From: Sphaerolaimus hirsutus
Taxonomy: Eukaryota; Nematoda; Chromadorea; Monhysterida; Sphaerolaimidae
Reading direction: 5' to 3'
Length of the DNA: 64,000 nucleotides
Assembly: GCA_964036195.1 (NCBI GenBank)
Contig: OZ038455.1
Span: 7,333,855 to 7,397,854 of the forward strand
Program-made: the position numbers and the translations under genes
Shown here: one piece after another, positions 1 through 64,000 of the stretch
Position numbering within the stretch: position 1 is the stretch's first letter
How the letters are laid out: each line of letters opens with the position of its first letter
Notes under the pieces: generated by a model
Told to the model about the DNA's origin: nothing
Databases searched by the model: none
The model's input: only the letters and a program-made list of their open reading frames with translations

Positions 1-796
1 GTATGGGTTGCTTGCATGTTAATTAGGTGAATTATCACCAAATTGGTATGCACAAAATTTTTGCAAGACTCATTTTCTTTGGGGGAGTGTATATTTTTTT
101 AGATTTGTCTGAATTTTGGTATGTGTACTCCTTTGTTTAGTGAGTACGCATGCCAAAATTCAGCTCAGCGCATTTACCAGTTCTTTTTTTATTTATACTT
201 TGATTTTTGTTGATCATTGTATTTTTGTATAGTGATTGAAATCCTGCCGGGGACCGGTCCCCGGCAATATTGTCATGGCTTTGACCGGGGTCAAACATCC
301 TGGTGAGAAAAATTTTTTTTCAGTAAACAAAGAATTTCGGCCCCCGACCGGGGACGCTCATCCCTGACAGGGGACTAAACATTTGTCCCATGTTGGGGAC
401 GAACGTCCCCGTTTGGGGACCAAAATTCTTTGTTTACTGAAAAAAAATTTTCTTATGCTGCGATTACAGCTCAGGCATAAAATTGACTGGGCGTAAAATT
501 GAATTTTGGGCGTAAAATTAATTACAGGTGAATGGATAAAGATATGGCATTGTAATTTTATTCAAAGAAAGCGCACATGCATATGTTGCTGGTGTCCACA
601 GCCCATCAGTTTATTTTAATTGTACTAGAATTTTTGCACAAATTGTTTTTATTTTACGCCCTAATTTTACGCAACTTACAGCACATTATTGACAAAATTT
701 TGCTAAAATTCATAACTCCCAGTAAGATTTAAATAAACTCATGAGTCTTGGACACAAGATAATTCACCTAATTAACATGCAAACAGCCCATACACA
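1..796. repeat. Inverted-repeat element (MITE-like), may begin before the window
   Basis: The first 36 bases and bases about 760-796 are near-perfect inverted copies; both contain GCATGTTAATTAGGTGAATT. Inside is a second inverted pair: the TTTACTGAAAAAAAATTTT type arms near 310-330 and 425-460, plus palindromic GGGGACCGGTCCCC blocks. No coding frame is credible. The outer repeat touches the window edge, so the true left end and target duplication cannot be seen. Class unknown. Confidence 0.6.
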
Positions 797-999
797 CAAA
801 TTATCGACTTTTGAAAAAATTTATTTTTTGCTGGGGACCGGTCCCCGGCTGGGGCCTCTGTAAATAGCCCAACATTCACATTTCATGAAACAAGGTGCTA
901 TTCTTGTTCAAATTTGGACGCATTTGCATTTGATGATGCATTCAATGCCCAGACGCAGCAACTCTTTTGCTTATGCTTGCTTCATCAAACATTTGTAAG

Positions 1000-1212
1000 T
1001 ACCGTATTTCCTCGAAATACCCCCTCGATATACCCCCCTCGTTTGACCCCCCCCCCCCTCTCGAGACCACTTTGAAACAACCACCCCCCTCGAAATACCC
1101 CCCACCAGATTGAGTGTAAAGAGAACGTACATGACAAATACTAAAAACAATGTCGGAATAACGTTAGAACAGTGTTTATACCATCTACGTACTAATATTA
1201 ATCTACAGGAGT
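1000..1212. repeat. Left-end fragment of a TACCGTA-type element
   Basis: It starts with TACCGTATTTCCTCGAAATAC and runs of C, the standard left end of the TACCGTA family seen elsewhere here. The following sequence (from TTGAGTGTAAAGAGAACG) is shared with copies at 37.1 kb and 42.4 kb. It resumes after the insertion at 1213-1664 and no matching right end is found, so the copy is truncated. Confidence 0.6.
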
Positions 1213-1664
1213 CAGGGACGTAGGCAGGATTTTTGAGCGGCGGGGGGGCGGATTGTATACGGAGCCCAGCGAACGGGGGGGGGGGGCGGCGCCCCCCCCC
1301 CCTAAAATTTTACCCCTGTAGTAGGGGAATGGCGCCGTGGCGCTGGCGCCTTTCGTAGGCGCCGCGCCATGACGACACTGGCGTTGGCATTGGCGCCAAA
1401 ACACCAATATACGTCAGTTTTTTACAGGCATATAGAGCAACATGGACAGGAATTGGGTCCATTTTCACTGGCTTTGAGGCCGCGGAGACCGGTCAGCTTA
1501 AATAATATGTAGCGAACGGAAAATGCGAGCTTGCGCTCAAACATTTTTCAAACTGTTGACAAAATAGTCTTCTGGATGTGCCATTTCTGGCACATTTTTT
1601 GGTCCGGCCCGGGAAGGGGGGGGGGCGGCCGCCCCCCCGCCCCCCCCCCCCTGGCTACGTCCTG
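1213..1664. mobile_element. Short terminal-inverted-repeat transposon with CAGGGACGTAGGCAGG ends
   Basis: The left end CAGGGACGTAGGCAGG matches the inverse of the right end (CCTGGCTACGTCCTG). The related sequence at 42.5 kb lacks this block and reads straight through from GGAGT to the ACATGTCAGTTATTG sequence, so this is an insertion. The interior holds G/C homopolymers and a short GGCGCC array (about 1330-1410). The CAG start suggests the hAT group, but no clean 8-bp target duplication is visible. Confidence 0.6.
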
Positions 1665-1809
1665 ACAATACATGTCAGTTATTGATGCATTTTCCTACCC
1701 CAGCGCACATCACAAACAACGATTTTGTATAATCCTATACTCAATACTCAATGAAAAAAATACTCAATAACCCAAAAATACTCAAAATACTTGAAAAAAT
1801 ACTTATACG

Positions 1810-3035
1810 TAGTGATGTAAAAAGCGCCAGACTTTTGGCGCCAAGCGCCAAAAGCGCCATGGCGCTTTTGGCATGCGAGCGCCAAGCGCCAATGGCGCCA
1901 CAGCAAAATAGCGCCAAGAGCGCCATGGCGCTTTTCTAGACCATGGCGCCAAGCGCCAATGGCGCCAGGGGATGATGGCGCCAGCGCCAAAAAATTTTGC
2001 TGCATAACGTGCAGCGATGCAAATGCAGTGCTATCTATTTGTTTGTCAACAGGTTCCCATTTCAATTCAAAGCTTGCTGACAAGTAACACTATCCAGTGT
2101 TGTATACACATATATCAAATTTCCTCGAAATACGCCCCTTTCAATTACCCCCCCCCCCTCGAAATACACCCTGTCTGGAATAAGGTAGATCATGTATCCA
2201 ATGATACATTCATAGCTGCGAATTTACATCGCAGCTATACATGGCTTTGTTTATAGAAACATCTATGATAATATGACCAAAATATATCATATTTGGTCAA
2301 TTTATTACGTTTTGGGTCAAATTATTACGTTTTGGGTCAATTAATTAAAAAACTATACTTTACTATGACCCTTCATAAAAATTCCCCCTGAATAAGCACC
2401 CCTCGAAACTCGCCTCAAAATTTGCACCCTTAAAAAATAAACCCCCTGGGTGTATTTCGAGAAAATACGGTAGGTACTTCATGACGGTACTTCATACCAC
2501 AGCAACAATACAACTTCATTTGCAATACAATGCAACACTATGCATTTGAACGCTGTTCGTCGGCTTGTCATCAAGCCTTGAATTGGGTTGAAAACCAGTT
2601 GATATAAAATGTCGTTGAAAACTAGTGCGTGAACGCCCATTTTTTGGTGAAAGTTTTGAATATCCTTGCAATTGCATGGACATGGTTTACAAAATAAGCA
2701 AGTAGAGGGTTTGTTCTTCCTGTAACACACTTACAGTAACACATTTACTTATGTAACTCATGCAGGCAAGGTTAGTTTACATAAGAAAAATGATTAGATT
2801 ATTTTTTGTACTACTTGGCGCTTTTTTGGCGCTTTATAAAACGCTAGCGCCAAGCGCCAATGGCGCCACGACATCATAGCGCCAAGCGCCAAAAGCGCCA
2901 TGGCGCTTTTCCGTAGCACAGCGCCGAGCGCCAATGGCGCCACAGCAAAAAGGCGCCAAGCGCCAAAAGCGCCATGGCGCTTTTTGCTTTGGCGCTAGCG
3001 CCAAGCGCCAGCGCCATGGCGCTTTTACATCACTA
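1810..3035. mobile_element. Non-autonomous hAT-like element with GGCGCC subterminal arrays
   Basis: The left end TAGTGATGTAAAAAGCGCC (1810) and right end GGCGCTTTTACATCACTA (to 3035) are inverted copies. The 8-bp direct repeat CTTATACG flanks both (1802-1809 and 3036-3043), as expected of hAT transposition. Both termini carry dense arrays of the GGCGCC/GCGCCAAGCGCC word (about 1820-2000 and 2815-3030). The unrelated centre holds a nested TACCGTA-type element. There is no transposase frame; apparent frames in the arrays are compositional artefacts. Confidence 0.85.
2113..2472. mobile_element. Nested TACCGTA-type element (decayed left end)
   Basis: The right end reads TATTTCGAGAAAATACGGTA (to 2472). 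The left end is a worn version, TATCAAATTTCCTCGAAATACGCC. C-rich tracts follow each end, as in the rest of the family. It lies in the centre of the hAT element at 1810-3035 and so is younger. Confidence 0.5.
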
Positions 3036-3469
3036 CTTATACGCAATTTTACCCAAGTACTGGGTAAATATTTAAATGTATTTTACTCAGGTATTTTTGA
3101 GAATGGGTAAAAATGAAAGTATTTACCAGTAAGGGTACTTTTGAAAAAGTTCGATACTTACACGTTTCGGTACTCTGCATGGAAGGCTGCAAAGCAAAAA
3201 GATTCAAGTATTCAAAATTCAACAGTATAATTCGAAAATGTGCGAATTCGGTTGGAAAAAATGAAAAGTATTCAGAAAGATTTTTGGAAACTCAAAAACT
3301 AAATTCGATAATTCGAAAACTATTTTGAAAAAAATTTGAAAAGTTACTTTAGAAAACATTGACAGTTTGCCATCGTAGCTAACATGACATAGAATCGTCT
3401 AAAATTGAGAATCTGTAATAAATTTCAACCATCGAAACGATTTGGTTTGAAAATTGAACTGAATTTTGC
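3036..3469. other. Gene-free stretch
   Basis: Mostly AT-rich sequence with words such as TACCCAAGTACTGGGTAAAT, which resemble the TTTAC-rich hAT arrays elsewhere, and TTCGAAAA words. I see no exon-like frame or RNA gene. Confidence 0.4.
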
Positions 3470-3477
3470 ACTTTCCC

Positions 3478-4215
3478 TGGGTACCACTCGATATTTGGGT
3501 ACGCTGGGTACCACTCGGTATCGATATCAATATTCGATATTCGATATTTTTTTCTGAAACTCGATATTCGATATCGATACGATATGGAACCTCGATATCG
3601 ATATTCGATATTGAAAAATGGTCGATATTTGATATTGGATATTTTCAATATTCGATATTGTGATTTGCTTTTGGTATAGCAAAGCATATTTCAAGTGGCA
3701 TATTTTATTTTCATGTGGTTGCACACATGGTTAATCATCTCTTTACTGAAATGTGAATGGTACAAGTGATTTTAACAAGGTTTACATCACTCAAAAGAAG
3801 AACATGGCAGAGAAACATGATGAATCAAAGTGTATCAGACAAATAAAAAATTGGTAGATATTACAGTTTATACTTATAACCTAATTGCTTAAGGGCATGT
3901 GGCAAAAAATAGCATATCATCACTTTCTAGCTTCAATTTTAGCACTTCAACAAAAATGACATTATAAATACTGTACTTTTACTCATCAAATACTATAAGC
4001 AAATCAGTTCAATCATAAATATCTCAAAATGAAAATGAAAACTTAAGTTAGGGACACAATACAGGTTTGATATATCAAAAAAATGGTTGATATTCGATAT
4101 CGATATTCGATATTTTTTCAAAATTTTCGATATCGATATTCGATATTCGATATTAAAAAATGGTCGATATGCGATATTCAATATTCAATACGATATATCG
4201 TTTGAACCCTACTGG
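3478..4215. mobile_element. Probable hAT-like element with TCGATATCGATATTCGATAT arrays
   Basis: Two arrays of the CGATAT word (about 3480-3660 and 4080-4203) flank an ordinary AT-rich centre. The right end, read inward, is TAGGGTTCAAACGATATATCG, fitting the YARNG start of hAT terminal repeats. CTGGGTTC follows the right end and CTGGGTAC precedes the left array. The left terminal repeat itself is worn, so the left border is approximate. Confidence 0.45.
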
Positions 4216-4796
4216 GTTCCCTGGGTCATTTGCGGCTTACTGCACTCTCAATCGGCAGCAAGGGCCGCTACGCACTTGAACCACGCACGCCTCGAAATAC
4301 CCCACCCTCCTCAAAATGGCCACAGCAATTTAGAATTAAAAAAATATTAGTTTTTTGGGATATCTTATTGGAATACTGGATTTTTCCACTATGGTATTAC
4401 ATTCTCGAGTTTTGCTGTTCAGTTTTGTGCACGATCTTAGTGTGAATACACGGACTACTAAGCTGTTGCCATTGAACTTTTATACTACAACAATCAGATA
4501 TGAAAATTTAAGTTTTAAAATTGTTATTTTGAATTTTACATTCAAGCCAAAAGTGTAGCATTTTACATTCACAACCAAAGATACCGGAAAATGTGCAAAA
4601 AATACTTTTCAAATTATTCTAAGAAATTGTGTTTGAAGTGTTTATCCCATGGTGAAATTTGAATGCTTCTGAATTTTCGAATTTTGGATTGCCTTGTTTG
4701 TTTGGACTAGTCTCAGAAGGCAGTTCTGCAGCTGTAAAGTGAAGTGTCAAAGGCCAGTAAAAGGTCCATCAAAATAAAAAATATAACTTTTTATTA
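4216..4796. other. Gene-free stretch
   Basis: AT-rich sequence without paired repeats or a credible coding frame. A short CCTCGAAATACCCC word near 4290 may be a TACCGTA-family scrap. Confidence 0.35.
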
Positions 4797-4799
4797 TTA

Positions 4800-5546
4800 G
4801 ACCCCATTTACACGGATTTTTTGTGATGACTCGACAAAAATAAAACGTTCAATAAGTTGAGTAAAAATGTTCCATATTTATGAGAAAAAGTGGTCAATTA
4901 TACATCTTACCTAGGTGAATATGCATGTCAAATTGAACAATCGTGCTTGTAGCTCATGAGTTAAAGGCGTTTGAAAACTTTTGCAGTTGTTGGACAGTTG
5001 TCGGACTGTCTGCGACAGCCAGAGACAATAGCAAACTTTTTGAACGTTATCAATCTTGAGCTACAAGCATGAGTCTGCAATTTGGCCTGCATATTCGCTT
5101 AGGTAGAAGGTATACTTGACCGCTTTTTCTAATGAATATGGAACCTTTTTACTCAACTTATTGAACGTTTTATTGTTTGAGAGAAAAGTAGTTCCCGGCT
5201 AAGAGAAAATTTTAGTAAAACAACTACAAGTTGACAAAAAAAAAATTAGGCTGGTTCAGGTTTTGGGGTCTTTCATCTGGGGTCCCAAGCCCTGTAAAGT
5301 GTAAAGTAAAGTGTCAAATGTAAAGTCAAATGCAAAGTCAAGTGTCAATCAAAACAAAAAAGAAAAGATTTTATTACTGAACTTTGCATGACAATTGACA
5401 CTTTACTTTGCATTTGACTTTACATTTGACACTTTACTTTACACTTTACAGGGCTTGGGATTGGCACCTGACCTGAAACCAGCCAGGGGGGGGGGGGCCA
5501 ACCCCATGTTGTCGAGTCGTCACAAAAAATCCGTGTAAACGGGGTC
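4800..5546. mobile_element. Terminal-inverted-repeat element with TTA target duplication
   Basis: The left end begins GACCCCATTTACACGGATTT and the right end is its inverse (to 5546), with further similarity through TGTGATGACTCGAC. TTA lies immediately outside both ends (4797-4799 and 5547-5549), as in PIF/Harbinger insertions. Longer internal arms (about 4845-4985 versus 5045-5180) are also inverted. A CTGTAAA foldback sits in the right half. Confidence 0.6.
5276..5472. repeat. CTGTAAA-type foldback
   Basis: The arms are GTCCCAAGCCCTGTAAAGTG on the left and its inverse near TTACAGGGCTTGGGATTGGCACC on the right. The words TGTCAAATGTAAAGTCAAATG fill the stem. It belongs to the foldback family whose exact borders are defined by the copy at 6281-6465. 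Confidence 0.6.
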
Positions 5547-5694
5547 TTACACTTTTGACACATTGCATGACATTTGATAAAGTTACAGGACTTTTGCCTG
5601 AGGTGGCAAAGGTCCCCCACCCTTCCCCTACTAGAGTTGACATTTGAGTTCCTAACTTTAATCAATTTGCCTGAAATAACGGTGTTCATTTTGA

Positions 5695-5883
5695 ACTCAT
5701 TGGCGCTTTTTTGGCGCTTTTAAAAACACAAGCGCCAAGCGCCGAAAGCGCCAAGCGCCGAAAGCGCCATGGCGCTTTTCCGTAGCACAGCGCCAAGCGC
5801 CAATGGCGCCACAGCAAAAAGGCGCCAAGCGCCAAAAGCGCCATGGCGCTTTTTGCTCTGGCGCTAGCGCCATGGCCATCACT
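5695..5883. repeat. GGCGCC array, right end of a hAT-like element
   Basis: A dense GCGCCAAGCGCC/GGCGCTTTTTGC array ends with GGCCATCACTA, the inverse of a TAGTGATG terminus. The start resembles the inner array of the element at 1810-3035 (TTGGCGCTTTTTTGGCGC), but no left terminus is seen, so this is a partial copy. Confidence 0.6.
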
Positions 5884-5916
5884 AGTCTATAGACTCCTAT
5901 ATTTACAGTGCAGTTA

Positions 5917-6014
5917 CACCTCCCCCCTCGTTTGGCCCCTCTCAAAATTGGCACTCTGGAATAATTTCCCCCTGGGGCCGGGGGTTTTTTCGAAGAAATA
6001 CGGTAGTTTACGTT
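5917..6014. repeat. Right-end fragment of a TACCGTA-type element
   Basis: It carries CCCCCTCGTTTGGCCCC and ends in CGAAGAAATACGGTA. No left end is visible. Confidence 0.4.
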
Positions 6015-6082
6015 TACATACACATTGAAAATTACGTACTTAACAACTGTAAAAAAGGAGGAAGGAAGCAAATGAAACTTGC

Positions 6083-6127
6083 ATGTTTTTCCCACATTCG
6101 CACGTGAAGCTTGTCTGTTTTTGTGCA
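6083..6127 (-). pseudogene. Exon 2 of AChBP-like gene copy C (45 nt)
   Basis: The minus-strand exon lies between TTGCAG and a GCAAGT donor. Its 15 codons resemble the main gene's exon 2 (CTKT..KLHVRMWEKH) and correspond to the conserved 45-nt exon of nicotinic receptor genes. The frame is intact, but the partner exon 1 is split by a foldback, so this copy is called a pseudogene. No later exons of this copy were found downstream (coordinates below 6083). Confidence 0.65.
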
Positions 6128-6214
6128 CTGCAAATGGTATCGGAAAAACGTTTATTCGTGATAATAATAACGGCAGGAAAGTATGAAAGACTGCAAGAAC
6201 CGTAAGAAACGTAC

Positions 6215-6577
6215 GAAATCAAAACCGTATAGTGAATAACTCATGGTGTCATTTATGCCGTCGGTATGTTTCTTAACTGGGGGCACTCCCAGAACCTGTC
6301 AAAAGCCCTGTAAAGTGTCAAATGTCATGCAAAGTTTCAAAAGTCATGGAAAATGCCCTGCAAAATGGCAACTCGGCAATTTTGCAGGGCACTTTACATG
6401 ACTTTTGACACTTTGCATGACATTTGACATTTTACATCGCATTTTACAGGGTCTGGGAATAGCACCTGGTCGCACGTTCACACTGCCATAGTTGCTAAGT
6501 AAATCTTCTTGTAGACGCTTTTCATCGAAATCGGCGAATGCGAAAGTAATAAGACAAAATGAAAATAGCAGTTTCAT
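6215..6577 (-). pseudogene. Exon 1 of AChBP-like gene copy C, split by a foldback insertion
   Basis: The frame starts at 6577 with a hydrophobic signal peptide (MKLLFSFCLITFAFA) and the nicotinic N-terminal helix (FDEKRLQEDLLSNYGSVNVR). After Arg-Pro it runs into unrelated sequence and stops. The missing part resumes at 6280 and ends at a GTACGT donor after ..GFDF. Removing the 185-bp foldback (6281-6465) plus one CTGG repeat leaves exactly 174 nt, the length of exon 1 in the other two copies. The disruption is therefore a recent precise insertion and this copy is almost surely inactive. Confidence 0.8.
6281..6465. mobile_element. CTGTAAA foldback element with 4-bp target duplication
   Basis: A 185-bp near-palindrome. 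The left end GGGCACTCCCAGAACCTGTC pairs with the right end ..CAGGGTCTGGGAATAGCAC. CTGG occurs on both sides (6277-6280 and 6466-6469). The paralogous exon at 44482-44655 shows the empty site (TTGACTGGTCGCACG), which fixes the borders. Stem words are CTGTAAAATGTCAAAAGTCATG. No coding capacity. Confidence 0.85.
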
Positions 6578-7500
6578 ATTGTTGTGTTTATTCGGGAAGT
6601 TGAAATTTATTTAGTCACCAACTATATATTTACCCACTGTCGGCATTTTGCGCATTAAATACATCTACAGTCAGCTTTTACCGATAAACTGTTTGGAAAT
6701 TTGAGGAGTTGTAGCATTACCTATATCATATTTCCCGCTTTAAAAATAGTACACACATACAGTATCCAATTTGTTTACATTCATTGTTGGATGATATGCA
6801 CAGAACACATGCACAATGGTTTCACGATTTGCACGATGGCAACATTTTCGACTTTTTGCAGCAGTAGACATTTTCAATCATAATTACGCCTTAAACATGG
6901 CAAAGGCAAAATTTGCAAGCGGATTAATGACAAGAATGGTAATGGATGGTAGAAAAGTGAACTGTGAATGTGTAAAATAAAATTGTAAATGAACAAACTG
7001 GTAGGAATCCCAGACCTTGTAAAACGCCCTGTAAAATGTCAAAAGTCATGTAAAACGCACTGTTAAAAAATGGCAAATGGACTTTTGCCATTTTCCATGG
7101 CATTTTACTTTAGACACTTTGCATGACATTTTACAAGGTGTGGTACTGCCCCTTACCACTTATGTTTACTTGACGGGAAACAAATGGGTGTTTTACCACT
7201 TTTCTATTCACTTATCACCCTTTTCTTGTCACTTAACCACTTAAGCGTCCAATCAAGGCCCAATCTTGCACCCTGCAAATGGCTTGTTAAACTGAAGACA
7301 TCTTCAAGAAACCGGTATAATAGATGGTTTACATAGCCTTTAGACTGTTGCCTTACTTGTGACTTACTTACTGATGTTGGCATCTGGAACATTTACAAAC
7401 ATCAGGCCGGTTATTTGAGGTGTATATTATGCTTGTATACACAATTTGACAATAAAAGGATAAAAACACAATTTGACTTAGCACTAGACAGGATTTGAGA
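6578..7500. repeat. Upstream region of AChBP-like copy C, duplicated at 44.66-45.6 kb
   Basis: Sequence before the copy C start codon matches that before the main gene (GTCGGCATTTTGCGC, TCATTGTTGGATGATATGCAC, CACAATGGTTTCAC, GATGGATGGTAGAAAAGTGAACTG, then a foldback, then CACTTAACCACTTAAGC). The shared foldback at about 7010-7150 predates the duplication; the one in exon 1 postdates it. Any promoter should lie here, but I cannot identify a core promoter. Confidence 0.65.
7010..7150. repeat. CTGTAAA foldback shared by copies A and C
   Basis: A palindromic block with GAATCCCAGACCTTGTAAAACG on the left and its worn inverse ending ..ACAAGGTGTGG on the right. The counterpart at 45062-45250 occupies the same place upstream of the main gene. 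Confidence 0.6.
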
Positions 7501-8038
7501 TGTGAGATTATTCAACTTTGCTTGTTTTGCATAAAATGCGCACATGTGCCTGAAGTACTGCTTGATGTGATACTGAGCGTGTGACCTTAGAGGCAGTGAT
7601 TACTTTCAGTCATAAAGTTGTAGTGGACAGTGGTTAATGTCAAGTCAAATGTCAAGTAAAATATCAAGTGAAATGTCAAGTTATCTGTCAACTGATAATG
7701 TTCAGGTGATAATTATCAAGTGGTTAATTCCAAATCATAAGTGTCAAGCATCTAGTTCTGAATTGGCACATCTAGTTCTAGCATCTATTTTTTTCAAATT
7801 TGTTCAGTTTTTTTTCAAAAAATTTTCAAATTTTTTTTCAAATTTTTTTAATAAAATTTTTATAAAAAATACTGTTATTTTTTTTATTTTTTCAACAAAA
7901 AATTTCAAAAATTTTTGTCCATGTAGGGTATATTTGGACATATCAACGTCCATCGCTACACAATGTGTAGCTGCGATGCAAACTGCGACCAATATATATA
8001 TTCATCTATATATATTCATCATATATATATAATGTATA
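7501..8038. other. Gene-free AT-rich stretch
   Basis: Contains a GTCAAGT tandem word (7638-7690), a long T-rich tract with AAATTTTT words (7790-7910) and a TATA-rich tail (7990-8038). No credible coding exon or RNA gene is seen. Confidence 0.4.
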
Positions 8039-9263
8039 TACCGTAAATCCTCGAATAAGTCCCCGGGGGAGTTATTTTTTCCTCAGAATTTTTTGAGGGG
8101 GGACTTATTCGAGGGGGGGAGTTATTCGAGGGGGGGAGTTATTTCTTCGTCGGAATATTGAGTAAAATACTTGATCAGTATATCATCTGAATGGGGTTAA
8201 GTAGGCTGCATAAACGTGTGAGCAGGGTTGGTTTTAGTAAAATTCTTTTTACTAAAATTGTACCATATTACCTCGAAATACCCCCATGGGGGTTTATTAT
8301 TTCGCCAGCAAAATTTGAGGGGGGGTTAATTCGAGGGGGGGGTTTATTCGAGGGGGGGTTTTATTATTTCGTCAGAAATTTTCGTAAGGATCGTAGTAAA
8401 TAGTAGGCATTTGCATACCCAAAACAGTTAATAAATGTGTCCAAACAGGATATATTTGGCTACAATAAATAGCTACAATTAATAAATAGCTACACAAACT
8501 AGTCTATGTGTAGCTGCAATGCAAATTAACAGTAATATACATCATGTACATTGCATGCATGACGTATTTATTATGTACATGATGTACATCATTCCGAAGG
8601 GGGGGGGGGGTATTTCGAGGGGGGGGTTTATTATTTCCCCAGCCCATTTTGAGGGGGGGTTAATTCGAGGGGGGTTTATTCAAGGGGGGGGGGATAATTC
8701 GAGGTAATATGGTATTTTATTTTTATTAAAATTGTATTTTATTTTTATTTTATTCTTCAATTTTCCATTTTATTTTTATTTTATTCTTCAATTTTTCATT
8801 TTATTTTTATTTTATTTTTATTTTTTATTTTAGTTCGTGACCAGGATTCATTTAAGTAAAATTCTTTTTACTAAAATTGTATTTTATTTTTATTAAAATT
8901 GTATTTTATTTTTATTTTATTCTTCAATTTTTCATTTTATTTTTATTTTATTCTTTAATTTTCTATTTTATTTTAATTTTATTTTTTTCCTGAGATTTTG
9001 CCAACCCTGCGTGTGAGCCAGAATAGAAATCCCGTAATTCATGCAATAAAATCAATGCTAGTGTGCATTAACTGCAAAATAATGAATGCTTTTAATGATC
9101 ATTTACATACATACGTTTTTTATACGTGGACTTTGTTCCCACTCATTAAGAGGGGGGTTTATTCGAGGGGGGGAGTTATTTTTTCTACAGTCAGTTTACA
9201 GGGGGGAGTTATTCGAGGGGGGGAGTTATTCGAGGGGGGGGACTTATTCGAGGATTTACGGTA
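8039..9263. mobile_element. TACCGTA-type element carrying a nested copy
   Basis: The left end TACCGTAAATCCTCGAATAAG (8039) and right end CTTATTCGAGGATTTACGGTA (to 9263) are perfect inverses. Internal repeats of GAGGGGGGGAGTTATTCGAGG occur on both sides. An AT-rich ATTTTATTTTT tract (8715-9000) and the element at 8261-8714 lie inside. No transposase. Confidence 0.7.
8261..8714. mobile_element. TACCGTA-type element with a readable TA target
   Basis: The ends are TACCATATTACCTCGAAATA and its inverse. The flanks ..ACTAAAATTG and TTTTATTTTTATTAAAATTG are found joined by a single TA at about 8865-8905 in a local repeat of the same sequence. This unoccupied version implies insertion at, and duplication of, a TA dinucleotide. 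Long G runs follow each end. The interior (ATATATTTGG, AGCTACACAAACTAGTC, ACATCATGTACATTGCAT) is shared with 10569-10994. Confidence 0.7.
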
Positions 9264-9346
9264 CATCATGTACATTGCATACACGATGTACATAATTCCA
9301 GACGGGGGTATTTCGAGGGGGGGGGGGTATTTTTTCCCCAGCTCAA

Positions 9347-9504
9347 AATTGCCCACTGTCAGAATTTTGCGCTTTGATACTTCTAGGTATTCATGTCAGC
9401 TTGTACAGATACCTAAATCGTTTGGAAATTTTGCGTCATATCAGATTAAAATCTTTAAATTATTTTTAAAAATACACACATTTCCAATTTGTTGACATTC
9501 AATG
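9347..9504. repeat. Fragment of a further AChBP-gene upstream region (part 1 of 3)
   Basis: From CACTGTCAGAATTTTGCGC to GTTGACATTCAATG this matches the upstream regions of copies A (44.7 kb) and C (6.6 kb). It continues at 10039-10068 and 11781-11905 after two hAT insertions. The exon 1 end is lost; a TACCGTA-family fragment (about 9295-9346) adjoins it. Confidence 0.65.
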
Positions 9505-10038
9505 CAGGGTCGTTAAAAGTACTGAACTTTATTCAAAGTATACGTAAATGTAAAGTATTTATTTTTTACTCACCCCCTGAGTACAGAAAACGTAAAGTAA
9601 CATTTGTTTTCTTTTACTCATGAGTAAACGTGAGTAAACGTACTTTTGCCCCTAGAAAGCGAAGACATGAGTATTTTTGAGAAATGTTGCCGCAATTTTT
9701 TCTTAAAATCACTGATTTTCATAACTTTTTGCTTACCTATTTTGAGCAAGTGTTTTCTATGTGTGTGCTTAAATGCCAATTTTGGACCAATTTCCCATTA
9801 TTTTAGCATATTCTCTCCGTTTTTCCCTTGTATGACATCAAAAAATTGATATAAATGGCTATCTGAAATACGTATGTTGTACTCGAGTACTTTCAAAAAG
9901 TATACGTTAAAGCGAGTGCTGGAACTTTTTTTGGAGGAAAGATAAACATATTTACTCCGTAGTCAAGTACCTCAATACATCGACATCGAGTAAATACAGT
10001 ATTTATCCAGTAAAAGTAAATACATTTTAACAACTATG
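9505..10038. mobile_element. hAT-like element with TTTACTCGAGTA arrays
   Basis: The left end CAGGGTCGTTAAAAG and the right end (inverse: CATAGTTGTTAAAATG) are hAT-like. The flanking octamers ATTCAATG and ATTCACTG differ at one base. Terminal arrays are built of GTAAACGTAAATAC/GAGTAAA words. It splits the duplicated upstream region. Confidence 0.7.
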
Positions 10039-10068
10039 ATTCACTGTTGCATTGAGCATTCTATGCAG

Positions 10069-11780
10069 CAGAGTTGTTAGAATACCAGTATTTTTGGAAA
10101 GCGTAAACGTAAGCGTAAATACACTTTCCAAATTTTGAGTATGGATACTGTAAGCGTTAGATATTTTTAAAATACCTAGGAAAGCGTAAAAATAAGCGTG
10201 AGCGTAAAATTTTTGAGAAAGGGCCCCTGCTGTAGAGCATCGGAAAACGCCCTTGCTTTCACCTTTAGATGATATTAGATGTCTTATCAGATGTACATAT
10301 GAACGTGGAGTGATGCATGAGGAAGTGGTGGAAAAGTGCCCTGGCGCCAGCACAGGGGTCTCCAAGATTTTGGCCCTCGCGGGGGCTGGATAGATAGCAA
10401 ATCGCTCCTCCGGAGGGATAGATAGCTGAAAAACTTTCTTGGGCTTGGGTGGGGCCTAGCGGGGGCAAAATATATTGGCTTTTTCAAGGTATAGAAGGCA
10501 GCAAAGGCAAAAATCGCTAAAAATAGGTTAGAAGTAGCAAAAACAGGTTTAAAATGCCTAAAAATAGCTACCGTATTACCTCGAAATACCCCCATGGGGG
10601 TTTATTATTTCGCCAGCAAAATTTGAGGGGGGGGGGGGTTAATTCGAGGGGGGGTTTTATTATTTCGTCAGAAATTTTCGTAAGAATCGCAGTAAATAGT
10701 AGGCATTTACATACCCAAAACAGGTAATAAATGCGTCCAAACAGGATATATTTGGACATAAAGACGTAGATAGCTACACAAACTAGTCTATGTGTAGCTG
10801 CAATGCAAATTAACAGTAATATACATCATGTACATTGCATACATGACGTATTTATTATGTACATGACGTATATCATTCCGAAGGGGGGGGGTATTTCGAG
10901 GGGGGGGGGTTTATTATTTCCCCAGCTCATTTTGAGGGGGTTTAATTCGAGGGGGGGGTTAATTCAAGGGGGGATAATTCGAGGTAATACGGTATATAAC
11001 CATGTATATAGCCAAAGATGGCGATTTTGAAGGTGAAAAACTATAAAACGGAGCAAAAATTAGCGATTTTGAGCGAAAATTGGGGCAAAATTTCCCAAAA
11101 ATAGCTCCGGATAGATAGATAGCTGAGCGATTTGGGGGGGGGGTCTCAGGGGGTATAGTAGCCAAAAATTTATCCTCGGGATAGATAGATAGCTGAGCGG
11201 CCTCCGGGATAGATATATAGCTGGCCGATTTGGAGGGGGGGCAACCCCCCCCCCCCAGCCCCCCTAGGAGACCCCTGCGCCAGCACCAACAAAGGGTGTC
11301 ATGGTGCTTCTGGCACATGGCGCCATTTTTTTCCGGCACCATTGGCAATGGCATTCGAAAAAGCGCCATGGCGGAATCGCGCCATGGGTACCTAGGATCG
11401 AGACCAGGCGAAGCCACATTTTTATGTCAATTTAAAATTTAGCTAAGGGTATTTTGGGTTGTCCTGCAGTAGCCACTAGTGTTATGACATTGTTTATAAC
11501 TTGGTGCATACAGTTGCAATGCTCGGAACGGATGGCTGAATGATTTCACAGTTTTTTTTGTCATGTGTTCTGGTTCACTTTCAATTTTGGTAGTTTTACA
11601 CTTTTTCAAAAGTGTAAAACTGTGCTGTGTGAAATGTTTTTTTACGCTTTTAGTACCCAGGTATTTCGGCCTGGAAAGCGTAATAAAGCGTACGGGTATT
11701 TTATGAAAGCGTAAGCGTAAGTATAAATACCCATTCACCCGGGTATTTCGGGTAAGCGTAAATACACTTTCGCAACTCTG
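10069..11780. mobile_element. hAT-like element (CAGAGTTG ends) with nested insertions
   Basis: The left end CAGAGTTGTTAGAATACC and right end ..CGCAACTCTG are inverses. The octamer CTATGCAG is duplicated on both sides (10061-10068 and 11781-11788). Arrays of GCGTAAGCGTAAATAC are subterminal. The centre contains a TACCGTA element (10569-10994), gatagatagctgag words and a decayed GGCGCC block (about 11275-11395). No transposase frame. Confidence 0.8.
10569..10994. mobile_element. TACCGTA-type element nested in a hAT element
   Basis: The ends are TACCGTATTACCTCGAAATA and CGAGGTAATACGGTA. The interior is nearly the same as that of 8261-8714 (vicinity of GTAGCTGCAATGCAAATTAAC), so the two are recent relatives. 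Runs of up to nine or more G occur near both termini. Confidence 0.75.
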
Positions 11781-11905
11781 CTATGCAGTGAACACTCGCA
11801 CAATGGTTTCGCAATTTTTTTGCCAACATTTTCAACTATTGCAGCAGCAGAAATACCTATGTAAACACTTCAAACAAGACAAAGGCAAATTCTGCGAGTG
11901 GATGA
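11781..11905. repeat. Fragment of a further AChBP-gene upstream region (part 3)
   Basis: CTATGCAGTGAACACTCGCAC onward matches the upstream region of the main gene (GAACACTCGCACAATGGTTTCAC, CAGCAGCAGAAAT, GGCAAATTCTGCGAGTGG). With 9347-9504 and 10039-10068 it rebuilds one uninterrupted ancestral stretch. Confidence 0.65.
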
Positions 11906-11906
11906 T

Positions 11907-12173
11907 GACCGTATTTCCTAGAATTAACCCCCTCCCCTCGAATTGATCCCCCTCGAAATACCCACGGGTATGAGCGACCTTGAAAAATAATACACTCCCC
12001 CTCGGCCTCGAAGTAGCCCCACCCGAAATCACTGTGAAGAGAATATTTACCCAAATATATATGACAAATAGTGTTCCAAAAATGGCCGATTTTGAAAAAA
12101 ATATAATTACCTAAATATAATCTCTGAAAATCTCTCCAAAATGAAAATATAATAAATTAGAAGAAATACGGTA
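11907..12173. repeat. TACCGTA-family element with unlike ends
   Basis: The left end is ACCGTATTTCCTAGAATTAACC with CCCCCTCG words. The right end is AGAAGAAATACGGTA, of the TTCTTCTAA sub-type seen at 48565-49272. The mixture suggests a chimera or a truncated nest. Confidence 0.45.
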
Positions 12174-12545
12174 AATACACATTTGTGTGCAAATCCAAAT
12201 TTCAGTTGTTCAGGAGTACACGTACTTGGATGCACACGATGGGCAAAAATATATCTAAATCACACATAACTCAATACTTATGGGTTTGTCACTCTTGTAG
12301 TTTTGAATGTGACTCTTCAATAGTGATGTGAAAGCGCCATGGCGCTGGCGCCTGGCGCTAGCGCCAAAGCAAAAAGCGCCATGGCGCTTTTGGCGCTTGG
12401 CGCCAAAATGCTGTGGCGCCATTGGCGCTTGGCGCCGTGTTTCCGAAAAGCGCCATGGCGCTTTTGGCGCTTGACGCTACTTTCTAGTGGCGCTACTGGC
12501 GCTTGACGCTACCATTTTTTAAAGCGCCAAAAAAGCGCCAGAGAG

Positions 12546-13338
12546 CAGAGTTGTTAAAATACCGGTATTTTTGGAAAGCGTAAGCGTAAATACACTTTCC
12601 CATTTTTGAGTATGGATACTGTAAGCGTAAGGTATTTTTAAAATACCTAGGAAAGCGTAAAATAAAGCGTAAGCGTAAATTTCTTTTAGAAAGTGCTCTT
12701 GCGTCAGAAAAACCCTTGCTTTCACTATAAGATGAATTTATAAACCATTGTCATTCATATTTTAACATTAAATTAGTACACGGTTGCATACTTAAATTAG
12801 TACACAGTTGCATACTTATTATACATTAAGTTTCTGTATGCATTCACAATTGAGTAAATATGCATACCAGGTGAATATATACTCACATACAAAGGCAAAG
12901 GTAATGCATCCCGGATTCTGTCTGTTTTTGTTCAGTGAACTGTTTCAAAATAAAGCTCTCAGCGACAGTTTTCGCAATCCATTTTCAGCCCCAAAATTCC
13001 TAATCTGAAGCTACGATATTGCTAGACAAGACAAGTTTAGCGAGACATTTGTATTTCAACAGAATTGTGTACATTTGTTTTTAGTGTGATACTGCACACA
13101 CGCAGTCAGTTTTTTGTACGCGTTTTCGTTCATTTCCTTTTTTGTTGTTTTACACTTTTTTAAAGCATGAAACTGGACCGTGTGAAACGTTTTTTACGCT
13201 TTTAGTACTCGGGTAATTCGGCTAGGAAAGCGTAAAAAAGCGTATGGGTATTTTACGAAAGCGTAAGCGTAAGCGTAAGTATAAATACCCATTTACCCGG
13301 GTATTTCGGGTAAGCATAAATACGCTTTCGCAACTCTG
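12546..13338. mobile_element. hAT-like element (CAGAGTTG ends) with GCGTAA arrays
   Basis: The left end CAGAGTTGTTAAAATACC and right end ..CGCAACTCTG are inverses; CCAGAGAG is duplicated (12538-12545 and 13339-13346). The first 150 and last 150 bases are GCGTAAGCGTAAATAC arrays and the middle 450 bases are unrelated AT-rich sequence. No transposase. Confidence 0.85.
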
Positions 13339-13573
13339 CCAGAGAGTGATCATTGCGCGGCGGTGATTGACGCAGCTCGTGGTGCGTGCATGCACTAAAA
13401 CACAATAGTTGTGTGAAAAGAATGTTTATTGAACACATGATGGCAGATTCACGGAGGCTATCAAATTAAAATCGATTAAAACTTTCCAAATGCAGTGTTA
13501 TGTGTGAAATATTTTACATGCTAAAAGGTACAAACCACGTAGTAAATCGCTGAAATTTTTTTCGGTTTATAAA

Positions 13574-14037
13574 TACCGTATTTCCTCGAAATACCCCCCG
13601 GGGGGTGATTGTTTCATAGTGGTCCCGAGAGGGGGGGGGGTCAAACGAGGGGGGGGGGGGGGTATTTCGAGGGGGGGGGGGTTATTATTTCACAAGAAAA
13701 TTTTTGAAAACCAAGTACGAAATTGTCGTCTGAAACGTACGCAGACGTCGAAAAATGCAACAAAAACCGCCATTTATAAGGTTCTGTAGACTAATATTAG
13801 TATGTAGATGGTATGTACACTGTTCTAACGTGATTCCGACATTGTTTTAACGTGTGTTCTGCACTACGCAGAACACAAACTGCCATATTTGTGATGTACG
13901 TTCTCTTTACACTCAATTTGGGGGGGGTATTTCGAGGGGGGGGGGTGATTGTTTCATAGTGGTCTCGAAAGGGGGGGGGGTCAAACGAGGGGGGGGGGTA
14001 TTTCGAGGGGGGGGGGGTATTTCGAGGAAATACGGTA
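13574..14037. mobile_element. TACCGTA-type element with very long G tracts
   Basis: The ends TACCGTATTTCCTCGAAATAC and GTATTTCGAGGAAATACGGTA are perfect inverses. Blocks of 9-13 G separated by TATTTCGA or TCAAACGA occur at both sides. The interior is shared with 37031-37464 (GACGTCGAAAAATGCAAC, ATTTATAAGGTTCTGTAGAC). Confidence 0.8.
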
Positions 14038-14096
14038 TTTGATCTGAGTTGACCCTGATTTCAAAATCACAAGTAAAAATCAGTTAAAACCCAGGT

Positions 14097-14302
14097 GCCA
14101 GTTCCGCAAAATGAGAAGTGAAATGGCAATGCGAAGCAAAAGCGCAAAGGCTAAGTGAAATGGCAAGTGAATTGGCAAGTGAAACGGCAAAAGCGAAGAG
14201 AAATTACTTTTTCTTGTTTTACTTCACTTTTGCCAATTCACTTGCCATTTCACTTTGCCTTTGCGCTTTTACTTCTCACTTCTCATTTTACGGAACTGGC
14301 CC
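14097..14302. repeat. Foldback of GAAGTGAAATGGCAA type
   Basis: The left arm GGTGCCAGTTCCGCAAAATG and right arm (CATTTTACGGAACTGGCC) are inverses, with stems of AAGTGAAATGGCAAGTGAATTGG words. It resembles the CTGTAAA foldbacks in having GGTGCCA-like ends and a simple-word stem, but the word is different. Confidence 0.65.
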
Positions 14303-14839
14303 CAGGTCAATATCATTCCTATGGTTGAGGAGTTGAGCATGAAAACTTATTAATTTCCATTTAACAGTTTTTGTGTTTTGACAGGCAACACAAGTTATCG
14401 AACGTGAAGAAAGGGGTACTACTGCGTGTCTCACCTGTACCATTAAAAGCAAAATCATTTTGGCGCTGGCGCCATTGGCGCTTGGCGCCATGGGCTACTG
14501 GCGCCTATGGCGCTTGGCGCTAAGGCTCGGGAAAGCGCCATCGCGCTTTTGGCGCTTGGCGCCAATATGCTGTGGCGCCTTTGGCCCTTGGCGCTAAGAT
14601 TTGAAAAGCGCGATGGTGCTTTTGGCGCTTGGCGCCAAAAGTCTGGCGCTTTTCGCATCACTACTCTTCAATTAATTCCGTAGTTAGTGTAGACTGTATT
14701 TCTTTAAATCCTTCGCACACCATTGTAACTGTGCGAGGTGTTTCAGTGATATCGGTCTGGGATGTTATTTGTGATTATGACACTGATAAAAATACTCCCA
14801 TTTGATTTGCCGTTCTTGGTCATCGAGGCGTCACTGGCC

Positions 14840-15150
14840 TATTGCACATAAATAAAATACTTTTACGGTAAATTTGCCCCGGTACGAGTGGGCATGTTGC
14901 TTGTGCGGGGATTGAATGTTTTTAGACTTGGCAGCCGGCCAAAACAGCGATATGGATACAGCCGTCTGCACACATATCACATGAAGTGTAACTAGTGTGT
15001 CGGCCGCCATAAGAGACAATTTCCAGTCGCCTAATTGTATTCCGCGGCCATTATCGGTGACACGGATGGAAATCCTGCGTATTTTACTCTAATTCTAACA
15101 ATATCTAATTGTCTACAACAGTATCCAATACAAACTTGGACGTGGGCCAA
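14840..15150 (-). pseudogene. Decayed coding relic, paralogous to 60123-60461
   Basis: On the minus strand a frame reads ..RISIRVTDNGRG..LGDWKLSLMAADTL.., matching EIHVRVTDN..FSDRKWTLMAAYTL at 60 kb. Both are preceded by a shared GPRPSLY stretch. Several stops lie upstream in this copy. The VxVTDNxG..W.L pattern vaguely recalls proteins of virus-like self-synthesising transposons, but I cannot assign a family. It is best described as two decayed copies of one unidentified coding repeat. Confidence 0.4.
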
Positions 15151-15364
15151 GTCTAAATACGTGCAACGACACTGTCTGTCGTTCACAATCTGAGAGTGTA
15201 CGAAAAAGGCGGCGCCTCTTTGACGTTTTTACTGGGGGTTTCTTTGTTCCAAACTTTTGAGAGCCGCGCATCTACGGATTTCAATTTGTCGTAACGTCGC
15301 CAACAAAGTATCAGAACTTCCTAAGTCTGCGTAATATCTGTAAAAATGTCAAAGAGTAGGTACA

Positions 15365-15697
15365 TACCATATTTGCTTGAATAATCCCCCTGGGGGATTA
15401 TTATTTTGTCAGACATTTTTGAGGGGGGAACTAATCGAGGGGGGAATTATTCAAGGGGGGGGGGAATTATTATTTTGTCAACAATTTCAACCATGTTTCT
15501 ATCAACTCATTTGATGAAAAATGCTTTACTCACACAAAAACGTGTCATTTTTGTTCAAATTGGGCACAATAAATTGAGCAAATCTCTTAAGGGAGGGATT
15601 ATTTGAGGGGGGGAATTATTTTTTCCTCACTCGTCTTACAGGGGAATATTCGAGGGGGGAATTATTCAAGGGGGGAACTATTCAAGGAAATACGGTA
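15365..15697. mobile_element. TACCGTA-family element, TTGAATAATCCCCC sub-type
   Basis: The ends are TACCATATTTGCTTGAATAATC and ..CTATTCAAGGAAATACGGTA. The interior shares AAATTGGGCACAATAAATTG-like sequence with 49944-50276, 50821-51152 and 51256-51535. Poly-G tracts are present near both ends. Confidence 0.7.
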
Positions 15698-16232
15698 TTT
15701 CGTTGGCCATTTTATGACGATTTATTTTCCCGTTCTTGTCGTATTTGGCTCCGCCTTAATGTACCTTTTTCAATAAAATAAAATTCGAATTTTTTGCTTT
15801 CTTTTAGGATACACAGGGTATTTCATTCCTCTAGTCTCTGGATTTAGCTCAGTTGGGCAATTTGCCAAACCTCAAAAGTGGGCTCTTTATAGGCTCTTTA
15901 TAAAGTACGTTAGTATTTCGAAATATTTTATCGTTTTGACAGTCGTTTGCGGTCTTTGGTACGAATGTGTTACGAATGTTATGATAGCCAAATGCGGAAA
16001 AATAGCTGAATCTGGTGAAGTTTTTTGCGAGGATCGTCAAAATTTTGGAAATTCGGTTGCTTCGTGGAAATTTTGCGTTTCTTCGTCGATTCTTTTGGTT
16101 CCTTCAGCGAGAAATATCAAGGTGAATCTTAATTGGAATCGTTTTTGCTCGTTTTTAGCTCATTTAGCTCAATTATCTGAATGCAATCGTTTTTGCTCCT
16201 GATTTAGCTGAATTGCGAATTTTTTCACGCAG
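15698..16232. other. Gene-free stretch ending in a splice-acceptor-like site
   Basis: AT-rich, with two near-repeats of ATCGTTTTTGCTC..TTTAGCT (16138-16205). It ends TTTTTTCACGCAG directly before the ATG at 16233, which looks like an intron end. Confidence 0.35.
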
Positions 16233-16544
16233 ATGTCGCAAAAACCGAAGCCTAGGTCTCCGAAAACGCCGCCGGTTGTCGAGAAAGCGCGCCCGTGGCA
16301 GCAACGTACAGCCGCGTACCGTGCGGAGCAATGTCGTCAGGGTGCGTCGCTTGCCTTGCTTGAGGCTTCGTGGGCGACGTCGGAACTCTACCGTGACGCG
16401 GCCACTGCGAGAGCGGCGCACTTGGCGGCGCGTGCGTCTGAGTTGATGCCGCTGCGGGTGATGGTGGAGCTGCTGCCGCAGAAGGATGTCGACGCCCTAG
16501 TTGAAGCTGGTCGCGTTGTGGTCGATGAAAACAAAATTTTCAAG
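16233..16544 (+). CDS. GC-rich candidate exon of an unrecognised protein
   Basis: A 104-codon open stretch starting ATGTCGCAAAAACCG directly after TTTTTTCACGCAG (acceptor-like) and ending ..TTTTCAAG before GTTGGT (donor-like), phase 0. Base composition jumps from the AT-rich surroundings to clearly GC-rich, with third positions mostly G/C. The protein has a basic Pro-rich start (MSQKPKPRSPKTPP), then an Ala/Arg-rich region likely to form helices and ..LLPQKDVDALVEAGRVVVDENKIFK. No family recognised. Composition and clean borders favour a real exon or a recent arrival; an antisense frame also stays open because of the GC content. Confidence 0.5.
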
Positions 16545-16603
16545 GTTGGTTGTTTCATTCTTTTTTTTACCCCGATCGTTTCTTTAAGAATGTTTAGGAC
16601 TTT

Positions 16604-16713
16604 TCTAGGGGCGCCCTCAAACTTTTCTAGCGGCGCCCGCAAACTTTTCTAGCGGCGCCCGCATACTTTTCTAGCGGCGCCCGCAAACTTTTCTAGCGGC
16701 GCCCGCAAACTTT
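16604..16713. repeat. 22-bp tandem repeat next to an assembly gap
   Basis: Five copies of CTTTTCTAGCGGCGCCCGCAAA with few changes (first copy ..GGGGCGCCCTCAAA) run straight into the N block, so the array length is unknown. Confidence 0.9.
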
Positions 16714-16913
16714 NNNNNNNNNNNNNNNNNNNNNNNNNNNNNNNNNNNNNNNNNNNNNNNNNNNNNNNNNNNNNNNNNNNNNNNNNNNNNNNNNNNNNNN
16801 NNNNNNNNNNNNNNNNNNNNNNNNNNNNNNNNNNNNNNNNNNNNNNNNNNNNNNNNNNNNNNNNNNNNNNNNNNNNNNNNNNNNNNNNNNNNNNNNNNNN
16901 NNNNNNNNNNNNN
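16714..16913. other. Assembly gap (200 N)
   Basis: Exactly 200 undetermined bases, probably a fixed-size placeholder for a collapsed tandem array. Confidence 0.99.
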
Positions 16914-17135
16914 TTTTCAGCTATTTTAAGTACTATATGCTCTTGTATACCCATTTTGAGCTATTTTACACGTACTTTTAGCGATTTTTCTCCCTTTTCT
17001 TCCTTCTATGCCCCGATAAAGCCTATATATCGAACCACCACACCCCCCCCCCCCCCGCAACCCCCCCCCCCCAATCCCCCCAGAAAATTTTTCAGCTATC
17101 TAACCCTCCTGAGGAGCAATTTGCTATCTATCCAA

Positions 17136-18045
17136 CAGAGTTGTGCAAATACTGGTATTTTTGGAAAACGTAAACGTAAACGTAAATACCTTTTACAAAT
17201 CAAAAGTATAAATACTAAAACGTAAGGTATTTTTAAAATACCGAGGAATACGTAAAAAAAACGTAAACGTAAAATTTTCACACACAGTATTTGCCATTGT
17301 TCTTTGGAAAATACCATTATTTTCACCTTTAGATGGTTCAATCGCTCCATCTGCACCAGTTTCTGTTGTAAGTGTGGCCAAATTCAACTACGCTGCTGAT
17401 TCTGGGGGAGTCCCAGAACCCTGTAAAATGTCAAAAGGCATGCGAAGTGTCTAAAGACATGCTATATGCCCTGGAAGGTGGCAAACCTTTGCCATTTTGC
17501 TGGGCATTTTACATGAGTTTTGACATTTGCATGAAATTTTACATTTTACAGGGCATCCTACAGAGTCTTGGATTGGCACCAGAACTTGCACTCGCCCTGC
17601 CAATTTCAAAACATGTGCTACTCACAGTTGTTGCAAGTGGAGTCGTCAGAATTCATCACAAAAAAATTAATAAACGCAAGGCTACACAAACAAACAAAAA
17701 GGTTTCTGTGTTCAGCATTTGAACACATTTATGAATATGTACCCAGTATTCCATGTGTAAGTGCAAGCGTGCAGTCACTTTTATCATCCACTGTTTTTTG
17801 TATGTATACCTACATGTTACATTTATGCAAAAACAAGAATATTGTTGGCTGCAGGTGGTGCGGCCCATTTGAAGACGTGTGAACGATCACAAGTTTTTTA
17901 CGTTTTCCCTAGTACCCGGGTATTTTGGTCAGGAAAACGTAACAAAACGTAATGGTATTTTAGGAAAACGTAAACGTAAACGTAAGTATAAATACCCGAA
18001 TAACCGGGTATTTCGGGTAAACGTAAATACGTTTTTCCAACTCTG
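17136..18045. mobile_element. hAT-like element (CAGAGTTG ends) with nested foldback
   Basis: The left end CAGAGTTGTGCAAATACTGG and right end ..TTTTTCCAACTCTG are inverses; CTATCCAA is duplicated (17128-17135 and 18046-18053). Subterminal arrays use AAACGTAAACGTAAATAC, a one-base variant of the GCGTAA word. A CTGTAAA foldback (17405-17585) sits in the middle. Confidence 0.85.
17405..17585. repeat. CTGTAAA foldback
   Basis: The left arm GAGTCCCAGAACCCTGTAAAATG is paired with a right arm ending ..TACAGAGTCTTGGATTGGCACC. Same family as 6281-6465. Confidence 0.65.
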
Positions 18046-18260
18046 CTATCCAACCACTCGGAGGGTCAAAATTCAAGATACCCCTGTTTGAAATGTACTA
18101 ATGTTTTGAAATGTACACTAAAAATAGTATATAGGTAGGTATATAAGTATCAAATAAATATAAGTAACCCCCTCAAAAAACATCAACGCAGAGAAAACTG
18201 GTGAAAAATAAACCCCCTGGGTGGTAATTTGAGGAAACACAGTAAGTCACTAGCACTCAC

Positions 18261-18305
18261 TTGTGTCTCCCACATTCGAAGGTGAAGCTTGTTAGTCTTT
18301 GTGCA
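18261..18305 (-). CDS. Exon 2 of AChBP-like gene copy B (45 nt)
   Basis: The minus-strand exon follows ..CATTCGCAG and ends at a consensus GTGAGT donor. It encodes CTKTNKLHLRMWETQ and has the 45-nt length of the conserved nicotinic receptor exon. Unlike copies A and C it uses GT, not GC. No 110-nt exon was found at lower coordinates; a hAT element (17136-18045) and the gap lie there. Confidence 0.75.
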
Positions 18306-18379
18306 CTGCGAATGGTATCAGTCAATCAAACTGTAATCAGAATTTCATTTGGTACCAAAAAAATACAATAAGAGCATAC

Positions 18380-18553
18380 AAAATCAAAGCCAAGTGGACT
18401 ATAACTGATGGTGACGTTTATAGAATCAGAATTTTTTGTCACAGGCCGTGCATTTATGCTGCCATATTGGGACAGTAAATCCACTTGTAGACGTTTTTCA
18501 TCGAACTTAGCAGTTGCTAAAGGAATTAGACAAAATAGTAGTATTTTTATCAT
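18380..18553 (-). CDS. Exon 1 of AChBP-like gene copy B: signal peptide and N-terminal helix
   Basis: Starts at 18553; 58 codons ending ..SPLGFDF before a GTATGC donor. Residues 1-15 form a hydrophobic signal peptide (MIKILLFCLIPLATA). Residues 17-37 are the nicotinic N-terminal helix (FDEKRLQVDLLSQYGS..RP), followed by ..SINVTISY with an N-glycosylation site. It has the same length and donor position as copies A and C, with many mostly conservative differences, so it is an older paralogue. The rest of the gene is not visible here, so function is uncertain. Confidence 0.75.
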
Positions 18554-18778
18554 GTTGTTGTTGTTTTTGTGTGGAAGTGTTTAGTAAAAATTACTCTATG
18601 GGCATTATATCTGTCATGTTCATGTATTTATATATGGACTTTTGCTAGCTAACATTTTTGGGATATTGACGTATTGTTTTTCACAAAAGCACCCATCTAT
18701 CATATTTCACAGTTTTCAATATAAACATTTATAGCCTGTTTCTGGCACATTCATGTGTTTGATTGTGGGCACACAAGC

Positions 18779-18884
18779 TACCATATTACCTCGAATTAAC
18801 CCCCCCCCCTTGAATTAACCCCCCCCTCGAAATACCCCCCTATAAATAATAAACCCCCTCAGGGTATTTCGTGGTAATACGGTA
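18779..18884. mobile_element. Minimal TACCGTA-type element (106 bp)
   Basis: TACCATATTACCTCGAATTAAC and ..GTATTTCGTGGTAATACGGTA are inverses with little but C runs between. This shows how small a copy can be. Confidence 0.7.
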
Positions 18885-18924
18885 CTTTTCATGGTTCCTT
18901 TTTGAAAACTCAATTGAAAACTGA

Positions 18925-19548
18925 GTGGCGATGCATCGCCGATCACTATTCAGAATTTGTAAATTTTGTATACAGTATTTCCTCCCACTAGGTTTAGAAG
19001 TGTGGTATAAAACTGGTAAAAACAGAATGGCTGTCCGGCAGCTAATGGCGTGTGCTTTTTTTCCTGTGGATGAAGTTTGGAATTGGTATAGGGATGATTT
19101 TCCACATCAATTGCCTGATATTATTTCCGCTACTTCCACTCCTAAACAAATGGTGTTGTTTACGAAATTGCTGGGGTATTTTGAAAATTATTGGTTGCCA
19201 GCTGAAAAATTGGGCCAGTAGAATATGTTTAACGTAAGACGGCGGACTAACAATAATGTTGAGGGTTGGCATTCCGGTTTTGTGAAAAAAGTTGGTTACA
19301 GTGGGCCCAAACTGAGTTTCAACAAGTTTTTGAAAGTGTTGCATGATTATCAGGCTGATACTGTGACTATTCGGAATAAGATTGATAATGGTACTTACAC
19401 TGTGCGGAAAAATGCTATTTATGCAAAATTGGATAAACGTATTAGGGATTTGACTGTTGAATACACTAATGGTGATAGGACCAGGGCCAGTTTTGTAAAA
19501 GCGGTTGCATTTTTAATGGCTGAATCTAAAGGTTTTGTAGCTTTGTGA
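18925..19548 (+). pseudogene. MULE-type transposase C-terminal fragment with one in-frame stop
   Basis: One reading frame is open from 18925 to 19548 except for TAG at 19219-19221. Before the stop it reads ..VWYKTGKNRMAVRQLMACAFFPVDEVW.., the usual MALAFVP-like segment of MULE/FLYWCH-type proteins. After it comes RRRTNNNVEGWHSGFVKKVG, the family's RTNNxxEGWH signature, then a Lys/Arg-rich tail ending ..FVAL and TGA. In relatives a Trp-Asn pair precedes this signature, so TAG probably replaces TGG. The catalytic N-terminal part is absent; a TACCGTA element lies just upstream. AATAAA occurs about 120 bases after the end. Confidence 0.6.
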
Positions 19549-19919
19549 AGTATTTATTTGATGCAGTATTTTTTGATGACTAATTTTTATTGAAAAATAT
19601 TGACTTGACTATTGATCTGTTATTAACATGTTTACGACCTATAATTGACCTGACTAAATACATGAATCAATAAAAATAATTTTACAACTTGATGTATCTC
19701 CACCTATACAATTTCGAGAGAACTGCACGCTAAGGATGCTTCAATGCAAAAGATAGGAGGCACAATCACAGGCCTCATTGTGCCCGATTCGTGTGTGTTT
19801 TTGCACACAATGCAGTCACTATTTATTAGTACAAATGCCCTTTACAAACACGATCCACAATCTTGACAAACAGGGTTAGTAGATGGCAAAGTTGCTTCCC
19901 AAGAATGCAATTGCACATG

Positions 19920-20149
19920 TATAGGGGGTTGACTTGAGTTTTTAGGGGCTGAGTTTACAATTCAGGGTTGAGTTGATGGGTGTTGATAAATTAGAGTTGA
20001 GTTGACAGAAGTTTAAAGATAAGGGGCTGTTGACACAAGTTTAAAAATTAGAGGCTGAGTTTATGGGAGTTGAGTTGATGGGTGTTTGCCAAATTAGGGG
20101 CTGAGTTTATGGGAGTTAACAATAACATTACCATAATCCTTAAGTGAGG
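19920..20149. repeat. Irregular GAGTTTATGGGAGTTGAGTT repeats
   Basis: Degenerate repeats of GGGGCTGAGTTTATGGGAGTT with TTGATGGGTGTTT interruptions. The same word returns as a regular 30-bp array at 22641-23039, so the 20150-22640 satellite appears to sit inside this minisatellite. Confidence 0.7.
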
Positions 20150-22640
20150 CCCCCGGAGCTAAAAAATATAAATTGTGATATAATGCATTTGTGGGTTACT
20201 GATTACAATGATTTGAAATATGCACTCCATTCTGACAGTACATTACGATAACCCTGAAATTGAACCTAAAATGGGGCCAAAATTTTCAAATTGTGAAATG
20301 ATGCATTGCGGGTTTCTAATTGCACTGATTTGATATATAATGCACTCCATTTTGACACTACATTACCATAACCCTGAAAATGAACCACTGGGGCCAAAAA
20401 CTTTCAATTTGTGAAATGATGCATTTTGGGGTTTCTGGTTGCACTGATTTCAAATTTAGGTTTCTGATTGCACTGATTTGATATATGCACTCCATTGACA
20501 CTACATTACCATAACCTGAAAAATGAACCCATGGGGCCAAATACTTTCAATTTGAGAAATGATGCATTTTCAGGTTTCTGATTGCACTCATTTGAAATAT
20601 GCACTTCATTTTGACACTACATTACCATAACCCTGAAAATGAACCACTGGGGCCAAAAAATTTCAATTTGTGAAATGATGCATTTTTGGGTTTCTGATTG
20701 CACTGATTTCAAATTTGGGTTTCTGATTGCACTGATTTGATATATGCACTCCATTTTGACACTACATTACCATAACCCTCAAAATGGACCCATGGGGTTA
20801 AATACTTTCAATTTGAGAAATGATGCATTTTCGGGTTTCTGATTGCACTCATCTGAAATATGCACTTCATTTTGACACTACATTACCATAACCCTAAAAT
20901 GAACCCCCTGGGCCAAAAACTTTCAAATCATAAAATGATGGATTTGTGAGTTTCTGAGTGTAGTGATTTCAAATATGCCCAGGGCTTAAAAAATTAGAAA
21001 TTGTGAAATGATTCAATGTTGGTTTCTAATTGCACTGATTTGAAATATGCACTCCGTTTTGACACTACATAACCCTGAAAACTACATAACCATAACCCTG
21101 AAAATGAACCTCTGGAGCCAAAAACTTTCAATTTGTGAAATCATTCATTTTTGGGTTTCTGATTGCACTGATTTCAAATTTGGGTCTATGATTGCACCAA
21201 TTTGATATATGCACTCCATTTTGACACTACAGTACCATAACCCTAAAAATGAACCCATGGGGCCAAATACTTTCAATGTGAGAAATGATGCATTTTCGGG
21301 TTTCTGATAGCACTCATTTGAAATATGCACTTCATTTTGACACTACATTACCATAACCCTAAAAATGAACCCCCTGGGCCAAAAACTTTCAATTTGTGAA
21401 ATCATTCATTTTTGGGTTTCTGATTGCACTGATTTCAAATTTGGGTCTATGATTGCACCAATTTGATATATGCACTCCATTTTGACACTACAGTACCATA
21501 ACCCTAAAAATGAACCCATGGGGCCAAATACTTTCAATTTGAGAAATGATGCATTTTCAGGTTTCTGATAGCACTCATTTGAAATATGCACTTCATTTTG
21601 ACACTACATCACCATAACCCTAAAAATGAACCCCCTGGGCCAAAAACTTTCAAACCATAAAATGATGGATTTGTGGGTTTCAGAGTGTAGCTATTTCAAA
21701 TATGCCCAGGGCTTAAAAAATTAGAAATTGTGAAATGATTCGATGTGGGTTTCTAATTGCACTGATTTGAAATATGCAATCCATTTTGACACTACATAAC
21801 CCTGAAAACTACATAACCATAACCCTTAAAATGAACCTCTGGAGCCAAAAACTTTCAATTTGTGAAATCATTCATTTTCAGGTTTCTGATTGCACTCATT
21901 TGAAATATGCACTTCATTTTGACACTACATTACCATAACCATAAAAATGAACCCCCTAAGCCAAAAACTTTCAAATCATAAAATGATGCATTTGTGGGTT
22001 TCTGATTGTAGCGATTTCAAATATGCACTCCATTTTGACACTACATTACTAAAACTCTGAAATTGAACCCCTAGACCCAAAAATTTCTAATTGTAAAATG
22101 ATGCATTTTGCAGGTTTCTTATTGCACTGATTTGAAATGACTCAATTTCAACTCTACATTACTGTAAGCCTTAAATTGAACCCATGGGGCTAATAAATTA
22201 GAAATTGTGAAATGATGCATTTGTGGCTTTTTGATTGCCTTGATTTGAAATATGCACTTCATTTTGACACTACATTACCATAACCCTGAAAATGAACCCC
22301 CAGGGCCAAAAATTTTCAAATCATAAAATGATGTGTTTGTGGGTTTCTGATTGTAGCGATTTCAAATATGCACTCCATTTTGACACCACATTACTAAAAC
22401 CCTGATAATGAACCCCTGGGCACAAAAACTTTCAATTTGTGAAATGATGCGTTTGTGGGTTTTATATTGCAGTGATTTGAGATGTGCACTCCATTTCTAC
22501 TCTACATTACCATAACCTTTTAAGTCTAACCCTTGGGGCTAAAAAATTGAAAATTGTGAATTGATGCATTTGTGGATTGATGATAGTGATTTTTTGAAAT
22601 ATTCATACCATTTTCACACTACATTACCATAAACCTGAAA
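20150..22640. repeat. Satellite with alternating 116/145-bp units (261-bp higher-order repeat)
   Basis: Core words are TTTTGACACTACATTACCATAACCCTGAAAATGAACC and GGTTTCTGATTGCACTGATTT spread over each unit. Successive GACACTACATTACC positions (20354, 20497, 20613, 20758, 20874) give spacings of about 143, 116, 145 and 116. The segments starting 21145 and 21406 are nearly identical and 261 bases apart. Divergence rises toward both ends. Non-coding. Confidence 0.85.
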
Positions 22641-23039
22641 ATGAGTTTACGGGAGTTTCCAAATTAGGGGCTGAGTTTATGGGAGTTTCCAAATTAGGGG
22701 CTGATTTTAAGGGAGTTTCCAAATTAGGGGTTGAGTTTATGGGAGTTTCTAAATTAGGGGCTGAGTTTATTGGAGTATCCAAATTAGGGCTGAGTTTACA
22801 GCAGTTTCCAAATTATGGGTTGAGTTTACAGGAGTTTCCAAAATTGGGGGCTGAGTTTATGGGAGTTTTCAAATTAGAGGCTGAGTTTATGGGAGCTTAC
22901 AAATAAGTGGCTGAGTTTATGGGAGTTTGCAAGTTAGGGGCTGAGTTTACGAGAGTTTGCAAGTTAGGGGCTGAGTTTATAGGAGTTTCCAAATTAGGGG
23001 CTGAGTTTACAGGAGTTTCCAAACTAGGGGCTGTGTTTA
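22641..23039. repeat. 30-bp minisatellite, about 13 copies
   Basis: The unit is GGGAGTTTCCAAATTAGGGGCTGAGTTTAT (written here as its 30-bp consensus in two parts: GGGAGTTTCCAAATT and AGGGGCTGAGTTTAT). Because 30 is divisible by three, long open frames (..GVSKLGAEFM..) run through it; these are by-products of the repeat. Confidence 0.85.
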
Positions 23040-23430
23040 CAGGATTTAGAGGGGGTCCCCATGGGGTGCCATTTTTGGGGGGTCTCCAGGGGGTGCCATT
23101 TTGGGGTGGTCCCCAGGGGGTGCCATTTTTGGAGAGTCCCCAGGGGGAGCCAACTTTGGGTGGGTCCCCAGGGGGTGCCATTTTTGTGGGGGTTCCTAGG
23201 GGGTGCCATGTTTGGGGGGTCCCCAGGGGGTGCTATTTTGGGGGGTCCCAAGGGGGTGCCATTTTTGGGGGGTCCCAAGGGGGTGCCATTTTTCGGTGGT
23301 CCTCAGGGGGTGCCATATTTGTGGGGCCCTAGGGGGTCTCATTTTTGGGCGGTTCCCAGGGGGTGCCACTTTTGGGGGGTTCCCCGGGGGGTGCCATTTG
23401 GAGGGGGGTCCCCATTGGGGTGTCAGTTTT
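23040..23430. repeat. 27-bp G-rich minisatellite, about 14 copies
   Basis: Units of GGGGGTGCCATTTTTGGGG plus GGTCCCCA, spaced 27 bases (TGCC at 23257, 23284, 23311). A nine-codon period yields a false frame (..GCHFWGVPR..). G runs alternate with CCCC, so the strand could form hairpins or quadruplexes. Confidence 0.85.
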
Positions 23431-23459
23431 TGCAAGCCTCTGAGTAGTGGGTACCTATA

Positions 23460-23928
23460 GCAGGATTCTCTCCAACCTTCAGTTGGGTTTTGTGGTTCTC
23501 TACAATTAATACCACAAGGATTTACAAACACAAAAAGAACAGCAAAGCACAAATGTAACCAATTGAAGATTACAACAAAGTTTGACACCTTGCAAAAACC
23601 ACACTATCATATCACAAAACCTATACCACACAGAATGCACACTGCACACCATCATACCAAATCGCAAACTGTCCACATTTTACTACCGAGTTTCATGCCC
23701 AACCATTTTACAGTTAACAGTTTTACATTTTACCAACCAAGTTTACAAAAATCCATTCCAAAACATTGCATCTTTGGTATTGGTCTTGTTATTGTTGGTA
23801 CATTACATACTGCATTTCAAAACACATGCCTAGCATGTGGGCAAACTTAACTAAAGTATCATATTTTCTCCAATGGTATTAATTGTAGAGAACCACAAAA
23901 CCCGACCGAAGGTCGGAGAGAATCCTGC
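23460..23928. mobile_element. MITE with 55-bp terminal inverted repeats
   Basis: Bases 23460-23514 (GCAGGATTCTCTCCAACC..) and 23874-23928 are inverted with about three mismatches. TA flanks both sides (CCTATA before, TAGTAA after). The interior of about 360 bases has two overlapping open frames but no recognisable domain. TA target and size suggest a Tc1/mariner-type non-autonomous element. Confidence 0.75.
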
Positions 23929-24570
23929 TAGTAATATAACAATTCAAGGTATAACAATTCTGATGGTGCAGTATTTGCACAGTTTTAATCTGCTTATTGC
24001 GTGCGCACACGGCACGCGCGGCATGCCTTTTAATGACGAGTCATGACGAGTATGACAATTAATATACATGATGAGTCAGCACTCATGCACATCACCGCAA
24101 TGACATTTCGGTTCACTGACAGGCTGAAAAATGACTACCCTAGAAATGACAATACAAATTCTGACGATTTGGGAGTAAACGATTTGAGTGTATTGGGTAA
24201 CTCGAGAGCACTCCAATATTGAGACCTTATTGAATTTCCTGCACCTGTTTGTAAGAGAGCAAATTAGAGCGGAACATAAAGGCTGCCCAAAGGATTTGAA
24301 GTGCCCAGATGCTGCACAAAGTACGAACGCACACTGCGCGCACAGGATTGAAGCGATTTAATGTGTAAATTTTTTGAAACTTTTTTCGAGCTGGAACACT
24401 ACCTGGAACTTGACCCGGAATCAACATTGATAATTCCGGGTAGTCATTTTGAACACTAGTTTACTGAATTAGTGTTCAATTTTTTTTACTTTTTTACAAA
24501 TAAGGTTTTTTTCAAAACCTTATTTTTTCAATTTGCCTGTTGGCAGCATCTGGCAGCATTTGGCAGCAAA
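23929..24570. other. Gene-free stretch
   Basis: Mixed sequence with a CG-rich patch (24000-24040), a small hairpin GAACACTA..TAGTGTTC near 24449-24481 and tandem TGGCAGCATC words (24540-24568). No credible exon. Confidence 0.35.
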
Positions 24571-24718
24571 TTTCAGAATTAGATAGTTCTAGTAATTGTG
24601 AGTTATGTCTCAAAAAATTTATCTAAAATAATCATTATTTAAGTAGTTATTTATTTTACGTAACACCCATAATTTTTGGGACGTAACACACAATTACTAG
24701 AACTTTCTAATTCTGAAA
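24571..24718. repeat. Short inverted-repeat element
   Basis: TTTCAGAATTAGATAGTTCT at the left is inverted at the right (..AACTTTCTAATTCTGAAA). The arms extend about 45 bases, to ..TTATGTCTCAAAAA and ..TTTTTGGGACGTAA. Confidence 0.6.
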
Positions 24719-24945
24719 CTTCAATTCTGTAACCTCTGTCTATTTTGATGTAATAAATTTTACGATGTTATTTTATGTCAGCCATTAATTTTAGCCTTCT
24801 CCTATAACTTTTTTAAAGCACTATTCCATGCCCAACTTCACTTGAAGTTACAAATGTTCGACAAAAGGCAATATATGTCATGAGTCAACATAAAAAAAGA
24901 TATTCTTGATGGAAATCACCAGTTATATTGGTATGCCATGGCTCC

Positions 24946-25090
24946 TGTGGAGAGCCCCGAAAGTATTTCGATGTTTATTGACTGTCCGCACTCCCGATTA
25001 TCTCACGAGCTTACAGTTAAATAAGACATAAAATGGAAGATAAATTATCAACAATCATTGTGCAAAACCAGGAATCCATCAAATCCCACA
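24946..25090 (-). repeat. 3' LTR
   Basis: 145 bp, identical to 32629-32773 except one A/G change (GGAAGAT here, GGAAGGT there). It begins TGTGG and ends CCCACA. An AATAAA polyadenylation signal is present on the minus strand at 24974-24979. Short for an LTR. Confidence 0.95.
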
Positions 25091-25110
25091 TCATTCACTC
25101 TCCACACTTC
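25091..25110 (-). promoter_or_regulatory. Probable polypurine tract
   Basis: Read on the minus strand, the sequence next to the 3' LTR is GTGGAGAGTGAATGA, mostly purine as expected for the plus-strand primer. It is not pure, so the call is tentative. Confidence 0.45.
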
Positions 25111-25202
25111 GAACAAAAAGGTCTCAAAAATCACACGCAAGAGATCACACACAAAAAACTCTACTCTACATCTACTGTTCCCTCTCCACTGCAAAAAGAA
25201 TT

Positions 25203-25583
25203 TCAAGACCGGCTAGCTGGGGAACGGTGGCGATAATTGCGGTCGCGGCGGTAAGGTTGGGGGCGGCGGCTTAAACGGGCTGCTGTATTACGATAAACGG
25301 CGCTGGGGGGCGGGCGCGTTGGGGTAGGTGAACGGCGGGTGGTACAGCGAATGTGTGAATTATTTGCAGGACTAGGAATATTGCGCACTGGTTCAGTAGA
25401 GGAACGTAATAGCAATTCAGATGGGTTATCACAAGGTGCAGTGAAACGATGGCGTCTGATTTCTGCTGGATTGGCTGACAACGTATTCTTGTAAGTGCCA
25501 GAATTTGTGGCAAACTCTGATCGGTGATAAAAATTTGACAGGTTGTCAAAATCCAGCTGACGGCGCTGCAAATTTGTTGTCAT
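25203..25583 (-). other. Arg/Pro-rich open frame near the 3' end of the LTR element
   Basis: A 126-codon frame, Arg-, Ser- and Pro-rich (..RCTTRRSPTPTRPPP.., ..RRPQPYRRDRNYRH..). It lies between the second signal-peptide frame and the 3' LTR. It could be a fragment of an accessory or envelope-like reading unit or chance; no domain recognised. A shorter frame at 25850-25665 (MAEVTRELSDLRLNPPRREP..) lies between the two. Confidence 0.25.
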
Positions 25584-26076
25584 TCAACAATAAATAGTAA
25601 ATTCGAATGTCAATGTTCAGACTAAAAGTCAAATGAATTGTCATCAGACACCATAATCAGATAATTAAAAGTTCCGAATGGCTAAACTGAACTTGAAATA
25701 GCACCCCGCAAATCCTGACGTTAGCAGAAAACCCGATAATCTGACCGTGGAGAAAATTGACGTTTGAGTCTGGGTCGAAGCATCTGCATTAGGCTCGCGC
25801 CTCGGAGGGTTCAGCCTCAAATCGCTTAGCTCACGCGTCACCTCTGCCAATATAGCTGCCTGCTAGTTGAAGCAACGCTGGGATTCCATCAGGTCAGCTT
25901 GCAGTCAGTCGCATTCCAGCTGGAAATTCTGACCGGATGTGATGATTTACCGGAAATTTTAGCGATAGCGGTATACTGGTAACAATTAGCCTACTTTATA
26001 GCCGCTGACTGTGCTGTGACGTTCTTCCGCCCGGTCACGCATGGCTGTCAACTCCAAGTTGACCTCAGCGTAGCAG

Positions 26077-26463
26077 TCACAGATAGTGCTCATGTCCTGA
26101 AAGTAGTAAGAGCACTCTAAAATCACTAAAAATTTGTAACCAATCCAAAAGCGTAAAAAAGTTGTCAAATGAAAACACGTTTGACAGAATAATTGACAAA
26201 ATGACCTTGTTAGTTTGTGAACAGTAGCTGCAACCCGCTCCGGCAAATGGTTCAGTGCTGTCTGAATTAGGTGCCATATCCGGTGTCGATTCAGGTTGTG
26301 GTTCCGGACCAGCGTCGCTCGCAGCATCATTGTCAATGTTGACGGATAGCGTGGATGATGCCTCCGAGACGGGTGTTAGAGGGGGTGTTTTTTCATCTTT
26401 TTCACCATGTTTTCCAGCAGAAACTGCCACAAATATAGAACAAAGGATGTAAAATGCGTACAT
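26077..26463 (-). CDS. Signal-peptide frame downstream of integrase (env position)
   Basis: 128 codons. Residues 1-16 are a hydrophobic leader (MYAFYILCSIFVAVSA) followed by a Lys/Glu stretch, an acidic Pro/Ser-rich segment, CSYC, and a C-terminal hydrophobic run (VILSIILSNVFSF..) that could span a membrane. Position after integrase is where envelope-like genes of some Metaviridae occur. It is too short for a normal envelope and has no recognised fusion or cleavage motif, so it may be a remnant or a different accessory protein. Confidence 0.45.
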   Translation of the reverse strand: MYAFYILCSIFVAVSAGKHGEKDEKTPPLTPVSEASSTLSVNIDNDAASDAGPEPQPESTPDMAPNSDSTEPFAGAGCSYCSQTNKVILSIILSNVFSFDNFFTLLDWLQIFSDFRVLLLLSGHEHYL

Positions 26464-26567
26464 TTTGTTCGAAAGAAAACGTTAGCGTGCGACGTTGATA
26501 CGTGTGAATTAAATAGAAGCCCATCAGGGAAACCAGTAGGTGTGCATTTAATGAACAAAAAACTTTT

Positions 26568-28472
26568 TTACAGAGTGTTCATGCGCCAGCAAAATCTATG
26601 CGCGAATTTTCTGACTTGACCATCAATTTCCACATAGATAGAGGGTCCAATTACGTCAATTACTTTGTACGGCCCAGTGAATTTAGCCAGGCTCCTGTCC
26701 GGTGAAATATTTTTGATCATGACTTTGTCACCAGTCTGAATAATGATCGTATTGAATTTTGAGTCTAAATATTTTTTTGAAAGTGATCGATCACTATGAG
26801 AATGCGCCATCATGCGAACAGCTTGGACATCATGCTGCTTTGCAGCAGCATATAGCAAGTTCCAATGAGGAAGAAATCTGTAAACCAGAAAAAATGGGCA
26901 ACACTGAGAATTACGGTTGAAGGCTAAATTATGTTTCAAAAGAATTATGGGTAGTAAATCTCTCCAATGCAATTTCGGATATTCAGCTTTCGTAATTGAA
27001 TAAATTTCACGAAGGCGACCATTCACTCCTTCAACCATCCCATTTGCGGCAGGATTGTGAGACATAACGGGAGAATGAGAGGTGCCATATTGTTCACATA
27101 ATGTCCGGAATTCGCTATTCACATACTCAGTCCCCTGATCGGTGATTATCAACCTGGGAGCCCCGTAAATTAAAAATATTTTAGTGAGAACGGCTCGAGC
27201 TACTGTACTAGCATTCATGGAAGACACTGGCGTCGAAATCACATAGCGCGTAAACGCATCTACCGCCACTAGAATTTTGGATTTTTTGTCATTGAATTCC
27301 AGTTGCATAGTGTCTATATGCAAAACTTCGAATGGTTGTGAAGGAGTATTCACTGCACCCAAGGGTCCTGGATGTAAACAGTGTTTTTTGTGTTGCATGC
27401 ATAACGCGCATTCTGCACAATAAGTCAAGATATCCTGTTTCATTGAAGGCCATGCGAAATAATGGCACAATAATTGTAATGTCCAAATATGTCCGCCATG
27501 GCTTGCATACACACCCATGTGCGCTTGTTCTAAACAGGCATGCTGCCAAGTTTTGGGAGGCCACATGGCGTATTCAGATGTAGAAGTTTGGCAATATAAA
27601 ATGTCATTTATTAGAATTGCTCCAGGGACACTATCGGGATTGTCTAAAAGTTGTGACTTCACAGCTGACAGTTCCGGGTCTTCTGATTGGATTTTAACCC
27701 AGTCAATGTCAGGCGACACAGATATCAAATTTTGCTGATGTTTTTCTTGTGTGATTGTTGAACCCTTATTGACCAGATTTCCAGCGTATCCTTTCACAAG
27801 CAGTGAATCTTTTTGTAGCTCGTCTGGTCCAAAAGCTGGTTCGTCAATTGGATTTCTAGATAATGAATCGGCGACCATGTTCAAATTACCCGCCCTGTGA
27901 ACAAATTTCACAATTTTATCCATGACGAATAAACTCCAACGTTCCAATTTACTGTGATGTGGGCTCTTAAACGCTTGTTCTATTCCACTGTTGTCTGTGA
28001 TAACAACTAGTTTCTGCCCCTCAACAAAATCAGCCAAACGGCGGATTGCCCACGCGATGCAAAGGGCCTCAAGCTCTGCCGCCGAAAATGTAGAGTGTGG
28101 ATGTGTCAGTCGTTTAGAAATGAAGGAAATGGGGTGTAATTGGCCGTCGTCAGCGTATTGAGATGGTACAGCACCCAAACCCTGCGCACTAGCATCAGTC
28201 TCCAAATAAAATGGGCGCCCATCCTGAATCGGATGGATAAGAACTGGGGGAGTTGATAGACAATGTTTCAGGGTGTCCCAAGATTCCAGCATTTCCTCAG
28301 ACCATTCAAATGGGGTTACACCCTTCTTTGGAATTTTCCCTTTCAAAACAGCATATAGAGGCGCGGATATATGGCTAAAATTTGGCGAAATGAGAGTAGT
28401 AAACACATTTGCCGAGGAAGCGGCGCAAATCTTGCTTATTGTGTACTTTTGGTAAAGATGCCATAGCCTCAA
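26568..28472 (-). pseudogene. pol, RNase H and integrase part
   Basis: An open stretch of 634 codons. The first about 25 codons are out-of-frame sequence, then the RT thumb joins (..SPNFSHISAPLYAVLK..). RNase H follows (FYLETDASAQGLGAV, AAELEALC, VITDNSG..). The integrase zinc finger retains His and the CAECALC pair. The catalytic core keeps Asp (..VLHIDTMQ), Asp (TDQGTEY) and Glu (GMVEGVNGRLRE). A C-terminal domain (..KVIDVIGPSIYVEIDGQ..) ends the frame; no chromodomain seen. The join to RT needs a frameshift near 28390. Confidence 0.88.
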
Positions 28473-29025
28473 TGCGTGATGGTGCTGGCGTTATGCCTTC
28501 AGCCGATACCTGGTGTCCCAGGTACTTTAGTGTGTGAACAAAAATGTTGCATTTTTTCGGTTGCATGCGCAAATTAGCCCAACGCAGGTGAGCAAATAAA
28601 CGGCGCAAATGCGAAAAATGTTCTTCTATAGTGTCGCTGCAACACAAAACGTCATCAATGTATGCTCGGATCCATGTGCACGTTAAATCCTCATTGAGCC
28701 CCATGAGTATTAAGGTCATGAGACGCATGAAAATCGCACCTGCGTTCACTGTACCGAACAGCATTCTTGTATAACGGAACTGCCCTAAGCTACAGACAAA
28801 TGACGTTTTCTCCATGGAGTCCTCGTCTGCAAGCGGCACATTGTAGTACCCGTGCCTGATGTCAATAGCCGTGAAAATTTTGCGCCCTGCAAATTCAGCC
28901 AATATTTCTCCTATCCGGGGAAGCGGGTAACTGTCAATACGGGTAATTAGGTTCACCATTTTAAAATCGACGCAAAAGCGCCAGTCATTTGTCTCCTTCG
29001 GCCAATGGTGATTGGGGACGCCCAT
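28375..29025 (-). pseudogene. pol, reverse transcriptase core
   Basis: Open stretch of 216 codons with RT motifs WRFCVDFKMVN, YPLPRI, FTAIDIRHGYY, FVCSLGQFRYTRMLFG, the catalytic AYIDD (codons at 28651-28665) and FVHTLKYLGHQVS. YIDD is typical of Ty3/gypsy. It is linked upstream by a one-base frame change near 29000 to the frame carrying EHSDGPWASPI, and downstream by another near 28390. Confidence 0.88.
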
Positions 29026-31121
29026 GGGCCGTCCGAATGTTCAATAATGCCTTCTTTTAACATTGAAGAAATTGTTTTGTTGATAAATTCTCTTTTAAAA
29101 GTAGGTTCGTATCGAGGTGCCTGTTTGATCGGTGGGTGTTTAGGGTCGGTCACGATTGCATGTGAAACTAGCGGTGTGCACCCCACGTCGTACTCCTGGC
29201 AGGCAAAAATGTCATGGTATTCCTCTATCAGAGAACAAAATGTGTCTTCCTCTTCTCTGTTCAATTTGATGCGGTTGGCTGTAGGTAAATTTTCCAAAAT
29301 AAATTTTACACATTCTTTTTTTGTCATTTTTGTGCTGTCTGGTTGTTGTTGATTTTCAATATCTGGCTGAGTTGGTAGTGTCACAGCTTTGGCGCAGTTC
29401 ACCGCTGGAATTTCAGTTGGATCCAGCACACCGCCAAATAACTGCATGTATTCTGGTTTGCCAAAAATTTGGCTCCAGTTTTTCCCGGGGGAAAAAATTT
29501 CATTGTCATGTAAAATGGAATATTCAGCTATCTCAGTGTCAACAGGTAAATCGATAGGTGTGTCAGACAAATTGTAAAATGTCAATTGAATCGGTGATTG
29601 GGTGTTTGCAGGGATTGTAGTGTTGTACATTTGTAGTTCCTGATCTGAAATGTCTGGGATGGCATTTTTCCTCAAAAACAAAATTGTGGAATGGTTCCAT
29701 TGTTCACGCGTGAGCTCAATTGTTTTTTTTGGATGTCCAAAACTTGCCTTGGCTGTGCCTTGCGCTGGCACATAAAGGTGTTTTGTTAGTTTGACAGTCT
29801 CAACATACGTTTTTGTGAATTGTTCTTGCAAATGTTCGAATTGATTCTGCGCTTCAGAATTTGTTGACGGAACTATTTTAGTTTGTTTTTCTAAAGCAAG
29901 TGGTACCAACCAAGAAAGCTTAAGGAAAGACATAATGTCTGTCCCGATTAAAATTTCTGCCATTGCGGCTGGGTCCTTATTCACTAGGCAAATTGCCAGC
30001 ACCTTCTGTGAAACACTGTCAATGGGTGATGTATGTTGAATGTAAAGTGGGATTTCGTGCATTGTTCCAGCTGGCGTTTTGCCATTGAGCATGTATACCT
30101 CAATGTTGGTTGCTCGTAGATATTTCTCCAAATCTAACTCTGTTTTTTTAGCAATTTCACGTAGCAAACTGATTGGGATAATGGTTCGTGTGCAGCTGGT
30201 ATCCAAAATAACTTTTGTGGGAATGGTTTCTATGCAAACAGTTGCAAAAATTTGAGGGCCGTTGCATCTCTCCACACGGATAGCTAATTTTTGGTGATCT
30301 CCTACACATGTTTGTGCTTTAACAGATGTTGTGTCATTAACGCCGAAATCATTCATAGAGTCATGACCAGTATTGCAAAGGTTGATCGAATGTAAATCGT
30401 CAGAATCACTCATTTTCGCTGTCATTAGTTTCACTAAAGTCTCTGTGTAAATCAGGGGTGCTTGTGGGGAAAATTGTGTTGAAGAACTGCAACACACGGG
30501 AATCGTTCTCTCCTCGCTCGGGCTCTGAGTGGGTAGGTGGTTGTTCAAAGTGTGCCAGTAAAATCTGTCCCAATCCTGTGACAAACCAGTTTCGTTTTGC
30601 AATGTGGCAGCTAGTCTGTTTTTAAACTCATCACAATATAATTCAAATCGTTCAGTAGAAAAATTTGAATTTTTAGTGTCATCGCATTCTTTTACATCCA
30701 AATTTGGGTACTGAGAATATCCTGCTTTAGCCGAAATTTGAGGAGGCATGGGTGTCCCTGAAACACGCGGCATGGCGGCATTAGTTGTATGCGGTGGGCT
30801 GTAGCGCCGCACCTGGCCAAAACTGTCGGATTTCGGAGAGATAGTAGTCGGATTAATTGCTGGTGGCGTTTGATTTTCGCGCTGGGTGATTCTGCATTCA
30901 CTTACCCTGTGCCCAGCGTGGTTCAAACGCGGGCACCATGGATCGGCCGAGTTAGTTGAAATTAATTTCTGCATAGAAAATCTGGGCTGCCGTAATGTTT
31001 CACCGGTTGTAGCGGATCGCCTGGTAGTCGAGATACCTGAGCTTGGCTTTTTTTTGACCCCCTGGAAATATTCTTCTAACATCTGGATGGTTTTTACTAG
31101 GGGTAGTTTTTTAATACGCAT
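28953..31121 (-). pseudogene. gag C-terminus, protease and start of reverse transcriptase
   Basis: 722 codons. Near residue 62 is a zinc-knuckle-like CPRLNHAGHRVSEC in which the second Cys of CX2CX4HX4C is Leu. Protease active site at about 30194-30202 is ILDTSCTRTII, with Ser where Gly is expected after Asp-Thr. A long linker follows, then the RT entry (PIKQAPRYEPTFKREFINK..IIEHSDGPWASP). It begins two codons after a TGA that ends the gag frame and is in the same frame with it. After PWASP the frame is lost. Confidence 0.85.
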
Positions 31122-31127
31122 GCCGTT

Positions 31128-32013
31128 TCAAAAATTGGCTACGACAAATTTGTCATAGCGGCTATCATCAAATTTTGTCCATAGTTTTAAGGCAACCAAA
31201 TTGCTGATCATGGTTTTATCATGATTCACTGACTCTTTGATCTCCAGCGGAACTTTAGCAAGCAGCCTTAGGTAAAAGTCAATAAAAGTTTCGGTGCGCG
31301 TCATGGCTGCATTGTCCCATTCTACTACACTGTAGGATTTTCTAGTATCTTTAAATACGGGGGACAATTCGAGGAAAACTTTTGTAGGATTGATCAAATC
31401 GGAAGGCTCGCACAGAGTTGTTAACACCCGGTATGCATCACCCTTTAACTTAGTGGTAAATGTTTTGAGCCAAAATTGTTGAAGCTTTGTTGGGTCAGTA
31501 ACTGATAGACTAGCAATTTGGACAGTACGTTTCCACTCATTGAAGGAGGTATTATCAGTTTTTCCAGAGTATGTGGGAAGTTTTTCAAGGATGTGTGGTT
31601 TTGCCATCATCCAGTATTTGCCAGCTTTGTTTTTCGGTGTATTTAGCATGAATTTTTGAATTTTATCATAATCGTTAAGGTGCCAAGGGTCATTGTTTGA
31701 GTCGCAATTCAATGTCACAGCAGAAATGTTTGCAGGGGGGTGGTTTTGCCGTATCAGCAATTAGTGATGCCGTTTTCATATCAGAAAAGTTAACATCAGA
31801 ATCTTGATGTTTCATTTCAGTTTCATAACCTACCATTGGTCTCATGGGTGTGCTCGATGTGCCGGCTCGTGTGCGTTGATGTCGCAGGGCATCGAATTGG
31901 GCTTGCAATGCGTCAAAAGCGCGCACAATAGACTCTGTTGAATCTTCATGTTGAAACCTGAACTCTTGGCGGGGTGTATTGGAATCTACCAAATCGATGT
32001 GGTGATGGTTCAC
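31128..32013 (-). pseudogene. gag, broken by a frameshift
   Basis: Two overlapping frames make up gag: 32013-31690 (MNHHHIDLVDSNTPRQEF.., coiled-coil-like ..IVRAFDALQAQFDALRHQR..) and 31760-31128 (..YDKIQKFMLNTPKNKAGKYW.., ..LPTYSGKTDNTSFNEWKRTV.., ..KLKGDAYRVLTTL..), which matches the capsid region of Ty3-type gag. The change of frame lies near 31735 beside a run of G. The second frame ends in TGA (31130-31128); the same frame reopens at once (ATG at 31121), so the stop lies within gag, before the zinc knuckle. Confidence 0.75.
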
Positions 32014-32129
32014 GGAATTCGAATGATTATTCTGCTCATTTTGTTGGGAATAGGGTATATCTCAGCTAGTTTCATGGACATAATTCGAAATGTCAGCTTC
32101 TGTCAATCGACAACACGGGAGGGGTGGAG

Positions 32130-32525
32130 CTAAATACATATCCAACCTTCGAAATTCAGAAAATCGCACAGGTTCGCCTTCACAAAGTCATACATGTCCT
32201 TATGCGAAAAGCCTGGTGGACAGACACCGCCAGTTACCGATCTCGGCATCGATGCTGTTGAAAATGCGCTTTTTACACTACTCGCGCGCGAACTATACAC
32301 TACGCGCTCACCATACACCGAACCTGGTGCGTGATGACTCTGTGCTGCTCGGAGCTGCTCATCCTGAGCACGTCGCTGAGCCTCCGGATGCAGACTAGAT
32401 AGCGGCACAGCGTTTATCGGATGCTGCCGCGTGTGCCGGCGGCTAGCTGCTGCCCACTCTGCCGTAGACACAGACATTACGGCCACACAAAATAACAGCA
32501 TAGACAGGTAGCACAAAATTTCCAT
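32130..32525 (-). CDS. Signal-peptide frame between 5' LTR and gag
   Basis: 131 codons starting about 100 bases inside the 5' LTR. Residues 1-22 are a hydrophobic leader (MEILCYLSMLLFCVAVMSVSTA), then an Ala/Arg/His-rich segment and ..VCPPGFSHKDMYDFVKANLCDFL... A coding frame before gag is unusual in Ty3/gypsy elements. No known domain is recognised; it may be a captured host fragment, an accessory gene or an artefact of broken sequence. Confidence 0.45.
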   Translation of the reverse strand: MEILCYLSMLLFCVAVMSVSTAEWAAASRRHTRQHPINAVPLSSLHPEAQRRAQDEQLRAAQSHHAPGSVYGERVVYSSRASSVKSAFSTASMPRSVTGGVCPPGFSHKDMYDFVKANLCDFLNFEGWICI

Positions 32526-32608
32526 AGACCTGCCGAATATTTTGCTGCCGTTTTAGAGAAAAAACTGAAGGTAATCGGCTGGTCATAAGTAGGTTTCCTT
32601 TGGCCGAT

Positions 32609-32626
32609 TCCCCAGCACGTCCACCA
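32609..32626 (-). promoter_or_regulatory. Candidate primer-binding site
   Basis: Two bases inside the 5' LTR, the minus strand reads TGGTGGACGTGCTGGGG. TGG at this spacing is standard for pairing with a tRNA 3' CCA end. I cannot name the tRNA. Confidence 0.45.
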
Positions 32627-32628
32627 GA

Positions 32629-32773
32629 TGTGGAGAGCCCCGAAAGTATTTCGATGTTTATTGACTGTCCGCACTCCCGATTATCTCACGAGCTTACAGT
32701 TAAATAAGACATAAAATGGAAGGTAAATTATCAACAATCATTGTGCAAAACCAGGAATCCATCAAATCCCACA
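32629..32773 (-). repeat. 5' LTR
   Basis: 145 bp; the partner of 24946-25090 with a single substitution. Flanked on the outside by CTCC, the target duplication. Confidence 0.95.
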
Positions 32774-32777
32774 CTCC

Positions 32778-33080
32778 ACAGCTATTCATTGGCTATATAT
32801 AACATCACAAAGTTCTGCCACCTGTCTGATATATGTTGACTCATAACCATATCTAGGAGCTTTTGAAAAAAACGGTTTTATTTTAAAATCCCTTTTTTGA
32901 AGAAAAAAAACAGTTAAAAAACCCAAGTCATTGAAAACAACCTTTTTCGACCATCTCTATGTTCAACATACTTGCTAATGTGTGACTTTAAATCAATCAT
33001 GAAAAGTTTTAATCTTCTAATCATGAAAAGTAAATATAAGGCGAATGCAAGCAGAATCGATGCTCATCACTGTCAATCAC
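32778..33080. repeat. Right half of the interspersed repeat hit by the LTR element, then non-coding
   Basis: ACAGCTATTCATTGG..AACATCACAAAGTTCTGCCACCTGTCTGATATATG continues the repeat whose left half is about 24790-24945. The sequence to 33080 is AT-rich and would be the 3' UTR of the loop C exon at 33148; AATAAA is present on the minus strand near 32880. Confidence 0.6.
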
Positions 33081-33148
33081 CCATCCAACTGAATCGTGAA
33101 TGTAACGTGGATGCTGCCGTACGGCTCTGGGAAGCTCGAGTAGAATTT
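33081..33148 (-). CDS. Duplicate loop C exon of the AChBP-like gene, Cys-Cys replaced by Ser-Phe
   Basis: The minus-strand exon follows ..TTTTTGTCGCAG and reads KFYSSFPEPYGSIHVTFTI.., then LDG and TGA (33077-33079). It matches the loop C exon at 38185-38114 except for a few residues; the two vicinal cysteines that define agonist-binding subunits are Ser-Phe. The acceptor, the frame and the immediate stop are all kept. With 37914-37808 it forms a second, downstream loop F/loop C pair. It could be an alternative 3' end or a decaying duplicate. Confidence 0.65.
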
Positions 33149-33259
33149 CTGCGACAAAAATTGCATGAAAAATCAGAATAAGGATTCCAATGGCTTTCCA
33201 CACACGTAATAGCTGACAAATGAAATTTTCAAAACTGATAAATCTGTTGTGGAAGCATT

Positions 33260-33725
33260 CACAGTTGTTAAAATGTACATACATTTACTCGAAAAATAAG
33301 CATACGCGAGTACGTGGCAAAGACATGTACTTTTGAAAAAAGTAATGTACTCACTTACTCGCGTACAGAGAAAATGTATTTTTTGTTGCTAAAATCACAA
33401 TTTTCTGTTGCTAAATTACAAAAATTATGAAGAAATCACAAAATATTTCCAAAAACATCTAAATAATCACTAAAAAACGACATCCATTATGTCTTCCAGT
33501 GTGAAACTCACTTTCACATGTAAAAAAGTAGTAGCTTGAGTAGTAGTAGCTAGAAGAAAAGTACTTGCTGTTACATTTTCCTGGGAAAACAAGTATTTTA
33601 CTCACATTTATGGATGAGTATGAGTAAAAAAGTATTTTACATTTTCTATACTTTTTGGTGAGTAAAAAATAAATACTTACATTTACATATACTTTTAAAA
33701 AAGTTCAGTAATTTTAACAACTCTG
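33260..33725. mobile_element. hAT-like element with TTTACTC arrays
   Basis: The left end CACAGTTGTTAAAATG and right end (inverse: CAGAGTTGTTAAAATTAC) are flanked by GAAGCATT on both sides (33252-33259 and 33726-33733). The interior is GTAAATAC/GAGTAAAA words on both sides of a short AT-rich centre. Confidence 0.8.
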
Positions 33726-33733
33726 GAAGCATT

Positions 33734-34289
33734 CATGTTTAGCAGAGTACGGCATAGGCGGCATAAGTGCTTGTGTTGTGCGCTTGTGAATGTCACAAGC
33801 GGAAATTTCGGTGTCACAAGCAGAATTACCTATGTTCACCTAGTAAAAAGTGCACAACGTCAAATTTTGACCAATGTGATTGTGAATGTCACAAGCACAA
33901 ATTGGGACCTTGCGCCGCCTATGGAGTATGGCATCTGTAGGCAACTAGGTAGGTACTAATTTGGCAAAAAAAGTGGGCAAAGTGTTTGACAAATTTTTGT
34001 TCCACTAGCGTGCAGGGAAAATTCTGGTAGTGTTGTTAAAATAGTGGTATTTTTGGAAAATGTAAACATAAATGTAAATATCTTTTCAAATTAAAAAGTA
34101 TACCTAAATACTAAAATAAAAGGTATTTTTGATATTTTGAATGCTAGGCATACGTCGTAGAGTACCCGGCACGCGTGTAAGTGCATAAATCGTGCACTTT
34201 CACTATACCTGCACCCATAGACATAAAATGGTCCAAAATTCTGGCGGTGACAGTGAGTGACAGGTATTTTTGTGGCGGTGACACCAATA

Positions 34290-34291
<2 letters not shown>
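33734..34291. other. Gene-free stretch with a partial hAT array
   Basis: Contains the repeated word GAATGTCACAAGC (33790-33900) and a worn TTGTTAAAATAGTGG..TTTTTGGAAAATGTAAAC fragment of the hAT family (about 34033-34150). No credible exon. Confidence 0.4.

Positions 34292-34364
<73 letters not shown>
34292..34364. repeat. (AT)n microsatellite
   Basis: An uninterrupted AT dinucleotide run of about 70 bases; length is likely polymorphic or misassembled. Confidence 0.95.
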
Positions 34365-34367
<3 letters not shown>

Positions 34368-34538
34368 GGTATGTATATGTATAGAGAACATCATATGCAG
34401 TGACTCATATTCATGTATAGTTTGTGCATATTATAGTTTATCCAACTAGTTTACAGCTAGCCATCACACACTTGACACAGTACACACAAAAAAATTAACT
34501 TGCAAAATTATGGCACTGAAATACATCAGCAAAAAACC

Positions 34539-36230
34539 CTAATACTTTCCGTATTTGGCCATGCGCCCATCAATCCGTCTAACAAAAGCAGTTGCAATCT
34601 TATTATTGGGAATATTCATCAGAATATCACTATTCAGATGAAGAACAATAGAGGCATCAAGATGCTGGTTTGATATGCGATTTCTTGTGCTTGTTTTCAG
34701 CCTCTTCAAGCTCCCCAGTCCACGCTCATTTGTTGCTGTCGTTGCTGGATATAGCACAAACATATGCACAAGTTTGGCCAGTTGGCTGAATTTTGCGATA
34801 GCCATGATGTTGTGGTTTGAGAGAAGGCTGATCAGCCGAGTCATCAAATTCTTTTCACCAGCATCCGTGTGCTCATAATAATACCTGATGTGTAAATGGT
34901 AAAATTGCTATTTTGAAGAACATTCCACATTGTATATTCTATGTTGGGAAGCAAATATTCTACATTCTACATTCAATATTCAAAAAGACACTTATGAATC
35001 TGCCTGAAACATACCATTTCAGCCATCCAAGTTCAGATAAGTGTCTTTTCATCAAATTCACAGTCTCCTTTACCATTGCAACACTTCTTTGCAATCTGCA
35101 AGGAACATTCATATAATGAATATGATAAAAAAATTTTGAGGACTGTGGATTTTAACAGGAAATTTATGAAAAAGATTTTATTTCAATAAAAAAATCAGTA
35201 TTGTAGCATTACTTACTCTTTTCAAAGAATCTGCTGAACCCGTAGAAACTGTTCCAGTCTTCAAAACTTCCTTTAACACAAGTTGCAGTCTCAATGCATA
35301 GCCAAGCCCAACTTGACCAAATCGATTGAGCAAAGCCGCACAAAACTCAATTAGAGATAATTTGAATCTGTGTAAAATTTATGTAAATATATGAAAATTT
35401 TCTATTTATAACATGCATACAAAGAAAAAGGTGATGTGTATACACACATTTCTTTATATCTCTTCATTACTCCCTTTGTCAGTTCATGGCTTTCCTACAG
35501 AAAAATGCATTGCATGCGGTCCGCCAAGTATAAATACTGATACATAAAATTGAAATTCACTGCAAAATTTATCACATTAGAATGGAAAAAAGGTACAACA
35601 GTAAGCAAGCAATGAATGAAGCATGAAGCAAGCGGTAACTATTACCTTCACTGTGTTCACACATCACCATGAACAGTCCACGTTTACAGGAGATATCAAT
35701 TCTTTTAGTGATTTCAATCAATCTGATGTCATGAATAATCGTGTAAAATTGGCTGAAATAACTAAAAATCACTCTCCGAAAAGCGTGAGCCGTTCATGCT
35801 GATATTTGACGACAATGAAGACGATGATCGCCACATGGCTCATGACAAATTTCAGAGCGATAACTTTATCAGTTCTAATGTTATAAATTTTCCAGTGAAC
35901 TGGATTTTACACTTCCGCACTGCTTTTTACATCATTAAACAACACTCAAAAGTGAAACAAAACCAGCACTGTCTTTGCATGCTGATTGCGCATGGGACGA
36001 CGAAATCCAGACGTGACGGCATTTGTTGTGACATAATTTATTATAGGATTTGGTGCTGCCAATTCAACTGGATTGGCTGGAATGGTGCTGCTTGAACTAG
36101 AACTGCTACTAGTGCCGGCGGTGATATTTGTCAATTCACACTCAGTTTCAGCTGGCAATTTCGGTTGCTTATTAATGAAAGCAAGCAACTTTGTTTGCTT
36201 TCGTTTTTTACGATTTTCTTCACTTGCCAT
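34539..36230 (-). CDS. hAT transposase-related gene with introns
   Basis: The last exon (34884-34539) encodes ..LVHMFVLYPATTATNERGLG followed by SLKRLKTSTRNRI, the C-terminal dimerisation signature of hAT transposases (the invertebrate ZMYM/52-kDa-repressor-like branch). It follows an acceptor (CACATCAG) and joins in phase to an 81-nt exon (35095-35015, ..ETVNLMKRHLSELGWLKW) with a GTATGT donor. Further exon-like blocks are 35367-35217 (..LIEFCAALLNRFGQVGLGY..) and 35752-35646. A start exon at 36230 reads MASEENRKKRKQTKLLAFIN.. with a poly-Ser run. The 151-nt block does not join the 81-nt exon in frame, so either an exon is missing or the gene is decaying. The central catalytic domain is not identified. 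Confidence 0.55.
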
Positions 36231-36360
36231 GTTGTAATGCTGAAAAAAGTGAAACATGTTTACAAATAATTTTTAACAACAAATTTAATATGCTAAGTAT
36301 ATCTATCACCGTCTAATTTATTTGTAGAACTTGTAAAAAAATGAAAGGAAAGAAGCATTA

Positions 36361-36798
36361 ATGATGGGTGTCACTAAATGCCGCATACACCAAAATTCTC
36401 ATTCGCAACAATACACTGACAACAAAGTCCCAAAGCTTTCAAAAAATGCTTTCACATTCCCCCCAAACGCTCACCTTTCCATCTCTCTGTGTACACCAAA
36501 ACGATTTGAATTTTTTCTGCTGCTTCGTGCAAAGGCCACGCGAGCCGCCGCTGCCGCGCCGCGTGAATGTTTTTTTATGCGTGTCAAATGCTAATTTGAC
36601 ACGCCCCCGCTACATCTAGCTAAACATCTAGCTAAATTTACATACATATATATTTACAATGGAATGTGCCAAAAAAAACCGGCAATCAATATATGTGGTG
36701 GTGATTGTCACCGCGAAGACATCTGATTTTGTGGTGGTGACATCCCAAAAGCAGGCGGTGACAATCAAAAACCCCCGTAAATCAGTAAGGAATGTATT
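36361..36798. other. Gene-free stretch
   Basis: No exon recognised. GGTGGTGA..TGTCACCGC words (36690-36770) resemble those near 34245-34285 and may be a worn inverted repeat around the hAT-like gene. Confidence 0.3.
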
Positions 36799-37030
36799 TA
36801 CCGTATTACCTAGAATTAACTTTCCTTGAATGAACACCCCTCGAAATACCCCCCCCCCATAGAATTTTGCTGGGGAATAGTATTTCTAATGATAATAATA
36901 CAGCATTTTGCTCATAATACTCCCACCCAAATTGAGTGTAAAGAGAATGCACATGACAAATACCGCAGTTTGTGGTCAGTATGATGCAGACTGACCAATG
37001 ACTGAGTGACGTTAGGGCAGGGTTTATGCG
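36799..37030. repeat. Partial TACCGTA-type element
   Basis: The left end TACCGTATTACCTAGAATTAAC with C runs is followed by AAATTGAGTGTAAAGAGAATG, the usual interior. No matching right end. Confidence 0.5.
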
Positions 37031-37464
37031 TACCGTATTTCCTCGAAATACCCCCCCTCGTTTGACCCCCCCTCTCGGGACCACTATGAAACAATCACCC
37101 CCCTCGAAATACCCCCCCCCCAAATTGAGTGTAAAGGGAACGTACATGACAATAACTGTAGTTTGTGTTCTGTGTACTGCAGAACACACGTTAAAACAAT
37201 GTCGGTGTCACGTTAGAACAGTGTACATACCATCTACATACTAATATTAGTCTACAGAACCTTATAAATGGCGGTTTTTGTTGCATTTTTCGACGTCTGC
37301 GTACGTTTCAGACGACAATTTCGTACTTGGTTTTCAAAAAATTTTCTTGTGAAATAATAACCCCCCTCGAAATACCCCCCCCCCCGCTCGTTTAACCCCC
37401 CCCCCCCTTTCGGGACCACTATGAAACAATGACCCCCCGGGGGGGTATTTCGAGGAAATACGGT
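37031..37464. mobile_element. TACCGTA-type element
   Basis: The ends TACCGTATTTCCTCGAAATAC and ..TATTTCGAGGAAATACGGTA are inverses. The interior is the reverse of that in 13574-14037 (GTCTGCGTACGTTTCAGACG). Long C tracts on the plus strand. A further right-end fragment follows, ending at about 37630. Confidence 0.75.
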
Positions 37465-37807
37465 ATATACAGTAATATTCATCTATAAACACATTTACAA
37501 TTTTCACAATTTCCTGGTGAAATAATATAACCCCTCGAATAACCCCCCCCCCCTTCTCGAATTAAACACCCTGAGAATTTGCTGGCAAAAAAATAAATCC
37601 CCTGGGTGTATTTTGAGGTAATACGGTAACTGGCGTTCACAATCACATGGCTTCGATTTGATGTTACGGTAATTCTACTTGCAATGACAATGACAATTCC
37701 AATTAGCAATTCAATTTTCCCACTCAAACGTTGTCATCAGATCAAAATCACATGAATGTTGCTTAAACAGTCACTTTAAAGTGTCACAAAACTGAAACCA
37801 AGCCAAC

Positions 37808-37914
37808 CTCCTTGTAGGAAACTTTCGGCACGCCAACCAATGTTGCACTGCCGCTTTTGTTCGACCGCAGTTCATTCATGTCGATAGAGCCAGGCTTTAT
37901 GCTGACTTTGTTCG
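37808..37914 (-). CDS. Duplicate loop F exon of the AChBP-like gene
   Basis: The minus-strand exon follows ..TGCTTTTCCTGCAG. It encodes NKVSIKPGSIDMNELRSNKS then GSATLVGVP.., 107 nt against 113 nt in the first copy: two codons shorter, frame kept. The donor side reads GAG|GTTGGC, weaker than GTGAGT in the first copy. It begins within about 100 bases of the AATAAA that follows the first loop C exon, so the two-exon unit was duplicated in tandem. Confidence 0.65.
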
Positions 37915-37998
37915 CTGCAGGAAAAGCAGAAATTAGGTAAGCCAAAGATTTGTTATTTGTGCGATATATCAGGGTCTGGAATTGCATCCTACAGCGCA

Positions 37999-38004
37999 TT
38001 TATT
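37999..38004 (-). terminator. AATAAA polyadenylation signal of the AChBP-like gene
   Basis: AATAAA on the minus strand about 110 bases after the TGA at 38116-38114, a normal distance for a short 3' UTR. Confidence 0.5.
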
Positions 38005-38113
38005 GGTCAACGTCAAGTTAAAAGTCAAGTTCAACATATTTGCAAATGTGTGACTTACAATCGAGGGCATAAAAGTCTAAAACGAGTGCAACGAGAATCG
38101 ATGCTGGTCACTA

Positions 38114-38185
38114 TCACCCATCCAACTCAATCGTGAACGCAACGTGGATGCTGCCGTACGGCTCCGGGCAGCACGAGTAAAATTT
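38114..38185 (-). CDS. Gene A exon 6: loop C with vicinal cysteines, then stop
   Basis: Follows ..GTTCCGTCGCAG. Reads KFYSCCPEPYGSIHVAFTI, ELDG and TGA TAG. CysCys-Pro-Glu-Pro-Tyr is the loop C signature of agonist-binding nicotinic subunits and AChBP. A possible donor (GG|GTGATA) overlaps the stop, so splicing to membrane exons cannot be excluded from sequence alone, but none are seen downstream and the duplicate exon keeps the same stop. Confidence 0.8.
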   Translation of the reverse strand, partial: KFYSCCPEPYGSIHVAFTIELDG

Positions 38186-38530
38186 CTGCGACGGAACATT
38201 GCATGAAAAATAAAATCAGAATTCAGATTTCAAGTACCTATGTACTGTATTACCTCCCTGTAAAAGGCCCTGTGAAATGTAAAATACAATGTAAAATGCC
38301 ATGTGTCATGTAAAAGCCCCTGTATAGTGACATGTGTATCCACATCTTATTGTATCATATCCAAATGTTATGTTTTTGAATCCCTCTATCCAAATCATAT
38401 TTGACATGATTTGGATACAAAAAACACATAATATTTGGATACGATACAACAAGATTTGGATACACATGACACTTTAGAGGGTATTTTGCATGACATTAGA
38501 CACTTTACAGGGTGATTTCGTGACACTTTC
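38186..38530. repeat. Intronic foldback with TTTGGATAC words
   Basis: Left arm words CCTGTAAAAGGCCCTGTGAAATG and inverse words near ..GACACTTTACAGGG; the centre carries ATTTGGATACAAAA and its inverse. A CTGTAAA-family relative with a different core. Confidence 0.5.
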
Positions 38531-39518
38531 TAGGGTGTGCCAGAAGCTGAAACTTGGGGGAGATATTGGCGCAACCCCCCTCTACTTTGCATGAATTGAG
38601 GGAGTCGCGGCGACCCTTTACAGGATGTGTCGCAATAAGTGCAAAAAAAATTTATTGGCTTTTCTGCTGTCCCACACAGATCTGGCACCCACTGATTTCT
38701 GAGCTGTGGGAGGGGTATAAATCTAAAATTTTGGGGATGTGTTGGCAACACCCCTCCCCTACTATACACTATTCAATAATGTGGGATTAATGTGAAAAAT
38801 TTCTAAAATATTCTTTTATTCTCTAAAAAACACGATCACCCAATAGATGGATGACAAATAATTCACTTTTTGAACTTTTTTATTAGACACTTGGAGAGCT
38901 CGTTTACGATACTTTAAAGGGGAGGGTTTGATGATTAAAGTTATGTAAAGAACCATACTTCTAAAATGCATGCATTGCAAAGTTTACTTGGGGGGAATTT
39001 TATTACAGCATAATGACATCATTGCAGGAACAAAACTTTACAAAATTTACACTTTGAAATTCCCCCCAAGTAAATTTTGCAATGCATGCATTTTAGAGGT
39101 GTGGTTTTTGACACAAATTTAATCATCAAACCTGTCACTTTAAAGTATCATAAACCAGCTCTTTAAGTGTCTGCTGAAAAAGTAAAGTGAATTATTTGTC
39201 ATCCATCTATTGGGTGGTCATGTTTTTTTAGAGAAAAAAAATATTTTCGAAATTTTTCATATTTACCTCACATTATTGAATAGTGTATAGTAGGGGAGGG
39301 GTGTTGGGAACACATCCCCAAAATTTTAGATTTATACCCCTCCCACAGCCCAGAAATCAGTGGGTGCCGGACGTGTGCGGGACACAAGAAAAGCCAATGA
39401 AAATTTTGCACTTATGATGACCCACCCTCTAAGGGGTCGCCGCAACCCCTGAATTCATGCGATATAGAGGGGGGTTGCGTCAATATTTCACCCAGGTTTC
39501 AGTTTCTAGCGCACCCTA
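38531..39518. mobile_element. 988-bp near-complete palindrome in an intron
   Basis: From TAGGGTGTGCCAGAAGCTG at the left, the sequence is mirrored to ..CAGTTTCTAGCGCACCCTA at the right, with arms of about 490 bases and a centre near 39025. Moderate divergence and small indels are scattered along the arms. The ends start TAGGG, like several hAT-type termini here, but no 8-bp duplication is visible. No coding frame survives comparison of the arms. Confidence 0.75.
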
Positions 39519-39834
39519 GCTCTGGAGATAGGATGTCACAAGTGTCATCAAAAATAGGGTGCCGGACGTGACCGGAATTTGTATCGCAGCTACACCTAGA
39601 CAGATTGTGTAGCTAAATATCTACGTTTTTATGTCCAAATATATCCTGTTTGGACACATTTATCACCTGTTTTGGGTATGCAAATGCCTACTATTTACTG
39701 AGACCCTTACGAATATTTCTAACGAAATAATAACCCCTCCCCTTTGAATAATCCCCCCAATCGAATTACCCCCCCCTCAAATTTTGCGGGCAAAAACACA
39801 AAAACCCATGGGGGTATTTTGAGGTAATACAGTA
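39519..39834. repeat. Intronic TACCGTA-element fragment
   Basis: Holds the interior words AGCTACACCTAGACAGATTGTGTAG and TATATCCTGTTTGGACAC, then CCCC runs, ending TATTTTGAGGTAATACAGTA. The left end is missing. Confidence 0.5.
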
Positions 39835-39916
39835 TACTTGAATATGAAAATGAAATAAGAAACTAATAAAAAATGTGTCATCACTAATTTTTCCGGTAAA
39901 CAGCGCATGAACTCAC

Positions 39917-40029
39917 GAACTTGTACTCCACTTCGGGCACGCCAACCAACGTGGCACTGCCGCTTTTGTTCGACGGCAGCTCACTCATGTCCATATACGG
40001 TTTCACAGGCTTTATGCTGACTTTGTCCG
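39917..40029 (-). CDS. Gene A exon 5: loop F
   Basis: 113 nt between ..TTTTCTCGCAG and a GTGAGT donor. After one base carried from exon 4 it reads DKVSIKPVKPYMDMSELPSN then KSGSATLVGVP.., matching the loop F to beta-9 part of nicotinic domains (DLSxY..SxEWxLVGVP). Ends in phase 0 at ..EYKF. Confidence 0.75.
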
Positions 40030-40258
40030 CTGCGAGAAAAGCAGAAACTTGAAGTTTGCGTGATAAAATTGAGAACGAGTGGAGCTATCGCAGCCATAAT
40101 TTCAGGGATCCTTTCCTATTTAGTTGGTCATGTTGACCTAAAATTTGACATTAATCCGACTACCCCGTGACAAGTTATTTGAAGTCTAGAGGGGGCGTTC
40201 AAATTGCCACACCCTGTATGCACATAACAACTTAAGTGGCAGTCATCCCGGGTACATG

Positions 40259-40639
40259 TAGGGTGTCAGAAAAAAAATTTACGGAAAACGGAAACGGGAA
40301 AAAAATTTCAGCGGCCGGAAAACGGAACGGAAAACGGAATAAATTTGCAGAAAAAGTTGGGCCAGAAAAAGGTAAAAAGGAGGCGGAAAAATGGAAAATT
40401 GAGGCGGAAAATGGAAAAAAGCGGAAAAACTGGAAATTGAGGCAGAAGACGGAAAAAAGGCAGAAAAACTGAAAAGTTAGCCGGAAAATGGAAAATGAGC
40501 CGGAGAAACGGAAACGGAAAAAAAAGTTGCCGGAAAACGGAAAACAAATTTCAGCAGCCGGAAAACGGAACGGAAAATGGAAAAAATTCGCCTGCAGAAA
40601 ACAGAAACGGAAAACGGAAAACGGAAATTTGACACCCTA
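40259..40639. mobile_element. hAT-like element made of CGGAAAACGGAAA repeats
   Basis: The left end TAGGGTGTCAGAAAAAAAAT and right end ..AAATTTGACACCCTA are inverses; GGTACATG is duplicated (40251-40258 and 40640-40647). Almost the whole interior is an array of CGGAAA/GCGGAAAA words in one orientation. Related words occur near 47030-47160. Confidence 0.85.
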
Positions 40640-40782
40640 GGTACATGTAGCCAACCCCCCTAGGGTACCCACCTATGATGTCCAAATGGTTTGCACACTC
40701 ATCATTTTTAAATTTTGACAATGTCAGTGACGCAGTGACGAAGTCACTCTGCTGCAAATACTATTCTGCAGGAAAGTGTACC

Positions 40783-41185
40783 TACCGTATTTCCTCGAAA
40801 TACCCCCCCCCCCCCAATTGAGTGTAAACAAAAGCTACGGTTTATAACCCGGGCAATGCATAACACTAACGTTAAAAACAATGATTGAGTTAAGTTAGAA
40901 GGTAGAACATTGTTTTTACGATCTGCACACTTATAAAGTCGGCAGACGTATCGCCCTACAAACATTTGCGTCAATGTCTCCAGTGGAGAGTGCATGACGC
41001 ATGATTATTGTGACGCAATATTTTAAGGATTGGAATGGATCGGGTCACGTATGAATCTTGGCCCTTATCCAAGTTTCCAGTTGCGTATTATACAAATGCG
41101 AGTGAAAAGTCAAAGTGAGCTAAAAATCGTTAAAATTTGTCCACTTTGCATATTTCTACCTTCATAATCGCTATTTTTGTTTATA
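40783..41185. repeat. TACCGTA-element left part
   Basis: Starts TACCGTATTTCCTCGAAATAC with a long C run and AATTGAGTGTAAAC. A shorter full element at 41186-41288 follows directly; its right end may also serve this copy. Confidence 0.5.
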
Positions 41186-41288
41186 TACCGTATTTCCTCG
41201 AAATACCCCCCAGGGGGTGATTGTTTCATAGTGGTCCCGAGAGGGAGGGGGTATTTCGAGGGGGGAGGTATTTCGAGGAAATACGGTA
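41186..41288. mobile_element. Minimal TACCGTA-type element (103 bp)
   Basis: TACCGTATTTCCTCGAAATAC and its inverse ..TATTTCGAGGAAATACGGTA bound a short GTGATTGTTTCATAGTGGTCC core. Confidence 0.75.
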
Positions 41289-41870
41289 CATGGTTATATA
41301 GCTAGTGTTAGCCTTTTTATTCACATTTATGGCGGATTTCGCAATTTTGGCCGGCTGCCAAGTTCTCATACGGGGACTCTTCTATTGGAACGGAGCCAAC
41401 CAATTAAAAATTTCAAAAAAAACGGTAAAACGGTCGTTTAAACCGTCAAATTTTATCGCTTGCGACGGGCAATGTTGAAAATGTAGGTAATTATATAGGG
41501 CATCGCCCGCACGGACGCGGCGACGCGTCCATTTATCTTTTAATATTCTTCTTTTTCAATTCCGAGCGTCCGGGTGGGACACAACTTTTCGTGTTCGCTC
41601 TATTCGCGAGCGAATTCGAACTCTCCAATTTTGTAGGATGAAATGTCCGCCGACTTTACAATGCTGTAGAATCTTATACATAGTGGTGTTTGTTACATTT
41701 AAAATTCTCTCTCGGAAAAAATAAACCCCCGGGGGGTATTTTGAGGAAATACGGTACATGAACATATGGGTATGACTATTACGCAAACTATTACGCAAAC
41801 GTGTAGCTGTTAGTGCTTTAAATTGTGTTGGTGCTTTCAACATGTCGATTGAGGGCTGATATCTCTTAGC
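41289..41870. other. Gene-free stretch
   Basis: Includes a TACCGTA right-end fragment (about 41710-41755). Short open frames on the minus strand look compositional. Confidence 0.35.
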
Positions 41871-42021
41871 TAGTGATGTAAAACGCGCCAAAAGCGCCAT
41901 GGCTCTTTTCCGATTTCTAGCGCCAAGCGCCAATGGCGCCACAGCAAGGTAGTACCAAGCGCCAAAAGCGCCATGGCGCTTTTGGCTTTGGCGCTAGCGC
42001 CATGGCGCTTTTACATCACTA
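41871..42021. mobile_element. 151-bp hAT-like element of GGCGCC repeats
   Basis: The ends TAGTGATGTAAAACGCGCC and GGCGCTTTTACATCACTA are inverses; CTCTTAGC is duplicated exactly (41863-41870 and 42022-42029). The whole interior is the GCGCCAAGCGCC array, so this is the minimal form of the element at 1810-3035. Confidence 0.9.
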
Positions 42022-42099
42022 CTCTTAGCATTCTTTGTGTGTTTGTTATTTGTCACGCTGGATATGTCATTTCACGGTTATGCTTTATCCACCTTTATC

Positions 42100-42691
42100 T
42101 ATCATATACCTATCCTCAAATAAGTCCACCGGGGAGTTATTTTTTCGTCGGAAGCTTTTGAGGGGCGAGTTATCCGAGAGGGGGAGTAATCCGAGAGGGG
42201 GTAGTTATTGTAGGGGGGAATTATTTTTCGTCAGAATTTTCAGTATGAGTTATTTACTGCACAAATGGGGTAATATTGGTAACATTAATCATTTGTAAAA
42301 ATGCAAAATTAACAATTCGTGCAGTGAAATTAATAGTACTGAATTTTAGCAGCAAAAATACCCCCCCCCCCAGATTGAGTGTAAAGAGAACGTACATGAC
42401 AAATGCTGCAGTTTGTGTTCTGCGTAGTGCAGAACACACGTTAAAACAATGTCGGAATCACGTGAGAGCAGTGTTTATACCAATATTAGTATACAGGAGT
42501 CTGTACATGTCAGTTATTGATGCATTTTTCTACCCCAGCGCACATCACAAACAACGATTCTGTACTATCATTTCAAAAAATAGTGACGAAATAATAACCC
42601 CCCCTCGAAATACCCCCTCGTTTAACCCCCCCCCCCCTCTCGGGAGCACTATGAAACAATCACCCCCGGGGGGTATTTCGAGGAAATACGG
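42100..42691. repeat. Mixed TACCGTA-family fragments
   Basis: CCTCAAATAAGTCCACCGGGG with G-rich words (42110-42240), then the AGATTGAGTGTAAAGAGAACG interior (42370-42570), then a right end ..TATTTCGAGGAAATACGGTA at 42692. At least two copies are tangled. Confidence 0.5.
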
Positions 42692-43165
42692 TACCGTAAA
42701 CGCTCCAATAATGCGACGGTCGGTTTATTGTTTTCAGCACATTTTTGGGGGTCGCATTATTGGAGGGGTCGCTTAATTGGAAGGGGTCGCATTGTATTTT
42801 TCGACACCTTACCAACTCCACAGTTCATGTAACTCTAGTATGAGCATGGATTTGTAAAGAAATATTGCCCTTGCAATATAGCAATACGTATGCCCTTGTA
42901 AATTGCCCGCTGGCTCTGGCGAACTGGTCGCCACCTTGTCCGCCGAATTAGCGTTGTCCGAAGATTGCGACATCATTTTCTTACGTCCATTTGTTGTTTT
43001 TTGTTTTTCTTTGGGGGTCGCATTATTGGAGGGGGTCGTATTATTGGAGGGGGTCGTATTATTGGAGAGGGTCGCTTTATACTTACACAACGTGCCAAAG
43101 GGGGTCGTACTATTGGAGAGGTCGCTTTATTGGAGGGGGGTCGTCCTAATAGAGCATTTACGGTA
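42692..43165. mobile_element. TACCGTA-family element, GCTCCAATAATGCGAC sub-type
   Basis: The left end TACCGTAAACGCTCCAATAATG and right end ..CCTAATAGAGCATTTACGGTA are inverted. GGGGGTCGCATTATTGGAGG is repeated at both sides. It shares only the outer TACCGTA with the poly-G sub-types. Confidence 0.7.
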
Positions 43166-43345
43166 TTTACATATTAAATACACAAAACGTTGTTTGTAAA
43201 TGTACATTAAACGTTGTTTGTAAATGTGATATGTTGTGAAATGCTTTCTACCTATAAAATGGAGGGAGTTATTCGAGGGGGGAGTTATTTTTTACTCAAA
43301 CTTACAAGAGGGGGACTTAGTCGAGAGGGGGACTCACAAACTCAC

Positions 43346-43509
43346 AATCGTACGTCCAACTGCCACTTTTCAATCCACAGGTGTATTTGCCATTGGGTAG
43401 AGGAAAACATGGAATTGTGTACTTGATGGCGGGAACATAAATTATCCCGCCATCATTTGACACAACAAATGGATACGGTATTGCGTCCTCGAGCATAAAT
43501 TCGTACTCG
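43346..43509 (-). CDS. Gene A exon 4: Cys-loop and loop B
   Basis: 164 nt between a pyrimidine-rich acceptor (..CATTCAAAAG) and a GTGAGT donor. It reads ..EYEFMLEDAIPYPFVVSNDG.., then IIYVPAIKYTIPCFPLPNG, KYTCGLKSGSWTYD. VPA..(x)C matches the entry to the Cys-loop in AChBP, and GSWTYD is the loop B box. Only nine residues separate the two Cys, against 13 in receptors and 12 in molluscan AChBP. Confidence 0.8.
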
Positions 43510-43576
43510 CTTTTGAATGCGGGGGAGGGGGTACTTTTATCCAATAATCCTGGTTTCTTTACCAGTGCGATATACA

Positions 43577-43687
43577 TACCGTATATCCTCGAATAAGACA
43601 GGTGAGTTTTATTTTCTTCAGAGTTTCTGAGTGAAGGGCTTTCAAGGGAGTGAGTTATTCAATGGGTTTTATTTGAGGATACACGGT
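43577..43687. mobile_element. Short TACCGTA-family element in intron 3
   Basis: TACCGTATATCCTCGAATAAG and the worn inverse ..TATTTGAGGATACACGGT. It lies between exons 3 and 4 of gene A. Confidence 0.6.
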
Positions 43688-43711
43688 TGTTAGTACTAAA
43701 CAGTTACATAC

Positions 43712-43821
43712 CCAGAATAGGATACAAAATCAGGCGACCAGATGTCATTGTATCCAAAGTGCGTTTGTGAAACTCCACCGTAATCTTCTGGATTCCACAC
43801 CAATTTTGAATCATGCCAATT
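43712..43821 (-). CDS. Gene A exon 3 (110 nt): loop D end and loop A
   Basis: Follows ..GTAAAATTTCAG and ends at a GTATGT donor. Reads NWHDSKLVWNPEDYGGVSQT then ..YNDIWSPDFVSYS. W-x-D-x-x-L-x-W-N-P-x-D-Y-G-G and WSPD are signatures of the nicotinic ligand-binding domain. The 110-nt length is the same as the homologous exon in vertebrate receptor genes. Confidence 0.88.
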
Positions 43822-44212
43822 CTGAAATTTTACGAAAAATGCTGGAATTTTACGTCTGAGCTGTAATCGATCCTTTATACAAAAAATACGTTTTTGAAGG
43901 GAGCTTTCAAGTGTGTTATTTATTTGTATCCAATTTGTAGTATTCTTCCAAGGGGAGTTTTTCCTTTGCCAATTTTTGGTTTTCCAGTTCCCTAGTTTCC
44001 AATTTCTTCAGTATTTTTGGTTGAAAATGCAAAAAAGGCAGAAACACAATTCAAAAAATCAATTTCACGCGGAGAGCCATAACAAAAAGTGCAAACGTGT
44101 CTCACATCAAAGATTGTGTTTGATGTGTGGTGAAGTGCCGTGAAGTGTGTTCATACAGTGTGTCAGTTTGGTGAAGACAATCCATCGGGCCTCAAGATGT
44201 TCCAAAATAAAA

Positions 44213-44290
44213 GATGTAAAAGCGCCATGGCATGACGTTGACTACTGACGCTATCACCAAAACAAAAAGCGCCATGGCGCTTTTGGCGTA
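44213..44290. repeat. GGCGCC array fragment
   Basis: GATGTAAAAGCGCCATGGC and AGCGCCATGGCGCTTTTGGC, a remnant of a hAT-like element in intron 2. Confidence 0.5.
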
Positions 44291-44348
44291 TGGTTTGTAT
44301 TGGCAATTAACAACTCTGAAAAAGAGTAAGGAAACAAATGAAACTTGC

Positions 44349-44393
44349 ATGTTTTTCCCACATTCGCACGTGAAGCTTGTTCGTTTTTGTGCA
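44349..44393 (-). CDS. Gene A exon 2 (45 nt) with a GC donor
   Basis: Follows ..ACCATTTGCAG; encodes CTKTNKLHVRMWEKH; the next bases are GCAAGT, the consensus of rare GC-AG introns. Using this donor restores the W-x4-W spacing across the junction (WEKH|NWHD) seen in nicotinic proteins. Copy C has the same GC donor; copy B has GT. Confidence 0.75.
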
Positions 44394-44481
44394 CTGCAAA
44401 TGGTATGAGAAAAACAAGGTGATTAGTGAAGACAAATTCTGTAGAAAGTGTGAAAAGCTACAAGAAATTTGAGAAACGTAC

Positions 44482-44655
44482 GAAATCAAAACCGTGTAGT
44501 GCATAACTCATAGTGTCATTTATACCGTCGGTTTTTTTCTTGACTGGTCGCACGTTCACACTGCCATAGTTGCTAAGTAAATCCTCTTGTAGACGCTTTT
44601 CATCGAAATCGGCAAATGCGAAAGTAATGAGACAAAATGAAAATAGCAGTTTCAT
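44482..44655 (-). CDS. Gene A exon 1: signal peptide and N-terminal helix
   Basis: 58 codons from 44655 to a GTACGT donor. Residues 1-15 are MKLLFSFCLITFAFA, a clear signal peptide. Residues 17-37 (FDEKRLQEDLLSNYGSVNVR, P) are the N-terminal helix of nicotinic domains. It ends ..YALHGFDF in phase 0. Very similar to the exon 1 at 6577. Confidence 0.82.
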
Positions 44656-45600
44656 GTTTTGTTTTGTATTTGGGAAGTTTTGATAAAAAATTTAGTCAAA
44701 AATTGCACACTTGTCGGCATTTTGCGCGTTAAATACATTTAACGTCAGCTTGTGCAGATAAACTGTTTGGAAATTTGATGCATTATATCAGATTTCACGC
44801 TTTTAAAGTAGTACACATATCTCCGATTTGTTGACATTCATTGTTGGATGATATGCACAGAACACTCGCACAATGGTTTCACAATTTGCACGATGGCAAC
44901 ATTTTCGACTTTTTGCAGCAGCAGAAATTTTCAATCATAATTACTCGCCTTAAACATGGCAAAGGCCAATTCTGCAAGCGGATCAATGACAATAATGGTG
45001 ATGGATGGTAGAAAAGTGAACTGTGAATGTGTAAAAAAATTGTTAATGAACATACTGGTGCCAAGCCAATCCCAGACCCCGTAAAATGTCCTGTAAAATG
45101 TCATATGTCCTGTAAACCATCAAAAGTCATGTAAAATGCCCTGTAAAGTGGTAAATGGACTTTTACAATTATCCCGGGCATTTTACATGACTTAAGACAC
45201 TGCATAATATTTGAAATACTACAGGGCATTTTACATGGTCTGTGACTGTCCTCTGGCCACTTATGTTTAATTTACAGCACACAATTTGTTTGTTTTTTAC
45301 CACTTTTACCACTTATCACCATTTCCTTGTCACTTAACCACTTAAGCATCCAATCAAGGTCCAATCCTGCACCCTGCGAAGGGCCTTGTCAAACTGAAGA
45401 CATCTTCAAGCAACCGGTAAATTGTTTGTAGAACCTCTAGCTAGGCAATTTACTTGTTACTTGATCTTCACATTTGAAACATTTACAAACATCTTGCCAG
45501 TTATTTGAAGTGTTGTTTACAATAGTATAGAACACAATTTGACTGAGCACTAGACAGGATGTGAGATCAAGCCCTGAATTTTGTTGAACAAAAAGTATTC
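44656..45600. repeat. Upstream region of gene A, duplicated at 6.6-7.5 kb
   Basis: Matches 6578-7500 over most of its length, including a foldback at 45062-45250 (AATCCCAGACCCCGTAAAATG). The promoter should be here; no TATA box stands out. Confidence 0.6.
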
Positions 45601-46560
45601 ATGATTTCATTCTTATTTACACTCATTGGTTTGCAAGCTGCAATAAAAGCCTAAATTTCGCAGGTGATTAAAAATGTTGATTAAAAAATCACTTCTTTCT
45701 GTTCAACTTAAAAAGCAGTTGGAAAAAAATGTAAATTTCAGTATTAGTCCCCTGGAGTCCCATGTTTCAATTGATGTGTATTCATATTGTGAAGTTTTCA
45801 AACAGGGTTCTTCCCAAAACATATTCAAGCTTAGCCATACATCTTTTTGCAAGGGAAATATCGAAATTGTGGTCCTTAGTCAAGCATTAATTTCAACAAA
45901 ATTTACTAAATAGTTGCTGTGACTGAATTTTAAAAAACATCAATCCACACACTCGACCTAAACAGGGGTCTGTTCAAGGGGGACTAATTCCAAAATCTAC
46001 TGTACCATATATTTCACTTTTCATTTTCACTTCACAAACATCAAAAATCACGTCAACACGCATTCACACCCAGTGGGCAATTGAACATCTCTCCTTTTAA
46101 TCTGTTTCGTGGTCGACTCGTAAAAGTAAATCCTTTGGGTGCTGTATTGTTGGATGCACATTGGCTGCATGTTCGTCTGAGTCGATTGCACGTTTCGGCA
46201 CGATTCCAGGTTTGAATTGGTGCTGTAGGGGTTTTTGAGTGTGATGATTTGGATATAAAAAGATTTGGATACACAGTTGACACTTAGGTACTGCCTCCTG
46301 GTGCTGGTTCCACAAGTGGAAATTTTAAGAGTAAAGTAAAAAGAAAAGTGAAGAGTGCAGAGTAAAGTTTTTCTTGTTACTTACCACTTGTCGAACTGGC
46401 TCCAGAACACATGATTCAGAGAAATTAACAGGGTGCATAAAAAATTGACTGCAGACTGAAGCAAAAGGCAGATTAGCGATGCAGCCACAGAGATTGGATG
46501 AGTTGACAAAGTTCAACACTTATTCCAACTAGGTAGGTATGCTAGATAGCTGCCCCCATT
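45600..46560. other. Stretch without a recognised gene
   Basis: Short frames at 45674-45913 (plus) and 46315-46053 (minus) show no domain or splice logic I can defend. GATTTGGATATAAAAAGATTTGG words (46245) resemble the foldback at 38.35 kb. Confidence 0.3.
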
Positions 46561-46569
46561 GAACCAGTG

Positions 46570-46950
46570 TTAATCCAAAGAAAAAATGCCCTCCCCAACC
46601 AACCCAGTAAACAATCCACTGCCAGTATTACTAATGCACTTGACCAATCGAAATCCGGCCCTCACCAAATACTTGTCACTACTCCCGATATTGTCCCACC
46701 CATCCAGCTCACGAAAATACGAGAACGGCTCGCTATAATAGACCTTCTCGCAGCACAACTTGTCCGGCCCGCACAGGTCGCTGGAACTGCGCTCCGAGCG
46801 GTCGCCGGGCGGCGCCGGCGACGGCGGCGGCAACTGCGGCGAACGGCGGGACCTGGGACCAATTGTTGGGACCAGTTGGGCGGGACCGAATTTTGGTGAG
46901 GGAACCGTGGGACTGGGGCCAGTTTCAATTAGAATGTAAGGCGTGCGCAA
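46570..46950 (-). CDS. Possible exon, GC-rich, unrecognised
   Basis: A 126-codon minus-strand frame in a locally GC-rich patch (46740-46920): Pro/Ser-rich start, then ..DLCGPDKLCCEKVYYSEPFS.. and ..ELDGWDNIGSSDKYLVRAGF... A second frame also stays open over the GC-rich part, which lowers confidence. No family recognised. Confidence 0.25.
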   Translation of the reverse strand: MRTPYILIETGPSPTVPSPKFGPAQLVPTIGPRSRRSPQLPPPSPAPPGDRSERSSSDLCGPDKLCCEKVYYSEPFSYFRELDGWDNIGSSDKYLVRAGFRLVKCISNTGSGLFTGLVGEGIFSLD

Positions 46951-47193
46951 CGCGCTTCACATTGGTATTTTATTGGGAATGCCAAAATGTGGAAATGTAA
47001 CGATAGCAATTTCCGTGCACATTTCGATTTTCTCTATTCCGTTTTCCGGCTTTTCGTTTTTCCGTTTTCCAGCAAATCCAAAAAAATTCCATATCCATTT
47101 CCTTTTTATCCAGCAAGAACAACAACTTATCCGTTTTGGTTTTCCATGAAATTTTGTTGTTGATACCCTACTGACAAGTGATAACCGACCCAC

Positions 47194-47435
47194 CTGAGAT
47201 GTCCCACACTGAAGCTCTGAATAATTGGCAATGTGCCAAGCGCCATCACCATCAAAACTGTGGAAAAATTCGTGTACAAAGTCTTCCAATTAAAACTCTT
47301 TGAGAATTTTGCGTGTTCTGATGTTTTTGAACTTGACCCATCTGCTTTTCTTCTGGCATAGAGAACTTGGAACTGTGTTACATTCTGCTCGGAAAAAGTC
47401 TTCGAAACTTGGTGCCACTGTAGCGATTTAGCCAT
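47194..47435 (-). CDS. Possible exon with a membrane-like segment, unrecognised
   Basis: Starts at ATG 47435 (MAKSLQWHQVSKTFSEQNVT..) and runs open to a CTCAG|GTGGGT donor-like site at 47194. It contains a hydrophobic run (VLMVMALGTLPIIQSF) that could span a membrane. A CGGAAA-type low-complexity patch follows at 47030-47160. Identity unknown. Confidence 0.3.
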
Positions 47436-47509
47436 TGTGAAAATTTTGTAGTGTAGTGCGATGCGATGATTATGCGCTGAAAATTGGAGAAAATTTTTTT
47501 CAAACAAAT

Positions 47510-48564
47510 ACTCTGTGTGAATACTCTTTTTTAAATGTCAAATCTCTTTGAAAACACCAGACATGGGGAAGTGGAAATGCTCAAATCCTAATCGTATTAA
47601 AAAATGCGCTTACAGGAAACTCAGGCTGCAGAAATTACTGAAATTGATTGTTCAATTTTGTTATAAAAATTCAACTTGCAATAAACATTTCGCAAAATGC
47701 AAAACAAATAAAAAGGTTTGCATAAAAACGCGCGATTTTATAACACTAAAATTCCTCAAAGGTGTGAAATGAAAGGTTATGTCAACATTGTGGGCACGTG
47801 TTTGTGTCAACAAATCATAATCATATTAAAATACCTAAATACCTGCCTTGGAATATGTACAATGGATGAATACTATCAACAATCACAACAATAACATAAA
47901 ATTGAAATGTGAAAGTAAATATAAACATACATGAATTTACCGAAAAAAAGTCACATGCTGAGCAGAGTTGCGAAATTGCCGGAGCATGTAAACTGTAACT
48001 GATAGAATACAGAATATGGGAAATGACTAAGCATGCATTTTTACCTACCTATATTATTGTATTTAGTTTATAATAACAAGCAGTAAAACTAGAAAGGAGG
48101 GAAAATCAATGTAGGTACTTGTAATAATCAACTTCAATCAACTACTACAAATGGTACGAAAGATTATGCCATATGCAGTTTCTTAATGGAAACTATAACA
48201 CACAATATTTGACTTTTAATTGAAAATTAAAGGTGATGAAAGGTAAAATGGATAGATAATTCATTATCATTTAAGGTCAACAATAGGCAAAAAAGTATTT
48301 AACAATTGAGACATTTCTATTTGCACCGACTTCATTACGACCTGTCTTTCAACTTCTTAGAAATTTAAATACCTACCTAATATTTTGACCATCAATACAA
48401 CTCTTGCATTCTTTGATCAAAGAGCATCAATAAATTTCACATGAAAATTACATTTCAGAGAAATGTGTAAAATATTCTCAATAATGAAACTAATTCATGC
48501 AAACCTCTGAAGTCTGAAACACTAATTACAGTTTCACAACTCTGTAGACTAGGTAAATTAAAAC
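47510..48564. other. Gene-free AT-rich stretch
   Basis: No paired repeats or credible exons; one short Lys-rich frame (47548-47772) is compositional. Confidence 0.35.
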
Positions 48565-49272
48565 TACCGTATTTCTTCTAACAGGACAGCATACCGTAAT
48601 ACATAATGTTGAGTTATAACTTCAATTTAAAATTAAAAGGATACCGCATTTCTTCTAAAGGGGGGCAGCACCTCCAATAGAACGGCACATTTTGGCACAT
48701 TTTTTCACTCACGAAAACAATAGAATGGTAGCCTCCAATAGAATGGTAAATAAGTATACATTACTTTGGAAGTGTACCTAGTAGTTGATTGAACCTACTA
48801 CAAGTAGGAAATAGTAAAAATAGGAAAAATGTATGACAAGAAAGGTTTAGGTAAGCTATTCGAATATTGATTAAAATACTTGAATTGATGCTCAGATGTT
48901 AAAGATAAAACTACCAAAAAATATTTCGAAGGGGGTCAATTCAAGGGGGGGGGGTTAATTCGAGGAAATATTTTACATGATTTCAAGGAAAACATGCATA
49001 AGACGTTTTTTATACATGGACGTCTTTCTCACGCATCAAAGAGGGGTTGAGTTGTTGAAGGGGGAAGTTATTTTTTCCTCAGTCAGTGAACAGGGGGGGT
49101 CACTTGATGGGGATTTCTGGAAGGGGGGCTTAGTCGAGGATATACGGTATGTTCAGATGAAAACTGTGTGAAAATCCGCTGCCTCCAATAGAACGGCACC
49201 TCAAGTAGAACGGCAGGTAAAAAGTTGACGCAACAAATTGAATTGCTCTATTCTATTAGAAGAAATACTGTA
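48565..49272. mobile_element. TACCGTA-family element, TTCTTCTAA sub-type
   Basis: The left end TACCGTATTTCTTCTAACAGG and right end ..ATTCTATTAGAAGAAATACTGTA are inverted. The sub-type word CTCCAATAGAACGGCAC recurs near both ends. G-run sequences at 48930-49145 may be a nested poly-G sub-type copy. Confidence 0.65.
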
Positions 49273-49772
49273 GTCGAAAAACAGTTTTGACAATTTGTTT
49301 TTGTCTGTCTGTCCGTGTCATGCATGTTGTGTATTTTTCACACATTCTCGATTGAAACAAAACTACAACTGCGAGAAAATTCTCACAAATTTTTGATGGA
49401 TACTATAGATACAATAGATTCTTTTTAATTTAGCCGATTCTATTTATTTGCTACATCTAAAAATATATAATTATGACGTTGTGATTTGCGTGGGAATTTT
49501 GCCACAGAAATCAGAAAATGTAAGTATGAAAATTGGTAGTAACTCCAAAACAACGACCACGTGCAAAACAAATCGAATATCATTTCTCGAAACGCAGGGT
49601 GGCCCACTTTTGCATAAAAGAAACTTGAAAAAGTTGATTTTTAGTGTAAATTGTATAATCGAATTATATGTGCCATTCGACATGATAAAATAATCCGCCG
49701 CATGAGGAAAGTTTTACCAAATTTTCTTGACACATTGTCAAACCATGTACCCCCTCAATACCTACCTATGTA
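49273..49772. other. Gene-free stretch
   Basis: AT-rich; a short plus-strand frame (49448-49693) has no recognisable domain. Confidence 0.3.
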
Positions 49773-49890
49773 TACCGTATTTCCTTGATACCCTCGGGGG
49801 GAGGGGTGATTGTTTCAGAGTGAGAATTTTGAGGGGGGCGGGGGGTTTAACGAGGGGGGTATTTCGACAGAAAATTTTTGAAGTCCCAGT
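49773..49890. repeat. TACCGTA-family left-end fragment
   Basis: TACCGTATTTCCTTGATACCC, then G runs and GGGGTATTTCGACAG; no right end. Confidence 0.45.
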
Positions 49891-49943
49891 AATGACTTGT
49901 TGTTTGTAACGTGTATAAGAGTATATAGACTTACATAAATATG

Positions 49944-50276
49944 TACCGTATTTGCTTGAATAGTTCCCCCCTTGAATGATTCCCACCTCGAATAATCCCC
50001 CCCTGTAAGACAAGTGTGGAAATAATAATTCCTCCCCTCGAATAATCCCTCCCTTAAAAGATTTGATTAATTTGTTCTACCTAATTTTAACAAAAATGGC
50101 ACGTTATTGTGTTTATAAGGCATGTTTTGCGAAATGAGTTGATGGAAACATGCTTGAAAATTTTGACGAAATAATAATTCCCCCCTTAAATAATTCCTCC
50201 CCTCGAATAGTTCCCCCCTCAAAAATGTCTGACGAAATAATAATCCCCCAGGGGGATGATTCAAGCAAATATGGTA
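49944..50276. mobile_element. TACCGTA-family element, TTGAATAATCCCCC sub-type
   Basis: TACCGTATTTGCTTGAATAGT and ..GATTCAAGCAAATATGGTA are inverted. The interior (AAAAATGGCACGTTATTGTG) is shared with 50821-51152 and 51256-51535. Confidence 0.72.
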
Positions 50277-50820
50277 AAATTTATAAAACAGGTGTTAATG
50301 AAATCAATGGAATTTGGAATTCACTGGACCACACTGTAAAATAATATGCAGTTACGTCATGGGTAAATACAATTTACAACAGCATTTCACTCACCCCACC
50401 GGTGAACATAAAAATATAATATTTACACAGCTATCTACTGATGTATATCGATAAAAAAAAACGTAAGTACAGATGAGGGTGTATGAAGGAACTCTTATAA
50501 AAACTATTTTCAAACTGTGTTTGGAGAACTTTTGTTCACACACTTCACCAGACAAATATGCAATCCATAATGTTCATATTGAACTGTATAGATTCAGACC
50601 TTACACACTTTGAAAATCCTGATTCACAAAATGATAAAATCAATTTACCTATTTATATTCAAAGAAGTGGTAACATCAGTTAATGGATGAATATTGTCGG
50701 TGATGTGAAATTGAGGGAGAATTGTTGTGCACTGAAAAGAAATATGGAAGGTTTCACAAAGAAAAGTGGCATCAACACTTACCCAGCGATTTTTTCACGG
50801 AAAGGTTTTGACGAGGGACT
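50277..50820. other. Gene-free AT-rich stretch
   Basis: No repeats paired, no exon-like frame. Confidence 0.35.
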
Positions 50821-51152
50821 TACCGTATATACTCGAATAATCCCCCCGCCTTGAATAATTCCCCCCTTGAATAATCCCCCTGTTAGAGCAGCGAGGAAAA
50901 AATAATCCCCCCCCCCAAGAATAATCCCCCCCCTAAGCCATTTGATAAAGTTTTTGTGTCTAATTTGAACAAAAAAGGCACGTTATTTTGTACATAAAGC
51001 ATATTTCATGAAATCAGTTACTAGATACATGCTTGAAATTTTTGACGAAATAATAATTCCCCCCTTGAATAATTCCCCCTCTCGAATAGCCCCCCTCATA
51101 AAAGTCTGACAAAAAAATAATCCCCCGGGGGGATTATTCGAGTATATACGGT
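50821..51152. mobile_element. TACCGTA-family element, TTGAATAATCCCCC sub-type
   Basis: TACCGTATATACTCGAATAATC at the left and ..GGATTATTCGAGTATATACGG at the right. Same interior as 49944-50276 (AAAAAAGGCACGTTATTTTG). Confidence 0.75.
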
Positions 51153-51255
51153 TCATAAGGCGGTGTTTTGCAGAGGTACTTCCCCACAAGGATTTTTGCA
51201 AAGATACCTACACTGAATTAGACAAGTGTGTGTCACCAAATAAACCTAACTGAAG

Positions 51256-51535
51256 TACCGTATTTGCTTGAACCATATACCTTGGGGTGGGGGATTATTA
51301 TTCACCAGACGTTTTTGAGTGGGAACTATTCGAGGGGGAATTTTTCGAGGGGGGAATTATTATTTCGTCAAAATTTTCGAGCATGTTTCGATCAAGTCCT
51401 TTCACGAAATGTGCATCATTGACAGACAATAACATGCCATGTTTGTTAAAATTAGGCACAAGCACAACAAATTTTTAAGATCAAATCTCTTAAGGGGGAA
51501 TGATTAAGGGGGGAACTATTCAAGCAAATACGGTA
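51256..51535. mobile_element. TACCGTA-family element, opposite orientation
   Basis: TACCGTATTTGCTTGAACCAT and ..AACTATTCAAGCAAATACGGTA. The interior is the reverse of the neighbouring copies (ACAATAACATGCCATGTTTG). Confidence 0.72.
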
Positions 51536-51613
51536 GTTTAGGTAAAAATGTAAGACAAATGTGTGATATATTGACTGCAATGACTTCCAGTGCAAGGGTA
51601 CACTTCATGCTTC

Positions 51614-52730
51614 CTCCATTTAAACGTTGTTAAAAGTTTTGAACTTTTTTAAAGTAAATGTAAACGTAAAGTGAGTAAAAGACTTTTTTCTTGCAGAAAA
51701 CAGGGAAAACGTAAAATGGGTATTTTTCTCACAGAAAATGTAAAAGTGGGTATTTTTTCTCACAAAAAGAACGTAAAAATTTGTGTGTTTTTTCTATTTT
51801 TACTCTGAACTACATCAAAGATGTGTGTTTTTTCTCTCCTGATAAGTATTTATTAGGAAAATGTCATGGTTGTCACTTTCTGTCTGGCAAAATGACATTT
51901 TCTGTCCCCTTAAAATCCGTTTTCTGTATGTTTATGTTTCAAAAAGTGTGCGAGTATGTGAGTACCGGTATTTGTAAGAGCATTTTTACAATGGGAAAGA
52001 CACCACCCCACAAATTTTTAGACAACCAAATGCAATAATAATTCACGGAAAGTAAACTGTCATGTGTTATGTAAATTAAATTTAAATAAATCCCCTCAGG
52101 TATTTTTGCGGCTTTTCGTAGCCTACGAGGCCTGCACGGCGTGCGCGGCCATGCAGTGAGCTGCGCAGTTTCCCGACAGAGCACTGCACAGCAAGATCGA
52201 CCCTGCTACACTGGCAGACCGAGTTTACCATGTTATTAGCGGTTGTAGTGCTCTGCACAATTTCGTTTCCTTATCCCCCACTAATTTGTTATTTTTAATG
52301 TGCGCCAATTCAGTTTAGGTAAAATTAGCTAAGTTATGTCTAGTTCAAATATAAACTACATTCCACGTGGCACAAGGTGAGAGGGGAATTTCACATTTTT
52401 CACTTAAAATGCTGCGGCGCGGCGTGTGGACGCCTTTGAAGTCGTTGGCACACTGTTGTGACTTTCTGGGTGGCCGAATGCACATTCCACCCTTTACTTA
52501 TCTTTGGGCAGAGGCAGAGCCTGACGACTGATAGGTAGGTGGCGACCGGAAGCCAGGAACAATGAATTTCACAAAAAATACCAAAAATAAATACTGTTCC
52601 GAGTTCCTCCCCATGTTGACTAGATTGTTGTGCGTCATCTAGTATCGGTGGGTGGAAGGAACAGCTTCTGATAACGCCCCAAGTGACAAGTTGCAGTCCA
52701 AAAAAATACTTTTCCACCACCCCAGTATAA
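51614..52730. other. Gene-free stretch with a hAT array fragment
   Basis: ACGTTGTTAAAAGTTTTGAAC with GTAAACGTAAAG words (51626-51790) is a one-sided piece of the CAGAGTTG family. From 52100 the sequence is less repetitive and moderately GC-rich, leading into the candidate exons at 52740. Confidence 0.35.
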
Positions 52731-52739
52731 ATATCCCAT

Positions 52740-52949
52740 CACGCTCGGAAGGGTGTGGCCATTGGGCTGAAACCTTTCTCACGGGCGCGAGCCGACCGGA
52801 TAGTCACAATAGTGGGTCGCGAAGTTGAGGGTGATAAGCATTTCGTGCCCGCGAGCATTCCGTTAGCTACTGTAATTTATGAATACAAAACCCCCGTGCA
52901 AAGTTCCCACGTGACATGTAGAAAATACTGTATATATTGTTTCACGCCA
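52740..52949 (+). CDS. Candidate exon with Cys pair, unrecognised (possibly SET/MYND-like)
   Basis: An open plus-strand frame without ATG, preceded by a pyrimidine-rich CCACCCCAG. Reads ..VTIVGREVEGDKHFVPASIP, LATVIYEYKTPVQSS.., CRKYCIYCFTP, then CCA|GTGTCT. The pattern (..GDKHFVPASIPLATVIYEYKTP.. then Cys pair) loosely resembles the start of SMYD proteins, where a MYND finger follows. This is only a resemblance. TATAAATA at 52726-52733 could instead mark a promoter. Confidence 0.35.
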
Positions 52950-53640
52950 GTGTCTTTCATTTCCACGAGCTTAATAATTCGCATTTATTAGTAGTAGATT
53001 GTAAGCTTGTATTAAGTGTTTAATTACCTGTTAGCTTGATTTCCTATGATAATTCGTGATGTCGTATTCGCTTTTAGCCATATTTCTTCCATTCCCGTCC
53101 TTTTGTAAATATGCAGTGCACTGCGCTATTACCTGTCCTAGATTATATTGGATTAAGTAGGGATTTGTAGGTAATTATGGAAGTAGATAATTGTCATACC
53201 AAGTAAGCTATCAGCTAGCACATTAAGCCCCATGTCGCATGAAGCCTTTTTAATTGTTGCTATTAGCCGTTCTCAATTATTACCGCACATTTTGTTATCT
53301 TAATTAGTTACGCTTCTATGAGCATTTGTACCTTACGATTTTATTAAGTGCTTACATCAGAGCTTATGTGATTTAGAAGTGATTCTGTACATTCCCGACA
53401 TTATGCCTTTTTAGCTTTTTATTCACGTCAATTATGGTAGTTTCATTAGCCTTATAAGTAGCTGAAATTGTTGTTTTTTTTCACCAATATTTCAACTTGT
53501 GACAAAAATTGACTTTGCTTCTACTCTGCCGCTAGTCTTCTTCCATCGCCCTAAAAAATAAACTCTCTTCTCAACCCCAACTTGGACCCCCTTTCTGTAT
53601 TGGCACTAAGTACTAACTGTTTTTCACAAAGTTTGCTAAT
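52950..53640. other. Possible intron, gene-free
   Basis: AT-rich and not visibly repetitive; lies between the two cysteine-containing blocks. Confidence 0.35.
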
Positions 53641-53649
53641 TAACAAACC

Positions 53650-53785
53650 GCTCTAATTACTGCGATGCTTGTGCTAAGTGTAGGCGCTGTGCGTGCTGCG
53701 GGAAACGGAACAGCGTGGACCCTGAGTGGTTCACTGCATGTTCTGCAAAAATATTGTCTTCGGACACGTTTCCTTAAAATTTACA
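53650..53785 (+). CDS. Cysteine-rich candidate exon
   Basis: Plus-strand frame NYCDACAKCRRCACCGKRNS followed by VDPEWFTACSAKIL.. up to TAA. Seven Cys in a short span suggest a zinc-binding module. If joined to the exon at 52740-52949 the order of Cys pairs recalls a MYND finger, but the usual His is absent. Borders are not clear. Confidence 0.3.
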
Positions 53786-53859
53786 CACACATTTATAACC
53801 TGGACCTCCGGGCCCAGTGCAGTGCACACCAGCGGCAAGCGGCCGGTGAAGTAGAGTGA

Positions 53860-54926
53860 GAGGGAAGATAGTGCGGTAAAAATGCTCTGAATCGTGTAGC
53901 CAAAAAAACAGCTGAATACACAGATTCATGACATATTTTTTTCAGGAGAAAACGTAAACGTATTTACGCAGTACGCGAGTATACATATTTATAGAGTAAA
54001 CGTAAATACGTTTGAACAACTAAGCATTTAAAGCACATTTTCCTTTGATAAGCATACTTATTTTTGACTTCTAGGCGAATCAAGGGGAAATACCGACTCC
54101 ACAATGTGGTGCATATAATCAGGTAAATAACTCCGCAACTTTGGTTGTGGATTCAATCAGCTAAAAAATTCCGCAGAGTAGCGGAAGATTGAGTCATGCC
54201 GCGGAAGATTCGTCTGAGAGTAGGGTATCAATTTGTCCCAACGTAAAGTATGGGCAAGGTGCTCTGACTAAATCGATGGTATAGATTTAGTCAGGATACA
54301 GCGGTCAAAGCGTATGTGCCCCAATGCGGTGTGGCCATGTGCACTTGAACAACTTCAAACTTCAAAGAAAGTGACACGCATAAGAAAACACGGATAATCA
54401 TCTTATGAAATGATTTGTTATGCCAACAACTGGATTAGTAAATACTCGAACTTGAACAAATAACTCAAAACATTGATTAATTTTTCACTGACATTTTATT
54501 TTACATTTCACCTAGCAAGTTGTAAATACCGGATGGCGCATGTCAGGCGGATGGTTTCAATTGGCTCCCAACATGTAAATTTTGAATAAAAACTGCTCAA
54601 ATTTGGTATTGTGGTAGGTAAAAGTACCCCATTTGTTGTGTTAAGTGCACTGTTTCATATATATGGCAACATTTCATGTCGGAACGTGAAGAAAAGTCTG
54701 ACGTGTTAGACAAATCTTCCCATCTGTTACTCAAGTGATGCACTTGAAAGTAAGTACCTCCTTGACTCAATACGCGAGTTACTCAATCCATACCTGCGCT
54801 GACTGAATTGCCCGCACAGTTACTCAATCTACCGTTTACTCAGCCCACCATTTCCCTGACTCAATTAATTAGCTGATTGAATCCGCGACTTACTCAAAAC
54901 ATAGTGGGTCAATCAAGAGAATTGAC
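53860..54926. other. Gene-free stretch
   Basis: A hAT array fragment (53945-54025, AAACGTAAACGTATTTACGC..TTTGAACAACTAAGC). A 48-base block at about 54074-54121 bounded by CTTCTAG and GTAAAT looks exon-like but is too short to interpret. Confidence 0.3.
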
Positions 54927-56156
54927 TAGTGATGTTAAAAGCACCGGGAAAAATGGCACCGCACCGCACCGGCACCTCTCCCATGGCATGAAAAGGGCAC
55001 CTGGCACCCTGGGGCACCGGCCAAAAAATGGCACCGCACCGCACCGGCACCGGTGCCATTCTGAAAAAAATGGCACCGGCACCGAAGGGCACCGGCCGGT
55101 TGCCGGTGCTAGAACCGAAAGGCACCGCACCGGGTCAAATTTTGCAAAAGAATATGGCAATTAAAAACGGTCAATATACGCAGCTCTGTGCAATAAACGA
55201 GGTTCTGCCAAGATAACGTTCCATTCTATTGTAAATTAGCTGATCATAATGCTGTTTGGGTTCAGGCTTCCAATGTTTCTGTTTCCTGAAATAGTCGCGT
55301 CGTCCCAAAAGAAGGGGTCTAAAAACATGGTTGTTTTACACGGCCGATCTCACCAATCGACTTTGAAGCTAAATAACTCGGCCATATCTTTACAGATCTG
55401 GACTATTGAAAACTTAACTGAAACAAATGATTGGTGCAGTCTGTAGACTCCATTTTTTAGATCGGGTCTTTGGTGCTCAAATTCCGTTATCCGATTGAAC
55501 TCGGTTTTTCAACACGAAAAAATGATAGCATGTTCCAAAATTTTTATTTTTCGTGTTAAAAAGCGAGTCAAATCAGGATGACAAGTTTAATCATCACTAA
55601 ACCAACTTCAAACATTGAATCTACACCTTGTGCCTATAATTTTATGTGTTCAGCGGTCAAAATCGACCCAGAAATGACTGTGTTATTGAGTTTCAAACTT
55701 GATCTGCCATGTGAAATCACAACATTTTTATAGACCGCTTGATCTCAGGACTGAGCGATTACAACATGTAGGAATCACCCTTATCCGACCCAAAATCCAT
55801 GATTTAAGTTTGTAAATGTTTTAAAAATGGCACTAAAAAGGCTCTCGCAGGCACGTTTCATTGCATTACTTCTTAAGTGTACACACGCACATCCTGAATA
55901 GTGACAGATTTCAAAGCCTGAAAATCCTGCCGGTGCCTTTCTCGGTGCCCCACTTTTTCCGGCTGGTGCCAGCACCGAAGGGCACCAGCAAAAATTGGCA
56001 CCGCACCGCACCGGCACCGGTGCTATTCTGCAAAAAATGGCACCGGCACCGGCAGGGCACCACTGAAAATTGCATGGGCACCGCACCAGCACCGGTGCTG
56101 GTGCCTTTCGGTGCCCAGCACCGGGGCACCGGTGCCCCGGTGCCTTTACATCACTA
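54927..56156. mobile_element. hAT-like element with GGCACC subterminal arrays
   Basis: The left end TAGTGATGTTAAAAGCACCGG and right end ..CCGGTGCCTTTACATCACTA are inverted; GAATTGAC is duplicated (54919-54926 and 56157-56164). Arrays of GGCACCGCACCGGCACC fill 54945-55135 and 55920-56150. The 800-base centre is single-copy in this window and has no recognised gene. The terminal TAGTGATGTAAA is shared with the GGCGCC family. Confidence 0.88.
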
Positions 56157-56164
56157 GAATTGAC

Positions 56165-56823
56165 AACACAACGGAAACAAATTCGCAACTTTGCAAATCC
56201 GTGCCAAAAAATCGAACAGCATGTTTCTAGTGAAAGGAAGTTATGAATGAAAACTCCGGCGGAAGCGGTCCCTATAAATACGTTAGTGTAGTTTGGTGTA
56301 ATATTTAAAAATAGCATAGGTATATAACAAATCACGACCATAATCGATATGTTTACCTACTATTCGGACGTCTCAAATAACTTGGTTTTAGCGCTAATGA
56401 ATATTGATAGTGCAGGGGCGGGAAAAAAATTGCCAAAAAGTGCCAAAAGCGCCAAAACACCATTGGCCCTACACACACTAGTTTTCACCGTGACTGATGT
56501 GAAAACTGAAATGGCCACATGGCGACATCCAGCCTACTCTTATTTTATGCTATATGTGTTTTAGTTTTCAAATTTTCAAAGCTTAACTTTCATAATTTAA
56601 ATTCTAATTTAAATTAAATTAAATCATTCAACCATGTTCGTTAATTTGCATTTGAAAAAATTTCAGTTTTCACACGAAGTCACGGTGAAAACTAGTGTGT
56701 GTAGGCACATCCGAACAGTTGCCATAAGTAGACAGAAAAAATACCTAGATACTAGATAGGGAAGGGATTACGGGGAAAAATCGCCAAAGCGCCAATGTCG
56801 CTACAATAATTGGCACTATTAAG
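56165..56823. other. Gene-free stretch
   Basis: Contains a small inverted pair of ACACACACTAGTTTTCACCGTGA type words (56470-56495 and 56680-56705) around AT-rich sequence, probably a MITE of about 240 bases. Confidence 0.4.
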
Positions 56824-57290
56824 CATAGTTGTTAAAACGTATTTACTTTTACTCACAAAATACGTATACTCGAGTACTCGAGTAAATACGTTTACGTTTC
56901 CTCTACAAGAGTAACAGTACTCGCTTTTACGTATACATTTTGAAAGTGCTCGAGTACAGAAAACGCATTTTAGATAGTCTTTTAGGGCTAAAATAGGGAA
57001 AAATAGTTGAAAATGTGTTGATAATCACGTAAGTATCCAAAAATTGCTGAATATAGGCAAAAAAGTATGAAGTGATTTTAAGCGAAATTAAGGGCGAAAT
57101 TGTGAGCGAAATTGTGGGTGAAATTTCTCCAAAATACTCACTTTTACGTTTTCCAGAACAAAAAGTACGTTTACACACACGTTTACCTACTCATGAGAAA
57201 AGCAAAAAATTTATACCTTACTTTTTCTGTACTCAAGGAGTGAGCAAAAAATGAATACTTTGAAAAAGTTTAGTACTTTTAACAACTCTG
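56824..57290. mobile_element. hAT-like element with TTTACTC arrays
   Basis: The left end CATAGTTGTTAAAACG and right end ..CTTTTAACAACTCTG. The flanking octamers CTATTAAG and CTATTCTG agree at six positions. The centre carries GCGAAATTG tandem words. Confidence 0.65.
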
Positions 57291-57804
57291 CTATTCTGCT
57301 AAGTCTGCTAAATAATGCCATTAAGAAAGGGCGCTGCGCCTGAAAATGGGACGCCATGGAAACATTCAAATGAATACAGGACAGGACCACAGTAATGATG
57401 CGAATAGTGCCAAGATTTTGGCGCCGAGCACCATTAGGTACACTTTTTGCTTTGAAGCTTGCGCCAGACGCATTTCTACTGGGGGTACTGGGCGCGACGG
57501 AAAAAAATAGCCAAGCGGCAATAGCGCCATGGCAAAAACGCCAGAGCCGCGGCGCTCTTCCATTACTAGACCACAGTAAAAGCGTGAATGAGCCAATTTG
57601 GCGCCATTCAATGCGTTCGACATACAGCATAAAATCTTAACTCGCTGATTTTAAGAATGAACAGCTGACAAAAAAATTACATCAAAATACATCAAAATTT
57701 GAAGAATATCGATATGTCGATAAGGAGAAAAACAAATCGATCAATTTTTATCGGAAAACCCTTCTATTTACACCTTGTCTGTGTATGAATCTGCAGCGTG
57801 TGAC
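57291..57804. other. Gene-free stretch with a worn GGCGCC block
   Basis: Degenerate GGCGCC/GCGCCATGGC words at 57411-57560 mark an old hAT-like fragment. Frames across it on either strand are compositional. Confidence 0.4.
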
Positions 57805-58696
57805 TAGTGATGTAAAGGCACCGGGGCACCGGTGCCCCGGTGCTGGGCACCGAAGGGCACCAGCACCGGTGCTGGTGCGGTGCCCTTGCAATTTTCAGAG
57901 GTGCCCTGCCGGTGCCGGTGCCATTTTTTTCAGAATAGCACCGGTGCCGGTGCGGTGCGGTGCCCTTTTTCGAGGGTGCCTTTAGGTGCTGGCACCGGCC
58001 AGAAAAAGTGGGGCACCGGGAAAGGCACCGGCAGGGTTTCAAGGGCGTGAAATGCGGTTAATTCCAGAACATGTGTGTTCATTTAAAAAGTGACCCAATC
58101 AATTTCATGTTGAACACGTACTCACGGCCACTCTTTCAGTGTGTTATTCTTTCGACAAACATAAAAAAACTACCAATTTTCAACAAAACAATAATTGATT
58201 CTGAGTTGGATAATAATGAAATCGATGTGTCAGAAAGGATCGATATTGTTAAAAATCAAACAAGCGGCCTGGCGCCTGCAAAAGCGCATGGCGCTGGTGC
58301 TGGTGCCAAACAAAAAGCGCCACGACTCTTTTGGCGTCAAGTGCCATTTTGGTGTGGCACTATTGGTGCTCAGCGCCAATGCGGTTTGTGCCAGTCTGCC
58401 CGGGGGTGCCATAGTTTATGGCGCTGGGGGCACCTTTGGCTCTTTCCGCCGATCTCCTGGCACTTTGAATATCACTACACAAAATTTCACCCGGTGCGGT
58501 GCCTTTCGGTGCTCACCGGCAGCCGGCCGGTGCCCCAGGGTGCCGGTGCTATTTTTTCAGAATGGCACCGGTGCCGGTACGGTGCGGTGCCATTTTTTGG
58601 CCGGTGCCCCAGGGTGCCAGAGGTGCCCTTTTCACGCGATGGGAAAGGTGCCGGTGCGGTACGGTGCCATTTTTCCCGGTGCCTTTAACATCACTA
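57805..58696. mobile_element. hAT-like element with GGCACC arrays
   Basis: The left end TAGTGATGTAAAGGCACCGG and right end ..CCGGTGCCTTTAACATCACTA are inverted; CGTGTGAC is duplicated (57797-57804 and 58697-58704). Arrays at 57815-58035 and 58490-58690. The centre includes a GGCGCC-type block (58258-58480), so both array words occur in one element. Confidence 0.88.
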
Positions 58697-58804
58697 CGTG
58701 TGACTTCATTTCCGCAGGTATGACGAAATCACGTGTGGGCGTGACGTGTTTGACTGTAAATAAACTGGAAGTTCGTGTAAACTTTGCAACACAGTTGTTA
58801 AAAT

Positions 58805-59314
58805 CATAGTTGTTAAAACGTTGACTTACTCGTTGTTTAAACGTTAAAATTTACTCGTAAAATGGATCGCCGAGTAAATGCGTTTACGTTTCCTCATACT
58901 CGATTTTACCAAACTTTTTACAGTACTTGAGAGTTCAGAAAACGTATTTCATAATGGCTTTTATGTAGGCAAAGAAGGGAAAAGAGGGACAAAAAGCTGA
59001 AAATATGAGTAAAATAGCCAAAAATGGGTACATAAGCACATAAATATATAGCAAAAATAACTGATAATAGTGAATTTAAAGTGCCACATGAACTAGCGAA
59101 TTTGAAAGTGAAAATGGGAAAAAAGTATTAAATATATGATTTTGTGTGAAAATTGGGAGATGATTTCTCGAAAATACTGAAACATCTTCTGGGGAAAAGT
59201 ATATTACTCACATAAAAAATTAGATGACTTTTTCTGTACTCAGGTGATGAGTTAAAAGAAATACTTTATGTTTACATATACTTGTAAAAAGTTTGGTACT
59301 TTTAACAACTATGG
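58805..59314. mobile_element. hAT-like element with TTTACTC arrays
   Basis: The left end CATAGTTGTTAAAACG and right end ..CTTTTAACAACTATG are exact inverses over the first 14 bases. Subterminal GAGTAAATGCGTTTACG words; target duplication unclear. Confidence 0.65.
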
Positions 59315-59813
59315 TGAACATGTATTTACATTGACTTGCAAAAAACATATATTTACACGAGTACTGGGTAAATACATTTACATTTCAAGCATAACACATA
59401 AACCCTCAGACATTATCTAAATATTGACATGTACAGCATAACCAGTCTCTGGAAGGGGATGAGTACCGTATGTCCTCGAATAAGACCCCCAGAGATTTTT
59501 TCATCATAGTTTATGAGGGAGAATTATTCAAGGGGAGGAGTTATCTGAGGTGAGAGTTATTTTGTCCTCAGAATTTCATTATTCGGTTAGTAGAAACTAT
59601 AACAATTTTTGCTTTTCTGATGTAGGCTAATATTCCTTAGGCTCTATTTCACAAACTGCACTGCATTCGCACGCCATTTTTTCAGTCTGTCTGAATAGGT
59701 ACATTTATAGGGTTTTTTTTTTAATTTTACCCAACATCTGTTCCACCTATAACAGAATGGGAATTTTACGGGTGCATGAAAATTCTTTTTACATTTACAT
59801 ATACCGTATTTCC
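59315..59813. other. Gene-free stretch
   Basis: A one-sided TACCGTA left end (59464-59580, TACCGTATGTCCTCGAATAAG) and AT-rich sequence. Confidence 0.35.
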
Positions 59814-60088
59814 TCGAATTACCCCCCCCCCCGGGGGTTTATTTTTTCAGAGTGAAAATTTTGAGGGAAAAACGTGAAAAATGCAACAATAACCACCATT
59901 TATAAGTTTTTACAGCCTTATATAAGGATGTAGATGGTATAAACGATGTTCTAACGTAACACAGTAAGTGTTTTGAACGTCTGTTATGCATTTCCCGGAC
60001 CACAAATTCATAGTGCCCATTTTGAGGGGGGTATTTCGAGGGGGGGGGGGTATTTCGAGGGGGGGGGGTATTTCGAGGAAATACGGTA
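59814..60088. mobile_element. TACCGTA-type element
   Basis: TACCGTATTTCCTCGAATTAC and ..TATTTCGAGGAAATACGGTA are inverted. Three G tracts of eight or more near the right end. Confidence 0.72.
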
Positions 60089-60122
60089 GGTACTTGAAGA
60101 GCACCACAGCGGAAAAAATACG

Positions 60123-60461
60123 TCAAGCATCAATCACGCACATTTCAAAAAACGCCTCAGGGAGCCACATAAAAATATAACAGAAAATTTTTTTTTTAAA
60201 GGCCAGTGCCGCCATGGTTATTTGACGAGGTCGGGGATACCCCTTATATGACGTTGGCAGCTGGCCAAAACAGTTTTTGCATACAACGGTTTGTATTTCG
60301 CAAATCGCAATTGACGATGACGAACCGACGCGGCATGCTAGTGTGTAGGCCGCCATTAGCGTCCATTTGCGGTCGCTAAAGTGCATTCCACAGGTATTAT
60401 CTGTGACTCGGACATGTATTTCACTCTCGTTTGTACAATATGAGAACATATCCAAATACAA
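60123..60461 (-). pseudogene. Decayed coding relic, paralogous to 14840-15150
   Basis: A 112-codon minus-strand frame, ..MFSYCTNESEIHVRVTDNTC.., ..FSDRKWTLMAAYTLACRVGS... Shared with the 15-kb copy in both nucleotide and protein sequence, including the upstream GPRPSLY stretch. Better preserved than that copy. No confident family; a link to self-synthesising transposon capsid-associated proteins is only a guess. Confidence 0.4.
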
Positions 60462-60686
60462 ACTTGGGCGTGGGCCAACTTCACATATACATGCCCACTA
60501 ATCATTATCCTTATTTCAGTGTCAGCAATCACTGCTCCCGTTTGGTGCTTTGATCATCATGATGTCATCGTTAACAATTGTTCCAGTTGTTAAACATTGC
60601 TCCAGAAAAAAACGATTCCAGGAAAGAAACATATGTTGGGTTTACTCGACTCTGCCTTTTTCTTATAAATATTTTGCTTTTTGTTT

Positions 60687-60716
60687 CGGTACGGTACGGT
60701 ACGGTACGGTACGGTA
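60687..60716. repeat. (GGTAC)n short tandem repeat
   Basis: Five or six GGTAC units in TCGGTACGGTACGGTACGG.. directly before a hAT element. Confidence 0.9.
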
Positions 60717-60721
60717 TCCGT

Positions 60722-61200
60722 CAGAGTTGTTAAAATACCAAACTTTTTTAAAGTAGGCGTTAACGTAAAGTATTTCTTTTTTAGTCACCTCCAGAGCACA
60801 GCAAACATAAGGTACCTTTTTTACTTTTACTCATTAGTAAACGTTAGTAAACGTACTTTTTTATCCAGAAAATGTAAAGCTGAGTATTTTTGAAAAATTT
60901 CACACAAATTGTCACCCAAAATCGTTAACTTTTTGTCTGTGTTCAGCAATTTTTGGCTATTTATGTGCTCTTATACACATTTTTGACGATTTTTCCCCAT
61001 GTTTAGCCTATTCTCTCAGTTTTTCATGTAAAAGACTATATAAAGGTCTATCTGAAATACATTTTCTACAGTTGAGTACTTTCACAAGTAGACGTAAAAG
61101 CGAGTACAGGTACTTTTTTCTGAGGAAACGTAAACGTATTTACTCAGTACGCGAGTATACGTATTTTTCGAGTATAAGTAAATACATTTTAACAACTATG
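60722..61200. mobile_element. hAT-like element with GTAAACGTA arrays
   Basis: The left end CAGAGTTGTTAAAATACC and right end ..CATTTTAACAACTATG. The flanking octamers GTATCCGT and GTATCCAC agree at six positions. The arrays resemble 9505-10038 closely, including the centre (TTTTTGGC..CCTATTCTCTC). Confidence 0.72.
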
Positions 61201-61923
61201 GTATCCACTTGCGCCATATCGATTGAGACATAAGTAATTCTGGGAGCATACTTTGCGGTCAGCCAAGTGTAATTAAATTTTATGTTTCAGTTATATGTGA
61301 AGCAGTAGGTAATCGCATCCTCAGCTTATAGTGTCTGGACCTGGAGTTTATAGTGTCTGGTCTGGTCAACACCAACAATCGAGTTTTTTGCCGATTGTGC
61401 TACAAGTGCTTCATTAATGCAGTTCATTTTCTTGAATAAATTTCCACATTTGAATTAATCATCAAAATTGAAATACCATAAGTTCAAACATAAACAAACT
61501 GAACTGGAAACTACCATAAACAGAAATAGTTACTACCAAATTTCTTCCAATACTAATGTAGAAGTTTTATTTTATTTTATTTTATTGAAATTCTTTTGAA
61601 GGCTGATGTTCTATTTTTTCATGAGTGTAAATAGAGCCAAACCCGCTGTTCTATTGGAGGTGCTGTTCAATTTGAGGGATGGCATTATATTAGAAGAAAT
61701 ATGGCTTCTAGGAAAATACTATATTCAAATTAATAATTAGTGACAGAACACTGTAAAGCTGTACACACAGAAAAAAATTTACCCATCTAGCCGTTTTTAC
61801 CACCAATCATAGCCAGATACAGAGTGGAAATGGTAAAGCGAATCTACAGACAAGGCAGCCAAACAAAAATGTCAAACAGAAACAAAAAATGAGATTACCA
61901 GATGATGCAGACCCAAAAATCAC
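61201..61923. other. Gene-free stretch
   Basis: AT-rich; TTTTATTTTATTTTATTG tract near 61568 and a TTAGAAGAAATATGG end (about 61690) of the TTCTTCTAA sub-type. No exon beyond the coiled-coil frame that follows. Confidence 0.35.
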
Positions 61924-62424
61924 TCATTTAGCACCCTTTTGCATCTCAGCAAATCTACTTTTGCCATGAGAAATCGCAGTTTCAATACTGTCCAATTCCC
62001 TCTGCACATATTGATCATCATTGGCTACCTGGTGCATTACCCCATGTGCAGCTTCGTCACGTGCCATTTTGTCATGTTGCATTTCGTCACTATCACACAA
62101 ATCCCTCTCTAAAAGTTGCACCTCTGCCTGTTTTGTAGAGAGTTGTTTCTGCAATTGTCCTATACGTTGCTGCGCGGCCCTTTTTGCTTGCTGAATGCTG
62201 AATTTCGGCTCGCACGATTCCAGACGGTCGATTTCGGCCCGGATTTGACGTTTTCTTTCAGTGAGACTGGCGATTTCTTTTTGGATGGATATGGGGTCGG
62301 TTGGTTCACCTGCGGGAGTTGTTATTTTGGTGTCAAATATTTTTATTTTTTGTGAACCAGCTAATAATCTTTGCCAACAATCGACATTTTTTCGTGTTGT
62401 TTTTAACGATGGCAAACCCTCCAA
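61924..62424 (-). CDS. Coiled-coil protein fragment, 5' end replaced by a hAT element
   Basis: 166 codons on the minus strand. The first seven codons (MEGLPSL) lie inside the hAT element at 62404-63433, so the true start is not here; original coding begins ..KTTRKNVDCWQRLLAGSQKI. Heptad-rich helices follow (..IQKEIASLTERKRQIRAEID.., ..QRIGQLQKQLSTKQAEVQLL..) and the frame ends ..RFAEMQKGAK. No family recognised. Length and composition support real coding ancestry. Confidence 0.5.
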   Translation of the reverse strand: MEGLPSLKTTRKNVDCWQRLLAGSQKIKIFDTKITTPAGEPTDPISIQKEIASLTERKRQIRAEIDRLESCEPKFSIQQAKRAAQQRIGQLQKQLSTKQAEVQLLERDLCDSDEMQHDKMARDEAAHGVMHQVANDDQYVQRELDSIETAISHGKSRFAEMQKGAK

Positions 62425-62766
62425 AAAAAAGTATTTAAATTTTTAAGTGTTTTTTCCAAAATGAATTTTCGAATTTTCGAATTTTTCCTGACATTAATTT
62501 TCGAATTTCGAATTTAATTTTTGAATTTTTGAATTTTCGAATCTTTTTTGGCAATTTTCGAATTTTTTGGGCTATTTTTCGAATTTTTTCAAATAATTTT
62601 CAAATTTTTTTGGGAAAATATTGAATCTGAAGCTTTAAACGCAGAATTGGGACTGTTTTGGAAGTGGGTGACACACTGAGTGTACTCAGTGCATACAGTG
62701 CTGACTTCACAAGATACGGGTACTTCTCAAACCAATACTCGAAACCACTCTTATACTCCAGCGACA

Positions 62767-62930
62767 TTACACCTTACAATGAAATCTACCATACCCCATC
62801 TGAATAAAAGGACAAACATCACATTTTTTAATTATATTTATCAAATTGCTTTGATAAATATGATGAATTTTTTTTAATTTTGGTTCTTTTATTCAGATGG
62901 GATATGGTAGATCTCAATGTAAGGTGTTAT
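62767..62930. mobile_element. MITE with 42-bp inverted repeats
   Basis: ACACCTTACAATGAAATCTACC.. at the left is mirrored at the right (..GGTAGATCTCAATGTAAGGTGT), extending through CATCTGAATAAAAG. AT-rich centre with TTTATCAAA/TTTGATAAA. Confidence 0.7.
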
Positions 62931-62994
62931 GTGGCTGGAGTATCTCTTTGATCACATCCCTTTTACTTATAAATATGTGCAGTTCCTTTGGGCA

Positions 62995-63160
62995 GTCCCA
63001 GACACCTGTAAAATGCTCTGTGAAATGTCAAGTGTTATGCACATTGTCTAAAGTCATGGAAATGCTGTGGAAAATTTCAAATATGTTAGCCATTTTCAAG
63101 GGCATTTTCATAACTTTTGACACTTGCAAGACATTTCACATTATACATTTCAATGTTTTT
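62995..63160. repeat. CTGTAAA foldback
   Basis: Left arm CAGTCCCAGACACCTGTAAAATG; the right arm is worn (..CATTTTCATAACTTTTGACAC). Same family as 6281-6465. Confidence 0.5.
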
Positions 63161-63441
63161 GGACGTTTTTTTGTTTTGTTTCGCTTTTTCATACGCACCG
63201 CGTATCATTTGTCGTTTTATTTTGCACGTTGAACCTATGAGTGCGTTTTTTTGCCTTGAATTCCCTAAAAAATTCGAAAAGTATTTTCGAATTTTTGAAT
63301 TTTCGAATTTTTTGAAAAATAAATCGATTTTTAAGTGATTTTTCTGGGGGTGAAATAAAAATTCGAAAATTCCGAAAAAATTCAAAAATTCGAAAATGTT
63401 TTCGAATTTTTGAATCTTTTTTTGCCATCGTTAGTTGTTTT

Positions 63442-63759
63442 AGTGCCAGGTAGGGTTTTTTTAAAGGTTTTTTATTTAAAAAAAACGACGTCCGAAATGT
63501 TTTTTAAAAAAAACATCGGCCAAAATTTTTAGTAGTAAGCACTAGGTATTTTGCAAAATTTTTGCGCGCAAACCGCATTTTCGCACACAAATTGACAATG
63601 CTGGTTGTTTTCATTGGTTTTGTGGCATTTTTTGTATCAAATCATCCATTTCTATGTGCTACCATGGGTTCATAAGCCGTCATATGTTGCTGTAGTATTT
63701 AATATTCAGGTAATGTGCTTCCATGTACCTGCACAGTGTGTAACTTCACTACCAAAGTA
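63442..63759. other. Gene-free stretch
   Basis: TAGGGTTTTTTTAAAGG followed by TTTTTTAAAAAAAACGACG words looks like the left end of another low-complexity element with no right end before the window stops. Confidence 0.35.
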
Positions 63760-64000
63760 ACAACCTCCTTTTATAACCTTGTTTGATCACTATTCTGTGC
63801 CAAACTTCACCTGAAGTCATGAACATTCGACTATAAGGCGATATATGAACATGTCAACAAAAAAATGGATATTTTTGACACAAATCACCACTTATAATGC
63901 TATCCCATGGCTCCACACCCATTATATGGTCATATTTAACATCACAAAGTATTGCCACTGTCTGATATACCTATATATGTTGACACTAGGTCATATTTGG
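63760..64000. repeat. Interspersed repeat, version without the LTR element
   Basis: Aligns with 24790-24945 joined to 32778-32860: ATTCTGTGCCAAACTTCACC, CATGTCAACA, ATCACCA, CCCATGGCTCCACA, AACATCACAAAGT, CTGTCTGATAT. Here CCATGGCTCCACA is uninterrupted, while in the other copy the LTR element sits after CTCC. It runs off the window end. Confidence 0.8.

Follow-up and report, generated by a model that had tools for sequence, protein, structure and literature searches.

The window analysed here, 64,000 nucleotides of the Sphaerolaimus hirsutus genome, carries a gene (gene A) whose six exons run along the minus strand from 44655 to 38114 and join in phase, by predicted splicing, into 678 nt, that is 225 codons followed by a TGA stop. 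The initial annotation had described six minus-strand exons of about 225 codons, which is exact to the base; the motifs it named (WNPEDYGG, WSPD, here within IWSPD, GSWTYD and YSCCPEPY) are all present, and the exon lengths of 45 and 110 nt are as it claimed. Exon 1 (44482..44655, 174 nt, free of introns) contains the start codon, an apparent signal peptide and the N-terminal helix, and reaches strand b1; the signal-peptide-like N-terminus, recognised by eye, reads MKLLFSFCLITFAFA. Exon 2 (44349..44393, 45 nt) encodes loop D with W70, and exon 3 (43712..43821, 110 nt) runs from WNPEDYGG to IWSPDFVSYSG and includes loop A with Y108. Loop E, a Cys-loop of 9 residues (C144-C154) and loop B with W161 lie in exon 4 (43346..43509, 164 nt), the region of strands b8-b9 in exon 5 (39917..40029, 113 nt), and loop C (YSCCPEPY) and strand b10 in exon 6 (38114..38185, 72 nt including the TGA); these strand names are presumptive, assigned by alignment. 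A possible polyadenylation signal, AATAAA, follows at 37999..38004 on the same strand, and the protein has two N-glycosylation sequons.

Exons of 45 and 110 nt are also found in vertebrate nicotinic receptor genes. The introns of gene A are GT-AG throughout, except intron 2, which is GC-AG. This GC donor is supported by the paralogues described below, since genes C and D and one copy on contig C2 have a GC donor at exactly this base; genes B and C13 have a GT donor there, with the 45-nt exon length unchanged.

Ligand-binding domain and agonist pocket

The Pfam family PF02931 (Neur_chan_LBD) matches the predicted protein with an E value of 1.2e-26 over residues 19-221, covering positions 1-212 of the 216 in the profile and thus nearly all of it, and no other Pfam family matches at E <= 1. 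Together, this domain score and the existence of paralogues exclude a chance origin of the reading frame. All seven residues of the classical agonist pocket are present in A (W70, Y108, W161, Y205, C207-C208 and Y212), as they are in C and C13. Both vicinal cysteines are missing from B, and two pocket aromatics, the loop-D Trp and the loop-A Tyr, are missing from D; these diverged pockets suggest paralogues that may bind other ligands or serve as partner subunits. The Cys-loops of the five genes are 9-14 residues long and lack the FPFD motif, which is present in all five nicotinic-type fragments of the same genome that reach the Cys-loop (L001-L005). A spider study describes a Cys-loop length that is variable among acetylcholine-binding proteins (AChBPs; PMC4569296).

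A family of paralogues

The initial annotation had presented a single AChBP-like gene; the membrane-free gene stands, but it is not a lone gene. The genome holds at least five complete genes of this type, encoding 225-234 residues: gene A in the window, two more (C and D) on its contig, B on a small contig, and one on contig C13. All five end shortly after strand b10, and such a stop recurs in nine last exons at separate locations (A, B, C, D and C13, a pair on C2, and one each on C655 and C9), a count that leaves out one further exon in the window (e6', below) and one on C747, as both repeat the exon of B. No such stop could be read in three other stretches examined (L055, L061 and L062). A receptor exon of the same genome (L060), by contrast, continues past this point into RRRTLYYGFNL. 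The dN/dS values for the six pairs among A-D are 0.31, 0.30, 0.44, 0.28, 0.43 and 0.33, and these paralogues are under purifying selection.

Additional family sequences lie on the minus strand of the window. An extra copy of exon 5 (e5', 37808..37914) has the phase of exon 5 and could follow exon 4, or be the remnant of another copy. The extra copy of exon 6 (e6', 33077..33148) reads KFYSSFPEPYGSIHVTFTIQLDG and then a stop, lacks vicinal cysteines and is identical in its residues to exon 6 of gene B. A gene B-like copy is represented here by exon 1 (18380..18553) and exon 2 (18261..18305, 45 nt, GT donor) only, with an assembly gap of 200 N (16714..16913) downstream. Gene C begins in the window with exons 1a (6466..6577, 112 nt), 1b (6215..6276, 62 nt) and 2 (6083..6127, 45 nt, GC donor) and extends past its edge to C7:7329260. 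Elsewhere in the genome, some of the exons on C2 appear interrupted.

An introner-like element in the first exon

Exon 1 is divided in C, D and C13 by an intron that consists of an inverted-repeat, introner-like element (189 nt in gene C, 6277..6465, minus strand) and that is absent from A and B. Its inverted ends are present in the introns of all three genes, and the end motif, allowing up to 2 mismatches, has 10,855 matches in the genome (5,468 forward and 5,387 reverse), against none for a reversed control pattern; the genome thus contains the element in large numbers, its copies nearly identical and inverted at their ends. When C and D are spliced as predicted, CGACCAG + T(T/C)AAG is re-formed, the arrangement of the intact CGACCAGTCAAG in A, so that exact removal of the element would restore the frame at a site that is empty in relatives.

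Some observations of a more general kind were made alongside. An Rfam search of the window returned nothing over the gathering scores. The contig with mitochondrial genes, C762 (14,754 bp), has 17% GC over the 14,295 bp read and carries COX1; nad1 and nad2, identified by eye, lie on the strand opposite to it. Conserved residues of this COX1, inspected by eye, fit code 5 best. Among bryozoans, the mitochondrial protein genes of Flustra and Bugula all share one strand, while Flustrellidra has cox2 on the other. At least eleven contigs of the genome exceed 23 Mb; 11 is also the chromosome number in three of four bryozoan species, mostly cheilostomes, for which one is given (9 in the fourth), but the chromosome sizes of Membranipora differ. 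The arthropod cuticle domain PF00379 and the molluscan haemocyanin domain PF14830 gave zero hits, which speaks, in a search where no positive control registered either, only weakly against an arthropod or a haemocyanin-bearing mollusc.

Search for channel exons

Two human M1-M4 queries gave no match at E <= 1 in 184 kb around gene A, and the same two queries match all five of the receptor loci of this genome that served as positive control. A third query, a long receptor frame from the same genome, gave three weak matches in the 184 kb (E 0.031, 0.20 and 0.96), of which two, at query residues 242-270, resemble a dispersed repeat and the remaining one falls on gene C's own loop-C exon. A genome scan likewise lists no M1-M4 on C7 between 7.27 and 7.46 Mb; its silence is weaker than that of the local test, because 150 of its 286 candidates were scored. 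By Pfam and by the 184-kb search, gene A does not have the M1-M4 channel domain of nicotinic receptors, and the basic pre-M1 motif is absent from it. The claim of a nicotinic ligand-binding domain closed by a TGA ahead of any membrane segment is thus borne out, by the Pfam domain, the stop after b10 and the lack of M1-M4 matches nearby.

Relation to known AChBPs and receptors

A search of the PDB gave 153 matches to A at E <= 0.001; the first 30 of the 60 listed are soluble acetylcholine receptor or AChBP entries, which we take to be those of Aplysia, or chimeras thereof. Among the matches listed, the best E values are 2.4e-29 for a chimera and 5.5e-25 for an unchimeric protein, and the first ordinary receptor is an acetylcholine receptor subunit alpha (4aq5, 4.4e-21). 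For C13, the best match is nAChR alpha-2 (5.4e-23), and the highest-ranking AChBP chimera has 7e-21. Among 5.8 billion predicted proteins, a search returned nothing at E <= 0.001 (319 candidates). AChBP, the kind proposed by the initial annotation, is, judged by predicted architecture and PDB matches, the closest kind to gene A; however, A is 27% identical to the AChBP of Lymnaea and 26% to that of Aplysia, which does not exceed its identity to human alpha-7 (28%), and tree support for grouping with molluscan AChBPs is weak.

The trees, built on fragments, took in two molluscan AChBPs. The family groups with these AChBPs in a tree of 15 rows (support 95/94) and in one of 18 rows (79/92), and with Aplysia AChBP when C13 and Lymnaea AChBP are left out (90/91, with a bootstrap that had not settled). 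The alternative clade, the family together with receptors, has a p-AU of 0.336 and is not rejected, and long-branch attraction may lie behind the AChBP grouping. Common descent with the molluscan AChBPs is weakly favoured by these sequences.

Like the AChBPs of the gastropods Lymnaea, Aplysia and Biomphalaria, of the annelid Capitella and putatively of the spider Cupiennius, A is a soluble-type ligand-binding domain without membrane segments, and it has the aromatic pocket, the vicinal cysteines and the altered Cys-loop in common with them; our comparison by sequence covered two of these proteins, both molluscan. Gene A differs in a Cys-loop of only 9 residues, in its receptor-type 45- and 110-nt exons and in belonging to a family that has multiplied into an array, some of whose members have diverged pockets. 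AChBPs had been described as known mostly from molluscs and annelids, to which a putative spider AChBP is to be added, as reported in PMC4569296. With the nicotinic alpha subunits (alpha-7, alpha-2 and muscle alpha-1), A shares the domain family, the pocket residues and the two exon lengths; unlike them it stops after strand b10, with no M1-M4 found, no basic pre-M1 motif and no FPFD Cys-loop.

Discussion

The product of gene A is very probably a membrane-free and presumably secreted relative of the nicotinic ligand-binding domain, AChBP-like in kind and belonging to a family that has been amplified in this genome. Its expression is predicted, and proteins of this family would probably be pentameric and ligand-binding. 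We envisage that the secreted protein forms a pentamer whose interfaces each hold a ligand pocket, W70 of one subunit facing Y108, W161, Y205, C207-C208 and Y212 of its neighbour, and that outside the cell it may take up or buffer acetylcholine or cholinergic toxins. The gene probably arose by loss of the membrane exons from a nicotinic-receptor ancestor, with the ancestral 45- and 110-nt exons retained.

That gene A is a pseudogene or a truncated receptor gene, in decay since a nicotinic subunit lost its membrane exons, is very improbable. Incomplete copies do exist in the window (e5', e6' and B-like exons 1-2), as do interrupted-looking exons on C2, but five genes with unbroken frames and valid splice sites, dN/dS values of 0.28-0.44 among A-D and nine last exons that stop soon after b10 argue against decay. 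Still harder to credit is that alternative splicing to distant M1-M4 exons makes gene A a membrane receptor. Receptor genes do carry these exons downstream of the loop-C exon, and a GT follows GATGG at the exon 6 stop; however, neither the human queries in 184 kb nor the genome scan, with 150 of 286 candidates scored, found M1-M4 around the gene, the region downstream holds further family copies instead, and the basic motif that would precede M1 is lacking.

What such a protein binds, and where it came from, admit other answers. Amorphous calcium carbonate-binding proteins (ACCBPs) are AChBP variants of abalone and pearl oyster in which carbonate binding is ascribed to glycans, as stated in PMC3423370, and a mineral-binding rather than cholinergic role for A is conceivable from its two sequons. 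We consider this improbable, since the agonist pocket is complete in A, C and C13; the likeness to ACCBPs, which are soluble proteins of the AChBP type, is one of description rather than sequence, and we have no evidence of a mineral role for A. An origin of these soluble proteins from the lineage's own nicotinic receptors, independently of molluscan AChBPs, is compatible with an AChBP-like gene A, and we give it somewhat less than an even chance. The retained receptor-type exons point that way, as PMC3423370 calls the Biomphalaria AChBP gene structure unprecedented, only intron 1 being as in non-molluscan species; the unrejected clade with receptors and the closeness of C13 to alpha-2 are consistent with it, while the fragment trees, long-branch attraction permitting, speak for the molluscan AChBPs. 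A joint reading is more tentative and, on balance, rather unlikely: a lineage-specific soluble family, independent of the molluscan one, would have come from nicotinic receptors by loss of channel exons, and its arrayed members would later have diverged into pocket-complete (A, C, C13), vicinal-cysteine-free (B) and two-aromatic-less (D) subunits. These may combine into secreted hetero-oligomeric receptors that differ in the ligands they prefer.

AChBPs are standard structural stand-ins for nicotinic receptors, yet there is no settled view of their role in nature or of how they originated. The AChBP-like family described here might supply new scaffolds for crystallisation. It would also help to test whether AChBPs had one origin or several, and, with receptor-type exons and both intact and altered pockets, it would allow the passage from channel subunit to secreted binding protein to be tested.

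Results

Gene A, a minus-strand gene at 44655-38114, had initially been annotated as six exons of a ligand-binding domain (LBD) that stops before any membrane segment. That observation is confirmed: exon 1 (44655-44482), exon 2 (44393-44349, 45 nt), exon 3 (43821-43712, 110 nt), exon 4 (43509-43346), exon 5 (40029-39917) and exon 6 (38185-38114), all on the minus strand, join exactly as proposed into one reading frame of 225 codons closed by TGA, and an AATAAA lies 3' of the gene on the same strand at 38004-37999. The introns are GT-AG, except for intron 2, which is GC-AG; the GC donor occupies the same base in the paralogues C and D and in one copy on contig C2, while B and the C13 gene have a GT donor instead after an exon that is still 45 nt long. 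Protein A matches PF02931 over residues 19-221 (E 1.2e-26), the sole Pfam family at E <= 1, and ends in FTIELDG at the point where receptors continue into M1; a receptor exon of the same genome (locus L060), unlike gene A, continues as RRRTLYYGFNL. Dispersed repeats of the GGGGGTATTTCGAGGAAATACGGTA and GGGGGTCGCATTATTGGAGGGG type, with long G or C runs, occur at many places in 37000-45500, and intron 4 holds a block of low complexity, purine-rich on the plus strand, at 40292-40591 (units of ~43 and ~57 nt, repeat families D3 and D11).

A PDB search with protein A matched 153 sequences at E <= 0.001. The 60 listed open with 30 entries titled soluble acetylcholine receptor or acetylcholine-binding protein (AChBP), which we take to be from Aplysia, or chimeras with it. 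The best match is 4zjs, an AChBP chimera with receptor alpha (2.4e-29), the best unchimeric AChBP is 5lxb (5.5e-25), and the first ordinary receptor among the matches listed is an alpha subunit (4.4e-21). In pairwise alignments protein A is 28% identical to human alpha-7, 27% to the AChBP of Lymnaea and 26% to that of Aplysia, all three reference sequences having been entered by hand. Alignment to Lymnaea AChBP, in which we assume the customary pocket positions, places all seven classical pocket residues in protein A (W70, Y108, W161, Y205, C207, C208 and Y212). Its Cys-loop has 9 residues and lacks FPFD, whereas the same-genome nicotinic-type fragments that reach the loop carry FPFD in 5 of 5 cases.

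The genome contains many related exons (116 matches at E <= 1), and exon-wise tblastn over 184 kb reveals head-to-tail copies along the minus strand of contig C7. Gene A is followed by an extra exon 5 (37914-37808, minus strand) and an extra exon 6 (33148-33077, minus strand, with SSF replacing SCC), then by B-like exons 1-2, a 200-N assembly gap (16714-16913) and gene C. Gene C starts inside the window, which spans C7:7333855-7397854, and runs out to C7:7329260; gene D comes after it. Full models with valid splice sites could be built for A, C, D and the C13 gene, and also for B from the small contig C272, possibly an alternative version of the window's B-like copy; the predicted proteins have 225 (A), 227 (B), 227 (C), 228 (D) and 234 (C13) residues. 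In the alignment to Lymnaea AChBP, B has S and F in place of the vicinal cysteines, and in D, L replaces the loop-D W and H the loop-A Y.

Exon 1 is undivided in the models of A and B and interrupted in those of C (6277-6465, minus strand, 189 nt), D (C7:7298699-7298886, 188 nt) and C13 (locus L033, 172 nt, a few bases further on than in C and D); a further copy of the inverted-repeat element that makes up these introns lies in a C2 gene (locus L024). The C and D introns begin with GTGC(T/C)A(T/A)TCCCAGACCCTG and finish with an imperfect inverted copy plus CCAG, and their predicted removal joins CGACCAG to T(T/C)AAG, as in the uninterrupted CGACCAGTCAAG of A. The element end supplies the donor GT; the acceptor AG appears to stem from a short target duplication. 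Across the genome's 348,482,957 bases in 762 contigs, 10,855 sites match the end motif at <=2 mismatches and none matches a reversed control pattern; the window has 2 at <=3 mismatches, and shuffles none.

Elsewhere in the genome, two Hox-type homeodomains (L064, L065) carry YLTRKRRQEIS and, counted by hand, lack K3 and Y20, which a rotifer paper gives as residues that MedPost proteins share. Contig C762 (14,754 bp) is the mitochondrial genome; the 14,295 bases read have 17% GC, a repeat region 3' of atp6, and nad1 and nad2 encoded on the other strand from cox1, and no atp8 was recognised by eye in them. From the receptors, the Hox-type homeodomains and the mitochondrial code, the animal is taken to be a bilaterian.

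Discussion

A gene that stops before M1 could be a truncated receptor, but the complete paralogues, the selection on them, their common stop and the search for membrane segments rule against this reading. Ratios of dN/dS are 0.28-0.44 for the six pairs among A-D (Nei-Gojobori, own script) and 0.18 for B-C13 at a dS of 2.3; dS is saturated in the remaining three C13 pairs, which yield no usable ratio. Nine last-exon sequences from separate places (A, B, C, D, C13, two on C2, and one each on C655 and C9) stop soon after strand b10, with gene models behind the first five and some C2 exons appearing interrupted. Two human M1-M4 queries, which recovered 5 of 5 of the genome's own receptor loci, left the 184 kb around A without a match at E <= 1. 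A long own-receptor frame as third query gave three weak matches there (E 0.031, 0.20 and 0.96), of which two resemble a dispersed repeat and one lies in the loop-C exon of gene C, and a genome scan for PF02932 (150 of 286 candidates scored) listed none on C7 at 7.27-7.46 Mb.

The evidence supports, within limits, an AChBP identity for gene A and its paralogues: one new member of this kind, or a small family. The membrane-free LBD, the pocket and the PDB ranking uphold the AChBP reading of the initial annotation; common descent with molluscan AChBPs is weakly favoured by the trees, in which long branches were flagged. In fragment trees (loop D to Cys-loop, 88 columns) the five genes form one group (90/85 with 15 rows, 96/94 with 18) and group with two molluscan AChBPs at 95/94 and 79/92, respectively. 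After removal of C13 and Lymnaea AChBP, Aplysia AChBP still joins the family; support is 90/91, from a tree with an unsettled bootstrap. An AU test does not reject trees that unite the family with receptors instead (p-AU 0.336), a rootless whole-domain tree of 11 rows has family, AChBPs and receptors as three separate groups, and the best PDB match of the C13 protein is nAChR alpha-2. Exons 2 and 3, with 45 and 110 nt, are receptor-type exons, equal in length to those of vertebrate receptor genes. Biomphalaria AChBP genes instead have an intron pattern called unprecedented, with intron 1 alone as in non-molluscan species (PMC3423370). The family may share its origin with molluscan AChBPs or have arisen independently.

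The copy number of the end motif and the intron structure of the inverted-repeat element in C, D and C13, where the introns are predicted, fit introners, which a published survey records in 175 of 3,325 genomes (PMC9860276). A copy is also suspected in the receptor locus L060, read solely from translation. A similar repeat, again from translation and possibly an introner, seems to precede a Hox homeobox, presumably of posterior type, inside the homeodomain (L068, C1:12717587-12717745).

AChBPs are recorded in gastropods and one annelid (PMC3423370), and a putative one in a spider (PMC4569296); none of the three papers listed by a literature search for the protein in bryozoans was relevant. The roles proposed for molluscan AChBPs are suppression of cholinergic transmission by the glial protein, regulation of non-synaptic transmission and protection from phytotoxins, and for the amorphous calcium carbonate-binding protein (ACCBP) calcium carbonate control (PMC3423370). 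Beyond the frame, domain, absent channel, selection and pocket letters demonstrated for gene A, its protein would be secreted, would assemble into a pentamer and might have binding sites between subunits for acetylcholine or cholinergic toxins. Joining exon 4 to the extra exons 5 and 6 would keep the phase, so gene A might also yield an isoform that lacks the vicinal cysteines. Their altered pockets suggest that B and D could bind other ligands or serve as partner subunits.
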